A DNA stretch of 64,000 nt, from assembly GCA_944324345.1 (NCBI GenBank), contig CALUVT010000002.1:372001-436000 (forward strand), in the 5' to 3' direction. This document shows positions 1 to 64,000 of this stretch, piece by piece (the stretch's first letter is position 1; every line of letters starts with the position of its first letter). Source of the DNA: Candidatus Gastranaerophilales bacterium (GTDB lineage: Bacteria; Cyanobacteriota; Vampirovibrionia; Gastranaerophilales; Gastranaerophilaceae). Below the pieces are notes generated by a model, which saw only the letters and a list, made by a program, of their open reading frames with translations, had not been told where the DNA came from and made no database searches. Made by a program: the position numbers and the translations under genes.

Positions 1-138
1 CATATACTGGATTTTGACAAAAATATTTATGGCGAAAAACTTTTTGTTGAGTTTAACAAAATGATACGCGTCGAGAAAAAATTTAATTCCCTCGACGCAC
101 TAAAAAATCAAATCCAAAAAGATATAAAATACATTTAA
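1..138 (+). CDS. ribF: RibF, bifunctional riboflavin kinase/FAD synthetase, C-terminal end
   Basis: Only the last 45 codons are present; the gene enters from the left edge and ends with TAA at 136-138. The visible residues (HILDFDKNIYGEKL, then FNKMIRVEKKF and a closing DALKNQIQKDI) match the typical end of the riboflavin kinase domain, where an E/T-H-I-L-D-F segment is followed by a Y-G-x-x-x-x-V-x-F strand and a final helix. The enzyme makes FMN and FAD from riboflavin in the cytoplasm. Its stop overlaps the stop of the convergent pilin gene by 4 bases. The call rests on this short C-terminal pattern alone. Confidence 0.8.
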   Translation, partial: HILDFDKNIYGEKLFVEFNKMIRVEKKFNSLDALKNQIQKDIKYI

Positions 139-854
139 TAATCCATTTTCCAACCGTCTGCAACTATTTTAGAAAAACAACCTCGTCCATAGGAGTTATA
201 TTCACCTGTCAAACATTGTTCAAATTGCTGCTCAATAGTGTCATATAAATAAATGTCGTAGTGCTCAGCAACTTTCCCATCACTATAAAGTTGAATATAA
301 AACATATCTCTACCAACAATATTGGGAGGAGCAGCACCATTGATATCAATATTCATATTCATATATCCATGATCCCCATTGTCTCGGTAACTAAACCAAT
401 TCTCAAAAACTGATATAGAAGCACCGCTAGCAAGTGAAACTGCAGCTTGTGGTTCTGAGACTACAAAATCAGTTCCATTTATATATTTATAACTTTCTGC
501 GAAACAAGGAGTTAAAGTTGTACCACAATCTTGAGCGACATTAAAATACGTCTTTAAAAAGTTACTTGAAGCACCTGCCACATTAAAATTAAATCTTGTT
601 TCATCAAGAGAAACTGCGTTACTATCATTAATTGCACGCTTCGCCGCTTGCGAAAGTTCTGTATATACCTTCTTGAGCTGGGTAACATAAACTGTTTTTT
701 GATGATTTGATATAAGTGTCGGCATTGTCATTGCTGCAACTACACCTATTATACCCAAGGTAACTAAAACTTCTGCCAAAGTAAAAGCATTAAACTTACT
801 CTGAAACATAATATCCGAAAACATCTTAAAAATAGGGAAAATAAATTTTTTCAT
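135..854 (-). CDS. Type IV pilin-like protein with FTLAEV prepilin motif
   Basis: A 239-residue protein with a class III (prepilin) signal: residues 23-45 read AFTLAEVLVTLGIIGVVAA, so prepilin peptidase should cut between Ala and Phe and methylate the Phe. The leader is long (about 23 residues) because of an extension MKKFIFPIFKMFS before the usual short leader. The body carries an amphipathic LKKVYTELSQA helix, four cysteines and the segment DINGAAPPNIVGRD that recurs in the other pilin-like genes here (positions 26820 and 45988). A strong ribosome binding site GAGGAG lies 7 bases before ATG. It is 30 bases downstream of the isochorismatase-like gene and is probably the last gene of the same operon. 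Likely role: pseudopilin or minor pilin in an envelope fibre. The exact partner system is not visible. Confidence 0.85.
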   Translation of the reverse strand: MKKFIFPIFKMFSDIMFQSKFNAFTLAEVLVTLGIIGVVAAMTMPTLISNHQKTVYVTQLKKVYTELSQAAKRAINDSNAVSLDETRFNFNVAGASSNFLKTYFNVAQDCGTTLTPCFAESYKYINGTDFVVSEPQAAVSLASGASISVFENWFSYRDNGDHGYMNMNIDINGAAPPNIVGRDMFYIQLYSDGKVAEHYDIYLYDTIEQQFEQCLTGEYNSYGRGCFSKIVADGWKMDY

Positions 855-884
855 AAGTTCTCCTCATACATTTAACATTTTATT

Positions 885-1430
885 TTACTTAATAAGTGCC
901 TGAACCTCTTTAAATTTAGGATTTTTAGCACCTTTTAACCAATCAAATAGAGCAATCTCAACACAAGAAATTTTCGCACCATTTGCAACCATGGCATCAA
1001 TACCCTGTTTAAACTCATATTTATTTCTGCTTGCACAGGCATCTTTTATAACATAAACTTCATAACCCTGTTCAATCAAAGCGGATGCTGTTTGATATAC
1101 ACAAATATGCGTTTCTATTCCAAAAATTACAATCTGCTTCTTACCATAAGATTTAATTTTATCAAGCATGCCATCCTCAAGTAGTGCGTTAAAATAAGTT
1201 TTTTCAACGATTTGGGTTTCTTGCGGCAAGACATCCTTTAAACTTTGAACAGTACAACCAAGCCCTTTAGGATATTGCTCTGTTACAATAATCGGAATTC
1301 CTAAAATATTTGCCGAAGTAGCAACCTTTAAAGCATTTGAAACTACAACATCTTTATTTAAGGCCGCAACTAATTTTTCCTGTATATCAATTATTAATAC
1401 CAAACTGTCTTCTGCTGATAAAGTATTCAT
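885..1430 (-). CDS. Isochorismatase-family cysteine hydrolase
   Basis: 181 residues, the usual length for this fold. The expected catalytic triad is visible: Asp15 in IIDIQ, Lys77 in VEKTYF and Cys110 in THICVYQTA, with the cis-peptide GIETHIC region before it. Family members hydrolyse amides or enol ethers such as nicotinamide, isochorismate or N-carbamoyl compounds. Nothing here fixes the substrate, and there is no pathway neighbour to guide it. No signal peptide, so cytoplasmic. The start has a clear AAAGGAG ribosome binding site. It sits 15 bases after the pseudo-receiver gene and 30 bases before the pilin, which suggests co-transcription. Confidence 0.85.
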   Translation of the reverse strand: MNTLSAEDSLVLIIDIQEKLVAALNKDVVVSNALKVATSANILGIPIIVTEQYPKGLGCTVQSLKDVLPQETQIVEKTYFNALLEDGMLDKIKSYGKKQIVIFGIETHICVYQTASALIEQGYEVYVIKDACASRNKYEFKQGIDAMVANGAKISCVEIALFDWLKGAKNPKFKEVQALIK

Positions 1431-1445
1431 ACATCTCCTTTACAA

Positions 1446-2672
1446 TTATAATATCGACTTTTTGAAATCTTTAATAAAATCTTCTACTATCTTAACGAGC
1501 TCTCTTTGAGTAATTTTAGTAAGTGGAATCTGAATTTCCGTATTTTCAGGGCTATCAAGACCTTCGTGAGTAACAGAAATCACAATTTTAGCAAACCCTG
1601 GATACACAATTTTCAAAACACTTTCCTGTTTTTTATTAATCAGTTTAAAAACACATTGATTTTGGTCTGTGTATTGCTCTATTTCCGTATCAAAAAGTTT
1701 ATCCTCATAAGTTTTTTGTAGTCTGTAAAAAACCGGAGCTATAACTTTTTCCATTTTTTTATTAAAAATTTGGCGGAAAATTTTATACCCCTTTTTTAAT
1801 TCGTCATCATCCAACCATTCATCCAAAGTTTCTTGCTCATCTTGAGCAAAAGAATACTCCATACCCGTTGCTAAAGCGGTTGAAAGACTATTTAATGCAT
1901 CACTTTCTATCTGCTCAAAATTTTTATCGCTTATGCCTGAAATACCCGCACAAATTTCAAACTCTTCCAAACAACTTTCTTTTACCTTATTAAACACTAC
2001 AAGTGCCTGATTCAAATCTGCATTTGGTAGCAAAACATAGACTTTTGAGCCTTTCCCATAAGTTACAACATCATCAACTCTAACAATACTCTTTACATTA
2101 AGTGCTAATTTCTCTACATCAAAATTTGCCTTACTTTTTTCACTTGCAGACAAGGCCATAAAACAACCTTTTTCCAAAAGGTAATCATCAATATAATTTT
2201 CAATAACCTGCTTGGAACTTGAATAATTATAAACACCGGAATTCTCGTCCATTACGCCTAACTGTTCTAACATTCTTACATTCCTAAAATTCAAATACTT
2301 TACAGAATTATGCTTCATATTATGAACTATTCTCAATACGAATTCAAAATCATCAGCGGAAGACAATATAAAATCATCTGCTCCACAATCATAGGCAGCT
2401 AATATGAACTCGGGCTTGTAAGAATCGGAAACTAAAATAATGCATAAAGATTTATCTTTCCGTAAATCTTTTATTAAATCATAAGTTTCATCCCTATCAG
2501 TTCCATGAACAAGAACTACAATAGGCATATATAAATCAACAGATGTAAAAGCTTCGCTATAATTTGAAGAAACTACTTTGTCATTACATCGTAAAAACAA
2601 AAGTTTTGAAGCTAAAACCTTTAAAAATTGTTCATCTTCAGATATTAAAAGTATATTATTTTTATCTTTCAT
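1446..2672 (-). CDS. Pseudo-receiver protein with degenerate GGDEF domain
   Basis: 408 residues. Residues 5-115 have the pattern of a response-regulator receiver: strand NILLISEDE, an acidic E12-D13 pair and a GADDFIL strand. The phosphate-accepting Asp is replaced by His56 (IVVLVHG), and the conserved Lys near residue 104 is Ser. Residues about 140-260 fit a GGDEF fold (VDDVVTYG...VYVLLPN, then ICAGIS), but the GGDEF signature reads GKGSK, so no cyclase activity is expected. The last 130 residues are not recognised. It starts 3 bases after ftsX, so it is translated with the FtsEX pair and may act as a phosphorylation-independent partner for division or envelope remodelling. That role is inference. 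Confidence 0.7.
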   Translation of the reverse strand: MKDKNNILLISEDEQFLKVLASKLLFLRCNDKVVSSNYSEAFTSVDLYMPIVVLVHGTDRDETYDLIKDLRKDKSLCIILVSDSYKPEFILAAYDCGADDFILSSADDFEFVLRIVHNMKHNSVKYLNFRNVRMLEQLGVMDENSGVYNYSSSKQVIENYIDDYLLEKGCFMALSASEKSKANFDVEKLALNVKSIVRVDDVVTYGKGSKVYVLLPNADLNQALVVFNKVKESCLEEFEICAGISGISDKNFEQIESDALNSLSTALATGMEYSFAQDEQETLDEWLDDDELKKGYKIFRQIFNKKMEKVIAPVFYRLQKTYEDKLFDTEIEQYTDQNQCVFKLINKKQESVLKIVYPGFAKIVISVTHEGLDSPENTEIQIPLTKITQRELVKIVEDFIKDFKKSIL

Positions 2673-2675
2673 TAA

Positions 2676-3584
2676 CTATACCTGTAAATGTTTCTTAATG
2701 CATAGAAAACTTCCACCAGCACCAAATAAAATAGCCATAGCAAACATTATCGTTACAACAAAAGTTTGTGCATATAATGGCGTTGGAACCATGAAGAACT
2801 GATGCATATGATTTAAGCCGTTTTGTACTACATTCAAAGGCAACAAGGCAATCACAGCACCTGAAAATCCGTAAAATGCACCCTGCATAATAAGCGGGAA
2901 TCTGATATACCAATTAGAAACCCCCATTAAACGCATAATCTCAATTTCTTCTTTTCTTGATTGAATAACAAGTTGTATAGTATTGTTTATGATTGTAATT
3001 GTCAAAATAGCCATAATAATAACAACAAACACAGTAATCATATTGACAATTCTATTCAAAGCCTCAATTTTTTTAGCAAGATCTTGAGCGTAACTCATAT
3101 CCTCTACAGATTGCAGTTGTTTCACATTATTAAACACTTGTTCAATATTTTCAGGCTTGTCAACCTTTACATGTAATGTATCAGGCAAAGGATTTTCAAT
3201 ATCAGGCAAGTCCATCTCTCGCTTCAAATTACTCCAAGATGAAGCCTTCGGTATTATTGTTACATTCTCAACATGCTCAAACTCTTTAACCCGATTTTTG
3301 ACAACATTTGCATCAGAATTTTCTTTCAAATAAACGGATATTTCAAGAACATTCCCAAGTTCGTGAGCAAATGATGAAATAGAAAGAGCCGATCTGAAAA
3401 ATGAACCAAATATAGTTAAAATAGCCGCCATTGTTGTTATGATAACAAGATTTACGATACCTGTTCTTGCAATATCATGAACAGTCTGTTTTGTAAGTCT
3501 GTACAATATTCTCAACTCACAGAGCCAATCTTTTGGAATATGCTTTTTTACCTGTTTTTTTATCCTTGTTTTTGAACTATTCAT
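2676..3584 (-). CDS. ftsX: FtsX, cell-division ABC transporter-like permease
   Basis: 302 residues, normal for FtsX. A cytoplasmic Lys-rich head is followed by a membrane helix near 42-64, an extracellular domain of about 110 residues, and three more helices near 180-205, 228-252 and 268-292. The intracellular motif IQSRKEEIEIMRLMGVSNWYI is the family's coupling region with FtsE. FtsEX uses ATP to switch on peptidoglycan hydrolases during division. The start overlaps the ftsE end by 8 bases, which is typical of the pair. No hydrolase such as EnvC or PcsB is encoded next to it; the downstream neighbour is the pseudo-receiver gene. Confidence 0.93.
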   Translation of the reverse strand: MNSSKTRIKKQVKKHIPKDWLCELRILYRLTKQTVHDIARTGIVNLVIITTMAAILTIFGSFFRSALSISSFAHELGNVLEISVYLKENSDANVVKNRVKEFEHVENVTIIPKASSWSNLKREMDLPDIENPLPDTLHVKVDKPENIEQVFNNVKQLQSVEDMSYAQDLAKKIEALNRIVNMITVFVVIIMAILTITIINNTIQLVIQSRKEEIEIMRLMGVSNWYIRFPLIMQGAFYGFSGAVIALLPLNVVQNGLNHMHQFFMVPTPLYAQTFVVTIMFAMAILFGAGGSFLCIKKHLQV

Positions 3585-4254
3585 ACGTACCTGCTTGTAT
3601 ATCCCTAACTACTTCACCCTTATCAAGAGTAATAACTCTTTTTCTAAAATAATCTACCATAGCATTATCATGAGTGGACACTATAACAGTAATCCCTCTC
3701 TGATTAATTTGATCCAAAATTTGCATAATCTCCATTGAATTTTTTGGATCCAAATTTCCAGTCGGTTCATCTGCAATAAGTAGCGGAGGCCCATTAACTA
3801 TCGCACGAGCAATACCTACTCTTTGTTGTTCGCCGCCAGATAATTCTGAAGGATAAGCATTCATCTTATTATAAAGGCCCACTATCTTGAGAGCACCGGA
3901 TACCCTTGCATTAATTTCTTTCGAACTTATGCCAAGAGTTCTAATAACATAAGCCACGTTATCATATACACTTTGATTCTGTAAAAGTTTATAATCCTGG
4001 AATACAATTCCCATACAGCGTCTTAAATTAGGGACTTTATCACTTGGCAAATTTGCGACATTAATCCCACCTATTGTAACCGTTCCACTTGAAGGGCGTT
4101 CTTCATTATAAAGAAGTTTCATCAAAGTAGACTTTCCTGCACCTGATGCCCCTACAATAAAAACAAATTCTCCTGACATAATATCAAGATTAATATTTTT
4201 TAGTGCATAATGATCATTTTTGTACTTTTTTGTTACTGATCTGAATTGAATCAT
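3577..4254 (-). CDS. ftsE: FtsE, cell-division ATP-binding protein
   Basis: 225 residues with every ABC ATPase motif: Walker A GASGAGKST near residue 36, Q-loop QDYKLL, signature LSGGEQQR near 140, Walker B LLIADEPTG and the H-loop STHD. The combination of IQFRSVTKKY at the start and the tight link to ftsX identifies FtsE rather than a LolD-type ATPase. It energises FtsX at the septum. It lies 13 bases after the transketolase half-gene. Confidence 0.95.
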   Translation of the reverse strand: MIQFRSVTKKYKNDHYALKNINLDIMSGEFVFIVGASGAGKSTLMKLLYNEERPSSGTVTIGGINVANLPSDKVPNLRRCMGIVFQDYKLLQNQSVYDNVAYVIRTLGISSKEINARVSGALKIVGLYNKMNAYPSELSGGEQQRVGIARAIVNGPPLLIADEPTGNLDPKNSMEIMQILDQINQRGITVIVSTHDNAMVDYFRKRVITLDKGEVVRDIQAGTYE

Positions 4255-4267
4255 ACTTTTCCTTTAT

Positions 4268-5230
4268 TTACTTTACCAGACGATATTTATCGACGTAGCG
4301 TTTAATACTTATTGCTAATTTTTGAGCACTTAAGCCATAATAATCAAGTAGAAAATCCCATTTCCCGCTTTGACCGAAATTATCATTCACCCCAATCCTG
4401 TGAACAGGAACAGGATAATACTCAGCAAGTAACTCGCAAATAGCACTTCCTAAGCCACCTATTATAGAGTGATTTTCCACTGTCATGACAAACTTTGTTT
4501 TCTTAACCTGATCAATTATTGTAGCACCGTCAAGAGGCTTGACGACAGGAACGTGTATAATCTGGATTGAATATCCTTGCTTTAACAAGTTTTCACGTGC
4601 TTCAATAACCTCAGCAAGAGTCTCACCGTTTGTAATTACAGTAACATCATCACCATCTGTAAGGACTTTTGCATTACAGAAGTCAAAATTATAGCTTTCA
4701 TCAAAAACATCACAAACATTTGTCCGCGGAATTCTAATATACATAGGACCGTAATTTTCTGACGCAAACTTTATAACTTGTTCACACTCTCTGCAATCAG
4801 CAGGAACAATAACTGACATGTTAGGAATACCTCTCATTAAAGAAATATCCTCTAACGCCTGATGGCTTGCCCCATCTTCCCCAACGGTAACACCGCCATG
4901 TGTTCCTACAATTTTAACATTAAATTCGGGATAACAAACAGAATTTCGAATCTGGTCATACGTCCTGCCTGTAGCAAACATAGCAAAGCTTGAGGCAAAA
5001 GGTATTTTACCAACAGAAGCTAACCCAGCAGCAGTTGCAATCATGTCCTGTTCTGCTATTCCACAATTAAAGAAACGGTCTGGGAATTCTTTAGCAAATA
5101 TCTGAGTTTGTGTAGAGCATGACAAATCAGCATCCAAAACAACAATATTAGGATTTGTCTCCCCTAATTTTGCTAAAGTTTTACCAAAACAAGTTCTGAT
5201 AGATTTTCTCTCATTTTTGTTCAAAATCAT
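4268..5230 (-). CDS. Transketolase, C-terminal subunit
   Basis: About 320 residues covering only the pyrimidine-binding and C-terminal domains of transketolase. The catalytic glutamate is in FNCGIAEQDM, followed by GLASVGKIPFASSFAMFATGR, and the phosphate/substrate segment HGGVTVGEDGASHQALEDI is intact. The protein should pair with a separate N-terminal subunit to move two-carbon ketol units in the pentose phosphate pathway. That N-terminal half is not next to it and not elsewhere in this window. The reading frame is open up to TTG at 5263, but a TGCTATAAT promoter box occupies 5265-5273. I therefore place the start at ATG 5230, giving MILNKNERKS. The ribosome site is weak (GGGAT). Confidence 0.88.
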   Translation of the reverse strand: MILNKNERKSIRTCFGKTLAKLGETNPNIVVLDADLSCSTQTQIFAKEFPDRFFNCGIAEQDMIATAAGLASVGKIPFASSFAMFATGRTYDQIRNSVCYPEFNVKIVGTHGGVTVGEDGASHQALEDISLMRGIPNMSVIVPADCRECEQVIKFASENYGPMYIRIPRTNVCDVFDESYNFDFCNAKVLTDGDDVTVITNGETLAEVIEARENLLKQGYSIQIIHVPVVKPLDGATIIDQVKKTKFVMTVENHSIIGGLGSAICELLAEYYPVPVHRIGVNDNFGQSGKWDFLLDYYGLSAQKLAISIKRYVDKYRLVK

Positions 5231-5264
5231 AAGAATGTAATCCCGTTTAATACAATACATCAAT

Positions 5265-5273
5265 ATTATAGCA
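5265..5273 (-). promoter_or_regulatory. Extended -10 promoter of the transketolase/ftsEX operon
   Basis: On the minus strand the bases read TGCTATAAT, a perfect extended -10. Transcription would begin near 5258, giving a leader of about 28 bases to ATG 5230. No convincing -35 is seen, which an extended -10 can tolerate. Confidence 0.55.
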
Positions 5274-5427
5274 TAAATATAAAATTAAGTATAGAAATTT
5301 TACAAACGTTTATTTGTTAAGAATTATTAAAAAAATTTTTAAATTTAGCAATTTTATATCTTCAGGGATATTTAAACGGTAGAATGAAAATAGTAAATAT
5401 TTTATATTGATGAAAGGAAGAAATTAG

Positions 5428-6546
5428 ATGATTCAAGCTCCAAGTTTAGTAAATCCTTACATGCAACCCCAGATGGTACCAAGTTATGCATGCCCACAGC
5501 CGATTCCTGCACCTAATTACAACGCTGTAAAAATTGATGTACATAATCCATCAGTAAGTGCACCGGGAGTTGGCCAGGTTGCTATGAACGTTCCACAATA
5601 TGCACAACCGACAATGCCATATTATTCATACCCGCAAAACCAGTTGTATTCATATCCACAGGCACAAGTTCAGCCATATTACATGCCAGTTCAACAACCG
5701 GTACAACCAACAGTAGCACAAGCACCTGAAAATGCAGTTCAAACTGTTGCTCCTCAGGCTGTTACACCACAAGTTGTTGTTCCACCAGTTGTAACTCCGG
5801 CACCTGTAATTCAACAGCAAAATGTTAATGCTCCGGCTTCTGTAGTAGCACAACCTGCAGAGACCAAAGAGGCTGACAAACCAAAAGTTGAAATTGAACA
5901 GCCTGTTGCAATGACACCTCAAGTAGATCTTAATTCTTTCATAGCAAAATTAACAAACCCAGACTTTGAAGTTCAAGCTAACGCAATGGAAGAAATCGCA
6001 AATATGGTAAAAGATGACCCTCAAAAAGCAACTGAATTGCTTGATGAAAAGGTTGTTAACGCTTTGAATAATATTATTAACGCTGATTCAAGCAAACTTG
6101 CAGGTCCAACTCAAGAGCAAGTAGCTGCAAGACAAAAATTAATGAACGGAGAAAAGCTTTCAGATGCTGACAAAGCACTTGCAACAACTATAACTCCTAT
6201 GGAACAAGCTGAAAGAAATAAGAGTTATGCAATGTTCACATCATCAATAATGGAAAAACTTTATGGTGATGAAGTAGCTAAATTAACAGGCTCTACAGTT
6301 CCTTTAACAGAACTTCCGGGTGCCGTAACTATTGTTGAGCAATTGAAAAACAATCCTAACCCAATGGTTAGAACTTCAGCAATCGAAGCATTAAGCTACA
6401 TTCAACAACCGGCATACAAACAAGACTTGACTACATTGTTCACGATTGCAAAGAACGACCAAGACAAAAACGTTCAAGAAGCAGCAACTGCAGCATTAGC
6501 AAAACTTGAACAAATGCAACCTCAAGAACAACCAGCCAAAGCTTAG
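5428..6546 (+). CDS. Pro/Gln-rich protein with C-terminal HEAT-like repeats
   Basis: 372 residues of unknown function. Residues 1-165 are low complexity, rich in Pro, Gln, Tyr and Val (YSYPQ, VQPTVAQAP, VVTPAPV) and probably disordered. Residues 170-365 are helical and look like HEAT/armadillo-type repeats: NPDFEVQANAMEEIANMV, then NPNPMVRTSAIEALSYI and DKNVQEAATAALAKL, each a pair of helices with the DxxVRxxAxxAL pattern. There is no signal peptide or membrane helix, so it is likely a cytoplasmic scaffold. The ribosome site AAAGGAAG is good. It is alone on the plus strand, facing the plsC genes across a shared terminator. Confidence 0.75.
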   Translation: MIQAPSLVNPYMQPQMVPSYACPQPIPAPNYNAVKIDVHNPSVSAPGVGQVAMNVPQYAQPTMPYYSYPQNQLYSYPQAQVQPYYMPVQQPVQPTVAQAPENAVQTVAPQAVTPQVVVPPVVTPAPVIQQQNVNAPASVVAQPAETKEADKPKVEIEQPVAMTPQVDLNSFIAKLTNPDFEVQANAMEEIANMVKDDPQKATELLDEKVVNALNNIINADSSKLAGPTQEQVAARQKLMNGEKLSDADKALATTITPMEQAERNKSYAMFTSSIMEKLYGDEVAKLTGSTVPLTELPGAVTIVEQLKNNPNPMVRTSAIEALSYIQQPAYKQDLTTLFTIAKNDQDKNVQEAATAALAKLEQMQPQEQPAKA

Positions 6547-6585
6547 TAAAATAACAAAAAACTTTTCTTTCATCATTTAACTACA

Positions 6586-6617
6586 AAAAAGCTCCTTTAT
6601 AAAAAAAGGAGCTTTTT
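6586..6617. terminator. Bidirectional terminator
   Basis: A 13-base perfect stem (AAAAAGCTCCTTT with AAAGGAGCTTTTT) around a 6-base loop, with T-runs on both strands. It lies between the ends of the convergent HEAT-protein and plsC genes and serves both. Confidence 0.9.
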
Positions 6618-6652
6618 ATTACTAATTAACGAATAAAACTTATATAGTATTA

Positions 6653-7357
6653 TCAAACAGGTTGTTTTTCAAGCAAAGATTGCGGTATAGGTGCGGTATT
6701 CTTATAGTCAGCGTATTCTGTGATTTGCTTACACCATTCATAAATTATTTCCTCTTCACTCAATTTATATGAAATAGGTTTGCCAACATGTAAATGAACC
6801 TCTCTTCTTGTAAAAGGTTTTAGTTTTGGGTATCCTGTAAAACCTCCAATTGCAACCGGCACAATATCAGCTTTTGCATTTTTGGCTATTACAATAAATC
6901 CCTTTTTCAAATCACCTAAATCAGATCCATAAGGGCGAATTCCACCTTGAGGAAATACACCTAAAGACCAGCTTGTTGATAAAATATCTTTAACTGTTTT
7001 AAATGTCGCTATTTCAGGCTTAGTTCTGTCAACAGCAAAAGCCCCAAGCCTTTTTACCAACCACTCAAATTTATCACCCTTTTGAAAAAGTTCCTTTTTT
7101 GCCATATAAGCAATAGGACGTCCGCAAGCCATGGTAACCATCGGAGGGTCAAAATGGGAAACGTGGTTTGCAGTATAGATGAACTTCCCGCTTTTCGCTT
7201 TTGTCGGGAGGTTTTCTCTGCCTGTTATAGTATAATTATAAAATATTTTCATAAAAGGTATAACAACAACATACAGAAAACTCATATAAAACATCGTACG
7301 AAATATATTGTATTCATACGGATATCTTCTATTATAATTCCTTTCTTTCTTAACCAT
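6653..7357 (-). CDS. plsC: 1-acyl-sn-glycerol-3-phosphate acyltransferase-like protein (copy 2)
   Basis: 234 residues. The acyltransferase motif H-x4-D is present as NHVSHFD (His65, Asp70). The block III motif reads FPQGGIR instead of the usual FPEGTR, so the conserved Glu is Gln137. A hydrophobic segment near 25-40 anchors it at the membrane. It should place the second acyl chain on lysophosphatidic acid. The start overlaps the end of the first plsC copy by 8 bases. The pair probably differ in substrate or fatty-acid preference. The Gln and the GGI sequence make this copy the more diverged of the two. Confidence 0.87.
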   Translation of the reverse strand: MVKKERNYNRRYPYEYNIFRTMFYMSFLYVVVIPFMKIFYNYTITGRENLPTKAKSGKFIYTANHVSHFDPPMVTMACGRPIAYMAKKELFQKGDKFEWLVKRLGAFAVDRTKPEIATFKTVKDILSTSWSLGVFPQGGIRPYGSDLGDLKKGFIVIAKNAKADIVPVAIGGFTGYPKLKPFTRREVHLHVGKPISYKLSEEEIIYEWCKQITEYADYKNTAPIPQSLLEKQPV

Positions 7358-8036
7358 TCTTAACTCCTAAATTTTCACCATCATCTTTAGAAACGTACTT
7401 AAACCCTGTAAGATTTTGGATTGAATCAATCCATTTTTCAACAACCTCTTCAGGATTATTACTGTAAGGTATTGGTTTCCCAATTTTTACAATTATTTTT
7501 CCAGTAAATGGAATTCGTTTGACTTCATCTGTCCCAATAATTCCTACTGGCAAAACATCGCATTTAGTTATTTTGGCAAGCCCTGCGAATCCTTTTGTAA
7601 CGCCTTCAATAACCCCTGGAACACCCCTTGTTCCTTGAGGAAAAATTCCAAATACCCAGTTACTTTTTTTGATTTCCATAACCGTCTTTATTGTCGAAGG
7701 ACTTAAACTTTCTCTATTAACAGCAAAAGCACCAAGCCAGTCTAGCCACCATCTTATAAAAGGGATATTAAACAACTCTTGTTTTGCCATAAATGAAATT
7801 CTTCTTGGCATGACAGCGGCAAGCATCGGAGGATCAAGAGTTGATAAATGATTTGCACAAACTATATACCTGTTATCTTTAGGAACATTTTCTAATCCTT
7901 GGACCTCAATTCGGTACACAAATTTCAACCTTATGCCGTAAAAATACCTGCAAACTAAAATCTGTAAAAATGATCTCCAAGCATTAAATTCAGATGCTTT
8001 TCTTTTTGTATAGTTCTTATCTTTATCCCAGAACAT
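7350..8036 (-). CDS. plsC: 1-acyl-sn-glycerol-3-phosphate acyltransferase-like protein (copy 1)
   Basis: 228 residues with NHLSTLD (His63, Asp68) and FPQGTRG (132-138), again Gln in place of the usual Glu of FPEGTR. The MAKQELFNIPFIRWW and LGAFAVNR blocks are typical of PlsC. It acts at the inner face of the cytoplasmic membrane in phosphatidic acid synthesis. A ribosome site GGAG precedes the ATG, and a clear promoter is at 8071-8099. Copy 2 follows with overlapping ends, so the two form one transcript. No other phospholipid gene is beside them; dgkA lies about 22 kb away. Confidence 0.88.
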   Translation of the reverse strand: MFWDKDKNYTKRKASEFNAWRSFLQILVCRYFYGIRLKFVYRIEVQGLENVPKDNRYIVCANHLSTLDPPMLAAVMPRRISFMAKQELFNIPFIRWWLDWLGAFAVNRESLSPSTIKTVMEIKKSNWVFGIFPQGTRGVPGVIEGVTKGFAGLAKITKCDVLPVGIIGTDEVKRIPFTGKIIVKIGKPIPYSNNPEEVVEKWIDSIQNLTGFKYVSKDDGENLGVKNG

Positions 8037-8070
8037 TACCTACTCCATATTGAAATTAATATACAACATG

Positions 8071-8099
8071 ATTATATATTCAAAGATTGCACATTACAA
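8071..8099 (-). promoter_or_regulatory. Promoter of the plsC pair
   Basis: Minus-strand TTGTAA at 8094-8099, a 17-base spacer and a perfect TATAAT at 8071-8076. It overlaps the divergent promoter for the phosphohexomutase gene, so the two may exclude each other. Confidence 0.65.
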
Positions 8100-8115
8100 G
8101 TTTTTTATATATCAT
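8087..8115 (+). promoter_or_regulatory. Promoter of the phosphohexomutase gene
   Basis: TTGCAC at 8087-8092, a 17-base spacer and TATCAT at 8110-8115. Transcription would start near 8122, 24 bases before the ATG. It shares 13 bases with the divergent plsC promoter. Confidence 0.6.
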
Positions 8116-8145
8116 TATAACTAAAATATATTTAAGGAGAGAGTA

Positions 8146-10410
8146 ATGAAAAAATCTAACGTTGAACTCGAAAATCAATTATTTAAAAGCGTATATGAAA
8201 AAACGCCGGACTATGTAAAAAATTTAAATTTAATGGATTTTTCTAAAGAGGGATCATTTACGTTTACCCTAAAGAAGGAACACTTATTACCTTACGATGA
8301 GAAGAAGAATCCTGAAGGCTTAAATCTTGAAGAGTGGTTTGCTAACTATGCAAAAGAAGCAAAAGTTTCTACTGCAGGCATTAGAGGACCGCAAAACATT
8401 TTATATCCACAAGACACAAGATTTCCTATCAACCTTGTTGGTATAGTTTTAGCAACACTTGCAAAAGCTCTCGTTGCAAAAGAAAAATATCCTAATGACC
8501 AAATTATAAAGGTCGCAGGAAGAGAGGTCAGATATAATTCAGACTTGTTTCTTGAGGCAATAACAAGAATTCAGGCTGCAAACGGGATCAGAACACTTGT
8601 TCCTGAGGGAAAGAAGACTATCCCAATTTGGCTTGCATCATTCTTGGCATTTAAACTTGATTTATTGGGAGGAGAATACATAACTTCGAGCCATGGTATT
8701 TCTGTAAAAAATGCGACTAAAGACCTTAACTGCCAAGGAAGTCAGTATCTTCCCGAAGAATCAATGGAGTTTGTAAACAAAATTAGAGAAATTTTTGATA
8801 CAACGAAAAGAAATGGATCATACAAAATTGAAATAGCCGCAAAAGACAACCCTTTAATTGATGAAACTGTGCTTTCAAAAGTTGATGATGGAGTTGATCT
8901 TTACGTAGAATATCTAAAATCCGGAGTTGCACAAAAAGTTAACCTTGATTTAATAAAAAAAATCAAAGATAAAATTGTAATTGAAAATGTTGGAGGTTCA
9001 GCATATAGAACACTTAGCAGAGTTTTAAATAAATTGGGAATATCAGAAAAATTTACTTGGTTTAATACAGAGGAAGACCCATTCTTCCATTCTATAGGAA
9101 AATATGACCATACCCCAAAAGGTGAAAAAGCATTTTATGACTACTCAGTAGATGCAACGGTTACTTCTAAAAGGCAAAATGGAGATAAATTCTTCCCGGT
9201 CATTGAAACATTGCACTACGAAAAGAAATTAACAGAAATGCCGGTTGGAACTTCTGTATTAATAACAGATCCTGACCATGACAGATTAACCATCGCACAG
9301 ACAGAATTTGCTTGCACGATTCCAGAACTTGAAAGAGCCGGAATTGATTACATCAGGTTGAATGAAGACCTAATACTCACAATATTTACAGCCAATCAAG
9401 CATTTTTAATGATAATGGATTTTTGGTCAAAACAATTGAAAAAACAAGAACTATGGAACAAACATCCAAGATTTATAATCAAAACGACAGCATCCGCAAT
9501 TTCTTGGGATGAATGGGCAAAAAATCAAGGAGTTAAGGTTATCAATGTTCCGGTAGGCTTTAAAGAGATAGCAAATATAATGAAAAAAGTCGAATTAAAG
9601 TTGAAAAACTCCCCCGAAAAAGAAGTTGTTATTGATGATGTATTTGGCAATTCAATCAATCTTGGGCTTAACCCCAGACTTCTCTTTGCCGGAGAAGAAT
9701 CAGGCGGGATGATACTGGGTTCGGAAGACTTAATAAAATCAAATAACGGAAGATTAGCAATCGCAATGAGAGAAAAGAGTGCAACAGAAGCCATAATTGT
9801 TGCATCTGCATTAATTTCCAAACTACAGAAAGAACAAGTTTCCCTGTCTGAATACCTGGTAGAAATATTTAAAGATAACAATATTAAAGGGCAATATGAT
9901 ACACGTGTAGATATTGCGTACTATAATGAATCAGAACCTGACATAAATAAATTGAAAGAAGACAAGGCAAAAGGGGAAGAAAAGAGAACTAAAAATGATT
10001 TATTCTTTCTTTCAATGGCAATGGCTGTAAAAGAGGGGAAAATGACTTTAGAAGATGTAAAAGATGTTCTTAACCATACATTTAAAAGTCTTGTATTCGA
10101 CAATTTATTGTGCATCAAATTTGTAGGTGACGGGACTTATCTTGAATTTAGTGACAAGTACATAGAAATACGTCCTTCCGGTACTGATGCAAAAACAAAA
10201 GCCTACGGAGGTGGTTCAGATAAATCAGTCATAGAAACTTACGCAAACGTGTTGGGTAACTATTCCGGAGAGCTAAATGATTTTCATAGAAAATACATAT
10301 CAAAAGACTATTATGATGAAGTTAAGGACAAAGCTATGAAATATTATCTGGACTTCGTAGACAAAGATGCAAATAACGAAGTATTTATGATTCCGAAGTA
10401 CGATTTTTAA
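8146..10410 (+). CDS. Large alpha-D-phosphohexomutase (phosphoglucomutase/phosphomannomutase superfamily)
   Basis: 754 residues, clearly longer than the 450-580 usual for the family. All four active-site segments can be placed: the phosphoserine loop as ITSSHG (Ser182; usually TASHNP), the metal loop as DPDHDR (375-380; usually DPDGDR), the sugar loop GEESGG (516-521) and the phosphate loop RPSGTDAKTK (676-685). Metal-binding aspartates 375, 377 and 379 are kept. It should interconvert hexose 1- and 6-phosphates, feeding glycogen, cell wall or nucleotide sugars. The changed loop residues leave the substrate open. Ribosome site AAGGAGAG is strong. No signal peptide. Confidence 0.85.
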   Translation: MKKSNVELENQLFKSVYEKTPDYVKNLNLMDFSKEGSFTFTLKKEHLLPYDEKKNPEGLNLEEWFANYAKEAKVSTAGIRGPQNILYPQDTRFPINLVGIVLATLAKALVAKEKYPNDQIIKVAGREVRYNSDLFLEAITRIQAANGIRTLVPEGKKTIPIWLASFLAFKLDLLGGEYITSSHGISVKNATKDLNCQGSQYLPEESMEFVNKIREIFDTTKRNGSYKIEIAAKDNPLIDETVLSKVDDGVDLYVEYLKSGVAQKVNLDLIKKIKDKIVIENVGGSAYRTLSRVLNKLGISEKFTWFNTEEDPFFHSIGKYDHTPKGEKAFYDYSVDATVTSKRQNGDKFFPVIETLHYEKKLTEMPVGTSVLITDPDHDRLTIAQTEFACTIPELERAGIDYIRLNEDLILTIFTANQAFLMIMDFWSKQLKKQELWNKHPRFIIKTTASAISWDEWAKNQGVKVINVPVGFKEIANIMKKVELKLKNSPEKEVVIDDVFGNSINLGLNPRLLFAGEESGGMILGSEDLIKSNNGRLAIAMREKSATEAIIVASALISKLQKEQVSLSEYLVEIFKDNNIKGQYDTRVDIAYYNESEPDINKLKEDKAKGEEKRTKNDLFFLSMAMAVKEGKMTLEDVKDVLNHTFKSLVFDNLLCIKFVGDGTYLEFSDKYIEIRPSGTDAKTKAYGGGSDKSVIETYANVLGNYSGELNDFHRKYISKDYYDEVKDKAMKYYLDFVDKDANNEVFMIPKYDF

Positions 10411-10416
10411 ATATAA

Positions 10417-10450
10417 AAAAAGAACCTCATAAAAAAACGAGGTTCTTTTT
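10417..10450. terminator. Bidirectional terminator
   Basis: Stem AAAAAGAACCTC paired with GAGGTTCTTTTT, a 10-base loop and A/T-runs on both sides. It lies between the convergent phosphohexomutase and SulP genes and overlaps the SulP stop codon by two bases. Confidence 0.88.
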
Positions 10451-12080
10451 ATTTATTAAAGTATTTTTTCTTCACACGTTTTTTAAACGAAGCTTTTGCA
10501 AATTCAATTGCAGAAATTTCAGACGAAAAGACATGTTTTTCACCTATTTGAGCAACTACTTTATAATCTCTTAACTGTTGCAAAAGTTTCTCACTGTTCA
10601 GAACAAGAAGAATTTTTATATGTTGAGATTTTAAACGAAGAATAATATCTTCAAGGGCAAATATTGCAGATATATCAAGCATATCACTACTGTCATAAAC
10701 AAGAATTAAATACCTAGTCCCCAATAATTCATCAAAATGAGATATTAACTGTGTTGCTGAGCCAAAAAAGAATGCTCCGTCAATATGTACAACACGAATT
10801 TTATGTTTATAATCTTTTTCAACAGCTATTTCAAGTTTCATAATATCTGCGTCATAAACAGGTTTGTCAATAATTTTTGCTTTATCTGCAACTCTTTTTG
10901 CGTACAAAAGAGCAGCCAATACGATACCCGCACCAACAGCCACAATCAAATTGTAGAATACAGTCAGAATGAAGACCAAAATAAGTACATACAAATCATC
11001 TTTAGGGGCAATTTTAAGAACTTTTATAAATTTCGTGTCCAAAATATCATACCCAATCTTGATAAGAATTGCCGCCAAAACAGCAAGTGGAATTTCTGCG
11101 ACAAAATCAGCGAATTGAGAAACCAACAAAACAAGAATAACAGCCGAAACTAACACTGCAAATTTTGTTGATGCACCTGTTTTTAAAGCCGCTACAGTTC
11201 TCATTGTTGCGGCAGAACCTGGCATTGTTCCGGTAAGAGCACAGAATATATTTCCTATTCCTTGAGATGCAAGTATTCTTTTGGCTGACAATTGTTTTTT
11301 TGTAATAGAAGTGCAAACAAGTCCAGTTAACAAACTCTCTGATGACAAAATAATCGCAAGCGTAACACCATAATGCAGGTAAGTTATCAAATCGTGAAGA
11401 TTCGTCCTTGGACAGATAAATTTAGGTAAATTAACAGAAATTTCAGATATTCTCGAAACATTCAAACCAAATTTAACAGAAATAATTGTACAAATAATTA
11501 ATGCAAAAATTTGAGCCGGAAAATATTTGTTAAATCTTTTAGGAAAGAAAAAAACGATTAACAAAGTTAACAAACCTATAATGATTGAATCAATATTGAA
11601 AGCTCCCGCAGATTTTATCAAATTTTCAATACTTGATATCGTATTTGCAGAAACGGGTAAGCCTACAAGAGGATTTATCTGCATTATTATAATAATTATT
11701 CCAACACCATTCATAAAACCTGAAATAACAGGATAAGGAACATATTTAACAATTTCTGTCAATTTTGTAAGAGATAACAAAATTTGAAATATCCCGGCAA
11801 TCAGAATTATAAATATAACGGAACTTAGATCCTTATTTAGAGCATGCATAATTGAAGCTATAACTATTGCGACAGGGCCAGTAACCCCTGATATCATCGG
11901 AACTTTTGTCCCCAAAATTCCTGCGACAAAAGATAATATCACAGCACCCCACAATCCGGCACTTGCACCAAAGCCTGTTGCGACACCAAAAGCCAAAGCC
12001 TGAGGAAGTGTAATTATAGCGGCGTTTAATCCACCAAGAATATCTCCTGTGAGAATTTTTAACTTGTTTTTTAAATCCAT
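10449..12080 (-). CDS. SulP-family anion transporter with STAS domain
   Basis: 543 residues. About 11-12 membrane helices fill residues 10-410, beginning with the SulP signature region (ITLPQALAFGVATGFG, then SGVTGPVAIV). A cytoplasmic STAS domain follows (about 430-525: RVVHIDGAFFFGSATQLI, YLILVYDSSDMLDISAI). SulP proteins carry sulfate, bicarbonate or dicarboxylates, often with Na+ or H+. The sequence does not settle the substrate, and no sulfur genes are adjacent. There is no ribosome binding site: the -10 box ends 6 bases before ATG, so the mRNA is probably leaderless. It diverges from metF across 38 bases. Confidence 0.9.
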   Translation of the reverse strand: MDLKNKLKILTGDILGGLNAAIITLPQALAFGVATGFGASAGLWGAVILSFVAGILGTKVPMISGVTGPVAIVIASIMHALNKDLSSVIFIILIAGIFQILLSLTKLTEIVKYVPYPVISGFMNGVGIIIIIMQINPLVGLPVSANTISSIENLIKSAGAFNIDSIIIGLLTLLIVFFFPKRFNKYFPAQIFALIICTIISVKFGLNVSRISEISVNLPKFICPRTNLHDLITYLHYGVTLAIILSSESLLTGLVCTSITKKQLSAKRILASQGIGNIFCALTGTMPGSAATMRTVAALKTGASTKFAVLVSAVILVLLVSQFADFVAEIPLAVLAAILIKIGYDILDTKFIKVLKIAPKDDLYVLILVFILTVFYNLIVAVGAGIVLAALLYAKRVADKAKIIDKPVYDADIMKLEIAVEKDYKHKIRVVHIDGAFFFGSATQLISHFDELLGTRYLILVYDSSDMLDISAIFALEDIILRLKSQHIKILLVLNSEKLLQQLRDYKVVAQIGEKHVFSSEISAIEFAKASFKKRVKKKYFNK

Positions 12081-12086
12081 AAAAGC

Positions 12087-12115
12087 ATTATAATTAATCT
12101 TTATGATATAATCAA
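12087..12115 (-). promoter_or_regulatory. Promoter of the SulP gene, leaderless type
   Basis: Minus-strand TTGATT (12110-12115), 17-base spacer, perfect TATAAT (12087-12092), then six bases to ATG at 12080. Transcription should start at or next to the start codon. The -35 overlaps the -10 of the divergent metF promoter. Confidence 0.7.
12104..12112 (+). promoter_or_regulatory. Extended -10 promoter of metF, leaderless type
   Basis: TGATATAAT, an extended -10, followed by six bases and the metF ATG at 12119. No ribosome binding site is present, which fits a leaderless transcript. No -35 is recognisable. Confidence 0.65.
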
Positions 12116-12118
12116 ATT

Positions 12119-12973
12119 ATGAAGTTGAAAGAAATTTACACAAATAATAAAAATTTTCCACTAATTTCTTTTGAAGTTTTCCCCCCAAAATCCGACGACA
12201 AAAAACTTATAGAAGAGATAAAAGTTTTAAAACAATACACCCCGCAATTTATATCATTAACGTACGGAGCAGGCGGAAAGGGTAATAAATCCTTTGAACT
12301 TTTAAACATTATAAGAAACCTTGGAATTAATGTTGTACCTCATTTTACCTGCATTACATCGTCTAAAAAAAGTGTAAATGAAAGATTAATAAAAATTGAA
12401 AAATCAGGAATAGAAAATATCCTTGCATTAAGAGGAGATATTCCTACATGTGAATCTGATAGGCATTTCGATTTTAATTATGCGAATGAATTGGTTGCAT
12501 TTATAAAAGATAAAACAAACCTATCAATAGGAGTTGCAGGATACCCTGAGGGACATATTGAAAGTCCGGATCTGCATTCTGATATTCTTAACCTGAAAAA
12601 AAAGGTAAATGCCGGAGCGGACGTAATATTTACACAACTCTTCTTCGACAATAAAAAATTCTATAATTACACTGAAATTTTAAGAGAGAAAGGTATAAAT
12701 CTTCCTGTTATTGCGGGGATAATGCCGATTATCAGCAAAAATCAATTACAGAAAATGACTTCCATGGCAAGAGTTACAATTCCTAATATCATAAATGAAA
12801 AAGCTGAAAAATATGCAGACGATCCGATTTCATTAAGAGATTTTGGGATAGACTATGCAACCGAACAGTGTTTGGATTTGATTAAAAATAATGTTGAAGG
12901 GCTGCATTTCTTCACTCTAAATAAATCATATTCAACAGCAAAGATTCTAGACAATATAAAGGGGGTAAGATGA
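12119..12973 (+). CDS. metF: 5,10-methylenetetrahydrofolate reductase
   Basis: 284 residues, the normal bacterial length. Recognisable blocks are ISFEVFPPKSD at the start (catalytic Glu), SLTYGAGG, HFTCITSSKKS, NILALRGDIP and GVAGYPEGH, ending with a QLFFDN strand and PVIAGIMPI. The FAD-binding TIM-barrel enzyme makes 5-methyl-tetrahydrofolate for methionine synthesis. It overlaps deoC by 4 bases (ATGA), so the two are translationally coupled although their pathways are unrelated. No ribosome binding site is seen. See the promoter entry for the leaderless layout. Confidence 0.95.
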   Translation: MKLKEIYTNNKNFPLISFEVFPPKSDDKKLIEEIKVLKQYTPQFISLTYGAGGKGNKSFELLNIIRNLGINVVPHFTCITSSKKSVNERLIKIEKSGIENILALRGDIPTCESDRHFDFNYANELVAFIKDKTNLSIGVAGYPEGHIESPDLHSDILNLKKKVNAGADVIFTQLFFDNKKFYNYTEILREKGINLPVIAGIMPIISKNQLQKMTSMARVTIPNIINEKAEKYADDPISLRDFGIDYATEQCLDLIKNNVEGLHFFTLNKSYSTAKILDNIKGVR

Positions 12974-13623
12974 AAGATTTAAACAAACATATTGAACATA
13001 CGCTTTTGAAACAAGATGCAAAGCATGAGGACTTTCTAAAACTTTTTAAAGAAGCTGAAGAATATAAATTTTTAGGCGTGTGCATTAACCCTCTATACGT
13101 AAAGTTTGCAAAAGAACAATTAAAACACACTGATGTAAAAGTTGTAACTGTGGTAGGTTTTCCTCTTGGAGCTAACAGATCTGACGTGAAAGCCTTTGAA
13201 ACATCCAAAGCAATCGAGGATGGAGCGGATGAAATTGATATGGTAATTAATGTCAGTAAATTAAAAGATAAAGATTACGATTTTGTTTTGAACGATATAA
13301 AAACTGTAAAAACTTCCTGCAAAGATAAACCGCTAAAAGTTATCTTGGAAACAGACCTGCTTACAAAAGATGAAATCAAAAAAGCTTGTGAATTATGTAT
13401 AGAAGCAAAAGCAGATTTTGTTAAAACATCAACAGGATTTGTCAAAGGCGGCGTAGGTGCAAAAGCGGAAGATGTAAAACTTATGTATGATACTGTATCT
13501 CCATACGGACTGCAAGTGAAAGCATCAGGAGGTATAAGAGATAAAGAAACCGCAATAAAAATGCTTGAAGCAGGGGCTGAAAGATTAGGTACAAGTTCAG
13601 GAGTAAAAATAGTTGCTGGCTAG
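12970..13623 (+). CDS. deoC: Deoxyribose-phosphate aldolase
   Basis: 217 residues. The Schiff-base lysine is Lys152 in ADFVKTSTGF; a second active-site lysine lies in QVKASGGIR, and the acidic partner in GADEIDMVIN. The enzyme splits deoxyribose 5-phosphate into glyceraldehyde 3-phosphate and acetaldehyde, salvaging DNA sugar carbon. The ribosome site (GGGGGTAAG) lies inside the end of metF. No other deo genes are nearby. Confidence 0.95.
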   Translation: MKDLNKHIEHTLLKQDAKHEDFLKLFKEAEEYKFLGVCINPLYVKFAKEQLKHTDVKVVTVVGFPLGANRSDVKAFETSKAIEDGADEIDMVINVSKLKDKDYDFVLNDIKTVKTSCKDKPLKVILETDLLTKDEIKKACELCIEAKADFVKTSTGFVKGGVGAKAEDVKLMYDTVSPYGLQVKASGGIRDKETAIKMLEAGAERLGTSSGVKIVAG

Positions 13624-13692
13624 CAAATCGTGTAAATTATAAAACCCTGTATCATATCAAAAATTTATTACAAATAAATTCAATCTTGACCA

Positions 13693-13707
13693 TGCTATAA
13701 TTATAAT
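13693..13707 (+). promoter_or_regulatory. Extended -10 promoter region of flhB
   Basis: TGCTATAAT at 13693-13701 followed directly by a second TATAAT at 13702-13707. Start sites would fall near 13708-13715, just before the AAGGA ribosome site. No clear -35, and no FliA-type sequence is visible. Confidence 0.5.
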
Positions 13708-13724
13708 TAATAAGGATATAGCAA

Positions 13725-14798
13725 ATGGGTGATGAAGATAAACAATATGACGCCACCCCAAGGAAACTTGAGCAGGCAAGAAAAGAAGGGCAGGTTGTTA
13801 AGTCAAAAGATTTTTCAACGGCTATTTCTCTGCTAATTTTATTCTCTGTAATTTTTGGGCTTGCACCGTTTGTTTGGAACCAAATTGTTCAGCTCTATGT
13901 TTTACTTTATGAACAAATTCCAAATGGGCATTTGTCTGATATTGGCTTGACTTATATTCTAACAGTCACAATAAAATGTGCAGTATTAATTATAGGCCCA
14001 ATTCTTTTTATAGCTTGGTTTGTTGCGATTATGGCCGATTTCATCCAAGTAGGGCCGCTTGTTGCAACAGCTCCTTTAGTCCCCAAACTTGATAAACTAA
14101 ATCCGACAAAATATTTTAAAAACTTAATGTCTATCAAAACTCTTTTTGAATTATTAAAAAATATATTAAAGGTTGTTTTATTAGGTTATATTGGTTACAC
14201 AGTCTATATGGGGCATATCGAAAACATCTTAATGTTAGCCGCTATTGATAACAATTTTGCTGTCATGATTGAATTTGGCAAACTTATCACAGAATTTATA
14301 TTCAAAGCCTGTATAGCGTTTTTAGTAATTTCTGCAGCAGACTACGGTGTGACTAAATGGAAATTTTTGAAAGATCAGAAAATGTCTTTCAAAGAGATTA
14401 AAGACGAATATAAAAACACAGAAGGAGACCCAAATGTAAAGGCTGCACTTCGCCAACGCCGTATGCAGATGTTACAAAGAGGTATGATGGATGCCGTTCC
14501 TGATGCAGACTTTGTGGTTACAAACCCCACGCACATAGCCTGTGCTCTTAAATATAAAGCAGAAGAGATGGCTTCTCCAATGCTTATTGCAAAAGGAACA
14601 GAACTTATTGCAAAACAAATAATTTCTATTGCTAAAGAACATGGTGTTCCAGTTATTGAAAATGCTCCTGTTGCAAGGGCTCTTTTTAAAATGGTAGACT
14701 TAAACCAGCAGATTCCACCGGAACTTTACAAGGCAATAGCTGAAATCCTACTTTTTGTTTATAACTTGAAAAATACTACAAATAAAGGTAGAATATAA
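13725..14798 (+). CDS. flhB: FlhB, flagellar type III export switch protein
   Basis: 357 residues. The N-terminus has the family's DATPRKLEQARKEGQV block, then four membrane segments (about 32-55, 80-105, 145-165, 185-205). The cytoplasmic domain carries the self-cleaving NPTH site at 267-270 (VVTNPTHIACALKY). FlhB switches export from rod/hook to filament substrates after the hook is finished, working with FliK. A FliK-like gene is in this window at 20571. Flagellar rather than virulence-type because of the sigma factor after it and the other flagellar genes nearby. Confidence 0.95.
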   Translation: MGDEDKQYDATPRKLEQARKEGQVVKSKDFSTAISLLILFSVIFGLAPFVWNQIVQLYVLLYEQIPNGHLSDIGLTYILTVTIKCAVLIIGPILFIAWFVAIMADFIQVGPLVATAPLVPKLDKLNPTKYFKNLMSIKTLFELLKNILKVVLLGYIGYTVYMGHIENILMLAAIDNNFAVMIEFGKLITEFIFKACIAFLVISAADYGVTKWKFLKDQKMSFKEIKDEYKNTEGDPNVKAALRQRRMQMLQRGMMDAVPDADFVVTNPTHIACALKYKAEEMASPMLIAKGTELIAKQIISIAKEHGVPVIENAPVARALFKMVDLNQQIPPELYKAIAEILLFVYNLKNTTNKGRI

Positions 14799-14828
14799 GA
14801 AGTTCTATGATATTATAATATTGAAAAT

Positions 14829-15491
14829 ATGATTATACAGGATAAAAATAAATTAAAAGAATATATAGATATAGTTCAAAGGGTTGCGAAAGTCGAGCAG
14901 CGAAGAATACCTTCGCATATGGTCGAATATGAAGAACTCGTTTCTATTGGAATTATTGCTATACAAATTTTGATTAAAAATAAAACTCCTGAACAATTAG
15001 AAAAATATAATGCAGCCTATATTGCAACTGCTGTCCGCTGGGCAATAAGGAATGAATTAAGAATCAGATATAAATGGTATTCTCTAAAACATAAGCCTGA
15101 AGGAGATTATGAAGAAGAAGAAGCAGTTGAAGGTATGGATATGCAAAAAGCAAAAGTTCGTGAAGCTATTTACGAAACTGTACTTTCAATTGATGGATTA
15201 GCTGCTGCAGCCAGTGATAATGATTCACCATTCGACTTTTTGAAAGATACTCATGCTCAACCTGACGAAAATGCGGAAATAACAGAAATGGGTCGCATGA
15301 TAAGAGAAGCGATTGCTAAACTTCCACCAAAAGAACGAACTGTCGTTGAATACAGATTTTATAGAAACATGCAGGTGAAAGATATTGCAAAACAAGTTGG
15401 GCTTTCACCATCCAGAGTTACACGTATTGTACAGGCATCTCTTAACACGGTAAAAGAATACCTTAACTCAAAAGAACAATACGGGTATTAA
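14829..15491 (+). CDS. Sigma-70 family factor, FliA-like
   Basis: 220 residues. Region 2 covers about residues 25-85 (EYEELVSIG, then IATAVRWAIRNELRIRYKW). A charged linker (EGDYEEEEAVEGMDM) follows, and region 4 is at about 165-215 (LPPKERTVVEYRFYRNMQVKDIAKQVGLSPSRVTRI), a clear helix-turn-helix. Size and position 30 bases after flhB fit the flagellar sigma factor FliA (sigma-28), but a general alternative sigma factor is possible. There is no ribosome binding site; TATAAT at 14814-14819 lies only nine bases before ATG, so a near-leaderless transcript may supplement read-through from flhB. Confidence 0.78.
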   Translation: MIIQDKNKLKEYIDIVQRVAKVEQRRIPSHMVEYEELVSIGIIAIQILIKNKTPEQLEKYNAAYIATAVRWAIRNELRIRYKWYSLKHKPEGDYEEEEAVEGMDMQKAKVREAIYETVLSIDGLAAAASDNDSPFDFLKDTHAQPDENAEITEMGRMIREAIAKLPPKERTVVEYRFYRNMQVKDIAKQVGLSPSRVTRIVQASLNTVKEYLNSKEQYGY

Positions 15492-15529
15492 ATAACGTTT
15501 AACTATTTTGCTTTTTATTAGTCATTTTA

Positions 15530-17164
15530 TTAGTCAATAACGGTTATTCTACCATCATCTTTTATTTCAATTGGTGTATTCAGCTTTTTCACATAATCAC
15601 AAACAAGTTTGTCTTTATCAAAATCAAATACTTCATCAACTTGTTTTTTTGCAATTTTATTTTCAATCAGATTATCACCGCCTGATGCAAAGAAATCATC
15701 TGTTGCAACAGTATAAAATTTATTCGGATCAGGATTATTTACATCAATTGCAACTTCTTTCCCTGATTTATCGATAAACGATGCCGCTTTTATTTCACCA
15801 TTTCGAGTTACCGTATATTTCAGACCTGAAGGAATAACTATGCCAGGTTTATTACCTGGTTTTGTAAATGATTTTGCACCATGTTTTAGGGCGTCGACTA
15901 TCTCTTTTTCACTTAATTTAAGTTTTACCATGTTGTTTTTTAATGGAACAACTTCAAAAACTTGATGAGAATCTAAAGGACCCTGTTCAAAAAATCCTCT
16001 TATATTTCCGATATTAATTAAAGCTAAGTCAGTACCAAATTCATTTCTGACTGCATCCATAATAAAGAAAGCATTTGCATTAGGGTCAATCAATCTATTT
16101 TTTGTAGGTCCCGAAGCGGATTTTATCTCGCCTAAATATTCAGGCTTACCCAATATCTGTTCGAAAACACCCTTAATTACTCTGTTTCTTTTAAAATTAC
16201 TTGATGATGTGACGTTATTTTGAGCTTTTACAATGATACCTTTTTGATCGTCCCAAGTAATCTTTAAATCACCAAAATATTCACCGTCTTTACCTGCTTG
16301 AGTAATTATAACAGGTTCATTTGATTTCGAGTACAAGAGATTTTTACCTTCTTCAATCCCTTGCAAAAGGTCATGCGTATGACCACCGATGATAATATCT
16401 ATTCCGGAAGTTTCCTGTGCAATTCTTTTATCCTTTTCCAAACCACAATGAGAAAGTAAAATTATTTTATTTATACCCTGTTTTTTATATTCATCAGTTA
16501 AGTTTTGAATATCTTTAAGTGTTTTACCGAAATCATCTACACCTATTTGCTTACGTGATTCATTATCTCTTATGCGTTCATGCAAATCCGGAGGTGCAAG
16601 ACCTATTACAGCGTACTTGTGACCATTTTTTTCTATTACGAAAGACTTTTCTATAACACCGTCTAAAGGATTCCCTTTAGGAATTTGTAAATTTAGTCCG
16701 AGACTTTTGTATTTTGCACCTTTTTTACTTTCCGCAATTTGAGACGGGCTTGCATCATATTCGTGATTACCGTCTGATGTTGCATCCACACCAAGACCAT
16801 TCATATATGTACTAGCTGCTTTTACAATATGTAAGTCAGCTCCTGCGGATATATCACCTGCTGCCAATACTAACTTGTCTACATCTGAAGATTTTGTTAA
16901 TGAATCATAATATTTCTTGGCACTGTAAATTCTAGCCATATTACCGGTACGACCGTGATTATCATTTATGTAAAAGATATCAGTCTGACTATAATGTGGA
17001 GTTGAGGAATTTTTTGCTGAAGCTTGTGATACATTCTCAGATTTCTCATAAACATCCTGCTTTAACTGAGAAGATGCTAACGGCTGGGACGGCTGTTGCA
17101 AAGGTGCCTGCCCCAAAGATGCTCTAAAGGAAATTTTTGGTAAGCCACTTATTATTATGTTCAT
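15530..17164 (-). CDS. 5'-nucleotidase/UshA-like metallophosphatase without signal peptide
   Basis: 544 residues. The metallophosphoesterase core shows FYINDNHG, AAGDISAGA, SDGNHEYD, LLSHCGLEKD and IIGGHTHD in order (residues about 64-260). The C-terminal nucleotidase domain follows (GNIRGFFEQGP, VVPLKNNMVKL, FFASGGDNLI). Family members strip phosphate from nucleotides, usually in the periplasm. Here there is no signal peptide: the first 60 residues are a Ser/Gln-rich tail containing KISFRAS. A paralogue lies at 56114-57670. Ribosome site AGGTG is present. Location and export route are unknown. Confidence 0.87.
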   Translation of the reverse strand: MNIIISGLPKISFRASLGQAPLQQPSQPLASSQLKQDVYEKSENVSQASAKNSSTPHYSQTDIFYINDNHGRTGNMARIYSAKKYYDSLTKSSDVDKLVLAAGDISAGADLHIVKAASTYMNGLGVDATSDGNHEYDASPSQIAESKKGAKYKSLGLNLQIPKGNPLDGVIEKSFVIEKNGHKYAVIGLAPPDLHERIRDNESRKQIGVDDFGKTLKDIQNLTDEYKKQGINKIILLSHCGLEKDKRIAQETSGIDIIIGGHTHDLLQGIEEGKNLLYSKSNEPVIITQAGKDGEYFGDLKITWDDQKGIIVKAQNNVTSSSNFKRNRVIKGVFEQILGKPEYLGEIKSASGPTKNRLIDPNANAFFIMDAVRNEFGTDLALINIGNIRGFFEQGPLDSHQVFEVVPLKNNMVKLKLSEKEIVDALKHGAKSFTKPGNKPGIVIPSGLKYTVTRNGEIKAASFIDKSGKEVAIDVNNPDPNKFYTVATDDFFASGGDNLIENKIAKKQVDEVFDFDKDKLVCDYVKKLNTPIEIKDDGRITVID

Positions 17165-17246
17165 ATTTTTTCACCTATTTTATTTAAATTTATTAAACAT
17201 CATCAAAATATTTTTTGTTAAAAATTTGGCTCAATGTTAAAGAACA

Positions 17247-18635
17247 TTAAGCCGCTATTTGGAAGTTTTGCGAATTTTTCATTTGTGCCTGCGACTTTAA
17301 CTCTTTATAAGTTTTCAACCCTTCTACCCAGTTTTCAACAAGGCCTACATCACTTGTTACAACCGATTGAGGAAGGGCGGCATGGTGAATTTTAGGAAGC
17401 AAGTAGTCCTCTGAATATTCTACGGGTTTTGAAACATTATCATCAGTATCATTACATATAAATATCAATTTACCGTCTTTCCCGACCTTTGCACCTGTAA
17501 TTGTAATTTCATGTCCATTTATAATTGTGTTGTTGTTATCAACTTGAGTGTACCCGATGATGACATTTTCACCTAAATTCAAAGTATCTGTGATTTGTTT
17601 TTTCATAGTATTAAAATCTGTTTCATATCCAACCAGCCGTGCGTTTTCGTCTACTGTCTGATAAGTAACAGAAATTTTATTTTTATCTTCAACTACAGAT
17701 TCTGTGAATGTTTTTTCAAATTCAATCAAACCTTTGTCATTTTGGTTAAACTTTCCTGCACGCTTATCTGTTAAAGAATCATAAGATTGTTGAGATCCAA
17801 CCTGCATGAATGTAGATTGCATTAATACATCCAAAGCGGAACGCTCCAGTTTATCTCTATCTACCGTCTGTATATGTGCCCTTACAATTGCATTCTTGTC
17901 AGGAGCAAAAGTCAAAGTCGCTTTGTTAAAATCTTTGGCTTCATAAGGAATTTCAAAAGCATTCAATAACCAGATTGCATCTAATGTATTATCTGCAAGG
18001 TTGTTCAATTTAATATCTTTTTTTACAGACATCGCGGGAGAACTCAAACCTTCAGCAAATCTTGCAAACTCCGCGGGGTGCTTGTCCGCAAGATTAAACT
18101 CTATACTTGCAGAAACACAAGTTCCGGAATGTTCTACATTTACATCATGTCCATTTTCTAAGGAAGCAACTTGGGCTTTATATTGAGGAGGTATATTCCC
18201 AAACTGTTGTGTAATAACGTGGGGGTCTGAAATCGCTGCAATTGTGTCCTTCAATATAACAATGTTATTTAGACCTTGAGCTCTTGGAGTTGTTGCTATT
18301 TTATATAAATTATCTAAAGTTGTAGATTTATCATTTGATTCGGAGTTAAGCAAAACTCCTGTTTTTAAAAGAACATTCAACTGCTTTCTGCTATCTTTAT
18401 CTAAAAGCTTCGTTAACTCATTATACTTGTTTTTTTCATCATTTGATGACAAGACTGTTCTTAAATTGGAAGCAGCAAATGACGGATTAAAAGGAATTTG
18501 TGTCATAATAGGATTAGATGTAAAAGACGGTTTGCTATCCTTTACAGGTTCATCATTTGAAACATTCAAAGCCTTTACAGACTTAACTGTGTTATAATTG
18601 TTGTATTGAGAACTATTTATATTATAAGAGTACAC
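17247..18635 (-). CDS. Unknown protein, possible papain-like cysteine peptidase fold
   Basis: 462 residues starting at GTG with ribosome site GCGGAGTGG. Residues 1-60 are low complexity, with PSFTSN (36-41) and PSFAAS (51-56). A cysteine in HSGTCVSAS (Cys173), a histidine in NGHEITI (His375) and an Asn-Asp pair in ICNDTDD (395-399) occur in the order and local context of a papain-like Cys-His-Asn/Asp triad. That is inference from pattern only; the overall family is not recognised. No signal peptide or membrane helix. It precedes the 5'-nucleotidase gene by 82 bases on the same strand and may be co-transcribed with it. Confidence 0.65.
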   Translation of the reverse strand: MYSYNINSSQYNNYNTVKSVKALNVSNDEPVKDSKPSFTSNPIMTQIPFNPSFAASNLRTVLSSNDEKNKYNELTKLLDKDSRKQLNVLLKTGVLLNSESNDKSTTLDNLYKIATTPRAQGLNNIVILKDTIAAISDPHVITQQFGNIPPQYKAQVASLENGHDVNVEHSGTCVSASIEFNLADKHPAEFARFAEGLSSPAMSVKKDIKLNNLADNTLDAIWLLNAFEIPYEAKDFNKATLTFAPDKNAIVRAHIQTVDRDKLERSALDVLMQSTFMQVGSQQSYDSLTDKRAGKFNQNDKGLIEFEKTFTESVVEDKNKISVTYQTVDENARLVGYETDFNTMKKQITDTLNLGENVIIGYTQVDNNNTIINGHEITITGAKVGKDGKLIFICNDTDDNVSKPVEYSEDYLLPKIHHAALPQSVVTSDVGLVENWVEGLKTYKELKSQAQMKNSQNFQIAA

Positions 18636-18739
18636 AATTCCACTCCGCTACTACATATTATATAAAAAAAATAAAACACAAAAAATTTGCTAATATTTTA
18701 AACTACATTAACAAATGTTACAACGGGAATAAGAATATT

Positions 18740-19711
18740 TTGAAAATTAAACCACTGACCAAAGAACAACTAATAATTTCAATAGACAGACTCACAAGAT
18801 TTAAACAAACAGAAATAAAATATCTGCGAGTTTTTAAAGATATTATAACCAACAATCTCATAGAACCTAAATTAAAGAAAACAGAAATTGATCTGATGGA
18901 TTACTCTGAAGTTAGGGATTTAGCACAGGAGATTATAAATTCTTCTTTGGACGGGAAATTTGAAGATTCCTTGATTAACCAAAGAATTTATGACTACGAA
19001 AATTCGATTTTTAAACTCGACGAAAACGCTCAAAAGCTTTTAAAAAATAAAATAAATTACAAATCAATACTAAAGCTTATACCTGATGATGCAACTCTTA
19101 ATTTAAAATTTCTCAAAGCACTTGAAAAAGAAAATCCCAAAGAGGAAAGGCTAAAAGAAGGTTTTTGCTTCCCGATAGAAAAACTTATTTTGTGTGAAGG
19201 AATAACTGAAGAAACTCTTTTACCTGAATTTGCAAAACTATGCGATTATGATTTTAATAAAAACGGAGTATACATCATTTCTGCAGGAGGGAAAAATCAG
19301 GTTGTAAAATATTTCTATAACTTTGCAGAATCTCTAAAAATACCTATATTTGTCCTTTTAGATAGGGATGCAACAGAAAACTTTAACGAAATTAAACCTA
19401 AACTAAGAGAATTTGACAAAATTCATATTTTAAAAAGCGGAGAATTTGAAGATACTTTAACTAACTCACTAATTATAAAAACTCTTAAATATGAAACTTT
19501 AAATATATCAGCAACATCACTTGACGGGCTTTTGGAATGTGAGTCAAAAGTTGCATTTCTTGAAGAATTTTTCAAACACAGAGGCTTGCACGATTTTAAA
19601 AAATCAGAATTTGCACAAGCTGTAAAAAATAATATAACCAATAGCGATGATATATCTGAAGAAATAAAAGATATTATAAAGGAAATAAAAGGGACAAAAG
19701 TCCCTTTGTAA
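18740..19711 (+). CDS. OLD-type TOPRIM domain protein lacking an ATPase
   Basis: 323 residues from a TTG start; no better start is present and the ribosome site is weak. The C-terminal half has the TOPRIM metal-binding pattern seen in OLD-family nucleases: CEGITEE with Glu153, LLDRDAT with Asp208 and Asp210, and GEFEDTL near 234. The N-terminal 130 residues are helical and unrecognised. OLD nucleases normally carry an ABC ATPase in the same chain, and none is here. No companion helicase (as in Gabija) or reverse transcriptase is adjacent. It could be a stand-alone nuclease or ligand-sensing TOPRIM protein. Confidence 0.65.
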   Translation: MKIKPLTKEQLIISIDRLTRFKQTEIKYLRVFKDIITNNLIEPKLKKTEIDLMDYSEVRDLAQEIINSSLDGKFEDSLINQRIYDYENSIFKLDENAQKLLKNKINYKSILKLIPDDATLNLKFLKALEKENPKEERLKEGFCFPIEKLILCEGITEETLLPEFAKLCDYDFNKNGVYIISAGGKNQVVKYFYNFAESLKIPIFVLLDRDATENFNEIKPKLREFDKIHILKSGEFEDTLTNSLIIKTLKYETLNISATSLDGLLECESKVAFLEEFFKHRGLHDFKKSEFAQAVKNNITNSDDISEEIKDIIKEIKGTKVPL

Positions 19712-19741
19712 AATGGAGTTTAAATGTATATGTATTGTCTT

Positions 19742-20578
19742 CTAGTTGCTTACGAGCCTCATAGCTTCTTCAAGCAATTCTTTATTTGACGAAATCAATT
19801 TATTTGCAACTTCCATTTGCAGTTTTGCCATTTGGTAATAAGATATGTTAGCCTTAAAGTCTGCATTAGAAAGTTCTATCAAACCTGAACGAATTTCACC
19901 AACACCTAAAAGAGGTTTTCCTGATTCTTCCGTTTCCAGAAACAAACCAGGCTTAAATTCATATAAGGCAGAAGCATTATGAAAATTTCGAGTAGTTACT
20001 TTGTATAAAGGAACTGAACGTTTTCCTCCGTCAGCTTTACCATATATAGTACCATCACCTTTTATTTCATAATCATCATATTTCCCTAGGAATTTACCAT
20101 TATTGGGGTCTATCCACAATTTTATATTTGTTGTTGGAATATCGAGGGCACCACCTTTCATTGCAGTTTCCTGATAAAGGTCAGATGCAATGGATTTTGT
20201 TCCCTGCATAATTTCGCCCTTGTCATTTAAAATATAACCTTGAACGGTATTCCCGTTTCTATCTCGATAAACACCTTCACTATCAAACTTAAATTCTCCC
20301 AACCTTGTATAAATACTTTTACCTTCGGCGTCTTTTACAAGGAAGAAACCCTTGCCTTCGAGAAATAAATTTTCAGAAGACGTTCCAGGCGTTGATTTAC
20401 CTTGATCTATTTTTTTATCGTAATTTTCAGAAACAGCTCCACCCAAAAACGTCTTGAATGTGACTTGTTCTTCTCTAAAACCTGGAGTATACACATTAGT
20501 CATGTTATTAGCAATAACATCCATCCAGTTAACAGTAGATTTTTGAGTATTAAGTGCCGTTATAAAAGAATCATTCAT
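19742..20578 (-). CDS. Flagellar hook/rod family protein (FlgE/FlgF/FlgG type)
   Basis: 278 residues. The N-terminus shows the rod-hook pattern ALNTQKSTVNWMDVIANNMTN followed by TPGFRE. The middle has ENLFLEGKGFFLV and the beta domain YTRLGEFKFDSEGVYRDRNGN. The C-terminus GLIELSNADFKANISYYQ...VANKLISSNKELLEEA matches the D0 helix that closes these proteins. It forms part of the axial structure outside the membrane and is exported through the flagellar type III system, so it lacks a signal peptide. It overlaps the FliK-like gene by 8 bases. Length fits FlgG or FlgF better than a full FlgE. Confidence 0.85.
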   Translation of the reverse strand: MNDSFITALNTQKSTVNWMDVIANNMTNVYTPGFREEQVTFKTFLGGAVSENYDKKIDQGKSTPGTSSENLFLEGKGFFLVKDAEGKSIYTRLGEFKFDSEGVYRDRNGNTVQGYILNDKGEIMQGTKSIASDLYQETAMKGGALDIPTTNIKLWIDPNNGKFLGKYDDYEIKGDGTIYGKADGGKRSVPLYKVTTRNFHNASALYEFKPGLFLETEESGKPLLGVGEIRSGLIELSNADFKANISYYQMAKLQMEVANKLISSNKELLEEAMRLVSN

Positions 20579-21434
20579 TACTATTCTCCTTATTACTGTT
20601 TCTCCGTCTTTCCTGTTGCTGTCTGTTTTGGTTACTATAACTCAATTCAGAATACGGAAGATTTTGGTCATCAAATCTTTGTCTCAAAGATGCAATATTG
20701 TTTCTTAGATATTGTTCAACAGCCTTGTCTCCAGGAATAAAATTGGCTGCTAAACTTCCATCCTTATTTACTTTTATAATGACAGAAACATCTTTGTCAA
20801 AATCTATTCTAAAAGGTTGGTTTGTCTTCATAGACTCTGAGAGTTTTTCCATTAAGACGGAAGACACTTGGACATTTTTTTGTACATTTTGAGTATTATT
20901 ATTCATTAAGGTTTGATTTATTGAATCAGATATACTTTTCATTGACATATCCGTATTCTGAACAAGATTTGCGAAGAAATTTGCATCACTATCAGACATA
21001 TTGATTACGTCATAATCGAAAGAGGTTGCCGCATTAACAGTCGACATTAAATCTTTTGTATTCAATAGACTTTGTATATTTTGAGTTAATAAAGATTGTG
21101 TATTGTTGTTATATTTATAATCTGTAAAATTAACTCCGCCTGACAAAGAATCCGAAGAAATTAAATCATTATAATCATTTTTGCCCTTGGAATTTTCATC
21201 ATTTTTGTGATTTTCATCTTTTGAATTAACCTTGCTATCATTGTTGGAAGTTTTGGAATCTTCAGAAGATTCAGTAGACTTTTCCGCTTCTTCTGAGGTA
21301 GAAACAGACTTCATTTCCTCATCAAAAGATTTTTCAGATGTTTTAGCAGTATTGCTGGTCTTACTCTGAGATTGAGTTGAACTGACATCTGTTGAACTTG
21401 CTGTGGCAGCAGCTGCAGCTGTGCTTACATTCAT
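20571..21434 (-). CDS. FliK-like hook-length control protein
   Basis: 287 residues. The first 100 residues are Ser/Thr/Lys/Asn-rich and disordered, typical of the FliK N-terminus. Residues about 195-260 (QPFRIDFDKDVSVIIKVNKDGSLAANFIPGDKAVEQYLRNNIASLRQRFDDQNL) match the FliK C-terminal core, where an L-x-P-x-x-L-G-x-V strand is replaced by a diverged sequence. It should measure hook length and trigger the FlhB switch. It lies between fliJ (2-base gap) and the hook/rod gene (8-base overlap), a normal flagellar order. The family call is by context and C-terminal pattern. Confidence 0.72.
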   Translation of the reverse strand: MNVSTAAAAATASSTDVSSTQSQSKTSNTAKTSEKSFDEEMKSVSTSEEAEKSTESSEDSKTSNNDSKVNSKDENHKNDENSKGKNDYNDLISSDSLSGGVNFTDYKYNNNTQSLLTQNIQSLLNTKDLMSTVNAATSFDYDVINMSDSDANFFANLVQNTDMSMKSISDSINQTLMNNNTQNVQKNVQVSSVLMEKLSESMKTNQPFRIDFDKDVSVIIKVNKDGSLAANFIPGDKAVEQYLRNNIASLRQRFDDQNLPYSELSYSNQNRQQQERRRNSNKENSNE

Positions 21435-21436
21435 TT

Positions 21437-21925
21437 TTAACTACCTCCGTCTATTTCTTCTAACTGTTTTAGAATTTCATTTTCTTCTTCAATTCTTTCT
21501 TGGTTTTGCCTAAAGAATCGGGTAACTCCGAGTTCTGAATAAGTTTTGAGTTCTGTCTTCTTTTCCTCTTCTATATAGGCTTCTTTGTGCTTTTCTTTGT
21601 GTTTTTCAAGAACTTTAACACCTTGTTCCAGTTTTACTAACTTTGCAGTTTCTTCATCTAACACTTTTTGAGCTTCTACTCTTGCCGCTTCTAATTGTTC
21701 CGCCTTCTCCCAAAGATGTTTCAAGTAATTGTCATAACTTTCATACATCATTGGATCTGCATTTCGCATGTTATTCTTTGTTGATTCTATTTCTTCCTCA
21801 TTTTTTCTGATATTCTCTTCCGCTAATAAAACTGCTTGCTGTGCTTTTTGAACCACCAACAATTGCTCTTCTTTTTTGCGGATTCGAAATTCCAGAACTT
21901 TTTGGAGTCGGTATCTGAACGGCAT
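21437..21925 (-). CDS. fliJ: FliJ-like flagellar export chaperone
   Basis: 162 residues, nearly all coiled coil. The start MPFRYRLQKVLEFRIRKKEE is the standard FliJ opening, followed by long heptads rich in Glu, Lys and Gln. FliJ links the export gate (FlhA) with the FliI/FliH ATPase complex. It leads a three-gene cluster with the FliK-like and hook/rod genes. The gene for the ATPase FliI, which often precedes fliJ, is not present in this window. Confidence 0.85.
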   Translation of the reverse strand: MPFRYRLQKVLEFRIRKKEEQLLVVQKAQQAVLLAEENIRKNEEEIESTKNNMRNADPMMYESYDNYLKHLWEKAEQLEAARVEAQKVLDEETAKLVKLEQGVKVLEKHKEKHKEAYIEEEKKTELKTYSELGVTRFFRQNQERIEEENEILKQLEEIDGGS

Positions 21926-22014
21926 TTTATATCACTCTTTGTGTCTTATTATTACTTATTTTTCGAGTGTTATAAACATCTATATGTATGATATTAATGA
22001 TGTTAAATCAAAAG

Positions 22015-22809
22015 TCAATCTAATATAGTTACACCTGTACCTACACCACGATTAGTCTTTGACCTATAGTAACCTGTATTACTCCTGTAATCGACTTCTT
22101 GTCCATTGCCCATCATAGCACGCTCTGCTTCAAAATAATCCATATAAGCAGGATCCATAGCAGGGGTCATGCCTGTCGGAAGTCCTATAAATTGGTTTTT
22201 GAAATTCCCCCACAAGGTATTTTGCCACCCGCTGCCCATTGAACCTGTAAAAATTGGTGGACGATACCCGTTATAAGTATCATAACCTTTAGATGCCGAA
22301 TACATTGCATCCGGATTATAAGCTTTATAATTTTTGGAAACGCTTTTCAGTGTGGAAAACCTGTCATTTAAATCTCCATTTTGAACCGCTCCAAAAAACT
22401 TTTGTTCAAGCCTTTCTATACGATTTTTGGGAGTATCATATTCATAAGTTTGAAGTAATATTTTTTTTTCCATTTTCTCAAGACCGGAAAAATTGTTTGA
22501 AACGAGTTTTATATTATCAGTATTTTCACTTTTTCTTATAACATTTGTACGTCTTATAACCGGTTGTCTGTAGTAATAATTATTTGGGTACCTGTTATAG
22601 TACCTGTGGTTATACCGTGGAGTGTAATAATTTCTGTTATAGTAGTTGTTGTAGCCATAAGGATAGCTTCTATATCTTACGTAAGATGGGTTATAATAAT
22701 AGCCGCTGTTATAACTGTTATTAAAGCCAAATATATTCGATAAAATTCCGGCTTGCACTGAGCCTGCAACCGATAATAAAACAAAAGACAATAAAATAAT
22801 TTTCTTCAT
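22015..22809 (-). CDS. Secreted Tyr/Asn-rich protein
   Basis: 264 residues. A signal peptide (about 1-20, ending SVQAG) is followed by a segment of about 65 residues very rich in Tyr, Asn and Arg (YNSGYYYNPSYVRYR, YNNYYNRNYY). Residues 108-150 contain the motif LEKMEKKILLQTYEYD...RIERLEQKFFGAVQNGDLNDR, two copies of an L-E-x-x-x-x-G/T unit with RLxxLE. The remainder is unrecognised. It is probably a cell-surface or matrix protein. Two tandem ribosome sites can pair with an upstream copy; see the hairpin entry. Confidence 0.72.
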   Translation of the reverse strand: MKKIILLSFVLLSVAGSVQAGILSNIFGFNNSYNSGYYYNPSYVRYRSYPYGYNNYYNRNYYTPRYNHRYYNRYPNNYYYRQPVIRRTNVIRKSENTDNIKLVSNNFSGLEKMEKKILLQTYEYDTPKNRIERLEQKFFGAVQNGDLNDRFSTLKSVSKNYKAYNPDAMYSASKGYDTYNGYRPPIFTGSMGSGWQNTLWGNFKNQFIGLPTGMTPAMDPAYMDYFEAERAMMGNGQEVDYRSNTGYYRSKTNRGVGTGVTILD

Positions 22810-22812
22810 AAC

Positions 22813-22836
22813 ACCTCACCTCATTTAATGTGAGGT
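22813..22836 (-). promoter_or_regulatory. Hairpin that can hide the ribosome binding site of the Tyr/Asn-rich protein gene
   Basis: In the mRNA an ACCTCA (22831-22836) lies upstream of two overlapping TGAGGT copies (22818-22823 and 22813-22818) that contain the Shine-Dalgarno sequence. The ACCTCA can pair with either. A TATAAT at 22851-22856 would start the transcript just before this element, so the 5' leader is little more than the hairpin. Confidence 0.45.
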
Positions 22837-22939
22837 TAAGGTAATCTTAAATTATATTCATCACACATTAGAGTAATTTCGGTAGATAATTTATGTTAAA
22901 TCTTTGCACTTACTATAAAAATATGTTAAATAATAGTTT

Positions 22940-24856
22940 ATGAAAAAACAAGTTATTGCATATTTACATACACATTGGGACAGAGAATGGTACAGAGAGT
23001 TTGAAGTTTTTAGATTAAGACTTTTGAGAGTTTTTGATAACGTATTGAACCTTCTTGAGACCAACAAAATCCCGTCTTTTTACTTTGACGGACAGGTTAG
23101 TGCCCTTCTTGATTATTTGGAAATCAGACCTGAAAAAGAAAAGATTGTTAGAAAATTTATTAAAGAAAAACGCTTGTTTATCGGGCCGTTTTATACCTTA
23201 GTAGATGAATTTCTAACAGACAGAACTGCGTTTGAAAAAAACTTGCAGATAGGGTTAAAGATATCAAAAGATTTTGGATGTACAGATTTTATAGGCTACC
23301 TTGCAGATACCTTCGGTCATAGCCAAAATGTACCTAAAATATTAAAAGAATTTGGGATAGACAAATGTGTTGTCTGGAGGGGCTGTGGGGACATACCGGC
23401 AGAGTTTACATTCAACGGAATTAATACTGTAAATCTTATCCGCGGATATTTTATGGACATATTTTCAGCACCTATGACTATAGAGAAAAAAGCCGAATGG
23501 CTTAAAGACAATTTGGACAAAATTGCAAAAAAATCGGGAGATTACCTGCTTCTCCCAATTGGAGCAGACCATTTAGGCATAGAACCTGATATTAAAGAGC
23601 AAATTGAAAAAGTAAATGAGCTTTTGATAGACTACGAAATCAGGCTGTCTAGCCCTTTTGAATATTTTGAGCTTGTAAAAGATAATTTTAAACAATTTGA
23701 ATGGAATAACGAACTGAGAGATAACAGCTTAACTTTTATCCTTCCTGGTTCATACTCTGCAAGATTAAAGCTTAAACAATACAACGTAAAATGCACCTAC
23801 TTGCTGGAACAAGCAGATAAATTACAAAAAAAATACGGCTCTAAATACGATTCAATTATTGAGTATGCCTATAAATTGTTGTTAAAAAATCAAGCACATG
23901 ACGGAATTTGCGGATGTTCAACGGATTTAGTTCACCGTGAAAATATTACAAGATACGAAAAAATAATTGAAATAGCAAACACAATTGTTGAAGAATTGAG
24001 ACTTAAACACAATTTTAAAACTCCAATAATGCAAAGTAAAGATTTGCTACCTGAATATAAGGTTGTATCTAAACATTTTGGAGTCGAAAATTCAATTCTA
24101 TATGACACTCAAAAAATCCCTGTGACAGAAGATTTTACGGATATTTATACTCTAAAATATTCACCTGCCGTTAAACCTCAAATTAATTTTGAAGTAAAAA
24201 ACGGAAAAATCCGCATTGGAAATATAGAGATGGAATTTATCCGCTTTAAAGATGAGGGGGATACGTACAATTTTGGGGCTGTTGCAGGTGATGTTGGAGA
24301 AAAAGCAGAAATTTATTCATTTAAAAATAACATCATTAAAACAAGCTTCTTTGACGTACAAGTAGAATTTTTAGAAGAGCTAATTAACTTCAAAATAGAA
24401 TGGGATAATAATTTAAAAAACAAATTATGGCAAGTGAAGTTTAATCTTAAAAAGCCCGTTGCAGAAACATATTCAGAAGATATGAATTCAATTATCAATA
24501 GAAAATTTGATCCGGAATATGATATGAGAAAACACCTGCCAAAAGTCAGAGGAATTGAAGTTAAAACAAACTTTGCACCTATGCAAAGATATGTAGGAGC
24601 ACAAGGTTTTGGAATAATTACACAAGGTCTAACAGAATATGAAGTAAAGGGCAAATCTTTACTTGTAACACTTCTGCGAAGCACAGGAGTAATTTCAAAT
24701 CCTAAAAACCCATCCAGATCAACTCCTGCTGGACCTCCGATAGAAGTTTTGGAAGCACAACAATTAGATCATAACACCGCAGAATTTTCAGTCGGCTTTT
24801 TTGAACCTGAAAACTACAAAAAATATATTGACATAATATATCCCCAAATGTATTAA
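22940..24856 (+). CDS. Glycoside hydrolase family 38 alpha-mannosidase
   Basis: 638 residues, shorter than the 850-1000 of most GH38 enzymes. The zinc site opens the protein (LHTHWDREWY: His10, His12, Asp14), and the catalytic nucleophile is Asp123 in LADTFGHSQN. A later HDGICGCSTD gives further zinc and active-site residues. C-terminal beta domains are reduced. It should release mannose from mannosides or mannosylglycerate. No signal peptide, so cytoplasmic. No ribosome site is visible: TTGCAC at 22904-22909 and a weak TG-T-TAAATA at about 22927-22932 sit just before ATG, a possible leaderless arrangement. Confidence 0.9.
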   Translation: MKKQVIAYLHTHWDREWYREFEVFRLRLLRVFDNVLNLLETNKIPSFYFDGQVSALLDYLEIRPEKEKIVRKFIKEKRLFIGPFYTLVDEFLTDRTAFEKNLQIGLKISKDFGCTDFIGYLADTFGHSQNVPKILKEFGIDKCVVWRGCGDIPAEFTFNGINTVNLIRGYFMDIFSAPMTIEKKAEWLKDNLDKIAKKSGDYLLLPIGADHLGIEPDIKEQIEKVNELLIDYEIRLSSPFEYFELVKDNFKQFEWNNELRDNSLTFILPGSYSARLKLKQYNVKCTYLLEQADKLQKKYGSKYDSIIEYAYKLLLKNQAHDGICGCSTDLVHRENITRYEKIIEIANTIVEELRLKHNFKTPIMQSKDLLPEYKVVSKHFGVENSILYDTQKIPVTEDFTDIYTLKYSPAVKPQINFEVKNGKIRIGNIEMEFIRFKDEGDTYNFGAVAGDVGEKAEIYSFKNNIIKTSFFDVQVEFLEELINFKIEWDNNLKNKLWQVKFNLKKPVAETYSEDMNSIINRKFDPEYDMRKHLPKVRGIEVKTNFAPMQRYVGAQGFGIITQGLTEYEVKGKSLLVTLLRSTGVISNPKNPSRSTPAGPPIEVLEAQQLDHNTAEFSVGFFEPENYKKYIDIIYPQMY

Positions 24857-24909
24857 AAACTAACGCAAAAAGCTTTAAAAGAAATTTATTATATACATAA
24901 AAAAAAACC

Positions 24910-24951
24910 CTATCTGAAAGATAGAGTTCGGAATTCTTTTTACGTAATTCC
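24910..24951 (+). other. Double hairpin after the mannosidase gene
   Basis: A perfect 6-bp stem with a GAA loop is followed by a 6-bp stem GGAATT/AATTCC whose loop contains a T5 run. Possible terminator or end of a small RNA; no known family is recognised. Confidence 0.35.
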
Positions 24952-24953
24952 TC

Positions 24954-25014
24954 GTGTGTGTAGAAGGTTAGTGTGTAGTAGGTAGTGTAAATAGTTAGTG
25001 TGTGTAGTTTATGT
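24954..25014 (+). repeat. C-free GT/AG-rich tract with imperfect TTAGTGTGTAG repeats
   Basis: Sixty-one consecutive plus-strand bases lack C. Related units GTTAGTGTGTAG, GGTAGTGTAAAT and GTTAGTGTGTGTAG follow one another. The tract is bounded by identical CTCGTGT heptamers at 24951-24957 and 25015-25021. Confidence 0.6.
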
Positions 25015-25235
25015 CTCGTGTTTATTTAATTCTTAATTATGATTTATTGCTTACATATTAATAAAGTATTTTTTGAGTATATAATTGCTATATCTTATGT
25101 ATTTCTTTACATTTCTTTACATATAGCCGTAAATTTACTGCTCATAATAGTTTCAGAAAATCAATATTTTTTAGTTCCCTAAACTTAATATCCCTATTTC
25201 CAATTTACATATACCCAAAAAATTTATATATTTAA

Positions 25236-25288
25236 CACTTTCTTTAGAAAAACATTCACTATTTGTAAAAAAATTTCCACTTTCTTTA
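25236..25288 (+). repeat. 11-base direct repeats upstream of the glnA promoter
   Basis: CACTTTCTTTA occurs at 25236-25246 and again at 25278-25288, 42 bases apart (about four helical turns) and ending 23 bases before the -35 box. Possible activator sites; the surrounding T-rich sequence makes chance possible. Confidence 0.4.
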
Positions 25289-25311
25289 TCAAATCTTTAC
25301 ACGTAAAATAC

Positions 25312-25340
25312 TTGACCTTTTTTGAAAAAAGTATTCTAAT
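25312..25340 (+). promoter_or_regulatory. glnA promoter
   Basis: TTGACC at 25312-25317, an exact 17-base spacer, and TCTAAT at 25335-25340 (five of six consensus bases each). Transcription would start near 25347, giving a leader of about 37 bases. No NtcA-type GTA-N8-TAC site was seen. Confidence 0.7.
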
Positions 25341-25383
25341 AATAGGATAAAATTTAGTTGTAGTTTTAATGAAAGAGGTCCGT

Positions 25384-26748
25384 ATGAAAGAATTTTCCCA
25401 CACACGTTTAGACAACAAACATTTTAGCGAAGATGACATTAAGGGGTACATCAAAGAATACAATATCAAATTTATCAAACTGCAGTTTGTAGATTTGAAC
25501 GGACAGGTTAAAAATATGACTGTACCGTCTCAACATATTGAAAAAATTCTTAACAACGAGATTATGCTTGACGGTTCGTCTATAAAAGGATTCAGAAGCA
25601 TTGAAACTTCAGATATGTTCTTTTACCCTGATAAAAATTCTTTCCAGCTTCTCCCTTGGAGGGAAAAAGACGGGATGCATTCTGCAAGATTAATTTGCGA
25701 TATATACAATGCCGATGGCACTCCGTTTGAAGGATGCCCCAGATGCAACTTGAAAAGAGTTATGAAAGAGGCTGAAAAAATGGGGTTTTCCATGAATGTT
25801 GGTCCTGAAGCAGAATTTTTCTTATTCTCTAAAGACAAAGATGGAAATGTCACAACATTAACTCAAGACAGTGCTGGATATTATGACGTCGGGCCTGAAG
25901 ATTTGGGAGAAGATGTTCGTTCTGATATTGTTTTAACCCTACAAGAAATGGGGTTTGATATTGAAGCATCCCACCATGAAGTTGCAGACGGCCAACACGA
26001 AGTTGATTTCAGATATGCCGATGTTCTGACTGCGGCAGATAATGTTGCAACATTTAAAATTGCGGTTAAAGCAATTGCTGCAAAACATAATCTTCATGCA
26101 ACCTTTATGCCAAAACCTATTTTTGGGATAAACGGTTCAGGTATGCATTGTAATATTTCGTTATTCAAAGACGGCAAAAATGCATTCTTTGATGAACATG
26201 CCGAATATCAACTCTCAGATATTGCAAAATACTCAATCGGCGGTATGTTGAAACATGTTAAAAGCATAACAGCTATTTTAAACCCGACAGTAAACAGTTT
26301 CAAACGTTTAGTTCCAGGGTATGAAGCTCCGGTTTATCTTGCTTGGTCATTAGCAAACAGAAGTGCATTGCTAAGAGTACCTGCAAAACGTGGAACTTCA
26401 ACAAGAGTTGAATTAAGATCTCCTGATCCGGCATGCAATCCGTACTTGGCTTTTGCAGCCATTTTAGAGGCTTGTCTTGACGGTGTAAGAAATAAAATTG
26501 ATCCTCCGGCTCCTGTTGAAAGTAACATCTATAAATTAACGACTAAAGAACGCAAAAAACAGAGAATTGATGCACTACCGGGCAGCTTAGCAGAGGCGTT
26601 GGATTACTTTGATAAATCTTTAGTATCAAGAGCAGCACTGGGAGATCATATATTCAATGAATTCTTGTCTGCTAAGAAAAAAGAATGGGATTCATTCAGA
26701 ACATACGTATCGCAGTGGGAAATCGACAGATATTTGGAAAGATATTAA
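25384..26748 (+). CDS. glnA: Type I glutamine synthetase
   Basis: 454 residues from ATG 25384. An in-frame ATG at 25369 has no ribosome site, whereas AGAGGT sits 6 bases before 25384. Key blocks: LDGSSIKGF, GPEAEFFLF (metal ligands), NGSGMHCNIS (ammonium and glutamate site), KRLVPGYEAP, and RSPDPACNPYLAF. It is the short GSI-alpha form: there is no NxxxY adenylylation loop, and the GFRSIETSDM segment carries the Arg used for glutamine feedback in Bacillus-type enzymes. It makes glutamine from glutamate, ammonia and ATP and is the main entry of ammonium. Monocistronic, with its own promoter and terminator. Confidence 0.95.
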   Translation: MKEFSHTRLDNKHFSEDDIKGYIKEYNIKFIKLQFVDLNGQVKNMTVPSQHIEKILNNEIMLDGSSIKGFRSIETSDMFFYPDKNSFQLLPWREKDGMHSARLICDIYNADGTPFEGCPRCNLKRVMKEAEKMGFSMNVGPEAEFFLFSKDKDGNVTTLTQDSAGYYDVGPEDLGEDVRSDIVLTLQEMGFDIEASHHEVADGQHEVDFRYADVLTAADNVATFKIAVKAIAAKHNLHATFMPKPIFGINGSGMHCNISLFKDGKNAFFDEHAEYQLSDIAKYSIGGMLKHVKSITAILNPTVNSFKRLVPGYEAPVYLAWSLANRSALLRVPAKRGTSTRVELRSPDPACNPYLAFAAILEACLDGVRNKIDPPAPVESNIYKLTTKERKKQRIDALPGSLAEALDYFDKSLVSRAALGDHIFNEFLSAKKKEWDSFRTYVSQWEIDRYLERY

Positions 26749-26766
26749 TATACTTTTCAAGCAACA

Positions 26767-26801
26767 AAAAACAGGTAAGGTTAAATTCCTTACCTGTTTT
26801 T
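26767..26801. terminator. glnA terminator, bidirectional
   Basis: Stem AAAAACAGGTAAGG paired with CCTTACCTGTTTTT around a 7-base loop, then T-rich. It lies between the convergent glnA and pilin genes. Confidence 0.92.
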
Positions 26802-26819
26802 ATATTAACTGTTTTAGAT

Positions 26820-27572
26820 CTAAAACTTAATCGGATAATCTTTTGGGAATTTCCATCCGTTGCGTTGAATTAGCAATCCGCACTTATGGGTACCCATATT
26901 GTTTCCAACTTTGCACCAGTTATTCCTTATACTTTCTGTTGTAGCCGAAAAATCACCGTCATTTTCGGATCCACCAACGTGGAAGCCCTTAATTGGTTTG
27001 CCACGGTCACCATATCTCAAATAGTTAGATAAAGAAAAAACAAATACATCCTCACCCATAACAGAATGTCCTTTTTGACCGTTTACATCTGCTACAAATG
27101 TTACATATTTCCACTCACGGCCTCTATCATAGGTTACCATAACTAAGAGAGTACGTCCATCGTTCAACAAATATTTTGGAGAAACCCTAAAATTCCCACC
27201 AATAGACAGTTCCTCTTGCCCGGGATATCGCCACACGTAGAAATTACCATCAGAACCTGCAAAACATGGCATAGTCCCTTTATTTTTACCATTATGTCCT
27301 TTACACTCTGTCAAATTTATATACGGTGCAAAATACTTCGCTACAAAATTCGCACTTGAAAGAGTATAATCCCACTCTTCATAAGTTCCGTTATCTGCTT
27401 CACTACGTTTTATGAGATTATACAAATCTGAATAAGTCTTTTTAAATCCTTCTTCAATCACTTTCTTTTCATAATTAGAGATAACAGCAGGTATTGTTAA
27501 TGCTGCTACAACTCCTATCACACCCAAAGTTATCAATACTTCCGCTAACGTAAATGCAAAAAACTTTTTCAT
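26820..27572 (-). CDS. Type IV pilin-like protein with short prepilin leader
   Basis: 250 residues from MKKFFAFTLAEVLITLG. The frame stays open upstream to about 27656, but ATG 27572 has ribosome site GGAGAG and a strong promoter just before it. Prepilin peptidase should cut after Ala7, before FTLAEV. The body has the FKKTYSDLYNLIK helix, six cysteines and the segment DVNGQKGHSVMGEDVF shared with the other pilin-like proteins. Likely a pseudopilin or surface fibre subunit. The upstream in-frame stretch matters because of the poly-C tract at 27670; see that entry. Confidence 0.87.
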   Translation of the reverse strand: MKKFFAFTLAEVLITLGVIGVVAALTIPAVISNYEKKVIEEGFKKTYSDLYNLIKRSEADNGTYEEWDYTLSSANFVAKYFAPYINLTECKGHNGKNKGTMPCFAGSDGNFYVWRYPGQEELSIGGNFRVSPKYLLNDGRTLLVMVTYDRGREWKYVTFVADVNGQKGHSVMGEDVFVFSLSNYLRYGDRGKPIKGFHVGGSENDGDFSATTESIRNNWCKVGNNMGTHKCGLLIQRNGWKFPKDYPIKF

Positions 27573-27608
27573 TTTCTCTCCGCTATTAATGTGATAATAT
27601 ACATTACT

Positions 27609-27636
27609 ATTATAGCGGATTTTGTTTATTTGGCAA
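27609..27636 (-). promoter_or_regulatory. Pilin promoter
   Basis: Minus-strand TTGCCA (27631-27636), 16-base spacer and a perfect TATAAT (27609-27614). Start near 27602, leader about 30 bases. The poly-C tract lies 34 bases upstream of the -35. Confidence 0.75.
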
Positions 27637-27661
27637 CACTCAAAAATGCTTACCAACAGCC

Positions 27662-27727
27662 TTAAAGTGCCCCCCCCCCGAAATAATTGAATAACTCTTT
27701 ACAAAACTCGTCAAAAATCTTTTTCAT
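27662..27727 (-). CDS. Possible 21-residue coding frame containing the poly-G run
   Basis: An ATG overlaps the stop codon of the radical-SAM gene (TGATG), so ribosomes finishing that gene could restart here. The frame reads MKKIFDEFCKELFNYFGGGAL and stops. The three glycines and first base of the Ala codon are the run of ten G. One extra G (or two fewer) would remove the stop and continue in frame through the whole pilin at 26820. Whether this peptide is made is unknown. It may be only the read-out of an unstable tract. Confidence 0.3.
   Translation of the reverse strand: MKKIFDEFCKELFNYFGGGAL
27670..27679. repeat. Homopolymer tract of ten C (ten G on the coding strand)
   Basis: Ten consecutive C in otherwise very AT-rich DNA, between the radical-SAM gene and the pilin promoter. 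Such tracts slip during replication and often switch genes on and off. It could also be an assembly or sequencing uncertainty. Confidence 0.85.
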
Positions 27728-29001
27728 CACTTGCTGCTCCTATCTTCCAAATATTCTACAATTTCCTTCATCGAATATATATCTTCTACCACAAAAAATT
27801 CTTTTTTTGTAGATTTTTTTACATAATCAAGAGTTTTGCCATCCAAAAAATCTTGCGAATAAGGTCTTAGCATAACAGACGGAATTATTACCAAATCCGA
27901 ATCAATATCTTTCACAGTTCTTATCAAATCATCCGTAGTAATAAGTCCTGCAACAGTAATATCATCCCCCCAATAAGAAGACTTTACGGGATTTACACTC
28001 ACTTCCAAGTTCTCAATATTATTCAAGGTTTTTGCAATCTTTTCAATAGCATACTTTGCAGCGTAACTTGTTGCAAAAGAAATTTTCAAAGGTTTTGCAA
28101 GTTTTTGGGGTAGTTTTCTTGATTTAAAATCATCAAGCAATAACCTTATAGAACCAACTCCATCTTCCAACTGTGAAAAACTTCCATAATATTTAGAAGG
28201 TGGAATTTCTCGTTCAGCCAGAAGAAAAAATTCATCAGAACAACACACCCTCTTGTATTTGGACGCTATATCAATAGTCTGTTCCGCACATTTTTTATCA
28301 ACCCTTTTTAACCCTTCTTTTCTAAACTGGGTAACTCCAACAGGAACTATAGCCGTTGAAAGAACCGTATTTTTAAGTTTCGCTAAATCAGACAGCGTCC
28401 TTTCAAGTTCTTTACCGTCATTGAACCCCGGACAAAGAACAATTTGAGCATGAAACGGGATTTTATTTTTACGGAACCAATCCAAATTTTCAAGAGCTTT
28501 GCCTGCATTGGGGTTTCTTAACATCTTTACGCGTAAATCGGGATTAGTTGTATGCACTGAAACATAAAAAGGACCCAAATGCATTTTTTTTATACGTTCT
28601 TTATCTTTCTCGGTTAAATTTGTAAGCGTTATGTAAGTTCCTTGAAGGTAAGAAAGCCTATAATCATCATCTTTTACATACAAAGTATCTCTTAAACCCT
28701 TTGGCTGTTGATCAACAAAACAAAAAATACATTTATTCAAACACGGCTTAACCCTGTCAAATACCGCACTTTCAAATACAATACCCAAATCTTCATCAAA
28801 ATCTTTTTCTATTTCAATAACTTCAGTTTGACCATCAAGCTTTTTTACTTCAATAGTAAGAAGTTCTGATTTACATAAAAAATTGTAATCAATCATATCA
28901 GACATTTTTGTATCATCAATTGATATAATCTCATCTTTTGGCTGAATTTCAAGTTCCTCAGCTATAGAACCTTTCAAAACTTCACTAACTATTGCCGGCA
29001 T
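27727..29001 (-). CDS. PDZ and radical-SAM protein of the DUF512 type
   Basis: About 424 residues. An N-terminal PDZ-like domain (MPAIVSEVLKGSIAEELEIQPKDEIISI) leads into a radical-SAM core with cluster cysteines in PCLNKCIFCFVDQQP (CX3CX2C), and a C-terminal DUF512-type domain. This arrangement is conserved in cyanobacteria and clostridia; its reaction is not established. The frame could begin at TTG 29022, but the PDZ domain starts at ATG 29001, so I use that. It overlaps the end of the PadR gene by 17 bases, so the two are coupled. Confidence 0.85.
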   Translation of the reverse strand: MPAIVSEVLKGSIAEELEIQPKDEIISIDDTKMSDMIDYNFLCKSELLTIEVKKLDGQTEVIEIEKDFDEDLGIVFESAVFDRVKPCLNKCIFCFVDQQPKGLRDTLYVKDDDYRLSYLQGTYITLTNLTEKDKERIKKMHLGPFYVSVHTTNPDLRVKMLRNPNAGKALENLDWFRKNKIPFHAQIVLCPGFNDGKELERTLSDLAKLKNTVLSTAIVPVGVTQFRKEGLKRVDKKCAEQTIDIASKYKRVCCSDEFFLLAEREIPPSKYYGSFSQLEDGVGSIRLLLDDFKSRKLPQKLAKPLKISFATSYAAKYAIEKIAKTLNNIENLEVSVNPVKSSYWGDDITVAGLITTDDLIRTVKDIDSDLVIIPSVMLRPYSQDFLDGKTLDYVKKSTKKEFFVVEDIYSMKEIVEYLEDRSSK

Positions 29002-29509
29002 TATCTTTTTCCAATCCTTCAACTATTGTTATAAAATTTGAAAAATCACAAATTGTATTATCTAATACAATTTTTTGATAAAAATTAGTATGCTTATATT
29101 CATCTGCCAAAATATCTTGAGCATCTTTTCTAAACTTTGTAGCAAGAGCCTTTATAGAAAAAAACAGTCTTCTCTTTTCGTCAACAGACAAAACATCCGC
29201 ACAAGCTATCTTTATTCTTGCATTTGAATAAAATTGTAAAGGATTATCACTTAAATCCTCTAAAATTAAACGGGATAACTCAGCCCTGCCCTGATTAGTA
29301 ATTGAATAATATACAGATAATTTTCCCCCGTCAGAAAGCATTTTTCTTGAAGACAAATATCCCTTTTCAACTAACCTCTTCAAAGCCGGATTTAAAGCTC
29401 CAAAACTCGGTTTAGTATACGGTGCAAAGACATCCTCTATATGTTTTTGCACAGCATACATGGTCAAATCACGCTTTAATAAAACATACAAAATCAAAAG
29501 TTCTGTCAT
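28985..29509 (-). CDS. PadR-family transcriptional regulator
   Basis: 174 residues. The winged helix spans 1-90: LLILYVLLKRDLTMYAVQKHIEDVF, then PSFGALNPALKRLVEKGYLSSRK and the wing SVYYSITNQGR. A C-terminal helical dimerisation segment follows. PadR proteins usually repress stress or efflux genes and often regulate their own operon. It has no ribosome site. TGATATATT at 29519-29527 is an extended -10 only 9 bases before ATG, suggesting its own near-leaderless transcript inside the operon. The overlapping DUF512 gene is the likely co-expressed partner. Confidence 0.85.
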   Translation of the reverse strand: MTELLILYVLLKRDLTMYAVQKHIEDVFAPYTKPSFGALNPALKRLVEKGYLSSRKMLSDGGKLSVYYSITNQGRAELSRLILEDLSDNPLQFYSNARIKIACADVLSVDEKRRLFFSIKALATKFRKDAQDILADEYKHTNFYQKIVLDNTICDFSNFITIVEGLEKDNAGNS

Positions 29510-29537
29510 AACAAAACTAATATATCACAAATACCAG

Positions 29538-29918
29538 CTAGTGCGAAACAATATTTAAAAAGGCTGAACCAAAAAGCAAAACACCGATAACAATTGCAAC
29601 AACGGACGCAAACATTACTGCTCCTGCCGAAATATCCTTTGCCATACCGACAAGTCTTGAATAACGATTATGAAAAACAGCATCCAAAGAAAACTCTATT
29701 GCAGAGTTTAGCATCTCCGTTGCTATAACAAACGCTATTGTTAATAATAATATACACATACGTTCCAAACTAAAATCCAAAACAACTGCTAAAGCCAGAA
29801 CCGCCATAGCTATACAAAAATGAATTCTTATATTTTTTTCGGATTTTAATACAATACGCATCCCTTTTCTGGCGTTCTTAAAAGTATTTGTAAATCCCTG
29901 TTGCTTAAACTTTGTCAT
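29538..29918 (-). CDS. dgkA: Diacylglycerol/undecaprenol kinase
   Basis: 126 residues with three membrane helices (about 35-50, 52-72, 95-118). Catalytic motifs are EMLNSAIE and KDISAGAV, with the N-terminal amphipathic helix NARKGMRIVLKSEKN. In Gram-positive-type organisms the homologue phosphorylates undecaprenol; in enterobacteria, diacylglycerol. The substrate is not decidable here. It overlaps the ybeY end by 14 bases, and the ybeY-dgkA pairing is widespread. Confidence 0.93.
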   Translation of the reverse strand: MTKFKQQGFTNTFKNARKGMRIVLKSEKNIRIHFCIAMAVLALAVVLDFSLERMCILLLTIAFVIATEMLNSAIEFSLDAVFHNRYSRLVGMAKDISAGAVMFASVVAIVIGVLLFGSAFLNIVSH

Positions 29919-30411
29919 ACCCTAAACTTTCCAAAGCTTTATTTTGTAAATCTATAACAAAATTATAATCCTCTTCACTTTGATGGTCAAATCCCAACAA
30001 ATGCAAAATGCCATGACTTATTAAAAAAGCTAACTCATATTCCTTTGTAACATTTTTTTTATCGGCTTCTTCAATAACTTTATCCAAAGCAATTATGACT
30101 TCACCAAGATTAATTTCTCCATCAAAAATAAATTTTTCATCACTATCAGCAAATATAGCAAAAGTTATAATATCTGCAACATAATCTTTATTTCTGTACT
30201 CTTTGTTTATGCTGTGAGTCTTTTCCCCGTCACAATACAAAAAGTCAAATGAAACAACATTATAATCAAAACCATTCAAACAGCATTTGCTATAAACCTC
30301 AGGAATAGAAAGATAAAATCTTATTATTGCTCTAGCGAGATCTACAAACTTCTTTTCATCAACCTGCCATCCTTCATAAATATTTTCACTAAAAATATTA
30401 AAATCAGGCAT
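29905..30411 (-). CDS. ybeY: YbeY, endoribonuclease for 16S rRNA maturation
   Basis: About 168 residues from ATG 30411, chosen because GAGGGT lies 7 bases upstream and the family begins near MPDFNIF. The open frame extends further upstream. The metal site HGILHLLGFDH is complete (three histidines), and NKEYRNKDYVADIITF matches the family's NxxYRxxDxxTDVLSF block, with ITF in place of LSF. YbeY trims 16S rRNA ends and takes part in ribosome quality control. It lies between the PgpH-like gene (8-base overlap) and dgkA, the standard PhoH/PgpH-YbeY-DgkA neighbourhood. Confidence 0.95.
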   Translation of the reverse strand: MPDFNIFSENIYEGWQVDEKKFVDLARAIIRFYLSIPEVYSKCCLNGFDYNVVSFDFLYCDGEKTHSINKEYRNKDYVADIITFAIFADSDEKFIFDGEINLGEVIIALDKVIEEADKKNVTKEYELAFLISHGILHLLGFDHQSEEDYNFVIDLQNKALESLGYDKV

Positions 30412-32602
30412 TTTTACCCTCATCAGGTTTCTGATCACCTTCCAACTGTTTGATTTTATTTTCCAAATCTTCATCCAAAAGCTTTGCCGGCATATTAATT
30501 TTTTGTTTTTGAAGTTCTTCTGCCAAGTTTTCTTGATATTTTATTCTATTATGCTGCATTCCGCGTAATATTCTGGAAAATGTTGAAGCAATAGTTTTTA
30601 TATCTTTCAACGTCAAAGGACTATCTGAGAGCTGTCCGTCATTAAGTCTTTCAACTATAATTTTATTTATCATTCCCTCAATTTCTTCAGGTGTAGGATT
30701 TTTTAAAGATCTAACAGCAGATTCAACAGCATCGGCAATCATTAAAATAGCTGTTTCTTTAGTATTAGGTTTGGGGCCTGTATATCGGAACTGTTCTTCT
30801 TTTACATTTTCAGCTCCCTCTTCCTTCACAGCCTGATTATAAAAATAACTTGCAAGTCCTTCTCCATGATGCTGTAAAATAAAGTTCTGGATTACTTGCG
30901 GCAGGTGGTATTCTTTTGCAATTTCTATACCATCTTTAGGGTGTGCTGTAATAATCATTTTACTTATTCTTGGAGTAAATTTATTGTGAGGATTTTCAAT
31001 TAGAAAATACGACTGATTTTCAACGAAAAACAACGGACGTTTTAATTTACCTATATCATGGTACAAAGCACCAACTCTTGCCAAAATCGGATCTGCACCA
31101 ATAGCTTCGGCTGCTGCCTCACACAAGTTAGATACCATTAAACTGTGGTGATAAGTCCCAGGAGCATCCATTTGTAAGCGTTTTAATAATTTTTGATTGT
31201 GGTCTCCCAATTCTGCAAGCCCGTATGATGTGATAATTTTGAAAACACTTTCAAATAAAGGTAGCGAACCTAATGTTATAATTGAACTTAATATACCGTT
31301 TAAGAAAATATAAGATACATCCTTGAATATCAACACATTATCAACATCAATCAAACATTTTTCGAGTATATAAATACTCAAAACAATAATAAGCCCTGCT
31401 AAAGAAATATTAAAACCAATACGAATTAAGTCAACTCTTTTTGCATACTTTATCTGTGACATCAAAATTACTGAAATCAAAGTCAACATCAAAAAAGTTA
31501 CTATGAATTGTACATTATACTGATAGCCTATTGCCATAACCGCAATCATAATAACGGAAGCAACCAAAGAAATTCTAGGGTTCGTAAATATAGACATCAA
31601 CATTAAAAAAGCAGGAATAGGTAGTACATAGGGTGAAAAACCTACAGGTAAGATAACACCTATTAATGCCAATAATATCGACAATACGGCGGATAAAGAA
31701 ATAAATCTCGGTTCTAAATAGTCTTTTTCAAAGAATTTCATAAAACCTAAAAACAATGCCGTAGCTATAAAAACAATTATATATATAGCAGCCAAACCCT
31801 GCCAGTTTAGTTCATAAACATTATAACCAGCTTGACGAAGAGCGTCTCTTTTCAGCCTTGTTACAGGTTCTCCTTCAAAAAGTATTTTATCACCCTTTTG
31901 AAAAACAACTTCATAGGGCTTAACCGAATTCTGTGCATTTTTTCTTGCAATTTCAGTAGCGAACTCATCCACTACAAGGTTCGGAACAATAACCTGCTCT
32001 AACAATGCCGTTATGACAGATACTTGACGTCTGGAAACGTTGGATACCAGATTATTCAAGATTATTTTGTCAATATTGTCCTTCTCATAGTCTTTTTCTG
32101 TTATTCCAGTATGAAGAATATTAGTAAGAGTTAAAGATGACTTGTCGAAAACTTCATGAAGGCTGTTATCATCAGCTTTTAACAGATAGTTTATAATAAA
32201 ATCGCGTTTTGAATTATCTGATAAATCGAACAAAATCCCAATTTCTTCTTTTTTTACAGAAATATCTGCATCCTTACGTCTTATCTGCATTATTGATGAT
32301 TGGAGAGTTTGTAAATTCCCTTTTATAAAATCATCTTCTGCAGGTGCCATAATAGGATCTATCTTTTGAGCGACTTCTTTTTTATGCTGCTCTGTCCGTT
32401 TTACATCTTCTACAATAAGAGTTTTTTGGGCAACTATATCACGTTTGCTTATCCCATTTTCTATTATGTTTTGGAAAAAGAAATTCTGTGACGATATAAT
32501 AGCCGTTAAGATAAACGTAAACGAAAAAAATGCAAAGATTTTGACAACTTGAGCAGAAGTCATATAATCTTTTAGCTTAGAAATAAAATCAAATTTCACC
32601 AT
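30404..32602 (-). CDS. PgpH-like 7TM-HD c-di-AMP phosphodiesterase
   Basis: 732 residues. One N-terminal membrane helix (21-40), an extracytoplasmic 7TMR-HDED domain (about 50-260), seven membrane helices (about 268-450) and a cytoplasmic HD domain (about 480-690). The HD site shows TYHHSLMV (His485, His486) and ALYHDIGKLKRP (His515, Asp516), with later AHPKDG and LQHHGEG. PgpH hydrolyses c-di-AMP to pApA. The matching synthase CdaA is in this window at 38973. Located before ybeY and dgkA, as in many bacteria. Confidence 0.92.
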   Translation of the reverse strand: MVKFDFISKLKDYMTSAQVVKIFAFFSFTFILTAIISSQNFFFQNIIENGISKRDIVAQKTLIVEDVKRTEQHKKEVAQKIDPIMAPAEDDFIKGNLQTLQSSIMQIRRKDADISVKKEEIGILFDLSDNSKRDFIINYLLKADDNSLHEVFDKSSLTLTNILHTGITEKDYEKDNIDKIILNNLVSNVSRRQVSVITALLEQVIVPNLVVDEFATEIARKNAQNSVKPYEVVFQKGDKILFEGEPVTRLKRDALRQAGYNVYELNWQGLAAIYIIVFIATALFLGFMKFFEKDYLEPRFISLSAVLSILLALIGVILPVGFSPYVLPIPAFLMLMSIFTNPRISLVASVIMIAVMAIGYQYNVQFIVTFLMLTLISVILMSQIKYAKRVDLIRIGFNISLAGLIIVLSIYILEKCLIDVDNVLIFKDVSYIFLNGILSSIITLGSLPLFESVFKIITSYGLAELGDHNQKLLKRLQMDAPGTYHHSLMVSNLCEAAAEAIGADPILARVGALYHDIGKLKRPLFFVENQSYFLIENPHNKFTPRISKMIITAHPKDGIEIAKEYHLPQVIQNFILQHHGEGLASYFYNQAVKEEGAENVKEEQFRYTGPKPNTKETAILMIADAVESAVRSLKNPTPEEIEGMINKIIVERLNDGQLSDSPLTLKDIKTIASTFSRILRGMQHNRIKYQENLAEELQKQKINMPAKLLDEDLENKIKQLEGDQKPDEGKNA

Positions 32603-32653
32603 ATATAAAAATACCTTGTTATTTTTAATAATCTCTATACATTTTATAACGTC

Positions 32654-33598
32654 CTAAAAATTTTTCAAGTCTTGCATTTTAAGGCGTTTTTGAATATCTT
32701 CAAGAATTTTTCTGTTTATTGAAAACAGTTCCGAAAGAATTGCAATAACTCCAACCTGAACAGAAGTAATAATTAAGATTGCAGAAAGTATTAAAGACTG
32801 AATATGCCCACTCCCGCTACCGTTGATATAAGACCAAACAAATCTTAACCCTAACAAAGCTCCCGGCAAAAAGAATAAAGCAGCCAATATCATAAAAAAC
32901 CTAAATGGTCTGTATATTATAAACATTCTAACCATAGTAAATATTGAATGCTTTATGTAATCAAACATATTTTTAACAAGTTTTGATTTTCTCAAATCAG
33001 GGTTTACGTTAACGGGGACGCAAACAAGCTTTAAATCTTTTGCCTGTGCCTGAATAATAGTTTCGAGAGTATAAGTGTAGTTATCAAATATGTTTATCTG
33101 TAAAGCCGCATTTCTGGAAAATGCTCGAAAGCCGCTTGGTGCATCTTCAACAGAGGTTGAGCTTATAACTCGCATAACCCAAGACCCGAGCTTTTGAAGA
33201 AATTTTTTCATAAATGAAAAATGTTTAATCTTTGAAACCGGCCTTGTTCCAATAACAATATCTGCATCTTTGTCTAAAATGGGTTTGATTAAGTCTTTTA
33301 TATTATCAGAACTGTATTGATTGTCAGCATCTGTATTTACTATTATGTCGGCTCCAAGCTCCAAGGATTTTTTTATACCTGCCAAAAAGGCTTTTGCAAG
33401 CCCTGAATTGTGCCCCATTTCAACAAAATGTTTAACCCCAAAACCCTTTGCTACCTCAACAGTATTGTCTTTTGAGCCATCATCAATAATAACAATTTCT
33501 ATCTCGTCAATTCCTTCTATACTCTTAGGAAGAGCTGCCAAAGTAACAGGAAGAGCCTTCTCCTCGTTATAACATGGAATTTGAATTACCAATTTCAT
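32654..33598 (-). CDS. Family 2 glycosyltransferase, polyprenyl-phosphate sugar synthase type
   Basis: 314 residues. The GT2 domain (1-225) has IQIPCYNEEKALP, VIIDDGSKDNT and the DxD-like NTDADNQY; two C-terminal membrane helices lie near 236-255 and 268-295. The layout matches DPM1/GtrB/ArnC enzymes that load a sugar on undecaprenyl phosphate. A GT39-like transferase that could use such a donor starts only 59 bases away on the opposite strand. The donor sugar is unknown. Confidence 0.88.
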   Translation of the reverse strand: MKLVIQIPCYNEEKALPVTLAALPKSIEGIDEIEIVIIDDGSKDNTVEVAKGFGVKHFVEMGHNSGLAKAFLAGIKKSLELGADIIVNTDADNQYSSDNIKDLIKPILDKDADIVIGTRPVSKIKHFSFMKKFLQKLGSWVMRVISSTSVEDAPSGFRAFSRNAALQINIFDNYTYTLETIIQAQAKDLKLVCVPVNVNPDLRKSKLVKNMFDYIKHSIFTMVRMFIIYRPFRFFMILAALFFLPGALLGLRFVWSYINGSGSGHIQSLILSAILIITSVQVGVIAILSELFSINRKILEDIQKRLKMQDLKNF

Positions 33599-33630
33599 AT
33601 CTGTCCTCTTTTAAAATTTCCTTTTTATTA

Positions 33631-33636
33631 TATAAT
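33631..33636 (+). promoter_or_regulatory. -10 box of the GT39-like gene
   Basis: TATAAT 21 bases before the chosen GTG start, in the 59-base gap between divergent genes. No clear -35. Confidence 0.4.
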
Positions 33637-33657
33637 TAAACAGGGATTTTGACAATC

Positions 33658-35286
33658 GTGAAAAAATACTTGTATTTATTAGGGATAGTAATTTTTGGAC
33701 TTATTTTGAGACTTATTTGCATCAATAAGGCTGACGGCTTGTGGAATGATGAATACGTAAGCTACATGATTTCCGCAAAACCATTTTTCAACGGTTTTTT
33801 AGATGGGATAAAATCTCAATGCCACATGCCTTTTTATTACTTGTATTTAAAATTTTTCATGTCTGTTTTTGGTCAAAGCGACATACTGTTAAGATTAACC
33901 TCAGTCATTGCAGGTGTTGCAGCAATACCTGTGATGTATTTTATCGGGAAAGAAAAAGATAATACCTTAGCTTATTTATGTTCGGGGTTTACTGCAATAA
34001 GTTCCTTTTTAATTTATTATTCACAAGAGGTTAGATTATATTCTATATTATTTTTGTTTTCGGCATTGTCATTACTCTACACGATTAAAATAATTAAAAA
34101 TCCTGTTAGAAAAAACTTTATCCTGTATATTTTGTTTAATTTTTTAATCCTTTTTACACACACAATCGGATTTGTATTTGTATTCTTTAATCTTATATTC
34201 TTGAGCTTAAATTTGTATGAAAAGTTTAAAGATGTTATAAAAAAGGTATGGATCTGTGCATTTATAGGTGGATTAATTTTATCCCCACTTGTTATTAATG
34301 TTTTCATGACTGAATCTTTTTCTCAATGGTGGGGACATTTTTCAATCGCAAGAATCGGGTTTTTATTTACCGATTATTTCTCGCCTGTTTTAACTAATCT
34401 GACTAATGCTCCTGATAATCTATTTTATATGCCTAAACTTGCAATATATATGTTCATACCGGCATTGATTGCCATTTTTGGAATAATTAAATCATTAATT
34501 AACAACAAATTTAACATTCAATTATTTTCTGTAGCTCTTTTTACAACAATTGTTCTTATAATAGCTTCTATATCAGGTAAACTTGTATTTATTACGAAAT
34601 ATTCCATAGAAATTTATCCAATACTTATTTACTTAGCATGCTACGGGATACAAACAGTAAATAAGAAATGGCTAAAAAATTCCATAATAGTAATCTATTG
34701 TCTTCTGTCTGTCTGGTACCTGATAAAATCACCACAGTCAGCACCTAAAATCAGAAGAGCAGAAGGGCACAAAATAGTTGCAGACCTTTTAAACAATTCT
34801 GAACTAAAGAACGGAGATATAATTCTTCTCCAATATTATGATAAAAACAGATTTCTAAAATACTTCGATTTTTCTGATTATTATGTTGTATCAATTAACA
34901 AAGGGAATTTCTATAAATATCTCTTAGACGGATACTCTTATTCCGATACCCTATCAAACGGAAAAAATATTTATAAAAATATATTCTCAACATACAACAA
35001 TCCGTACTTTGAGAATATAATTAACAATAAAATAATAAACAAGCTAAAACTGGGTCAAAGTGTTGCTGTAATAGTATTAGACAGTGTTTCATTTATAAAC
35101 CCTGATATGATGTCAGAAATCACGAAAAATGAGACTCTGTATTCAAAGCAGCCACTCTTATTCCTGGTATTCTCATACATAAAAAATAAAACCTTTTATG
35201 ATATGGCAAAAACTCTCACTCTTACAAGGGTTGAGAGAAAAGGGCGTTGGACTTTAATAAAGTTCACAAAACTTAATAATTTATAG
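33658..35286 (+). CDS. ArnT/PMT-like membrane glycosyltransferase (GT39 type)
   Basis: About 542 residues with some 10-12 membrane helices in the first 370 residues and a soluble C-terminal domain. The first periplasmic loop holds the acidic pair of the family (GLWNDEYVS). These enzymes move a sugar from a polyprenyl-phosphate donor to lipid, protein or glycan on the outer face of the membrane. Start is either TTG 33649 or GTG 33658; I prefer GTG because AGGGA is only 2 bases from TTG and 11 from GTG. Paired by position with the polyprenyl-phosphate GT2 gene. Confidence 0.83.
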   Translation: MKKYLYLLGIVIFGLILRLICINKADGLWNDEYVSYMISAKPFFNGFLDGIKSQCHMPFYYLYLKFFMSVFGQSDILLRLTSVIAGVAAIPVMYFIGKEKDNTLAYLCSGFTAISSFLIYYSQEVRLYSILFLFSALSLLYTIKIIKNPVRKNFILYILFNFLILFTHTIGFVFVFFNLIFLSLNLYEKFKDVIKKVWICAFIGGLILSPLVINVFMTESFSQWWGHFSIARIGFLFTDYFSPVLTNLTNAPDNLFYMPKLAIYMFIPALIAIFGIIKSLINNKFNIQLFSVALFTTIVLIIASISGKLVFITKYSIEIYPILIYLACYGIQTVNKKWLKNSIIVIYCLLSVWYLIKSPQSAPKIRRAEGHKIVADLLNNSELKNGDIILLQYYDKNRFLKYFDFSDYYVVSINKGNFYKYLLDGYSYSDTLSNGKNIYKNIFSTYNNPYFENIINNKIINKLKLGQSVAVIVLDSVSFINPDMMSEITKNETLYSKQPLLFLVFSYIKNKTFYDMAKTLTLTRVERKGRWTLIKFTKLNNL

Positions 35287-35364
35287 CATGACTAGCAATT
35301 TTTATCATGTTTAATCCTCTATATATGTAGAAGATTTCGTAGTTATTCGTAGTAGGAAGAAAAA

Positions 35365-36816
35365 ATGAAAATTGACAAAATTAATCAAAATTATTCTGCG
35401 TCAAGCCGACAGAGCAATATAACACGAGCCGGCTCATCTACAAATTTTACAGGAACAAGCAGTATTAATAAGGATATTATGGATTTGTTGCCTGATAAAA
35501 CAGCTATAAAAGTAATGAAAAAATTTGAATGGTTAAAAGGTGAACTTGGGGGAATTTTAATTACAGCATTAGGAACAGGTGCGGTTGCCCCAATTTTTAT
35601 TGCTTTTAACCCATTCGTTAAAGCACCAAAAAATGCAACAAAAGAACAAAAAGAAGATGTTGAAAATACAAAAAAATATACAGCGATGAGACAGCCTGTT
35701 TCCGCTGTATTGGCAGTTTTAATTCAGACAAGTATTCTAAAACCTATAGATAAGGGCTTAGAAGCATTATTCAACAATGCTAAATATGCCAAAAATTTAT
35801 GGCTAAGCCTTGATCAAAGTAGTCTTTCAAAAAAATCCTACATAAAAAAACAAATCAAAAAAGAAATGAAAGCCGAAGGGGTTTCATTTGAAAACAAAAA
35901 AGCATTTGAAAAAGAACTAGATACAAGAGTTGAGGCTAAACTTGAAGCACAGATAGCACAAACTGCCGAAAAATTAAAGAAGACAGGACAAATACATGTC
36001 GGAGACAGAATTGTTGATAATCAAACTACAGCAGAAGTTTTAAACAAAGTAATAAACGATTATATCAAAGATGCAAGAAAATTAAGGACAAAAGACGCAG
36101 GTCTTGAATTCTATAAACAACGTGCAAGCATATTGATGAATAATGAAGAAACATTTAGGCAAATGTTTAAAGATCTTCCGTCATCCGGAGCAGAAATCGC
36201 AGAGTACTTAAAAAATGAGAGTATAAAAACAAAAAATCCTGATGTCCAATTAATCCTGCAAGAAATAATTAACGCTCCGGAAAATCTCAGAGCAAGCAGA
36301 TGCCAAAGGACACTTGAGCGTATAGACACAATCAGAAGAACCTGCGATAATAATTTTACTCCGGAGCTCTATCTTGAAAAAATGAAGGCCACAAACAAAG
36401 AATTGGATAAAATTATAAGGAATTTGAAGGCAAGCAGGATAAAAGAAGCGAAGAATGCAACAGAAGAAACAATAAAACAAACAATAGAAAAAGTTGCTTC
36501 ATACTGTCAGTTTGATTCTTCTGACTTAAGACTTAAAAACAAATTCCAAGAGACAGAAACTTTCCAAACAAACGTTAACGATTTACTTAAGAAAATATAC
36601 AAGGATGTAACAAAAGGTTATAAAGAAGTTATTGAAAGACGATATAAAGGTTTCAACCAGATTTCTAAAATAGCAATAGGTCTTTGCATAACTTTACCTG
36701 TTACTTGTACTGCATTAAACTGGGTATATCCGAGATTTATGAATTTGTGCTTCCCTAAACTTTCAGGCAAAAAGAAAGATAATGCACAAGAAGTAAAGAA
36801 TGGAGGTGAAAAGTAA
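35365..36816 (+). CDS. Unknown membrane protein, first of a two-gene cassette
   Basis: 483 residues, not recognised. Residues 1-40 are a low-complexity head with STNFTGTSS (25-33). Hydrophobic segments near 58-85 and 108-128 and a third near 440-462 are likely membrane helices. In between lies a long charged helical region (about 150-430) with coiled-coil character (KKEMKAEGVSFENKKAFEKELDTRVEAKLEAQIAQ). No signal peptide. The stop overlaps the start of the next gene by one base, so the two proteins are probably made together and may form a complex. Ribosome site AGGAAG. Confidence 0.72.
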   Translation: MKIDKINQNYSASSRQSNITRAGSSTNFTGTSSINKDIMDLLPDKTAIKVMKKFEWLKGELGGILITALGTGAVAPIFIAFNPFVKAPKNATKEQKEDVENTKKYTAMRQPVSAVLAVLIQTSILKPIDKGLEALFNNAKYAKNLWLSLDQSSLSKKSYIKKQIKKEMKAEGVSFENKKAFEKELDTRVEAKLEAQIAQTAEKLKKTGQIHVGDRIVDNQTTAEVLNKVINDYIKDARKLRTKDAGLEFYKQRASILMNNEETFRQMFKDLPSSGAEIAEYLKNESIKTKNPDVQLILQEIINAPENLRASRCQRTLERIDTIRRTCDNNFTPELYLEKMKATNKELDKIIRNLKASRIKEAKNATEETIKQTIEKVASYCQFDSSDLRLKNKFQETETFQTNVNDLLKKIYKDVTKGYKEVIERRYKGFNQISKIAIGLCITLPVTCTALNWVYPRFMNLCFPKLSGKKKDNAQEVKNGGEK

Positions 36817-37562
36817 TGCCTTCAGTCGGTTCAGTAAGTTCTAGAATAATTGGTAGCATAACAAACCTCAAACCAGTACAAAAATGCTGTAATTTCTTCA
36901 AAAAAGATCCGGAAAAAGCTATTGCATATTCAACAATTGCATCTGTTGTCGGTAAAGATGGTATAGGATGCTACATGTACGTTAAACAAAGTTTGAATAA
37001 TGAAAAAATCCCAGAAGACAAAAGAAAATTTGTAGCTGCACTAGACCTTACAAACGGAGTTCTAATGATTGCGGCTCAACTCGCACTTTTCTTTGGAATA
37101 AGAAAATTAAACGAACCATTATTTAATAAAATCTTCAATAAAACATTTGACAAAGCTGGACAGGTGTTTAAGACCATTGCAACTCAGATAAGAAAACAAC
37201 AAAGAGAAGCTGGGGAAACAGTTTCTAGAAAGCTTACTTTAAAGAAAGAATATAACAAAATCAGAAAAGATTGTTTAGACACATTCAAATTTGTTACAGA
37301 ACTTGCTGCTGCAACAATCATAGCAAAAAGAGTTATAGTTCCGTTTATAGCAACCCCACTTGCACAAAAAGTTGAAAATAAGATGGGGGCTAAAATCGAA
37401 AGTAAAAACAAGGCGAATAACAAATCTGAAAAATCAGAAGATGTTAAACCCGATAAAACCAAAGAGACAGCTCAGGACACAAAGAAAATTGCAGAAGAAA
37501 AAAGTTCTGAATCAGACAACACTAATTTACTGAAAAAGTACACTAATAAGGTAAACAAATAA
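36816..37562 (+). CDS. Unknown membrane protein, second of the cassette
   Basis: 248 residues, not recognised. Hydrophobic segments near 38-55, 73-95 and 158-182. The C-terminal 60 residues are Lys/Glu/Asp-rich and probably disordered. A strong GGAGGTG ribosome site lies inside the end of the preceding gene and the start overlaps its stop (TAATG). Like its neighbour it has no signal peptide. A terminator follows at 37583. Confidence 0.72.
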   Translation: MPSVGSVSSRIIGSITNLKPVQKCCNFFKKDPEKAIAYSTIASVVGKDGIGCYMYVKQSLNNEKIPEDKRKFVAALDLTNGVLMIAAQLALFFGIRKLNEPLFNKIFNKTFDKAGQVFKTIATQIRKQQREAGETVSRKLTLKKEYNKIRKDCLDTFKFVTELAAATIIAKRVIVPFIATPLAQKVENKMGAKIESKNKANNKSEKSEDVKPDKTKETAQDTKKIAEEKSSESDNTNLLKKYTNKVNK

Positions 37563-37582
37563 TAATATATAATTTCATATAC

Positions 37583-37622
37583 AAAAAAGAAAAAATCGAA
37601 GCAAATCGGTTTTTTCTTTTTT
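37583..37622. terminator. Terminator after the two-gene cassette, bidirectional
   Basis: Sixteen-base stem AAAAAAGAAAAAATCG with CGGTTTTTTCTTTTTT (one G-T pair) and an 8-base loop; T-runs on both strands. Placed between convergent genes. Confidence 0.85.
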
Positions 37623-37652
37623 ATTTGTAATCAACTTTATATAAATTCTATT

Positions 37653-38000
37653 CTAAAAAGGTTTTGTCTGGTTTAATTTTAACCTCAACTCTCTAAACCT
37701 TGAAATATCCTCCTGTGTTCTCCCTGATTCTTGGAAAACAGCTTGAGAAGAAGGATGAACCATTAAAACATAATCCATATGAATTTCTAAAAAATTATAT
37801 TTTCTCGGAGACTGGTTTGAATTTCTAGGGTAAATTTCAGCATTTGTAACTGCAAGAAAGCGACGCTCTCTATCATTTAACAAATCTGTTAATTCTCTAT
37901 TTGTATTTGTATATTTAGAAACGTGAACCACACCTTTTATATCATGATCAGCAGTTAATATACATACTTCTATTGGAACAGTATCAATATTTTTTGCCAT
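37653..38000 (-). CDS. Small conserved-looking protein of unknown function
   Basis: 115 residues, soluble, no signal peptide. It has the feel of a small beta-barrel: VPIEVCILTADHDIKGVVHV, then LTDLLNDRERRFLAVTNAEIY and YNFLEIHMDYVLMVHP. Similar short proteins accompany signalling genes in cyanobacterial relatives, but I cannot name the family with confidence. Ribosome site GAAGGATA. It lies 84 bases downstream of yitT on the same strand. Confidence 0.65.
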   Translation of the reverse strand: MAKNIDTVPIEVCILTADHDIKGVVHVSKYTNTNRELTDLLNDRERRFLAVTNAEIYPRNSNQSPRKYNFLEIHMDYVLMVHPSSQAVFQESGRTQEDISRFRELRLKLNQTKPF

Positions 38001-38084
38001 TTTAGTATCCTTCTTTATATAATATCAAACTTCCTTATAATAATACTATATCAATTAAAAATTGTCTACAATGTTACATTAATA

Positions 38085-38960
38085 TCAATTTCGTCTTACA
38101 CCTTTTCTTCGCCCACCATAAGCTTCATGAACATCAACGATAGAAATAAATGCTCTCGGATCAATTTCCTTTACAACAGCCTTAAGTTTTGCAAGCTCCA
38201 GCCTTGAAATAACGCAATAAATGATTGTTTTTTCAGCTCCAGAATATGCACCTATACCTTTCAAATAAGTAACACCAATATCAAGTTTTTCCAAAAGTTC
38301 TTGACCAATTTCATATCCTTTGTCACTTATAATTTCTATAGACTTAGCAGAATTAAGACCTTCCAAAACAACATCTATAACTCTATAAGCGATAAAATAA
38401 GTTAACACCGCATACATGGCCTTATTCCAACCGAAAACCAAACCAGAAGCACCATAAATAAAAACATTAAAAGCCATTATCCACTCACCAACAGAAAAGC
38501 CCCATTTTTTGGACAAAACTAATGACATAATTTCAGTACCATCCAAAGAGCCTTCATTTTTAAGAACAAGTCCAACACCTGTTCCGAGAATTATTCCCCC
38601 GAAAACCGTAGATAATAAAAGATCATGCGAAACCGGATGGTGATGTGTATTGAAAAAGTTCAAAAACAAGGACAACATACCGATTGCATAAAATGTTTGA
38701 ACAACAAATTTTTTACCTATTTTATTGAAAGCTAAAAATATAAAAGGAATATTTATTACAAATACCAATAATCCTAAATTTATTTTTGTTAAGTAACTAA
38801 TTATAATTGATATACCAACAATTCCACCATCAATTATGTTATTTGGGACAAGAAAAATTTCCAAAGCAAATGCTGCAACAAAAGGTCCAAGTGTTAAAAA
38901 AAATAACTTGCTTAAAAATAAACCGAGTTTTTCTTTTTTTGTTAGTTCCCTATCAGGCAT
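38085..38960 (-). CDS. YitT-family membrane protein
   Basis: 291 residues. Five or six membrane helices in 15-205, opening FVAAFALEIFLVPNNIIDGGIVGISIIIS, the family hallmark, with NEGSLDGTEIMSL. The C-terminal DUF2179 domain (about 215-285) ends DPRAFISIVDVHEAYGGRRKG. Function is unproven; homologues have been linked to uptake or efflux of small solutes. It directly follows cdaA (12-base gap). Confidence 0.9.
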   Translation of the reverse strand: MPDRELTKKEKLGLFLSKLFFLTLGPFVAAFALEIFLVPNNIIDGGIVGISIIISYLTKINLGLLVFVINIPFIFLAFNKIGKKFVVQTFYAIGMLSLFLNFFNTHHHPVSHDLLLSTVFGGIILGTGVGLVLKNEGSLDGTEIMSLVLSKKWGFSVGEWIMAFNVFIYGASGLVFGWNKAMYAVLTYFIAYRVIDVVLEGLNSAKSIEIISDKGYEIGQELLEKLDIGVTYLKGIGAYSGAEKTIIYCVISRLELAKLKAVVKEIDPRAFISIVDVHEAYGGRRKGVRRN

Positions 38961-38972
38961 AATTTTCCTTCC

Positions 38973-39869
38973 CTATTTTATTTTAGGATTTTTCTTTATT
39001 GTCATAAAATTATTTATTTTAAATATTGTGTTCTTACCATCGTCGACTTGTTCCTTATATCCAAGAATGTTTTCCAAATCAGATTTTAAAGTAACCAGAT
39101 CTTCATATTTTTTTAAGCTGCCGCCTATCGCTACAGAGACATCGCCTGTTTCTTCTGAAACGACAAGACAAGCACAGTCACTAACTTCTGACATTCCAAT
39201 AGCTGCCCTGTGACGGGTACCATATTTCCAACTAAGTTTTGGATCCTCGGTCAAAGGCAAAAGAACACCTGCAGATATAATTTTATCACCATTTATAACA
39301 ACAGCACCATCGTGCAAAGGAGTATTTGGATGGAATATAGTAAGCAAAAGCTCTGTTGACAAATCTGCATTAAGCACTGTTCCCACGTCCGTATATGTAT
39401 TTCTCAAATCACTTTGAAAAACGATAAGTGCACCCGTATGAGATTTGGATAAAAACTTAACACTTTCAATCAATTCTTTTACAACATCAATCTTTTGTTC
39501 TTTAGGTTTGTTCCCGGAATTAAATAATCTGCTTATAAAATCCACCTGTCCCAAGAATCCTAAAAATCGTCTCAGCTCCGGTTGGAATATTACTATCAAA
39601 CTTAAAGAAACCAAAGTAACTATTGCCTTTAAGAACATTCCAATAATTTTTAAATCTATTCGTAGCAATATTTCACTAAAGAACCAAACACATACTAAAA
39701 TTAAAAGTCCTTTGACGAATTTTTCCGAAGACGTATTACGGATAAATTTTCTATAGAGAAACAAAAGTAACCCTGCAAGAAACATTAACTGAATAAAATC
39801 AGACCAATTAAAAGATATTTTCAGTGTTTCAATATATTTTAATACGTATATTACTAGATCATTTAGCAT
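38973..39869 (-). CDS. cdaA: CdaA, diadenylate cyclase
   Basis: 298 residues. Three membrane helices at about 25-42, 52-70 and 75-95, then a DAC domain with the catalytic PLHDGA (Asp187, Gly188, Ala189) and GTRHRAA (219-221) motifs intact. It makes c-di-AMP from two ATP, a signal for osmotic and wall homeostasis. Gene start overlaps the lysA end by 11 bases. Its usual partners CdaR and GlmM are not beside it. The degrading enzyme candidate is at 30404. Confidence 0.95.
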   Translation of the reverse strand: MLNDLVIYVLKYIETLKISFNWSDFIQLMFLAGLLLFLYRKFIRNTSSEKFVKGLLILVCVWFFSEILLRIDLKIIGMFLKAIVTLVSLSLIVIFQPELRRFLGFLGQVDFISRLFNSGNKPKEQKIDVVKELIESVKFLSKSHTGALIVFQSDLRNTYTDVGTVLNADLSTELLLTIFHPNTPLHDGAVVINGDKIISAGVLLPLTEDPKLSWKYGTRHRAAIGMSEVSDCACLVVSEETGDVSVAIGGSLKKYEDLVTLKSDLENILGYKEQVDDGKNTIFKINNFMTIKKNPKIK

Positions 39870-41202
39870 TTACTTTTAACCTATCAGGAATTTCATCGTG
39901 AGATATTAAATCTTCAAGTGTCTCTCTTTTTACTATAATATCAGATTGTGAATTATTTACAAGTACCATAGCAGGTTTTTGAACTCTGTTATAATTTGAT
40001 GCCATAGAATAATTGTAGGCCCCTGTATTGTAAACACAGAGTATATCACCCTCTTCAAGTTCAGGAAGATAAGCATCTTTAATCAAAATATCTCCTGATT
40101 CACAGAATCTGCCTGCTACTGTGTATTTTTTTTCTTGAGAATTTTCTTTACAGTTTGCAACTTCCGCAATGTATTCTGCATTATACATAGATGGTCTTGG
40201 ATTATCAGCCATCCCTCCATCAACAGCAATATATGTTTTACCTTTGGGAACTTGTTTGGAGCTCCCGACCGTATACAAGGTAACCCCCGCAGTAGAAATA
40301 ATACTTCTTCCTGGCTCAATATATAATGATGGAGAAGTAACAGAATATTTTTTTATACAAAAATTCAACTTATTTAAAATAAGATTTGCTATTTCATATA
40401 CAGATGGAGGTCTGTCATTTCCTGTGTATTTTACACCCAAACCACCACCAATATTGATCTCACTTAATTCTAAACCGAATTTTTTATCTAATCTTGCAAC
40501 CTCTTTTACTAAAATTTCAATCTCGTCTTCGTAAACCGCTGTCTCAAAAATTTGGGAACCTATGTGTGCGTGAAGGCCCATTAATTTTAAATTTGTATAC
40601 TCAGTAAGAATAAGTTCTACCGCATCATCAATCTGTGTTAAATCAAAACCGAATTTTGAATCCAAATGTCCAGTTTGGATGTATTCATGGGTATGACACT
40701 CTATTCCGGGAGTAATTCTCAATAATATATTAACAAATTTTTGATGACTTTTTGCAATTTCATTTAATAATGAAAGCTCAAAGAAATTGTCGACAGAAAT
40801 TCGCCCAACTCCAAGTTCCATAGCTAAAGTCAATTCATCAAGTGACTTGTTATTTCCGTTAAAAAGTACCTTAGACATATCAACACCGGCTTTAAATACC
40901 GTGTATATTTCACCTGCAGAAACCACATCAAAACCAAAGCCTTCATCATAAAGCAACTTAGAAGTAGCCATTGAGCATAACGCCTTTGAAGCAAACATCA
41001 TATTTACTTTCGGGTAAGATTTAAATGCATTCTTATAATCTTTGCATATCCCTCTTAGAGTTTGTTCATCAAGAACGTACAACGGAGTTGAATACTTTTC
41101 AGCTAAATCAACGAGATCACATCCGCCAATTTCAATATTACCGGAATCATTTATTCTTGTGCTTACAGGTTTCAATAACTGATTTATGCTATCCATTGAC
41201 AT
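39859..41202 (-). CDS. lysA: Diaminopimelate decarboxylase
   Basis: 447 residues. PLP-binding Lys73 in MMFASKALC, the HIGSQ and GGGLGVKY blocks, the EPGRS phosphate site and the CESGDIL catalytic cysteine are all present. It converts meso-diaminopimelate to lysine, the last step of the pathway, so the cell makes its own lysine. Ribosome site AAGGGATG. It is in a minus-strand series with cdaA, where lysA-cdaA linkage also ties wall precursor use to c-di-AMP. Confidence 0.95.
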   Translation of the reverse strand: MSMDSINQLLKPVSTRINDSGNIEIGGCDLVDLAEKYSTPLYVLDEQTLRGICKDYKNAFKSYPKVNMMFASKALCSMATSKLLYDEGFGFDVVSAGEIYTVFKAGVDMSKVLFNGNNKSLDELTLAMELGVGRISVDNFFELSLLNEIAKSHQKFVNILLRITPGIECHTHEYIQTGHLDSKFGFDLTQIDDAVELILTEYTNLKLMGLHAHIGSQIFETAVYEDEIEILVKEVARLDKKFGLELSEINIGGGLGVKYTGNDRPPSVYEIANLILNKLNFCIKKYSVTSPSLYIEPGRSIISTAGVTLYTVGSSKQVPKGKTYIAVDGGMADNPRPSMYNAEYIAEVANCKENSQEKKYTVAGRFCESGDILIKDAYLPELEEGDILCVYNTGAYNYSMASNYNRVQKPAMVLVNNSQSDIIVKRETLEDLISHDEIPDRLKVNAK

Positions 41203-41241
41203 CCCTTCTTACAATTATAGGATAACATAATTAAAATAAAA

Positions 41242-42114
41242 TTAAAATAGTAGAAATAGTGTAATTAATAAAGAATAATATACCATTAAATTTCTGGGCT
41301 TTAAAAGCCTTGAATAAAATTCTTTAGTATCATCCCCGCAAACAAATGATTTTAGCGATTTTGCAATATCAAAAACAAAAGGAACGAGGACAAAAGTGAA
41401 CAAAACAAGAAAATTTTTCGTCATAACTGAAAAAACAACTGTAAATAAGTACCCTAACCCGTAAATTACAAAAACCCCATTTATCGCCTTATTTTTATCC
41501 CCAATACGGCAGACAAGAGTTTTTTTATGAGAGAACATATCACCTTCAAAATCTAAAATTGTATGAACATACAAAAGTCCTACAGTGAACATAACAACAG
41601 CAAACGATAAAACTAAAACCTCAAAAGAAAAACTTTCTGTCATAACAAAATAAACCCCTTCAAACAATAATGGGCCAAAAGCCAATCCAACAGCAAATTC
41701 ACTTAAACCAACTTGAGATAATTTTGCATATAAAAGCACAATAAAACAGCCGACCAAAGATAGTAACAAAACAGGATATCCGCATCTTATCAACAAAAAA
41801 ATACCTGCCAAACCTGCCAAACTTAAATATATCAACACAACTCTTAAGACGTCAGATAAGCTAACCTTTCCTTCTTTTATATACAAACACTTACATTTTT
41901 GGGAACTTTCATTCACTTTTTTATAATCGACATAATCATCAAACAAATTTGTTGCAAGGTGAGCAAAACATATTCCGACAAGTGCAACTATACCGTTTAA
42001 AAAATCACCACCGCACTTCAATGAGTAAACGAATATAATAAGCCAAGACAATACAGTCATTGGTAAAGAAAATATTCTGGAGTTTTCTAACCAAAAAAGA
42101 ATTTGTCTTATCAC
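41242..42114 (-). CDS. UbiA-family prenyltransferase
   Basis: 290 residues with eight or nine membrane helices. The first Asp-rich motif is NLFDDYVDYK and the second DFEGDMFSHKK, the two magnesium-diphosphate sites of UbiA enzymes. It joins a prenyl chain to an aromatic or other acceptor in the membrane. MenA-like by length, but no quinone genes are adjacent, so the acceptor is open. It overlaps the preceding small gene by 4 bases. Confidence 0.85.
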   Translation of the reverse strand: MIRQILFWLENSRIFSLPMTVLSWLIIFVYSLKCGGDFLNGIVALVGICFAHLATNLFDDYVDYKKVNESSQKCKCLYIKEGKVSLSDVLRVVLIYLSLAGLAGIFLLIRCGYPVLLLSLVGCFIVLLYAKLSQVGLSEFAVGLAFGPLLFEGVYFVMTESFSFEVLVLSFAVVMFTVGLLYVHTILDFEGDMFSHKKTLVCRIGDKNKAINGVFVIYGLGYLFTVVFSVMTKNFLVLFTFVLVPFVFDIAKSLKSFVCGDDTKEFYSRLLKPRNLMVYYSLLITLFLLF

Positions 42115-42329
42115 CTTAATATACTTCCCATACTTTTAACGGCTTCATAGCTTGCACCAGCCTCTAAAATTTCCTCTGCAGAAAATCCGAAAAGAGTAAT
42201 CAAGGAATAAGCATCTTTGTTATTTTCATTCAGCAACTTTGCTGCTGTTTTCACTGCATCATTTCTTGATAAATTCTTAAATTGGAGATTTTTACCTTTG
42301 TTTATAATCCTTTTTTTTGACTTACCCAC
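42111..42329 (-). CDS. Small basic protein of unknown function
   Basis: 72 residues. A Lys/Arg-rich head (GKSKKRIINKGKN) precedes two predicted helices with SRNDAVKTAAKLL and FSAEEILEAGASYEAVKSMG. Soluble. It is tightly packed between the ROK kinase gene (1-base gap) and the UbiA gene (4-base overlap), so it is translated, but no family is recognised. Confidence 0.65.
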   Translation of the reverse strand: MGKSKKRIINKGKNLQFKNLSRNDAVKTAAKLLNENNKDAYSLITLFGFSAEEILEAGASYEAVKSMGSILR

Positions 42330-42330
42330 T

Positions 42331-43200
42331 TTATTTGACTCCTAAAGCTAAAAGGGCAGCACCAATCATTCCTGAATAATTTCCTGCACAGGCTCTAACA
42401 ACTTTAAATGGAGTAGTGACAATCTCTTTGTTAGCTTCCTGTTCCAGATATTCAACATCCACAAATTCTGCCATTGAGCCAGATAAAACAACACAATCAG
42501 GATCAAAAATATTTGCAAGTCCTATAATACCGTTTAAAATATCATCCTGCCATTTATCAAATATTTTTTTCATTATAGGTCTTTTTATATTGTTTATAAC
42601 ATCATAAGTTGTAATATCAGGATCTTCAGATATTTCTACAGCAGTAAGCCTCAATCCAGTACCTGAAGCGTAAGCTTCAAAACAATCATAACTTCCGCAA
42701 GTACATTTGCGATGTTTATCTGTTCTCATTTTAAAATGCATTTCCCCTGCAGCACCATTTTTACCCTTATAAAGTTTATTATCTAAAATAATACCTCCGC
42801 CAACTCCTGTACCCAAAGTCAGCATAATAGAGTATGGCATACCTTTTGAAGCTCCTATAACATGTTCTGCCCAAGCTGCCGCATTTGCATCATTTTCAAC
42901 GAATACAGGCTTTTTACTTAAACTTTTAAAGTCCATATTAGGATACTCTTTTGCAATATTTCCGGTTGAGCCGAGAATCCTGTCATTAGAATTATTTACA
43001 GCTCCACAAGTAGAAAAAGCAATAACATCTACACTATCCTCAAAAGATTTTATAATATCCCTAAATGCACTTTCTATTTCCTGAAATGTTTTTGGAGTAG
43101 GGCGTTTTTGCACATCAGACAAAATTTCGCCTTTTTCATTTATAACAGCACTATAAATCTTTGTACCACCGACATCTATAGCCAAAGCCAACTTAGACAT
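42331..43200 (-). CDS. ROK-family sugar kinase, probably N-acetylmannosamine kinase
   Basis: 289 residues. ATP site LAIDVGGTKIYSAV, sugar-binding ENDANAAAWAEH, GTGVGGGIILD and the ROK zinc motif CTCGSYDCFEAYASG. Family members phosphorylate glucose, N-acetylglucosamine or N-acetylmannosamine. Because it follows nanE by 5 bases, N-acetylmannosamine kinase (NanK) is the likeliest role, but this is context only. Confidence 0.85.
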   Translation of the reverse strand: MSKLALAIDVGGTKIYSAVINEKGEILSDVQKRPTPKTFQEIESAFRDIIKSFEDSVDVIAFSTCGAVNNSNDRILGSTGNIAKEYPNMDFKSLSKKPVFVENDANAAAWAEHVIGASKGMPYSIMLTLGTGVGGGIILDNKLYKGKNGAAGEMHFKMRTDKHRKCTCGSYDCFEAYASGTGLRLTAVEISEDPDITTYDVINNIKRPIMKKIFDKWQDDILNGIIGLANIFDPDCVVLSGSMAEFVDVEYLEQEANKEIVTTPFKVVRACAGNYSGMIGAALLALGVK

Positions 43201-43205
43201 TTAAC

Positions 43206-43889
43206 CTACCCTCTTTGTATAAATCTTTTTGTTATCAACTGCGGTCTTGTTATCGCAGAACCTATCACAACGCAATGAGCCCCAAGTTCAAATGCTTTAT
43301 CAACTTCCCAAGGTTCCCAAATGCGACCTTCAAGAACAACCGGTAAATTTGTATTGTCAACAAGCTGTTTTAATAATTCAAAATCAGGCCCTGAACCTCG
43401 ATTTTGAGAAAACTGCGTATATCCGGAAAGCGTTGTTGAAAGAATATTTGCCCCCGCTTTTTCAGCATTGATACCCTCTTCAAGAGTTGACACATCTGCC
43501 ATCGAAACTCTTTTATTTATTTTTATGTATTTTATTAAATCTTCTAATTTTTCACCGTTAGGTCTTTCCCTCATAGTTCCGTCAAAAGCAATAACATCAG
43601 CTCCCGCCTCAACAAGACTAATAACGTCTTTTAAAACCGGTGTTATGTAAACTATCTCTTGCCAGTTAGACGGTATAACATCTGGCTTTGTAATACCTAT
43701 AACAGGGACATCAAAAAGGTGTTTGGCGTTTTTAACATCCCTTACTCCTGCAACTCGTAACCCGCCTGCTCCACCTTTTATAACAGATTTCATCATGGCG
43801 ACCATACACTTTTCAAGATACAAAGGCTCTGACGGCATTGCCTGGACAGAAACGATAACCTTATGTTTTAAACGATTAATTATATCCAT
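43206..43889 (-). CDS. nanE: N-acetylmannosamine-6-phosphate 2-epimerase
   Basis: 227 residues, TIM barrel. Recognised by VIVSVQAMPSEPL at the start, GGAGGLRVAGV, GADVIAFDGTMRERP, ADVSTLEEGINAEKAGA and STTLSGYT, the standard NanE order. It turns ManNAc-6-P into GlcNAc-6-P. No sialate lyase is in the window, so the route may serve ManNAc from glycan breakdown. No ribosome site: extended -10 TGCTAGTAT at 43897-43905 lies 7 bases before ATG. Confidence 0.93.
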   Translation of the reverse strand: MDIINRLKHKVIVSVQAMPSEPLYLEKCMVAMMKSVIKGGAGGLRVAGVRDVKNAKHLFDVPVIGITKPDVIPSNWQEIVYITPVLKDVISLVEAGADVIAFDGTMRERPNGEKLEDLIKYIKINKRVSMADVSTLEEGINAEKAGANILSTTLSGYTQFSQNRGSGPDFELLKQLVDNTNLPVVLEGRIWEPWEVDKAFELGAHCVVIGSAITRPQLITKRFIQRG

Positions 43890-43990
43890 ATATTAAATAC
43901 TAGCACAAATAGGAAAAAAGGAATATAATATACAAAAAATGAGAAAACGTAAATATTTGAGATACAATAGACTTATTAATGGAGATAATT

Positions 43991-45319
43991 ATGAATAAAA
44001 GTTTAGTCAAATACCCTTACCTAACAGAGGATGTTGAAATTTACGAAAGGGAAAACGGTCATAAAATTGTACTTGCTCACAAAGAAGGAGAGCTTGTTAA
44101 CGTCAGTACTTGGGTAAAAACAGGTTCAATTAATGAAGATGACACAAATAACGGGATTTCGCATTTTCTTGAACATCTTATGTTTAAAGGGACTCATAAG
44201 CACAAAGCAGGATACTTCGATAAAACTCTTGAATCAAAAGGAGCTATTGTAAATGCTGCAACTTGGAAAGACTATACATTCTATTATGTAACCCTGCCTC
44301 GCGGGGAAAACTGCAAAGACTTAAATCTTGCAATAGAGCTTCACGCAGATATGATGCTTGATCCTGTTCTGCCGGAAGAAGAGATTGGGGCTCCATTTAA
44401 TCTTGATAACCCGAAAGTTACAGATAAAAGAGAACGCCACGTTGTAATAGAAGAAATAAGAATGCGGAAGGATCAAAATTGGACCAAAGTTTACAACGCA
44501 TGCAACTTTAACATGTATAAAAAGCACCCCTACAAAAGAGATGTCATAGGTACACCTGAAATTATTTCACAGGTAACTCGCGAACAAATTATGGATTATT
44601 ACAAAACTTTTTATACTCCGGAAAATATGACTACCATTATTGTAGGAGATTATGATAAACAAAAAATTCTTGAAAAAGTCGAGAAAGAGTTTGATTTTAA
44701 GGGAAGAAAAAACGGCCTCAAAAGAGTTAATGAAATAGATAAACCTACAGATCACACAATTTTCGTTGAAAATAAGGGAAAATCTAATACTTCATATTTG
44801 ATTGCAGGATTTTTAGGACCAAAAGCAAACCAATTAAAAGAGAATATAGAACTTGATATTATAAGTATAATTCTGGGAGAAAGCACAAGTTCAAGACTAT
44901 ATCAAAACCTTATAGAAAAGCAACCTGACAGAATCTTTAATATGGCAAATGCAGAACATTACCAGTTTAAAGACGGCAATAACTTTTTTGTACAAGCAAA
45001 TTTTAAACCTGAAAAACGGGATATAGCTATAGAACTTGTAAAATCAGAGATTTCAAACCTTTTAACAAATAGGATAACTGAAGAAGAGCTTGAAAAAGCT
45101 AAGAAAAAGACTAAATCTCGTTTTGCATATGCTGCCGAAACAGTATCAGAAATTGGAGAAACGATAGGATATTACATGACAGTTTGCGAGGATTTAAGCC
45201 TTGTCGAAAGCTACTTAAAAGTTGTTGAAAGCATAACCGTTGATGATTTAGAAGAAACTATCAGAAAGTACCTAAATCTGAACAATGCAGTAATCTCAAT
45301 TCTGGAACCTGACAATTAA
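43991..45319 (+). CDS. M16-family zinc metallopeptidase
   Basis: About 442 residues. I start at ATG 43991 because the earlier in-frame ATG (43979) contains the GGAG ribosome site itself. The inverted zinc motif is HFLEH (His58, Glu61, His62), with a further glutamate in RHVVIEEIRMRKD. The M16 core and C-terminal lobe follow (TPENMTTIIVGD, GESTSSRLYQNLIE). Between the two zinc blocks an insert of about 15 residues (IGAPFNLDNPKVTDK) is unusual. Likely a cytoplasmic processing peptidase of the PqqL/YmfH type. Confidence 0.92.
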   Translation: MNKSLVKYPYLTEDVEIYERENGHKIVLAHKEGELVNVSTWVKTGSINEDDTNNGISHFLEHLMFKGTHKHKAGYFDKTLESKGAIVNAATWKDYTFYYVTLPRGENCKDLNLAIELHADMMLDPVLPEEEIGAPFNLDNPKVTDKRERHVVIEEIRMRKDQNWTKVYNACNFNMYKKHPYKRDVIGTPEIISQVTREQIMDYYKTFYTPENMTTIIVGDYDKQKILEKVEKEFDFKGRKNGLKRVNEIDKPTDHTIFVENKGKSNTSYLIAGFLGPKANQLKENIELDIISIILGESTSSRLYQNLIEKQPDRIFNMANAEHYQFKDGNNFFVQANFKPEKRDIAIELVKSEISNLLTNRITEEELEKAKKKTKSRFAYAAETVSEIGETIGYYMTVCEDLSLVESYLKVVESITVDDLEETIRKYLNLNNAVISILEPDN

Positions 45320-45346
45320 AATTTTACAAGAAGGGAAAATTTCATA

Positions 45347-45946
45347 GTGCAAGAAGCCACCAAAACAGAACTAGAACAACTTGAAAGCATTAAGATGAAA
45401 TGCCTGTCGTGCAATAAATGTTCTCTTGCTCAAACACGAACAAATATAGTATTTTCAGGCGGAATTCCAAATCATAAACTTATGCTTATCGGAGAGGCAC
45501 CCGGGTACTATGAAGATCAAAAAGGAGAACCCTTTGTAGGTAAAGCAGGTCAATTGCTTGATAGAATTTTCGCATCAGTAGGTCTGTCAAGACAGAAAGA
45601 CGTATATATCTGTAATACTCTCAAATGCCGTCCTCCAAACAACAGAGATCCGCTTCCTGATGAAAAATTAGCTTGCAAGGAATACTTGGACGCACAAATA
45701 GAAATCCTAAAACCTCGTATAATTTTGCTCTGCGGGAGAGTTGCAGTAAGTTCTCTTCTGAATACAACACAGGGTATAACAAAACTCCGCGGAAAATGGT
45801 TTGAGGGCCCTTATATGTCTAAAATGATGCCGATATTTCATCCATCATACCTACTAAGAAATGACTCCAGAGAAAAGGGGAGCCCCAAATGGCTTATGTG
45901 GCAGGATATTAAAGAAATAAAAAGAGTTTACAGCCAAATGGATTAG
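45347..45946 (+). CDS. Family 4 uracil-DNA glycosylase
   Basis: 199 residues from GTG 45347 (AAGGGA upstream). The iron-sulfur cysteines are in KCLSCNKCSL, NTLKCRPPNNRDP and LACKEYL. The uracil pocket motif GEAPGYYEDQKGEPFVGKAGQLLD and the C-terminal HPSYLLR are intact. It removes uracil from DNA to start base-excision repair. It follows the M16 gene by 27 bases. Confidence 0.93.
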   Translation: MQEATKTELEQLESIKMKCLSCNKCSLAQTRTNIVFSGGIPNHKLMLIGEAPGYYEDQKGEPFVGKAGQLLDRIFASVGLSRQKDVYICNTLKCRPPNNRDPLPDEKLACKEYLDAQIEILKPRIILLCGRVAVSSLLNTTQGITKLRGKWFEGPYMSKMMPIFHPSYLLRNDSREKGSPKWLMWQDIKEIKRVYSQMD

Positions 45947-45987
45947 GTATAAAACTCCATAATTATATAAACTAAAAAAAACAAAAA

Positions 45988-46614
45988 CTATTTGTAAATA
46001 TCCTGAAGCATATGAATTCCACCCTTTTCCTTGGGCAAACAGTATGTTATGTTCGAGTGAAAATAATAATTTCCTGATTTACTTCTCATAATAACGAAAC
46101 TAAATAAGTCATGTCCGCTTTTGTTAGGGAATAACTTACCATTACTATCGACTGCAAACATAGGTTTTGGAACATTTTGGGGTTGATTAAACACAACAAT
46201 ATTAGAATTATCATCCATCACAAAAACTTGATTGTACCTGTTAAACATACTTTCTGAAAATCCTGCACAAGACGGGATTACTGCATAACTTTTGTAAACA
46301 GGTACACAGCCATTTTTTAGTGCGTTATTTTTGCAGTATTTCCTTACACGAAGATTTGTCGCAAACTTCTTATAAAACTTATCACACTTTGAAAAATCAC
46401 TGTCAAAATTCTTATTAGAACTGAAAAAACACCCCGTTTCACCATCCATTTCATAAACTGTAGCTGACAAAGCCTGAGAATATAGCGAATACAATTTTTT
46501 AAAAGATGTGATAGAAGCTTTTTCAACCAAACTTATAGTACAACGTGTACTAAAATATAACAAAATAACCACGTATACTAATGTTAATATTAAAATTCTC
46601 TTTTTATCAGCCAT
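45988..46614 (-). CDS. Pilin-like protein without prepilin signal
   Basis: 208 residues. A plain membrane anchor (about 6-24, ILILTLVYVVILLYF) replaces the FTLAEV leader, yet the body matches the pilins of this window: FKKLYSLYSQALSATVYEMDG after the helix, six or more cysteines, and FAVDSNGKLFPNKSGHDLFSF. It therefore looks like a pilin-family protein that is no longer processed by prepilin peptidase and stays anchored. No ribosome site is evident. It lies 34 bases after ilvB on the same strand. Confidence 0.7.
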   Translation of the reverse strand: MADKKRILILTLVYVVILLYFSTRCTISLVEKASITSFKKLYSLYSQALSATVYEMDGETGCFFSSNKNFDSDFSKCDKFYKKFATNLRVRKYCKNNALKNGCVPVYKSYAVIPSCAGFSESMFNRYNQVFVMDDNSNIVVFNQPQNVPKPMFAVDSNGKLFPNKSGHDLFSFVIMRSKSGNYYFHSNITYCLPKEKGGIHMLQDIYK

Positions 46615-46648
46615 ATATCAAACCAACATTAAAAAAATTTTTGTTAAC

Positions 46649-48286
46649 CTACAAAATCTCCATAGGTTCAACAGCAATATCTGCAATAAACGGTCCGCTG
46701 TAATCATAGGCGGCTTTACAAGCAGCTTTTATATCTTCTGCTTTCTCAACTCTTACAGCTGATATTCCGTAGCTTTTTGCCAACTTTAAATAGTCAGGAT
46801 TAGAAATTTTAGTTTCAAAATACCTGCCATCACAAAGCTTTTCTTGAAATTGTCTTACCATACCGAGATAGCCATTATTGATTATAAAAATTTTAACAGG
46901 GATATTATAATCAACACAAGTTGCAAGTTCTTGCATATTCATTTGAAAAGAGCCGTCACCTGCAATACAAATTACTGGTTTTCTTCCAATAGCTACAGAA
47001 GCACCAATCGCTGCCGGAAGACCGAACCCCATAGTACCAAGTCCTCCGGAGGTTAAGAATCTTCGAGGTTTATCAAATTTTAAAAATCTTGCTGCCCAAA
47101 CCTGATGCTGTCCAACTTCTGTAGATATAACGGGATCTTTATCGCCAAAATAATCTTGGATTTGTTGAATAACCTCAAAAGAATGAATTTTATCTGAACG
47201 TTTTTGAGGAACAGTATCTTGGCTTTTGAGATTGCTTAAATAGCTGCACCAATCTTCGAAAGACGAAAAATCAACAAGGAATTGATCTTTTTGAATTGTG
47301 CCAATCATTTTAGAAAGAATCAATTTTGCATCACCGACGAGTTCCATTGCTGAAGGTATAACCCTTGAAATTTCCCTCTTACTTATATCAAGATGAATAA
47401 GTTTCTTTGATAAATCGTCAACAGAGAAACAACATCTGATGCGGTCATTAAATCTGGTTCCAACTGCAAACACCAAATCACTATCATTAACAGCCTTATT
47501 AGCAGCTTCATTTCCAAATATCCCGACCATACCAATATAATTTTTATCAGAAGCAGGAAATCCTCCAAGACCCATCATCGTGCAAACAACCGGAATATTC
47601 AAAAGGCGTGAAAGCTCAGATAGCTCCTCTGAAGCATTTGATTGAATAACACCACCACCGCAAATTATCAAAGGACGCTTGGCTGAGCAGATACTCTTAA
47701 TTGGAATTTTTACATCCGGAAGCATTTCTGTTGTAGAATTTATGGAATAATCTGCCCTAAACTCAGTTGCTTCTGAAAAAACATTTTTCGTAATATCAAC
47801 AACAACAGGCCCCTGTCTTCCAGACATTGCGGTATTAAATGCCTCAATCAAAGTTAATTCAAGATGCTCAACACTCTTAACCTGAAAACTTTTCTTACTG
47901 CAAGATTTTGTAATATCTACAATATCAACTTCCTGAAAAGCATCTTGATGAAGGAGATTTTCAAGTACTTGACCGGTTATAACAACAACAGGAGTTCCAT
48001 CAAGATACGCATCTGCAATACCAGTAACAGTATTAGTAGCCCCGGGACCGGAAGTTACTAAAACTACGCCACATTTCCCAGAAGTTCTGGCATACCCCTC
48101 GGCCGCGTGAACAGCAGCCTGTTCATGGCGGACGAGATAGTGTTTTATATCGTTTTGCTTAAAGAGTTCATCATAAACATTCAGCACAATTCCACCCGGA
48201 TAACCAAAAATAGTATCAACTCCAAGAATTTTTAAAGTTTCTACAAGAATCTGTGCCCCTGTTAGAGTTTTTGTTAAAGTTTCCAT
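46649..48286 (-). CDS. ilvB: Acetolactate synthase large subunit
   Basis: 545 residues, full length. TPP enzyme with catalytic Glu in LVRHEQAAVHAAEGYAR, SGPGATNTVTGIADAYLDGTPVV, and the TPP motif GDGSFQMNMQEL...IINN. The FAD-binding middle domain and QVWAARFL segment are present, which points to the biosynthetic rather than the catabolic enzyme. It makes acetolactate for valine, leucine and isoleucine. The regulatory subunit IlvN is not adjacent on either side. Ribosome site TTGGAG. Confidence 0.93.
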   Translation of the reverse strand: METLTKTLTGAQILVETLKILGVDTIFGYPGGIVLNVYDELFKQNDIKHYLVRHEQAAVHAAEGYARTSGKCGVVLVTSGPGATNTVTGIADAYLDGTPVVVITGQVLENLLHQDAFQEVDIVDITKSCSKKSFQVKSVEHLELTLIEAFNTAMSGRQGPVVVDITKNVFSEATEFRADYSINSTTEMLPDVKIPIKSICSAKRPLIICGGGVIQSNASEELSELSRLLNIPVVCTMMGLGGFPASDKNYIGMVGIFGNEAANKAVNDSDLVFAVGTRFNDRIRCCFSVDDLSKKLIHLDISKREISRVIPSAMELVGDAKLILSKMIGTIQKDQFLVDFSSFEDWCSYLSNLKSQDTVPQKRSDKIHSFEVIQQIQDYFGDKDPVISTEVGQHQVWAARFLKFDKPRRFLTSGGLGTMGFGLPAAIGASVAIGRKPVICIAGDGSFQMNMQELATCVDYNIPVKIFIINNGYLGMVRQFQEKLCDGRYFETKISNPDYLKLAKSYGISAVRVEKAEDIKAACKAAYDYSGPFIADIAVEPMEIL

Positions 48287-48337
48287 ATATGAACTCCAAT
48301 TTATAAAAGGATTTTATCACAGAGAAATATTTTATAC

Positions 48338-48369
48338 AAATAAGGATGTCTTAAAAGACATCCTTATTT
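48338..48369. terminator. Terminator between the coiled-coil protein gene and ilvB
   Basis: Perfect inverted repeat AAATAAGGATGTCTT with AAGACATCCTTATTT and a very short loop, ending in T-rich sequence on both strands. It ends the transcript of the upstream minus-strand gene before ilvB starts. Confidence 0.85.
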
Positions 48370-48379
48370 TGTATTTAAT

Positions 48380-48703
48380 TTAATCAGTTGTGAATAGTTC
48401 TTTTATTAAAGATTTTTTCTTATTCACCTTATTTTGATGCTCCTGAGCTTTTTTCTGTCTTTCTAATTGTCTTTGTTTAGCTTTGGCACGTTTTTTTGCA
48501 AGTCTTTGTTCTCTAGCTTTTTTCTTTGCTGCAAGCTTTTGCTGTTTCTCTTGCTGTTTTTGATAAGCTGACTGTTCTTTTTTTGATACTTTACCTGTTA
48601 AATTGTCTAACCAACGAGACACAGGACCTTGAGTTTCTGCAGCATAAACGCTGGACATACTCAAAACTGCTATTGCCATTAGAGCTGCCAACTTTTTCTT
48701 CAT
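48380..48703 (-). CDS. Small secreted basic coiled-coil protein (paralogue A)
   Basis: 107 residues from the second of two adjacent ATGs (48703), which puts GAGG 5 bases upstream. Signal peptide MKKKLAALMAIAVLSMSSVYA, cut after Ala21 or so. The mature chain is almost all Lys, Gln, Arg, Ala in a single helix (KKKAREQRLAKKRAKAKQRQ). It ends KKKSLIKELFTTD, nearly the same as the end of the next gene. Unknown function; a periplasmic charged helix protein. Confidence 0.72.
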   Translation of the reverse strand: MKKKLAALMAIAVLSMSSVYAAETQGPVSRWLDNLTGKVSKKEQSAYQKQQEKQQKLAAKKKAREQRLAKKRAKAKQRQLERQKKAQEHQNKVNKKKSLIKELFTTD

Positions 48704-48739
48704 CATAACCTCACTTTCAAATTTTACCACTACAAGCTT

Positions 48740-49066
48740 TTAGTCTGAAATTAATTCATTCCATAACTGTTTTTTCTTTTCAATTTTCTGTTGTCTTGCT
48801 TTTTGAGCATCCTCACGAGCTTTTTTATCAGCTTCTAACTTTTTCTGGAAAGCTTCTTGCTTTTCCAAACGTTCCTGACGCTGTTTTTCCATAGCTTCTT
48901 CTCTTGCTTTTTGTTGCTGCTGTAATTCTTTTTCCTTATCTACAATCTTTTGAGTATGTTTTTGCAAAAACTTTTCTGTATAAGTAGAAGGTTCTGAACT
49001 TGCAGCATACACTGCTGATGCTCCTGCCATTACAAGAACTAAAGATGCAACTAATAATTTTTTCAT
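48740..49066 (-). CDS. Small secreted coiled-coil protein (paralogue B)
   Basis: 108 residues from ATG 49066, chosen for the AAAGGAG site and signal peptide MKKLLVASLVLVMAGASAVYA. The mature part is a long charged coiled coil (KEKELQQQQKAREEAMEKQRQERLEKQ). The C-terminus KKKQLWNELISD matches paralogue A at KKK-x-L-x-x-EL-x-x-D. Gene A follows 36 bases downstream. Function unknown. Confidence 0.72.
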   Translation of the reverse strand: MKKLLVASLVLVMAGASAVYAASSEPSTYTEKFLQKHTQKIVDKEKELQQQQKAREEAMEKQRQERLEKQEAFQKKLEADKKAREDAQKARQQKIEKKKQLWNELISD

Positions 49067-49100
49067 ATACACTCTCCTTTTTTGTAGTGAAATTATTATA

Positions 49101-49805
49101 CTAGATATTATTGTACATATCAACTATTTTTTTTATCCCTTGTTCTGCTACATTAAAAATTTCAAGCATTTGAGATTTTTCATAAGGTTCACCTTCTGCT
49201 GTTGTTTGAAATTCTATAATCTTGCCGCTTTTTGTCAATACAATATTACTGTCAACTTGAGCGTGAGAATCCTCTTCATAATCTAAATCAAGTCTCACCT
49301 CACCATCAACAATACCCGCTGAAATTGCAGCCACAGGCTCTATTATTGGGTTTTCTTTTAACACACCTTTTGCCAACAATCTTTCTACTGCAATTTTCAG
49401 TGCTAGAAATCCTCCACAAATACTTGCAGTTCTTGTCCCTCCATCTGCTTGCAGAACATCAGCGTCTATTGTTATTGTTAAATCTGGAATTTTTTCCAAA
49501 TCAATACAAGCTCTAAGACTTCTTCCTATAAGTCGCTGGATTTCCTGAGTCCTACCGGAAACTTTGGTACGTTCTCTCTGGCATCTTGTATTTGGGGCTG
49601 AAGGTAAAAGAGAATATTCGGCAGTTAGCCAACCTCTTTTATCTTCTTTGTCCATCCACTTAGGCTTTCCCTCCTCCACGGAAGCCGTTGTTAATACTCT
49701 GGTATCACCAAATTCTACAAGAACTGAACCTAGTGCATGCTTTGTGTAATCTTTTATAAATTTTATTTCTCTTGTTTCGTTATTTTTTCGACCTTCTCTT
49801 ATCAT
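49101..49805 (-). CDS. rph: RNase PH
   Basis: 234 residues, normal size. Begins MIREGRKNNETREI and shows GDTRVLTTASVEEGKP, GWLTAEYSLLP, the phosphate-binding GRTQEIQRLIGRSLRA, ITIDADVLQADGGTRTASICGG and the catalytic DLDYEEDSHAQVDSN. It trims 3' ends of tRNA precursors with phosphate. It overlaps no neighbour, and its end lies 34 bases before the start of paralogue B. It follows the small zinc-ribbon gene by 9 bases. Confidence 0.95.
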   Translation of the reverse strand: MIREGRKNNETREIKFIKDYTKHALGSVLVEFGDTRVLTTASVEEGKPKWMDKEDKRGWLTAEYSLLPSAPNTRCQRERTKVSGRTQEIQRLIGRSLRACIDLEKIPDLTITIDADVLQADGGTRTASICGGFLALKIAVERLLAKGVLKENPIIEPVAAISAGIVDGEVRLDLDYEEDSHAQVDSNIVLTKSGKIIEFQTTAEGEPYEKSQMLEIFNVAEQGIKKIVDMYNNI

Positions 49806-49814
49806 TTTTACCTC

Positions 49815-50030
49815 CTACTCATAATCCCACATATATATCTGTCCGCAATATCGACAAACAGCATGATCATTCATAAACTGTAAGTCCGGAATAAATCTAT
49901 AGCCATCAACAGTTATTTCTATATCACCATTTTTGTTATATTCCTGTTTAAAATTCTTGTCTCCTCTGTAATCAGGAGAATACATTAACTCGAATTTATC
50001 AATTGATTTACAATTTTTACAGATAAACAT
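49815..50030 (-). CDS. Small zinc-ribbon protein
   Basis: 71 residues. Two CxxC pairs, CKNC at 4-7 and CRYC at 59-62, bracket a beta-rich middle (DIEITVDGYRFIPDLQF), the layout of a zinc ribbon. No DNA-binding or enzyme signature. It starts 2 bases after the membrane protein gene, whose last codons GATGAG may serve as its ribosome site. Confidence 0.68.
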   Translation of the reverse strand: MFICKNCKSIDKFELMYSPDYRGDKNFKQEYNKNGDIEITVDGYRFIPDLQFMNDHAVCRYCGQIYMWDYE

Positions 50031-50032
50031 AT

Positions 50033-51022
50033 TTAATACTCATCATCTTCAAGTCTTGCACGCCTTATTATTTCAGGGTCAATACCTCTTTTTTCAATTT
50101 TAAAAGTTTTGGCAGATGCTTTTTTGGAAGACTTCTTTTTCTTTTCAACAACCTCAACAGATGAAGGGATATAAAGGTTTTTATACCACAAAGTCCAACA
50201 TATACTTCTTATAGGAAGGGTAAAACCTACAACTATAAAAAATACAAGTTGCTTTACTAACTCAGTTGCAACAATTGCAGGAGTTATATTAAAGCGTTCT
50301 ACAGCTTCCAAAGGCAAAGTATAAGCCCAAGCTTCAAAAGTTTTTTCTAAAAATGCTGTTATATTGAAAGAATCAAAAATTACCGCAAGTCCGGCTGTTA
50401 AAAAGTAATATGTAAAAAGAGTCAACAAAATCATCAACAAAAAAGTTCTCGAAAATTTTCCCTTTATGAGTTCCAAACTTCTTTTAAAACAACCTACAGG
50501 GGATACTCCATCTTCGAATGTAAATACTTGAAAAATAAGAACAAAATAAACAAAAAATATAGCTCCTATTACCCAAAATATCGGAATAATTGAAAGCACA
50601 GTAAAAATACTAAATAAAAACCACAACAAAATGTAAGAAAAAGTTTTCTTTGTAATCAATTCATTGTGAGCACCGAAATCATAAACCTTACCCGTGTTTA
50701 AGTATCCTTCTGTCATCGAATTTATGGCACCATAAGCGACTAAATAATCCCAAAAAGCCTTGGCCCAAATTAATAACCCTGGTACAACAGTTAACACAAC
50801 CAAAGTTAACATCGTTGAAAAATCGTTTAACACAGTATATTTTGCAGCAAGATCCTGATAATTCATGGAAAACCAATAGGTCAATCCAAAAATCATAAAA
50901 AGGCCTAAAACTTGTCCAAGCACAGGGAAACCCATATACAAAATAAATTTATGTATATTCAACGCATAAATTTTTATCCCTTCAAAAAATATTAACCAAA
51001 CACTTTTATCTTCTTTTGACAT
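50033..51022 (-). CDS. Multi-pass membrane protein of unknown function
   Basis: 329 residues with about six hydrophobic segments (26-50, 70-88, 130-180 as two, 195-225, 255-275) and a highly basic cytoplasmic tail (VEKKKKSSKKASAKTFK). The CFKRSLELIKGKFSRTFLLM block resembles the amphipathic linkers in DUF975- or GDPD-membrane-type domains, but I cannot place it. Ribosome site AGGAGAG. It diverges from the PHP gene with only 9 bases between starts. Confidence 0.68.
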   Translation of the reverse strand: MSKEDKSVWLIFFEGIKIYALNIHKFILYMGFPVLGQVLGLFMIFGLTYWFSMNYQDLAAKYTVLNDFSTMLTLVVLTVVPGLLIWAKAFWDYLVAYGAINSMTEGYLNTGKVYDFGAHNELITKKTFSYILLWFLFSIFTVLSIIPIFWVIGAIFFVYFVLIFQVFTFEDGVSPVGCFKRSLELIKGKFSRTFLLMILLTLFTYYFLTAGLAVIFDSFNITAFLEKTFEAWAYTLPLEAVERFNITPAIVATELVKQLVFFIVVGFTLPIRSICWTLWYKNLYIPSSVEVVEKKKKSSKKASAKTFKIEKRGIDPEIIRRARLEDDEY

Positions 51023-51031
51023 ATCTCTCCT

Positions 51032-51682
51032 ATGGAAAATTTTAATTCAGCGTATAATAATTTTATTACAAATATGGAAAATTATACAAAAGAAGATTAC
51101 ATAAATAAAAGAGTAAATTTGCACATACACACAAAATTCTCCGATGGGGAAGCAGATGCTGCAGACATTGTAAGACAAGCAAAAGAAAAGGGTTACAAAA
51201 AAATAGCAATATGTGACCACAACACAATTGGAGCACATCTGAAAATACAAGATGACATACTCCTCACTGCAGTTGAATTTGACGTATGGTGCGGTTATGT
51301 TTTCATGCACCTGTTGGCTTATAACATTGATATTAACAATGAAGAACTTAAAGCGTTTTACGCCAAAACAAAAAAAGAAACCGAATTGGATATCATAAGA
51401 ATTTTTGCCAGAAGAGATTTAAAAAAACTCATTACCGCAATTCACAAAGCTGGTGGAATCGCAGTACTTGCACATCCTGCTTGTTGTTGGGCGATTAATC
51501 TTGATTCATTTGTAAAAAAGCTTGTATCATACGGACTAGACGGGATAGAAGTTTATTACCCTTATGAAAGACACAGAGGGATAATAAAATTTCATAAAGC
51601 TGAAACCGTAAATAAAATTGCGGACAAGTACAAACTGATAAAAACAGGCGGGACAGATTTACACAAATCTACATTAAATTGA
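51032..51682 (+). CDS. PHP-domain phosphoesterase
   Basis: 216 residues. All PHP metal motifs are visible: NLHIHTKFSDGE, ICDHNTIGAH, VLAHPACCW and TGGTDLHK. PHP proteins hydrolyse phosphoesters such as nucleotide or sugar phosphates with three metals. Short stand-alone forms include RNase AM-type enzymes. No ribosome site lies before either possible start (51032 or 51074). The end faces the convergent unknown gene at 51691. Confidence 0.85.
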   Translation: MENFNSAYNNFITNMENYTKEDYINKRVNLHIHTKFSDGEADAADIVRQAKEKGYKKIAICDHNTIGAHLKIQDDILLTAVEFDVWCGYVFMHLLAYNIDINNEELKAFYAKTKKETELDIIRIFARRDLKKLITAIHKAGGIAVLAHPACCWAINLDSFVKKLVSYGLDGIEVYYPYERHRGIIKFHKAETVNKIADKYKLIKTGGTDLHKSTLN

Positions 51683-51690
51683 TAAAAGTC

Positions 51691-52584
51691 CTAATCTTTT
51701 ACAAACTTTCGCTGGATTGCAGAAGCCCCTGTTGCACCTGCAATAGCTCCCAATCCGATTCCCAGTAAAGACCCTAAAGCTCCACCATGCTTTGCACCAA
51801 TTGCACCCAAATACCCCATGCCTGCAGAAACACTTAGAACATTCAATGCGGATTTACCCGATTGTATCGCAAAAGATTTAGTTTTTTCTTTTGTATTTTC
51901 ACCATTTTTCAATGATTTTATAATTTTGGGGAGTTCTAATAAACCCATAAAAGCCAACCCCAAAACAGTTGTACGTTTCAATGCTCTTCCGGTCAATTCT
52001 TTTAACCCTAGAAAATCATTTTTTACATTTATAGAACTGACAGGAAGTGGATTTCCCCACAAGTCTTTAACAGAAGAATTAACAGGAGAACCGTTTGTTA
52101 TCCCAAGTATTTTTTGAAGAAATCGTCCAAAACCAGTATTATAAACTGTTTTATCAGCATTATAGAAAGCTTTTACAATCTTTTTACCGCGTTTTGACTT
52201 TACCATTTTCATAAGCTCATGCAAGATTGTTCCTCTAAAGAATGAAAAATCATGTTGAAATATCTTATAGTCATAGGCCTTTGGTGCATTTTTCCTTGAT
52301 AACAAGCAAGCAGAATGCTTATATGCGGCTTTTAAGTCCCTGCAATCTTCAGGTAAATTGATTAAAGTCAAAGCAGCTATACCTGCAGCTCCAAACGTAT
52401 CCCCATTTTTTAACATATCGGGAATACCTGAAATACGCCGTGCAGGAGCAACACTACTAACAACAGTCTGTTCCACAGGTTCGATAATACTGTCAACAGT
52501 ACTATGATCATCATCTTTTGAAATCGACTGCTTGCTACTACTATATGTATTATGAGAAGATAAAAATACAGGATTTAATGACAC
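51691..52584 (-). CDS. Unknown protein with glycine-rich C-terminal membrane segment
   Basis: 297 residues from a GTG start (AAAGGTG upstream). Residues 1-60 are Ser-rich low complexity. The middle has LSRKNAPKAYDYKIFQHDFSFFRGTILHELMK and KGKNGENT-like basic stretches. The end is a Gly/Ala-rich double hydrophobic segment (about 245-288, LSVSAGMGYLGAIGAKHGG...GIGLGAIAGATGAS) like a membrane-inserting hairpin. No signal peptide, no family recognised. It resembles the other signal-less low-complexity-headed proteins here. Confidence 0.65.
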   Translation of the reverse strand: MSLNPVFLSSHNTYSSSKQSISKDDDHSTVDSIIEPVEQTVVSSVAPARRISGIPDMLKNGDTFGAAGIAALTLINLPEDCRDLKAAYKHSACLLSRKNAPKAYDYKIFQHDFSFFRGTILHELMKMVKSKRGKKIVKAFYNADKTVYNTGFGRFLQKILGITNGSPVNSSVKDLWGNPLPVSSINVKNDFLGLKELTGRALKRTTVLGLAFMGLLELPKIIKSLKNGENTKEKTKSFAIQSGKSALNVLSVSAGMGYLGAIGAKHGGALGSLLGIGLGAIAGATGASAIQRKFVKD

Positions 52585-52650
52585 AAAAATACACCTTTAA
52601 CCTTTTACCTACTCATATATAAAGTATTTTTTTTATTAAAAATTGCTTTT

Positions 52651-53737
52651 TTATTTAGAATTTCTTAAATATGCTTCTATAAAACCATCAAGTTCGCCAT
52701 CCATAACAGCATCAACATTGCCAACTTCAAAACCTGTACGGTGATCCTTTACCATTTTATAAGGATGAAAAACATAAGATCTTATTTGAGAACCAAAGTT
52801 TATATCAGCTGTTTCACCTTTCAATTGTGCAAGTTTCTTTTCATGCTCTTCCTGTCTCATTGCCAACAATTTTGAGGCAAGAATTTGCATCGCATTCTCT
52901 TTATTTTGTAGCTGGGAGCGTTCTTGCTGGCACTTTACGACAATCCCTGTAGGTTTATGTAAAATTCTTACAGCCGTTTCTACCTTATTTACATTTTGAC
53001 CACCGGCTCCTCCTGAACGCATTGTATCTATCTCCAACTCTTCTGGAGGTATATTAATTGTTTTTTCAAAATCTTCAATAATCGGAGTAACTTCTACGGA
53101 TGCAAAGCTGGTTTGCCGCTTTCCGTTAGCGTTAAAAGGAGAAATTCGCACAAGCCTGTGGACTCCTTTTTCTGCTTTTGCATAGCCATACGCAAACTTT
53201 CCTGTTATTTTTATTGTTGCAGATTTGATACCTGCTTCCTCACCATCGAGCTTATCAAGCAATTCAACTTTCCAACCTTTTTTTTCCGCCCATCTTGTAT
53301 ACATACGAAGAAGCATACTAGCCCAATCTTGTGCATCTGTTCCGCCCGCTCCTGAATTTATGGTTAAAATTGCGTCTGCCTCATCATACTCTCCGCCAAG
53401 CATCTGCTTAACCTCAAATGAATCACAAGCCCGCTCCATAGATTTTAATTTCTCTACACTCTCTCCAATAAGCTCATTATCACCGATATCAAATGCGACT
53501 TCCGCATCATCCAGAACATTTTCCCAAGTTTTCAAAAATTCCAAATCATCTTTTATATTACGAATTTTTGCACCCAGATCCGAAGCTTTCTTTTGATCTG
53601 CCCACACATCAGGGCTTTGCAAATCTTGCTCAAGTTGTTTTAAACTTTCATTTAATTCCTTCGGGTCAAAGACACTCCTTTATTTTGTCATATCGATGCC
53701 TTAAATTATTAATCTGCTGTTTAATTTCTAAATCCAT
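52651..53737 (-). CDS. prfB: Peptide chain release factor 2, made by programmed +1 frameshift
   Basis: Two frames make one protein of about 361 residues. Frame one starts at ATG 53737 and codes 23 residues ending KIKECL, then TGA at 53666-53668. A +1 shift at CTT-TGA-C continues as [22 protein letters not shown] into the main frame. Motifs: SPF (stop-codon recognition of UGA) and [10 protein letters not shown] (peptidyl hydrolysis). RF2 ends proteins at UGA and UAA; the in-frame UGA senses its own level. No ribosome site; the -10 box ends 6 bases before ATG (leaderless). Confidence 0.95.
53666..53680 (-). promoter_or_regulatory. prfB programmed frameshift signal
   Basis: Coding strand AAGGAG (53675-53680), three bases, then CTTTGAC: the classic internal Shine-Dalgarno plus CUU-UGA-C slip site of RF2 genes. 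Confidence 0.93.
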
Positions 53738-53743
53738 AAATAC

Positions 53744-53773
53744 ATTTTACAATAAAAAAATACATTCTTGCAA
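53744..53773 (-). promoter_or_regulatory. prfB promoter sharing a palindromic -35
   Basis: TTGCAA (53768-53773, same on both strands), 18-base spacer, TAAAAT (53744-53749), then six bases to ATG 53737. Confidence 0.55.
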
Positions 53774-53795
53774 TTACTTGAAAAACTGCTATAAT
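53768..53795 (+). promoter_or_regulatory. Promoter of the three-gene membrane operon
   Basis: TTGCAA (53768-53773), 16-base spacer with TGC just before TATAAT (53790-53795). A near-consensus extended promoter with a 19-base leader containing AAGGAGAG. Confidence 0.75.
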
Positions 53796-53819
53796 TAACT
53801 AGATAAAAGGAGAGAGAAA

Positions 53820-54602
53820 ATGGCAGGGATAGTTGAAAGTTATAAAAAAGTTTACGAAAATAAAAAAATTCATATAGGACTTTTTGTGATTGCTCTTTTA
53901 TGGACAATTAGTTCGATACTTCTTGATGTTGCAACAGGACATGAAGAAAATTTCAAACAGAATATTTTTGATTTAATTTTCGGGCTTTTTGTAGGAGCAC
54001 ACAGTCTTCAGTTTTTACATAACGCTATTAACAACATTAATTCAGGAGAATTACCGACTTTCAGAGATATAAAAAAACAGATTTATTGGGGAATGATTAA
54101 ACTTGACGTAGTTTGGAGTATATATGCAGCAGTTATACTTTTAACAGCTATTATTATCTACACAACACTGATTAACTCTTTAATACTGCCGATAATTATT
54201 TTTGCATTGACCGCATTTGTTGCAATTTTTGTTTACTACATATATTTGGCTTATGCAGATAACTTGGATACAAAAGGGCTTTTTAATATTGCTTTAATAT
54301 TTAAATTTATTAAACCGACTATAAAAAACACTTTGATTAAGCTATGCCTGTTTATTCTTGTCACACTATTAGCTCTGCTTATTTGCATTTTGTTCTACGC
54401 CGCAGTTGCTATAACAGGCGTTGATTCTATTGGGAATATTACCGGAGATTATTATATAGCTGATTTTGTTATAATAACTTTAGCAGCTTACTTTTTGATT
54501 GTAACTTGGTATTATGCTTATCCATATTCGCTTATCAACACTTACATCAATAAAGTAAGACCTGTAATAGGGAAGGAAGAAACAAATGGCGAAAATGTCT
54601 GA
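53820..54602 (+). CDS. Tandem membrane protein A of unknown function
   Basis: 260 residues with about six membrane helices. Residues 140-170 read YADNLDTKGLFNIALIFKFIKPTIKNT, a motif repeated in protein C (FDAKGLFDITLPFKFMSKTI). The N-terminus GIVESYKKVYENKK likewise matches the opening of C (LIVEGYKKIFSGPN). It resembles DUF4013-type proteins. Strong ribosome site; overlaps gene B by 17 bases. Confidence 0.72.
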   Translation: MAGIVESYKKVYENKKIHIGLFVIALLWTISSILLDVATGHEENFKQNIFDLIFGLFVGAHSLQFLHNAINNINSGELPTFRDIKKQIYWGMIKLDVVWSIYAAVILLTAIIIYTTLINSLILPIIIFALTAFVAIFVYYIYLAYADNLDTKGLFNIALIFKFIKPTIKNTLIKLCLFILVTLLALLICILFYAAVAITGVDSIGNITGDYYIADFVIITLAAYFLIVTWYYAYPYSLINTYINKVRPVIGKEETNGENV

Positions 54603-55320
54603 AGGATTTGTAAATATTTTATCCGGTAAAGATGCATTTCAAAGACAGCTGACGCTATTTTCAATTTGCGGAATAATCGGATTATTTCAAAGCTATATTC
54701 TTATTGAAAATGCAGGAGTTATGTATAGGTACATTCTTGCTATTATTTCAATCTTGTTTACATTCTTCCTAACAGGGTATGAGATAATTTTTATGAAAGA
54801 ACGAGAACTACCTGACGCAGATGTGCGATCTTTTAAAATTATGAGCAATAAAATTCCGCTTTTGGTATTTTTTGTTTGCATACCGCTTACTCTAGCATCA
54901 ATTTTTACCAAATATCAAAATCTGGCTTTTTGCATTGAAGCAATTCTTGCAGTTCCTTTAACTATGATGCAAGCCGGTTTTTCCTATAACTTTAGTGATA
55001 GAGATTGGAATATATTGTTCAAAGTATTTAAATTTGGTGATTATATTTCGTTATTTTTTAAAAGAATGTGGATAATAATTTTAGCTTATGCAGTTACATT
55101 TACAACAATATTTTGTACTTTTTTTGTTATAGGATTTATTATTGCTCTTTTACACAGAGGAGATTTATCTGGGATTAAATTTTTATTGACATCGAAAGAG
55201 TATGCTATCAAGGCTATATCTACATATATGACTGGTGTACTTATGATATACACTCTTACAATAGGAACGTTAGTGTGGGATTATGAATTAATAAAAACTT
55301 ATGAAAGAGAGGTTGAATGA
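54586..55320 (+). CDS. Tandem membrane protein B of unknown function
   Basis: 244 residues, about six membrane helices. Opening SEGFVNILSGKDAFQRQLTLFSICGIIGL parallels the other two proteins. The middle FSYNFSDRDWNILFKVFKFGDYISLFFKRMW sits where A and C have the KGLF motif, but the motif itself is lost. It overlaps A by 17 bases and C by 4 (ATGA). Confidence 0.72.
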   Translation: MAKMSEGFVNILSGKDAFQRQLTLFSICGIIGLFQSYILIENAGVMYRYILAIISILFTFFLTGYEIIFMKERELPDADVRSFKIMSNKIPLLVFFVCIPLTLASIFTKYQNLAFCIEAILAVPLTMMQAGFSYNFSDRDWNILFKVFKFGDYISLFFKRMWIIILAYAVTFTTIFCTFFVIGFIIALLHRGDLSGIKFLLTSKEYAIKAISTYMTGVLMIYTLTIGTLVWDYELIKTYEREVE

Positions 55321-56084
55321 ACGCTGTTAATCTTATCGTTGAAGGGTACAAAAAAATTTTTTCCGGTCCTAATGCAGTTTTAAAGAATGTTATGCTATTC
55401 TGTTTAACCGGTATTATTGCTTTGGTTTCTCTATATTTTGAGAATATTAAGGAGTCCAAAATTCTTTTTTCTGAATTAAATCCTTTTACCTTTATATTGG
55501 CGGCAATATTAATTATTGTTGCAGGTATATATATTGGTGGATATACTTACAGTTTTATAAACCGATCATTTTATGATTGTGAAGATAATATATTACCGGA
55601 TTTTAACTTAAAACATATAAGTATATTTTTTAAAGCTCTGCCTCTGGCAATAATATGGATTATATATTTGACTCTAGTGCTAATACTTTCCGGAATATTT
55701 ATGTCACTAATCCATATTTTAGGAATTGTCCTTGCTATAGGGTTTATACTTATGGCTGTTTTTACAACATTTGTTTTTATTGCATTTTGCAAAAATTTTG
55801 ATGCAAAAGGCCTTTTTGATATTACTTTGCCTTTTAAATTTATGTCAAAAACCATAGGAATAGTAATAATACTGGGACTTTTATTTATTGTTGTCGGGAT
55901 ATTATCTCTGGTTCCTAGTTGTTTGGCAGGAATAGTCTGCGGAATTTTGGGATTTGGAAAATCTCAATTTGCATACTACCTTGGAGGTATTCTTGGAGGT
56001 TATTTCGGATGCCTAGCCCAATTTGTATGGTATTACTGTCTGGTACAGGTTTATAAAGAGAATTTCTTAACTGATGAATTATAA
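55317..56084 (+). CDS. Tandem membrane protein C of unknown function
   Basis: 255 residues, about six membrane helices. KNFDAKGLFDITLPFKFMSKTIG corresponds to the motif in A, and SFINRSFYDCEDNILPDFNLKHI to a DUF4013-like loop. Gly-rich end YYLGGILGGYFGC. The three genes look like duplications that diverged. A terminator follows at 56090. Confidence 0.75.
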   Translation: MNAVNLIVEGYKKIFSGPNAVLKNVMLFCLTGIIALVSLYFENIKESKILFSELNPFTFILAAILIIVAGIYIGGYTYSFINRSFYDCEDNILPDFNLKHISIFFKALPLAIIWIIYLTLVLILSGIFMSLIHILGIVLAIGFILMAVFTTFVFIAFCKNFDAKGLFDITLPFKFMSKTIGIVIILGLLFIVVGILSLVPSCLAGIVCGILGFGKSQFAYYLGGILGGYFGCLAQFVWYYCLVQVYKENFLTDEL

Positions 56085-56089
56085 GCTTT

Positions 56090-56115
56090 AGAGGCATCTT
56101 TTAGATGCCTCTTTT
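56090..56115. terminator. Bidirectional terminator
   Basis: Stem AGAGGCATCT with AGATGCCTCT, short T loop, then TTTT. It lies between the convergent membrane operon and the second 5'-nucleotidase gene. Confidence 0.85.
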
Positions 56116-57670
56116 AATTTACTATTTTAATCCTGCCATCATCCTTTATTTCTACGGGTTCTGAATGCCTTTTGAAGTAATCCTCAATACATTTTGTAAT
56201 ATCAAAATCATATTTTTCCGCATTTTCGTAGTTATTTAACATTGAAAATCCATCATGGCCTTGACAATAATAATCTGTTAATGCTGTTTTGTAAAATTTA
56301 TCTGTTCTTGGATTATTTATATCAATCGGTATTTCCTTGCCCGTTTTATCAATAAATGCAGCACTTCTTAATTGACCGTCTTTTGATATTTCGTATTTTA
56401 AGCCTGATACATGGAGAATACCGGGTTTAAAATTTGTATTAACAAGCGACCTTGCGGAAACTTTTAAAGCATCAACAATTTGCTTTTCAGAATAATTTGT
56501 AACTACTATCTTATTTTTGAACGGAGAGATATCCTCCAACCATCTAGTATCAAGATTTCCGGCTTCAAAATACCCACGAATTGTAGCAGAACCAAACAGA
56601 GCAATGTCTGAATTCAATTCTTCACGCAAACAGTCACACATAAAGTTAGCATGTCCGCTTGGCTCTATTGAATCATTTAACAACGGAGGAGGTGCTGATT
56701 TAATTTTTCCAACAATCTTTGGCTTGCCTACTATTTGTTCAAAAACATGTCTTGCAGGGACATTCCTTTTAAATCCCCGCGTACTTGTCACATTGTTCTG
56801 AATCTTAGTTAGAATTCCTTTTGGGTTAAATTCAACATTTAATACCCCAAAATATCTGCCATCTCGGCCTGCTTGGGTAATCACTACAGGTTCTCCGGAT
56901 TTGGACGTAAACAAATTGTATTCCGGCTTGATATCTTCTACAAGATTGTGCGAATGACCGCCAAGTATTATATCAATACCATCTGTTTCTTTGGCTATTT
57001 TTTGGTCATAACCGAAACCTACATGGGATAATAATATTATCTTATTTACGCCTTTGGATTTAAGATTATCAACCTCTTTTTGAACATCTTTTATAGTATT
57101 TTCTATACTGTCTACAGCTAACTCCTCAAAGATTTTGCCATGTTTTAATCGAGAGAAAAGGTCTACGGGACTTATGCCTATAATGCCGTATTTATGCCCG
57201 TTTACTTCCTGAATATAAGACTTTTCAACTTTTTTATATAACGGATTATCAGGTTTTATATTTATGTTACAAGCAAGCATCTTATAGCCCATATGAGGAA
57301 TAAGTTCTGAAATATGCTTTGGCATATCAAATTCATGATTTCCCATAGCAGAGGCCATAATTCCCATTATATTCTGAGCTTCAACCATTACTTTGTTCGC
57401 AGCTACAGGCTCCCCAAGCTGAATATCCCCAGAAGACAATTTTAATTTATCGGTCGGCTGCGATGGAATAAAATGATCAAAAGCATTTGACGCTGTTATT
57501 GTTCTTTCAATATTTATAGACTTCCCGTGAAAATCATTAATATAAAAAATACTCGTTCTAATTTGCTGATTTGGTTCTGTTTTACCGTCTGGCAATCTAC
57601 GTTGAATTGCCTTATTTAGCAAATTTGATTGTAAAGCATTTACGGGCGTTATCATTGGTATAGTTCCCAT
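56114..57670 (-). CDS. Second 5'-nucleotidase/UshA-like metallophosphatase without signal peptide
   Basis: 518 residues, paralogue of the protein at 15530. Motifs: FYINDFHG, SSGDIQLGEP, SAMGNHEFDM, LLSHVGFGYD, ILGGHSHN and the C-terminal SATIRGYFEAG, ALTDYYCQGHDGF. Both paralogues end with EIKDDGRI. The first 38 residues are not a signal peptide (MGTIPMITPVNALQSN). Nucleotide or related phosphoester hydrolysis is expected. How it would reach the periplasm, if it does, is unclear. Confidence 0.87.
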   Translation of the reverse strand: MGTIPMITPVNALQSNLLNKAIQRRLPDGKTEPNQQIRTSIFYINDFHGKSINIERTITASNAFDHFIPSQPTDKLKLSSGDIQLGEPVAANKVMVEAQNIMGIMASAMGNHEFDMPKHISELIPHMGYKMLACNINIKPDNPLYKKVEKSYIQEVNGHKYGIIGISPVDLFSRLKHGKIFEELAVDSIENTIKDVQKEVDNLKSKGVNKIILLSHVGFGYDQKIAKETDGIDIILGGHSHNLVEDIKPEYNLFTSKSGEPVVITQAGRDGRYFGVLNVEFNPKGILTKIQNNVTSTRGFKRNVPARHVFEQIVGKPKIVGKIKSAPPPLLNDSIEPSGHANFMCDCLREELNSDIALFGSATIRGYFEAGNLDTRWLEDISPFKNKIVVTNYSEKQIVDALKVSARSLVNTNFKPGILHVSGLKYEISKDGQLRSAAFIDKTGKEIPIDINNPRTDKFYKTALTDYYCQGHDGFSMLNNYENAEKYDFDITKCIEDYFKRHSEPVEIKDDGRIKIVN

Positions 57671-57732
57671 TGATTTGAAACACCCTAAAAATTTTTTTTG
57701 CTACTTACAATTTAATTACTTTACAAAAATTA

Positions 57733-57969
57733 TTATTCAAATTCCATCGTTTGAATTTCCCAGTACTTTGAAAGCTCCAATTTCAAAAGTTCAGCATCTC
57801 CGGAAACTTCTAAAAGCACAATTCCCCTGTTTAAGCAAACCTGTTCTTTTGAGGAATGTAAACCAATCCTTGTTCTAATTTTACAGCCGAAATCTGTCAC
57901 AATTTTTTGAAATTCAATGGATGTTTCCAAACGGTTTTCTAAACTCACACCAATTATCGTTGTTCTCAT
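57733..57969 (-). CDS. Small ACT-like protein, resembles the iron-hydrogenase system regulator TM1266
   Basis: 78 residues. The pattern TIIGVSLENRLETSIEFQKIVTDFGCKIRTRIGLH...CLNRGIVLLEVSGDAELLKLELSKYWEIQTM matches the compact beta-alpha-beta family in which a regulator strand, a helix and an IGxR turn precede an I/V-x-L-x-V strand. TM1266-like proteins occur with [FeFe]-hydrogenase maturation genes, but none is adjacent here. Strong ribosome site AGGAGGATAAA. Family match is tentative. Confidence 0.55.
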   Translation of the reverse strand: MRTTIIGVSLENRLETSIEFQKIVTDFGCKIRTRIGLHSSKEQVCLNRGIVLLEVSGDAELLKLELSKYWEIQTMEFE

Positions 57970-58073
57970 TTTATCCTCCTGGTTTAAAACACTTTCCTTT
58001 AAAGCACTTTAAAATATGAAACACTAATTAACCAATTTCCCTAAATGTGGATACCAAAATGATAAAACTTTGC

Positions 58074-58102
58074 ACAAAAAAATAACACCCACAATCGGGT
58101 GC
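58074..58102 (-). terminator. Terminator after the 104-residue protein gene
   Basis: Minus-strand stem CACCC/GGGTG with a 6-base loop followed by TTATTTTTTT. It ends the transcript of the gene at 58127 before the small ACT-like gene. Confidence 0.65.
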
Positions 58103-58126
58103 TACCTTTTATTAATCTGATGAGTA

Positions 58127-58441
58127 CTAATTATTTTCCATCTCATCCATAGCTTGAAGCTGTTTTTTCTTGTAGTTATATATTACTGCATCTACAAGAA
58201 GCTCATAGGATTTCATATTCTCGATATTCGGGAATTCCTCTTTGAGTTGTTCTCTGACCATTGCTTCCAGCTTACGTTCGTCAGAACTTGATTTCAATTC
58301 GTCAACACCGCTAATCAACCTAACATAATCAGGAGACGACTTATCAACATTGTGGTTCATAAAATTCAACCAGCGTAACCTTGGGCTAATTTGCTGTTTA
58401 AAAGTTTTCACAATTTTTAAATTTTTAAAGCGGTTTAGCAT
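58127..58441 (-). CDS. Small helical protein of unknown function
   Basis: 104 residues, soluble. Basic N-terminus (MLNRFKNLKIVKTFKQQISPRLRWL) that could bind RNA or a surface, then three likely helices (DYVRLISGVDELKSSSDERKLEAMV, NMKSYELLVDAVIYNYKKKQ) and an acidic tail. Ribosome site TAGGAG. No family recognised. Confidence 0.65.
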   Translation of the reverse strand: MLNRFKNLKIVKTFKQQISPRLRWLNFMNHNVDKSSPDYVRLISGVDELKSSSDERKLEAMVREQLKEEFPNIENMKSYELLVDAVIYNYKKKQLQAMDEMENN

Positions 58442-58554
58442 TTGTTGACTCCTACCATTTATTTATTGTTTAAAATCTTATTACCTACTTCGTATTATTG
58501 TAAAGTATCCTGAAAAAAATAATTTACTTTTTTACAATGATTGTTTACAATTCT

Positions 58555-60600
58555 TTATAATTTACTAAAATCAGCAATATGATTGTACTTTGACTTTAAT
58601 AAAGTCAAAAGAGCAAGCCTGTTCTCCTTAACATTCTCATCTTTATCCATGACAAGAACATCATTAAAGAATTTTTCAACAGAAGGGTTAATTTCCTCTA
58701 ACTGCTTCAAATAAGTTTCATAACTCATATCATCAGTCAAGGTATTTATCTGCTCTAAAAGCATCGCTTCCGCAGGTTCTTTAAATAAATTCTTATCGAC
58801 AGATTTTTTGGAATCTTCTTTCAACATTCTCAAAACTCTATTTGCACTCTCCAGCATGGAAGGAGAATTTAGTTCGGAAACAACTTCTACACGCTTTATA
58901 TAATCAGTCAAATCAACTAACGGATTAACATTTGACGCACAAGCTTCCAAAACATTTTTGCTATATTTATCTGATAAGAATATTATCAACCTTTGAACAA
59001 AAAATTCTTGAATTTCTTCTGTCACTTTACCTGTCAGCCTGTCTTTGCAAGAGCCGGTAAAATTCTTAACCTTATCAATAACGCTTGCACCTTCAGTTGA
59101 AACAGGAAGTAAAAGTAACGTTCCATTAATAAGCTGTGTTAAATCTATTTTTAAATTATTTTGAAGAATAGTTCTTATAATACCTAAAGCAGCACGACGA
59201 ACTCCCAGAGGGTCAGAAGAACCGGTAGGCTTTTTCCCCTCCGCGAAAACAGCACAAATATTATCAATCTTATCAGCTATTCCTACAACCTGCCCCTCTT
59301 TAGTTTTTGCAATATCTCCATCTGCATTAAGCGGGAAATAATGTTCCTTTATACCCTCGCAAACACACTCAGGTTCACCGGAAACTCGTGCGTAATCAGC
59401 ACCAATAAATCCTTGCAGTTCTGTAAATTCAAAAACTAAACTCGTTGTCAAATCAGCTTTTGCAAGTAATGCAGTCCTTTCAATCATCGGGTCATCTCCG
59501 GCAATCATCTTAGATAAAGCGACAAGCCTTATAGCTTTGTCATACATAGTTCCCATACCTTTTTGGAAAGTTATGCCTTTTAAATCTTCAACATAATCTG
59601 CCAAAGGCTTTTTAGTATCTTCATTAAAGAAGAATACCGCATCATCCAAACGAGCCTTAATTACTCTTACATTACCAGCCTTAATATTTTCAAACTCATC
59701 ACCTATGTAGTTAGTCATAGTTATGAATTTATTTATAAGCTTACCATCCTTATACAGAGCAAAATACCTTTGATGAACAGCCATAACCGTAACAACAAGT
59801 TCTTCAGGAAGTTTAAGATACTCTTCTGAGAACTCACAAACAACAGGTACGGGATATTCGGTTATGAACGTTACTTCTTCAAGTAAATCCTCTGTATAAT
59901 AAGGGGATGCACCCAATTTTTCAGCTTCTTCTTTTGCCTTTTCTATAATTCTTTGTTTTCTTTCATCCTGATCAACAATTACACAGCAATTACGCATAAT
60001 TTCAACATAATCATCAGGGTTGTTAATATAAACATTTTGCTGTGCAAATCTATGACCTCTTGTTACATTTGAAGATTCTTTGTCTATAATTTTTATCTTA
60101 ACTTCATCTCTATCAAGAATTGAAACAATCCATCTTATAGGACGAGAGAATTTTTCATCATTTACTCCCCATCTCATAAAATGAGATCCTTGGAGCTTCA
60201 GAACAATTGAAGGAACATTTTCTTTTAAAAGTTCTACTATAGACTTTCCCTTTATAGTAACCTTTGCATGAACATAGTCGTCTTCAATATACAAATCTTC
60301 AGGGGCAATTCCGTTTTTACGACAAAACCCTTCCCCGGCTTTTGTCAAATTACCTTGATCATCAAAAGCAACCCTTTTAATAGGACCTTTAACAATTTTT
60401 ATTTCATCTTTGCTTTCTTTATCTAATCCCGAAACAATAACCGCAAGACGCCTTGGCGTTGCATAAACTTTAACATCTTCAAACTCAACTTTATTCGAGT
60501 TTAAAAAATTTTCAAAACCTGTTTTCAACTGTTGAATTGCTGACGGGATAAACTTGTATGGTAATTCCTCACATCCGACTTCCAATAAATATTTACTCAT
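58555..60600 (-). CDS. glyS: Glycyl-tRNA synthetase beta subunit
   Basis: 681 residues, normal for the beta chain of the alpha2-beta2 enzyme. Begins LLEVGCEELPYKFIPSAI and carries ATPRRLAVIVSGL, the HD-like central domain (ITFQKGMGTMYDKAIRL, ALLAKADLTT, LQGFIGADYAR) and the C-terminal tRNA-binding helices. The alpha subunit gene glyQ is not beside it, which is unusual. Ribosome site AAGGACAGAG. Confidence 0.95.
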   Translation of the reverse strand: MSKYLLEVGCEELPYKFIPSAIQQLKTGFENFLNSNKVEFEDVKVYATPRRLAVIVSGLDKESKDEIKIVKGPIKRVAFDDQGNLTKAGEGFCRKNGIAPEDLYIEDDYVHAKVTIKGKSIVELLKENVPSIVLKLQGSHFMRWGVNDEKFSRPIRWIVSILDRDEVKIKIIDKESSNVTRGHRFAQQNVYINNPDDYVEIMRNCCVIVDQDERKQRIIEKAKEEAEKLGASPYYTEDLLEEVTFITEYPVPVVCEFSEEYLKLPEELVVTVMAVHQRYFALYKDGKLINKFITMTNYIGDEFENIKAGNVRVIKARLDDAVFFFNEDTKKPLADYVEDLKGITFQKGMGTMYDKAIRLVALSKMIAGDDPMIERTALLAKADLTTSLVFEFTELQGFIGADYARVSGEPECVCEGIKEHYFPLNADGDIAKTKEGQVVGIADKIDNICAVFAEGKKPTGSSDPLGVRRAALGIIRTILQNNLKIDLTQLINGTLLLLPVSTEGASVIDKVKNFTGSCKDRLTGKVTEEIQEFFVQRLIIFLSDKYSKNVLEACASNVNPLVDLTDYIKRVEVVSELNSPSMLESANRVLRMLKEDSKKSVDKNLFKEPAEAMLLEQINTLTDDMSYETYLKQLEEINPSVEKFFNDVLVMDKDENVKENRLALLTLLKSKYNHIADFSKL

Positions 60601-60635
60601 TCTCTGTCCTTTTTATATCTTTTAGCTTTACTACA

Positions 60636-60663
60636 ATTATAATTTGTCAAGCCAGAATGTAAA
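60636..60663 (-). promoter_or_regulatory. glyS promoter
   Basis: Minus-strand TTTACA (60658-60663), 16-base spacer and TATAAT (60636-60641). Confidence 0.6.
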
Positions 60664-60667
60664 GTGT

Positions 60668-60694
60668 TTGATATTGTTATTTTTATGCTAAAAT
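60668..60694 (+). promoter_or_regulatory. yebC operon promoter
   Basis: TTGATA (60668-60673), 15-base spacer ending TGC, then TAAAAT (60689-60694). Confidence 0.5.
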
Positions 60695-60727
60695 TAAAAT
60701 ATAAATAAACAGAAAGAGGAATAAATT

Positions 60728-61480
60728 ATGTCAGGACACTCAAAATGGTCAACCATTAAACATAAAAAAGCAAAAGTAGATTCACAAAGAGCCGTTGTAT
60801 TTCAAAAATATTCAAGAGAATTGATTGTTGCCGCAAGATTAGGCGGAGCAGACCCGGCAGGGAATTTCAGATTGAGAACCGCTATTGAAAAAGCAAAAGC
60901 AGCAGGGCTTCCAAATGATAATATTAAACGTGCAATTGAAAAAGGTGCAGGTGCGGGAGCTTCCGAAAACTACGAAGAACTAATATACGAAGGTTACGGT
61001 GCAGGAGGCGTCGCAATTGTTGTTGAAGCAATGACTGATAACAGGAACAGAACTGCAGGTGATATAAGAAGTTTCTTTACTAAATACAACGGAAGCTTAG
61101 GGGCGACAGGATGCGTAGGCTGGATGTTTGAACAAAGAGGTATAATTACTTTCGACAGTTCGTCAACCGATTTCGAAAAACTTTTTGAGGCAGCTATTAA
61201 TCTTGATGCTTTGGATGTGATTGAAGAGGATGATAATTACAAAGTATTGACAACACCTGAGAGTTTTCAATCCGTAGTTGAAGGGTTGGAAAAAGATGGG
61301 TTTAAGGCAGAATCTGCAGAACTTACAAGAATTCCTAACAATACTGTCGAAATTACCGATGAAAAAACTGCTGATCAGATCTTAAAACTTTTGGACAAAC
61401 TTGAAGAACATGATGATGTTCAAAATGTATATTCAAATTTTGATATATCTGATGAGATTTTACAAAAATTAGAAAACTAG
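60728..61480 (+). CDS. yebC: YebC/PmpR-family regulator and translation factor
   Basis: 250 residues. Begins [21 protein letters not shown], the unmistakable family opening, then [13 protein letters not shown] and the [21 protein letters not shown] block. YebC-type proteins help translate difficult proline runs and have been described as DNA-binding regulators. Ribosome site AGAGGA. The next gene starts 1 base after its stop, so this starts a four-gene operon with the GGDEF, tsaE and tsaB genes. Confidence 0.95.
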
Positions 61481-61481
61481 T

Positions 61482-62783
61482 ATGATTGATAATCTAAGAC
61501 AAATATTTAAATTTCTTGACGAAGCTTCAAATATTCAAGGTATCGTAAATGTTTTGGAAGAAGTTTTTCCCCTAAATGCAATATACATATATGATTCCAC
61601 GACAGATTCCTTGCGGGATTTTTCCAAAAGCTGGATGTTCATAAAATCCAAGGAATTAAATAACATCTTTAAAAGTCTGGGAAGCAAAAAGTATATAACA
61701 GAAGGCAGTCATTCTTATTATGCCCTTTTTAACAATGGGCAAATAATAGGAATGCTTGAATTTTATGAAAAACTTCACAGCAAACTTTTGGAATTTTTAG
61801 AACTTTCCATATTTTGTATCTCGCTAAAAATTCAAAACATAATATTGAGCGAGAGAATGCAAAAAAATATTGATTTTCAAGATTCCATGAAAAATATTGC
61901 AAAGATTATAGAAACTCAATACGAAACAGGTTACATAGTTCCTATTATAGGAGAAATGATTGATAAATTTGTTTCGGATCATTTGGTATACATATTTATT
62001 GACGGGAAACTTGTTTGGCCTTCAGCCTGCAAAGATGATAAAATCTTTGAGCTCATAAAATGTTTAAACAATAATTCAGAATATATTCTGACTCCTGATA
62101 AGAAAATAGGACTTTTTCCACTAATAAGCGAAAACAAATTACTTGGCTGTATTGTTACCAAAGGTACTGACAATGTTTTAAGTGAAAAAGAAATCGAATA
62201 TCTTGAACAGCTTTCTAAACAGGCAGCGACAACAATTAATAGAGCAAATGTCTATGCAGAGATATTAAAACACGCTACATTAGATGCATTGACAGGTTTT
62301 TATAACAGACGGCAGCTGGAAGAACGTATAAAACAAGAAGTTTCCGGGGCAAAAAGACAAAACAGAAATCTGTGTGCAATTATGATTGATATAGATTATT
62401 TTAAAAATGTTAATGATACTTATGGACATGCAACCGGTGATTTAGTATTAAAAACAGTTTCCAGAACAATCAAACTCCAATTAAGAGATTATGATATCGC
62501 CGGCAGATATGGTGGCGAAGAATTCGTTATTCTTTTACCTTTCACTAAGCTTGAAGAAGCATCAATGGTTGCAGAAAGACTTAGAAAAACTATAGAACAA
62601 ACAAAAATAGACATTTCTAAAGTCAATCAGGATACACACGTTAAAAATATAAATGTTACAATAAGCCTCGGAGTTCACCAGTATAATTGCGAAGAAAGTG
62701 AAGAAGAACTTATTAAAAATGCGGATAAAGCATTGTATGAAGCAAAAAAAAGCGGGCGTAATAAGGTAATTACAAGGGAATAA
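61482..62783 (+). CDS. GAF-like and GGDEF diguanylate cyclase
   Basis: 433 residues. Residues about 130-255 look like a GAF sensor domain. The GGDEF domain (about 262-432) has an intact GGEEF signature (RYGGEEFVILLP) and a product-feedback I-site R-x-x-D five residues before it (LRDYD). DALTGFYNRRQLEER and IDYFKNVNDTYGH complete the active site. It should make c-di-GMP. The N-terminal 130 residues are unrecognised. No membrane helix. Its stop is 2 bases before tsaE. Confidence 0.9.
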   Translation: MIDNLRQIFKFLDEASNIQGIVNVLEEVFPLNAIYIYDSTTDSLRDFSKSWMFIKSKELNNIFKSLGSKKYITEGSHSYYALFNNGQIIGMLEFYEKLHSKLLEFLELSIFCISLKIQNIILSERMQKNIDFQDSMKNIAKIIETQYETGYIVPIIGEMIDKFVSDHLVYIFIDGKLVWPSACKDDKIFELIKCLNNNSEYILTPDKKIGLFPLISENKLLGCIVTKGTDNVLSEKEIEYLEQLSKQAATTINRANVYAEILKHATLDALTGFYNRRQLEERIKQEVSGAKRQNRNLCAIMIDIDYFKNVNDTYGHATGDLVLKTVSRTIKLQLRDYDIAGRYGGEEFVILLPFTKLEEASMVAERLRKTIEQTKIDISKVNQDTHVKNINVTISLGVHQYNCEESEEELIKNADKALYEAKKSGRNKVITRE

Positions 62784-62785
62784 AA

Positions 62786-63247
62786 ATGAAAAGCTATAAA
62801 AAAGTATGTAAAACACTTGATGACACAAAAAAGCTTGCACAAAAGTTTGCACAACTGTTAAAGGACGGTTGCTTTATTAACCTTTATGGCGAAATCGGTG
62901 CAGGGAAAACGGCTTTTGTAAAATTGGTAGCAGAAGCTCTTGATGTGAAAGAAAAAGTTACAAGTCCAAGCTTTGTAATACTAAACGAGTATCATACAGG
63001 CTCAATTCCAATTTATCACTTTGATTTGTACAGACTGGAAAACGAGGGAATTAAGACAATTTATGATGAACTTCTCGAATATTCTGAAGGCAAACAAGTT
63101 ACTTTTGTAGAATGGGCAGAGTTTAATCAAAATGAAGCCCCATTCAACCACATAAAAATTAATGTAACATATTCGGACGACGATTCAAGAATTTACGAAT
63201 TCATTTCCTGCGGGAAAGACGAAATAATAGAAGGATTAGAAAAATGA
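62786..63247 (+). CDS. tsaE: TsaE, tRNA t6A modification ATPase
   Basis: 153 residues. Walker A GEIGAGKT (35-42), the switch VTSPSFVILNEY and Walker B-like FVEWAEF. TsaE powers the TsaBDE complex that makes N6-threonylcarbamoyladenosine on tRNAs. It overlaps tsaB by 4 bases, a common gene order. Confidence 0.95.
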   Translation: MKSYKKVCKTLDDTKKLAQKFAQLLKDGCFINLYGEIGAGKTAFVKLVAEALDVKEKVTSPSFVILNEYHTGSIPIYHFDLYRLENEGIKTIYDELLEYSEGKQVTFVEWAEFNQNEAPFNHIKINVTYSDDDSRIYEFISCGKDEIIEGLEK

Positions 63248-63849
63248 TTACACTCGCTTTTGATACCTGCCTAGATAAAATGTATGCCGTAATTAAAAAA
63301 GACGGGGAGGTTTTGTCTTCCAAAATAGTAGAAAACAAAGATAATAAATATCATTCGGCATTTTTAATATCTACATTACAGGAGATTATGAGTAAAAATA
63401 ATATCAAACCGCAAGATGTTGATTTAATTGCCGTAAATATAGGGCCAGGGAGTTTTACAGGAATTAGGGCCTGCGTGACGGTTGCGAGAGTAATGGCACA
63501 GCAGCTAAATTGTAAAGCGGTCGGAATATCTTCTCTTGAAATATTATCAAAAATTACTGATGGCAATCCACTTGTTGCTCTTGATGCCAGAAAAGGCTGC
63601 GCATACCTTTATTTGAATAGCGAAATTAAAGGTGCAGTTCCAATAGAAGAAGTTAAAAATATAATATCAAAAGGTAATTATCAAGTTATAACTGATGATA
63701 AATTAAATCCAATCCTGGGCGGAATCTCATATCAATCAAAAGATTTTCCACTGGGAGAAATACTAGCTGAGCTTGCAGAGAAAAAAGATGATGATGGAAA
63801 TTGGAGAAAATTAAAACCATTATATATACAGCCGCCACCAGGGGTATAA
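63244..63849 (+). CDS. tsaB: TsaB, tRNA t6A modification scaffold
   Basis: 201 residues. ASKHA fold opening ITLAFDTCLDKMYAVIKKDG, the HSAFL segment and the hallmark IAVNIGPGSFTGIRACVTVARVMA. It pairs with TsaD and TsaE. The C-terminus is short but complete (PLYIQPPPGV, the usual P-x-Y-x-R/Q end). tsaD is not in the window. Confidence 0.95.
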   Translation: MITLAFDTCLDKMYAVIKKDGEVLSSKIVENKDNKYHSAFLISTLQEIMSKNNIKPQDVDLIAVNIGPGSFTGIRACVTVARVMAQQLNCKAVGISSLEILSKITDGNPLVALDARKGCAYLYLNSEIKGAVPIEEVKNIISKGNYQVITDDKLNPILGGISYQSKDFPLGEILAELAEKKDDDGNWRKLKPLYIQPPPGV

Positions 63850-63901
63850 AATACGCAAAATCGGGAATAATATAATTGAACAACAATCTCGATGGTAACG
63901 T

Positions 63902-64000
63902 ATGGAGAAGAAAAATAAAAAAACATTAAATACGCCGGAATGTCCCCCTATTCCACTTACAAGAAAAGAGTTGAAAGATCTTTTTAATTACCATATTCCT
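63902..64000 (+). CDS. Start of an unidentified gene, cut by the window edge
   Basis: Thirty-three codons from ATG 63902 remain open to the edge (opening MEKKNKKTLNTPECPPIPLT). An upstream in-frame TAA at 63896 fixes the start no earlier. There is no clear ribosome site. TATAAT at 63871-63876 could be a promoter. Too short to name. Confidence 0.4.
   Translation, partial: MEKKNKKTLNTPECPPIPLTRKELKDLFNYHIP

Follow-up and report, generated by a model that had tools for sequence, protein, structure and literature searches.

Can the length of a single homopolymer decide whether a pilin is made? The question is raised by a locus in the genome of Candidatus Gastranaerophilales bacterium (host genome G000, gut, 1.76 Mb), where ten consecutive G residues lie between a radical-SAM gene and a pilin-like gene on the minus strand. 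The window, i.e. the whole stretch of 64,000 nucleotides that was analysed, and the features described below are summarized in Table 1.

The focal tract and its pilin

Table 1. Features of the focal locus and of the surrounding window (positions are those of the window).
Feature	Position	Strand	Remark
Pilin-like gene, 250 aa, own ATG (MKKFFAFTLAEVLITLG...)	26820..27572	-	N_methyl match at G000:C2:399495-399572
GGAG ribosome-binding site of the focal pilin's own ATG	27578..27581	-	From sequence
Tract-to-pilin segment	27573..27668	-	Open in pilin frame; holds the promoter-like site
Promoter-like TTGCCA-16-TATAAT below the tract	27609..27636	-	0.9 such sites expected in region shuffles
21-codon leader frame, MKKIFDEFCKELFNYFGGGAL and stop	27662..27727	-	Overlaps radical-SAM stop; start RBS-backed by script
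G10 tract (C10 on plus strand)	27670..27679	-	Only G/C run of at least 8 in the 64-kb window
GGAG ribosome-binding site of the leader frame	27737..27740	-	From sequence
Radical-SAM DUF512 gene, upstream of the leader	27727..29022	-	Overlaps leader start
Second N_methyl pilin match, no G-run	726-797	-	G000:C2:372726-372797

Three overlapping G8 matches were counted in the window, compared with a mean of 0.17 in shuffled sequence, and none of 100 shuffles reached three. An earlier note had placed the ten G in a 21-codon minus-strand frame opened by a TGATG, and this was borne out in every checkable detail: the leader ATG (27727-27725) lies inside the TGATG (27729-27725) that ends the DUF512 radical-SAM gene, and the TAA stop (27664-27662) is found two codons beyond the run. 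The leader ATG and the focal pilin are in frames offset such that 11 or 8 G would join both, and the segment between tract and pilin is open in the pilin frame, in line with the proposal that a run of either length would fuse leader and pilin. The tract had also been put 34 bases above the -35 element of the pilin; the TTGCCA-16-TATAAT site was indeed found, with the tract 33 nt above it.

The focal gene has the N_methyl motif, the short basic leader and the G/A before FTLxE that characterize type IV pilins and pseudopilins. Its Pfam N_methyl match (21.3 bits) is over the cut-off, TIGR02532 scores below its own cut-off, and the matches to pilin models are weak. When the named genomes were searched with the focal pilin protein, no relative was obtained; the pilins are too diverse. 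No match was obtained by megablast of the focal locus against phages, or when viral contigs were scanned for the tract core.

Tract-led pilins in the host genome and its relatives

The anatomy of the focal locus is found about 46 times in the host genome, and across the genus it occurs in hundreds of copies. About 50 G-runs are present in the host (51 listed), 44 of them of exactly ten bases, and about 46 lead into different pilin-like genes; genome-wide there are 72 prepilin N_methyl matches. The median best-paralog identity of the host tract pilins is 46%, and the repertoire is thus diverse. Genomes of the same genus contain 0 to 176 runs of at least nine bases, with up to 169 of exactly ten, and members of the order outside the family contain 0-6 runs. 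The named relatives are Candidatus Gastranaerophilales bacteria and a record titled Fusobacterium sp. CAG:439. Missing mismatch repair was ruled out as the reason for so many tracts by MutS1 matches in 32 of 32 genomes (above the cut-off in 31); MutS1 being present, slippage rates may be lower here.

Some loci deviate from the common pattern. One host pilin leader (L399, G000:C1:380550-381350) has an interrupted C-run (CCCCCTCCC) and is apparently a decayed tract. The ends of host contigs C1 and C3 (L081 and L096) share an identical sequence ending in T9G9, probably an assembly-breaking repeat; contig ends at tracts would be an ambiguous sign of polymorphism, the leaders being repeated sequences. 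In G002 (C4:50-80 kb, L251-L260) a gene cluster of surface-polysaccharide type carries G-runs of 9-15 bases, a broad spread compared with the sharp ten elsewhere.

Pilins are out of frame at the usual tract length

Frame relations were assessed for 258 tract-pilin pairs, 241 copies being scorable, with starts picked by a script from RBS and codon rules and all ON and OFF states read from the assembly consensus. Paralogs are not independent, and the significance of the tests is therefore overstated. When the tract-to-pilin segment comprised at least 15 codons, the pilin frame was open in 143 of 147 cases, as against 1.7% for the other two frames. No start codon occurs between run and pilin in 138 of the 258 pairs, and in host pilins that lack a run the leader is mostly of the ordinary short kind, its ATG lying a few codons ahead of the cleavage motif. 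It follows that the run must be read through to make most of the tract pilins.

A length of 10 was found in 203 of the 241 scorable copies. Only 18 copies were in frame, and 222 belonged to the class that needs 8 or 11 bases; according to the script nearly all C-sense copies also need 11. Three flank arrangements (88, 80 and 26 copies) lead to an identical net offset at length 10, suggesting selection on the offset. G-sense copies almost always meet a stop within five codons in the length-10 frame, a pattern less clear for C-sense copies. G029 and G002, with usual lengths of 9 and 12, contributed few copies, and there the early stop is located in the 9/12 frame. As in poly-G/C phase variation, a homopolymer of at least nine bases thus lies inside a reading frame, and its length sets the frame.

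The same run also occurs in non-pilin genes, among them an acyltransferase, glycosyltransferases and a radical-SAM gene. All seven distinct loci of this kind in G000, G004, G023 and G026 fall in the ON-at-10 class, two having length 11 in G004, and the frame class is mixed for such genes in G028 and G009. In one host locus (L099, G000:C3:50100-53100) the run core is inside an acyltransferase-3 gene that is in frame at C10.

Tract length differs between close homologues

The earlier note had proposed a check of tract lengths in related genomes, and they turned out not to be uniform: of 20 matched tract pairs, nearly all of them G004/G026 orthologues and a few sharing a tract or being paralogs, 7 differed in length. 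One matched pair with flanks 99.8% identical had lengths 10 (OFF) and 8 (ON), and two pilins had 10 (OFF) in G004 and 11 (ON) in G026. Lengths 9, 10 and 11 were observed within one frame class in G028. In the family, length accordingly varies between close homologues in a way that toggles the frame, and the fact that orthologues differ in the DNA itself favours slippage at the DNA level over a programmed shift at the RNA level. In Campylobacter jejuni, G8 tends to gain bases and tracts of G11 or more to lose them, whereby tracts are held at G9-G10 (PMC8355987); a bias of this type would explain the fixed usual length here.

A probable default-OFF switch

We consider it probable that a large prepilin repertoire undergoes phase variation by slipped-strand mispairing at these loci, with OFF as the default state. 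The interpretation builds on the observed anatomy, on the conserved frame relation, on length differences between orthologues and on homologues both in and out of frame. According to this model an RBS-backed start would open a short leader through the ten-base run, and a stop would follow almost at once, so that no pilin would be made from that start. Replication slippage to 11 or 8 bases would put leader and pilin into a single frame. Prepilin peptidase would then remove the leader together with its poly-glycine or poly-proline stretch, and in that case the frame alone would matter. As a small slip would turn ON any one of dozens of diverse pilins, cells would be expected to differ in small pilin sets. 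Switching within a population, its rate and a surface phenotype are what we infer from this arrangement. On the other hand, some observations count against a default-OFF phase-variable system: a single length, 10, prevails more uniformly (203 of 241) than any does in Campylobacter, the MutS1 of the genus should lower slippage, a default-OFF state does not by itself explain why the 8/11 class is near-universal over the 9/12 class, and the focal copy has a promoter, RBS and start of its own.

Competing explanations

An assembly error in the run had been named as the main alternative; an error in assembly or base calling, with a true length of 11 everywhere, has become very improbable indeed. Homopolymers are error-prone and a length of 11 would bring most pilins into frame, but independent assemblies agree on 10, lengths 8, 9, 11 and 12 are found as well, and in the same genomes acyltransferase, glycosyltransferase and radical-SAM genes keep their frame at 10. 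It is also quite improbable that the tract pilins, as silent donors or decaying copies, are retained to recombine into expressed pilins and not to be expressed from their own start. Most of them are out of frame at consensus, and about 24 tract-free pilins have normal starts; each tract pilin nevertheless has its own RBS, start and open leader frame, 18 are in frame, and the tract-free relic with the broken-up run (L399) is the exception rather than the rule. Programmed slippage, in which an extra base from RNA polymerase or a -1 ribosomal shift at the ten-base run would give a steady fraction of pilin from unchanged DNA, appears unlikely. It would agree with the very uniform length of 10, with a +1 requirement shared by 194 copies across three flank arrangements and with an entry-frame stop right behind the run, as at many programmed sites. 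However, the required shift varies by genome (+1 or -2 at length 10; in the few copies sampled, lengths 9 and 12 in G029 and 12 and 13 in G002), so that a constant shift conserved between species is not found. Furthermore, orthologues differ in DNA length and thereby toggle the frame, non-pilin genes carrying this run are in frame at a length of 10, and programmed slippage would be needed for C-runs as well as for G-runs.

For the focal pilin itself, its own promoter and ATG might be the sole source of expression, the mini-frame being an untranslated or regulatory remnant there, a possibility to which we give some weight while doubting it. TTGCCA-16-TATAAT, GGAG and ATG all lie below the tract, and paralogs have conserved a similar promoter block. 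The upstream leader has nonetheless kept its RBS, its open frame and the frame class of the family, and what fits the focal copy does not fit the 138 copies that lack any start below the tract. RBS-backed starts below the tract occur in 19 of the 258 pairs, the focal copy among them. Since the putative promoter, RBS and ATG there probably also allow tract-independent expression, slippage at the focal copy may govern just a long-leader form of the pilin. The idea of phase-variable pilin output or leader is well supported for the family, in which the coding sides are conserved, sister lengths differ and some homologues are in frame, and is weaker for the focal copy with its own RBS-backed start.

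About half of the host tract pilins contain TTGTAA-16-TATAAT followed by the inverted repeat GTGAT-N7-ATCAC. Counted over paralog leaders, e.g. L069, L115 and L291, the block is present in about 30; it falls within the coding stretch that separates tract and pilin and is conserved at the DNA level. An AGT serine codon is nearly fixed in the promoter-like block of the host paralogs, compared with a background of 23%, which suggests a DNA element. The block is possibly a leaderless or regulated second start.

Strand polarity of the runs

Over long stretches the G-runs stay on one strand regardless of gene direction, with about two switches per genome. G023, for example, has 89 runs and two strand switches, and all runs listed for contigs 1 and 2 of G026 are on one strand, including those in oppositely read genes. 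The host G-run is on the G-rich strand, albeit with a noisy skew, and the one-strand pattern was not seen in G002. Two host regions, C1:35-211 kb and C2:210-305 kb, are tract-free over 177 and 95 kb and are located at points where the polarity switches. Tract orientation appears to follow replication, a link drawn indirectly from the polarity.

Tentatively, no larger collection of homopolymer switches may be known than that of this genus. Each gene family would have its own default, OFF with an immediate stop for pilins and ON for glycan enzymes, and G-runs would be confined to one replication strand, with C-runs appearing in genes encoded on the opposite one. If so, the run would have to be created, or kept at ten, by a fork-polar process, and uncultured gut Gastranaerophilales would vary their surface pili by dozens to more than 100 independent slippage switches. 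The apparent frame-encoded default and the apparently replication-following orientation make it possible to test how length is held and how fork direction relates to slippage. Automatic annotation of these genomes will miss or mis-start many of the pilins. Our literature search found no paper tying Gastranaerophilales to pilin phase variation.

Comparison with known systems

The closest parallels are homopolymer-based. The phasome of C. jejuni likewise has intragenic poly-G/C runs of about 9-11 bases at many loci, with a usual length near 9-10 and ON/OFF control by frame (PMC8355987, PMC6321876); a Campylobacter survey reported 53% 9G and 26% 10G (PMC6321876). In that survey there were 5-81 phase-variable genes per strain and the ON share was near neutral, whereas up to about 170 runs are found here. 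In contrast to C. jejuni, most of the runs sampled here are in prepilin leaders, 84% have one length, 7% are ON, the default frame stops immediately and the orientation is strand-locked; C. jejuni is also without mismatch repair, whereas MutS1 is present in this Gastranaerophilales genus. Neisseria pilC and lgt resemble the present loci in having poly-G/C runs inside reading frames and in the targets, pilus genes and glycosyltransferases (PMC5953494). Neisseria, however, has about 15-19 poly-G runs per genome, and its pilin variety comes mainly from pilE/pilS recombination and not from dozens of tract-led pilins as here. Programmed ribosomal frameshifting (e.g. of the dnaX type) and transcriptional slippage share with these loci a slippery run and an entry-frame stop within a few codons, but here the required shift is inconstant between genomes and the DNA length varies between orthologues.
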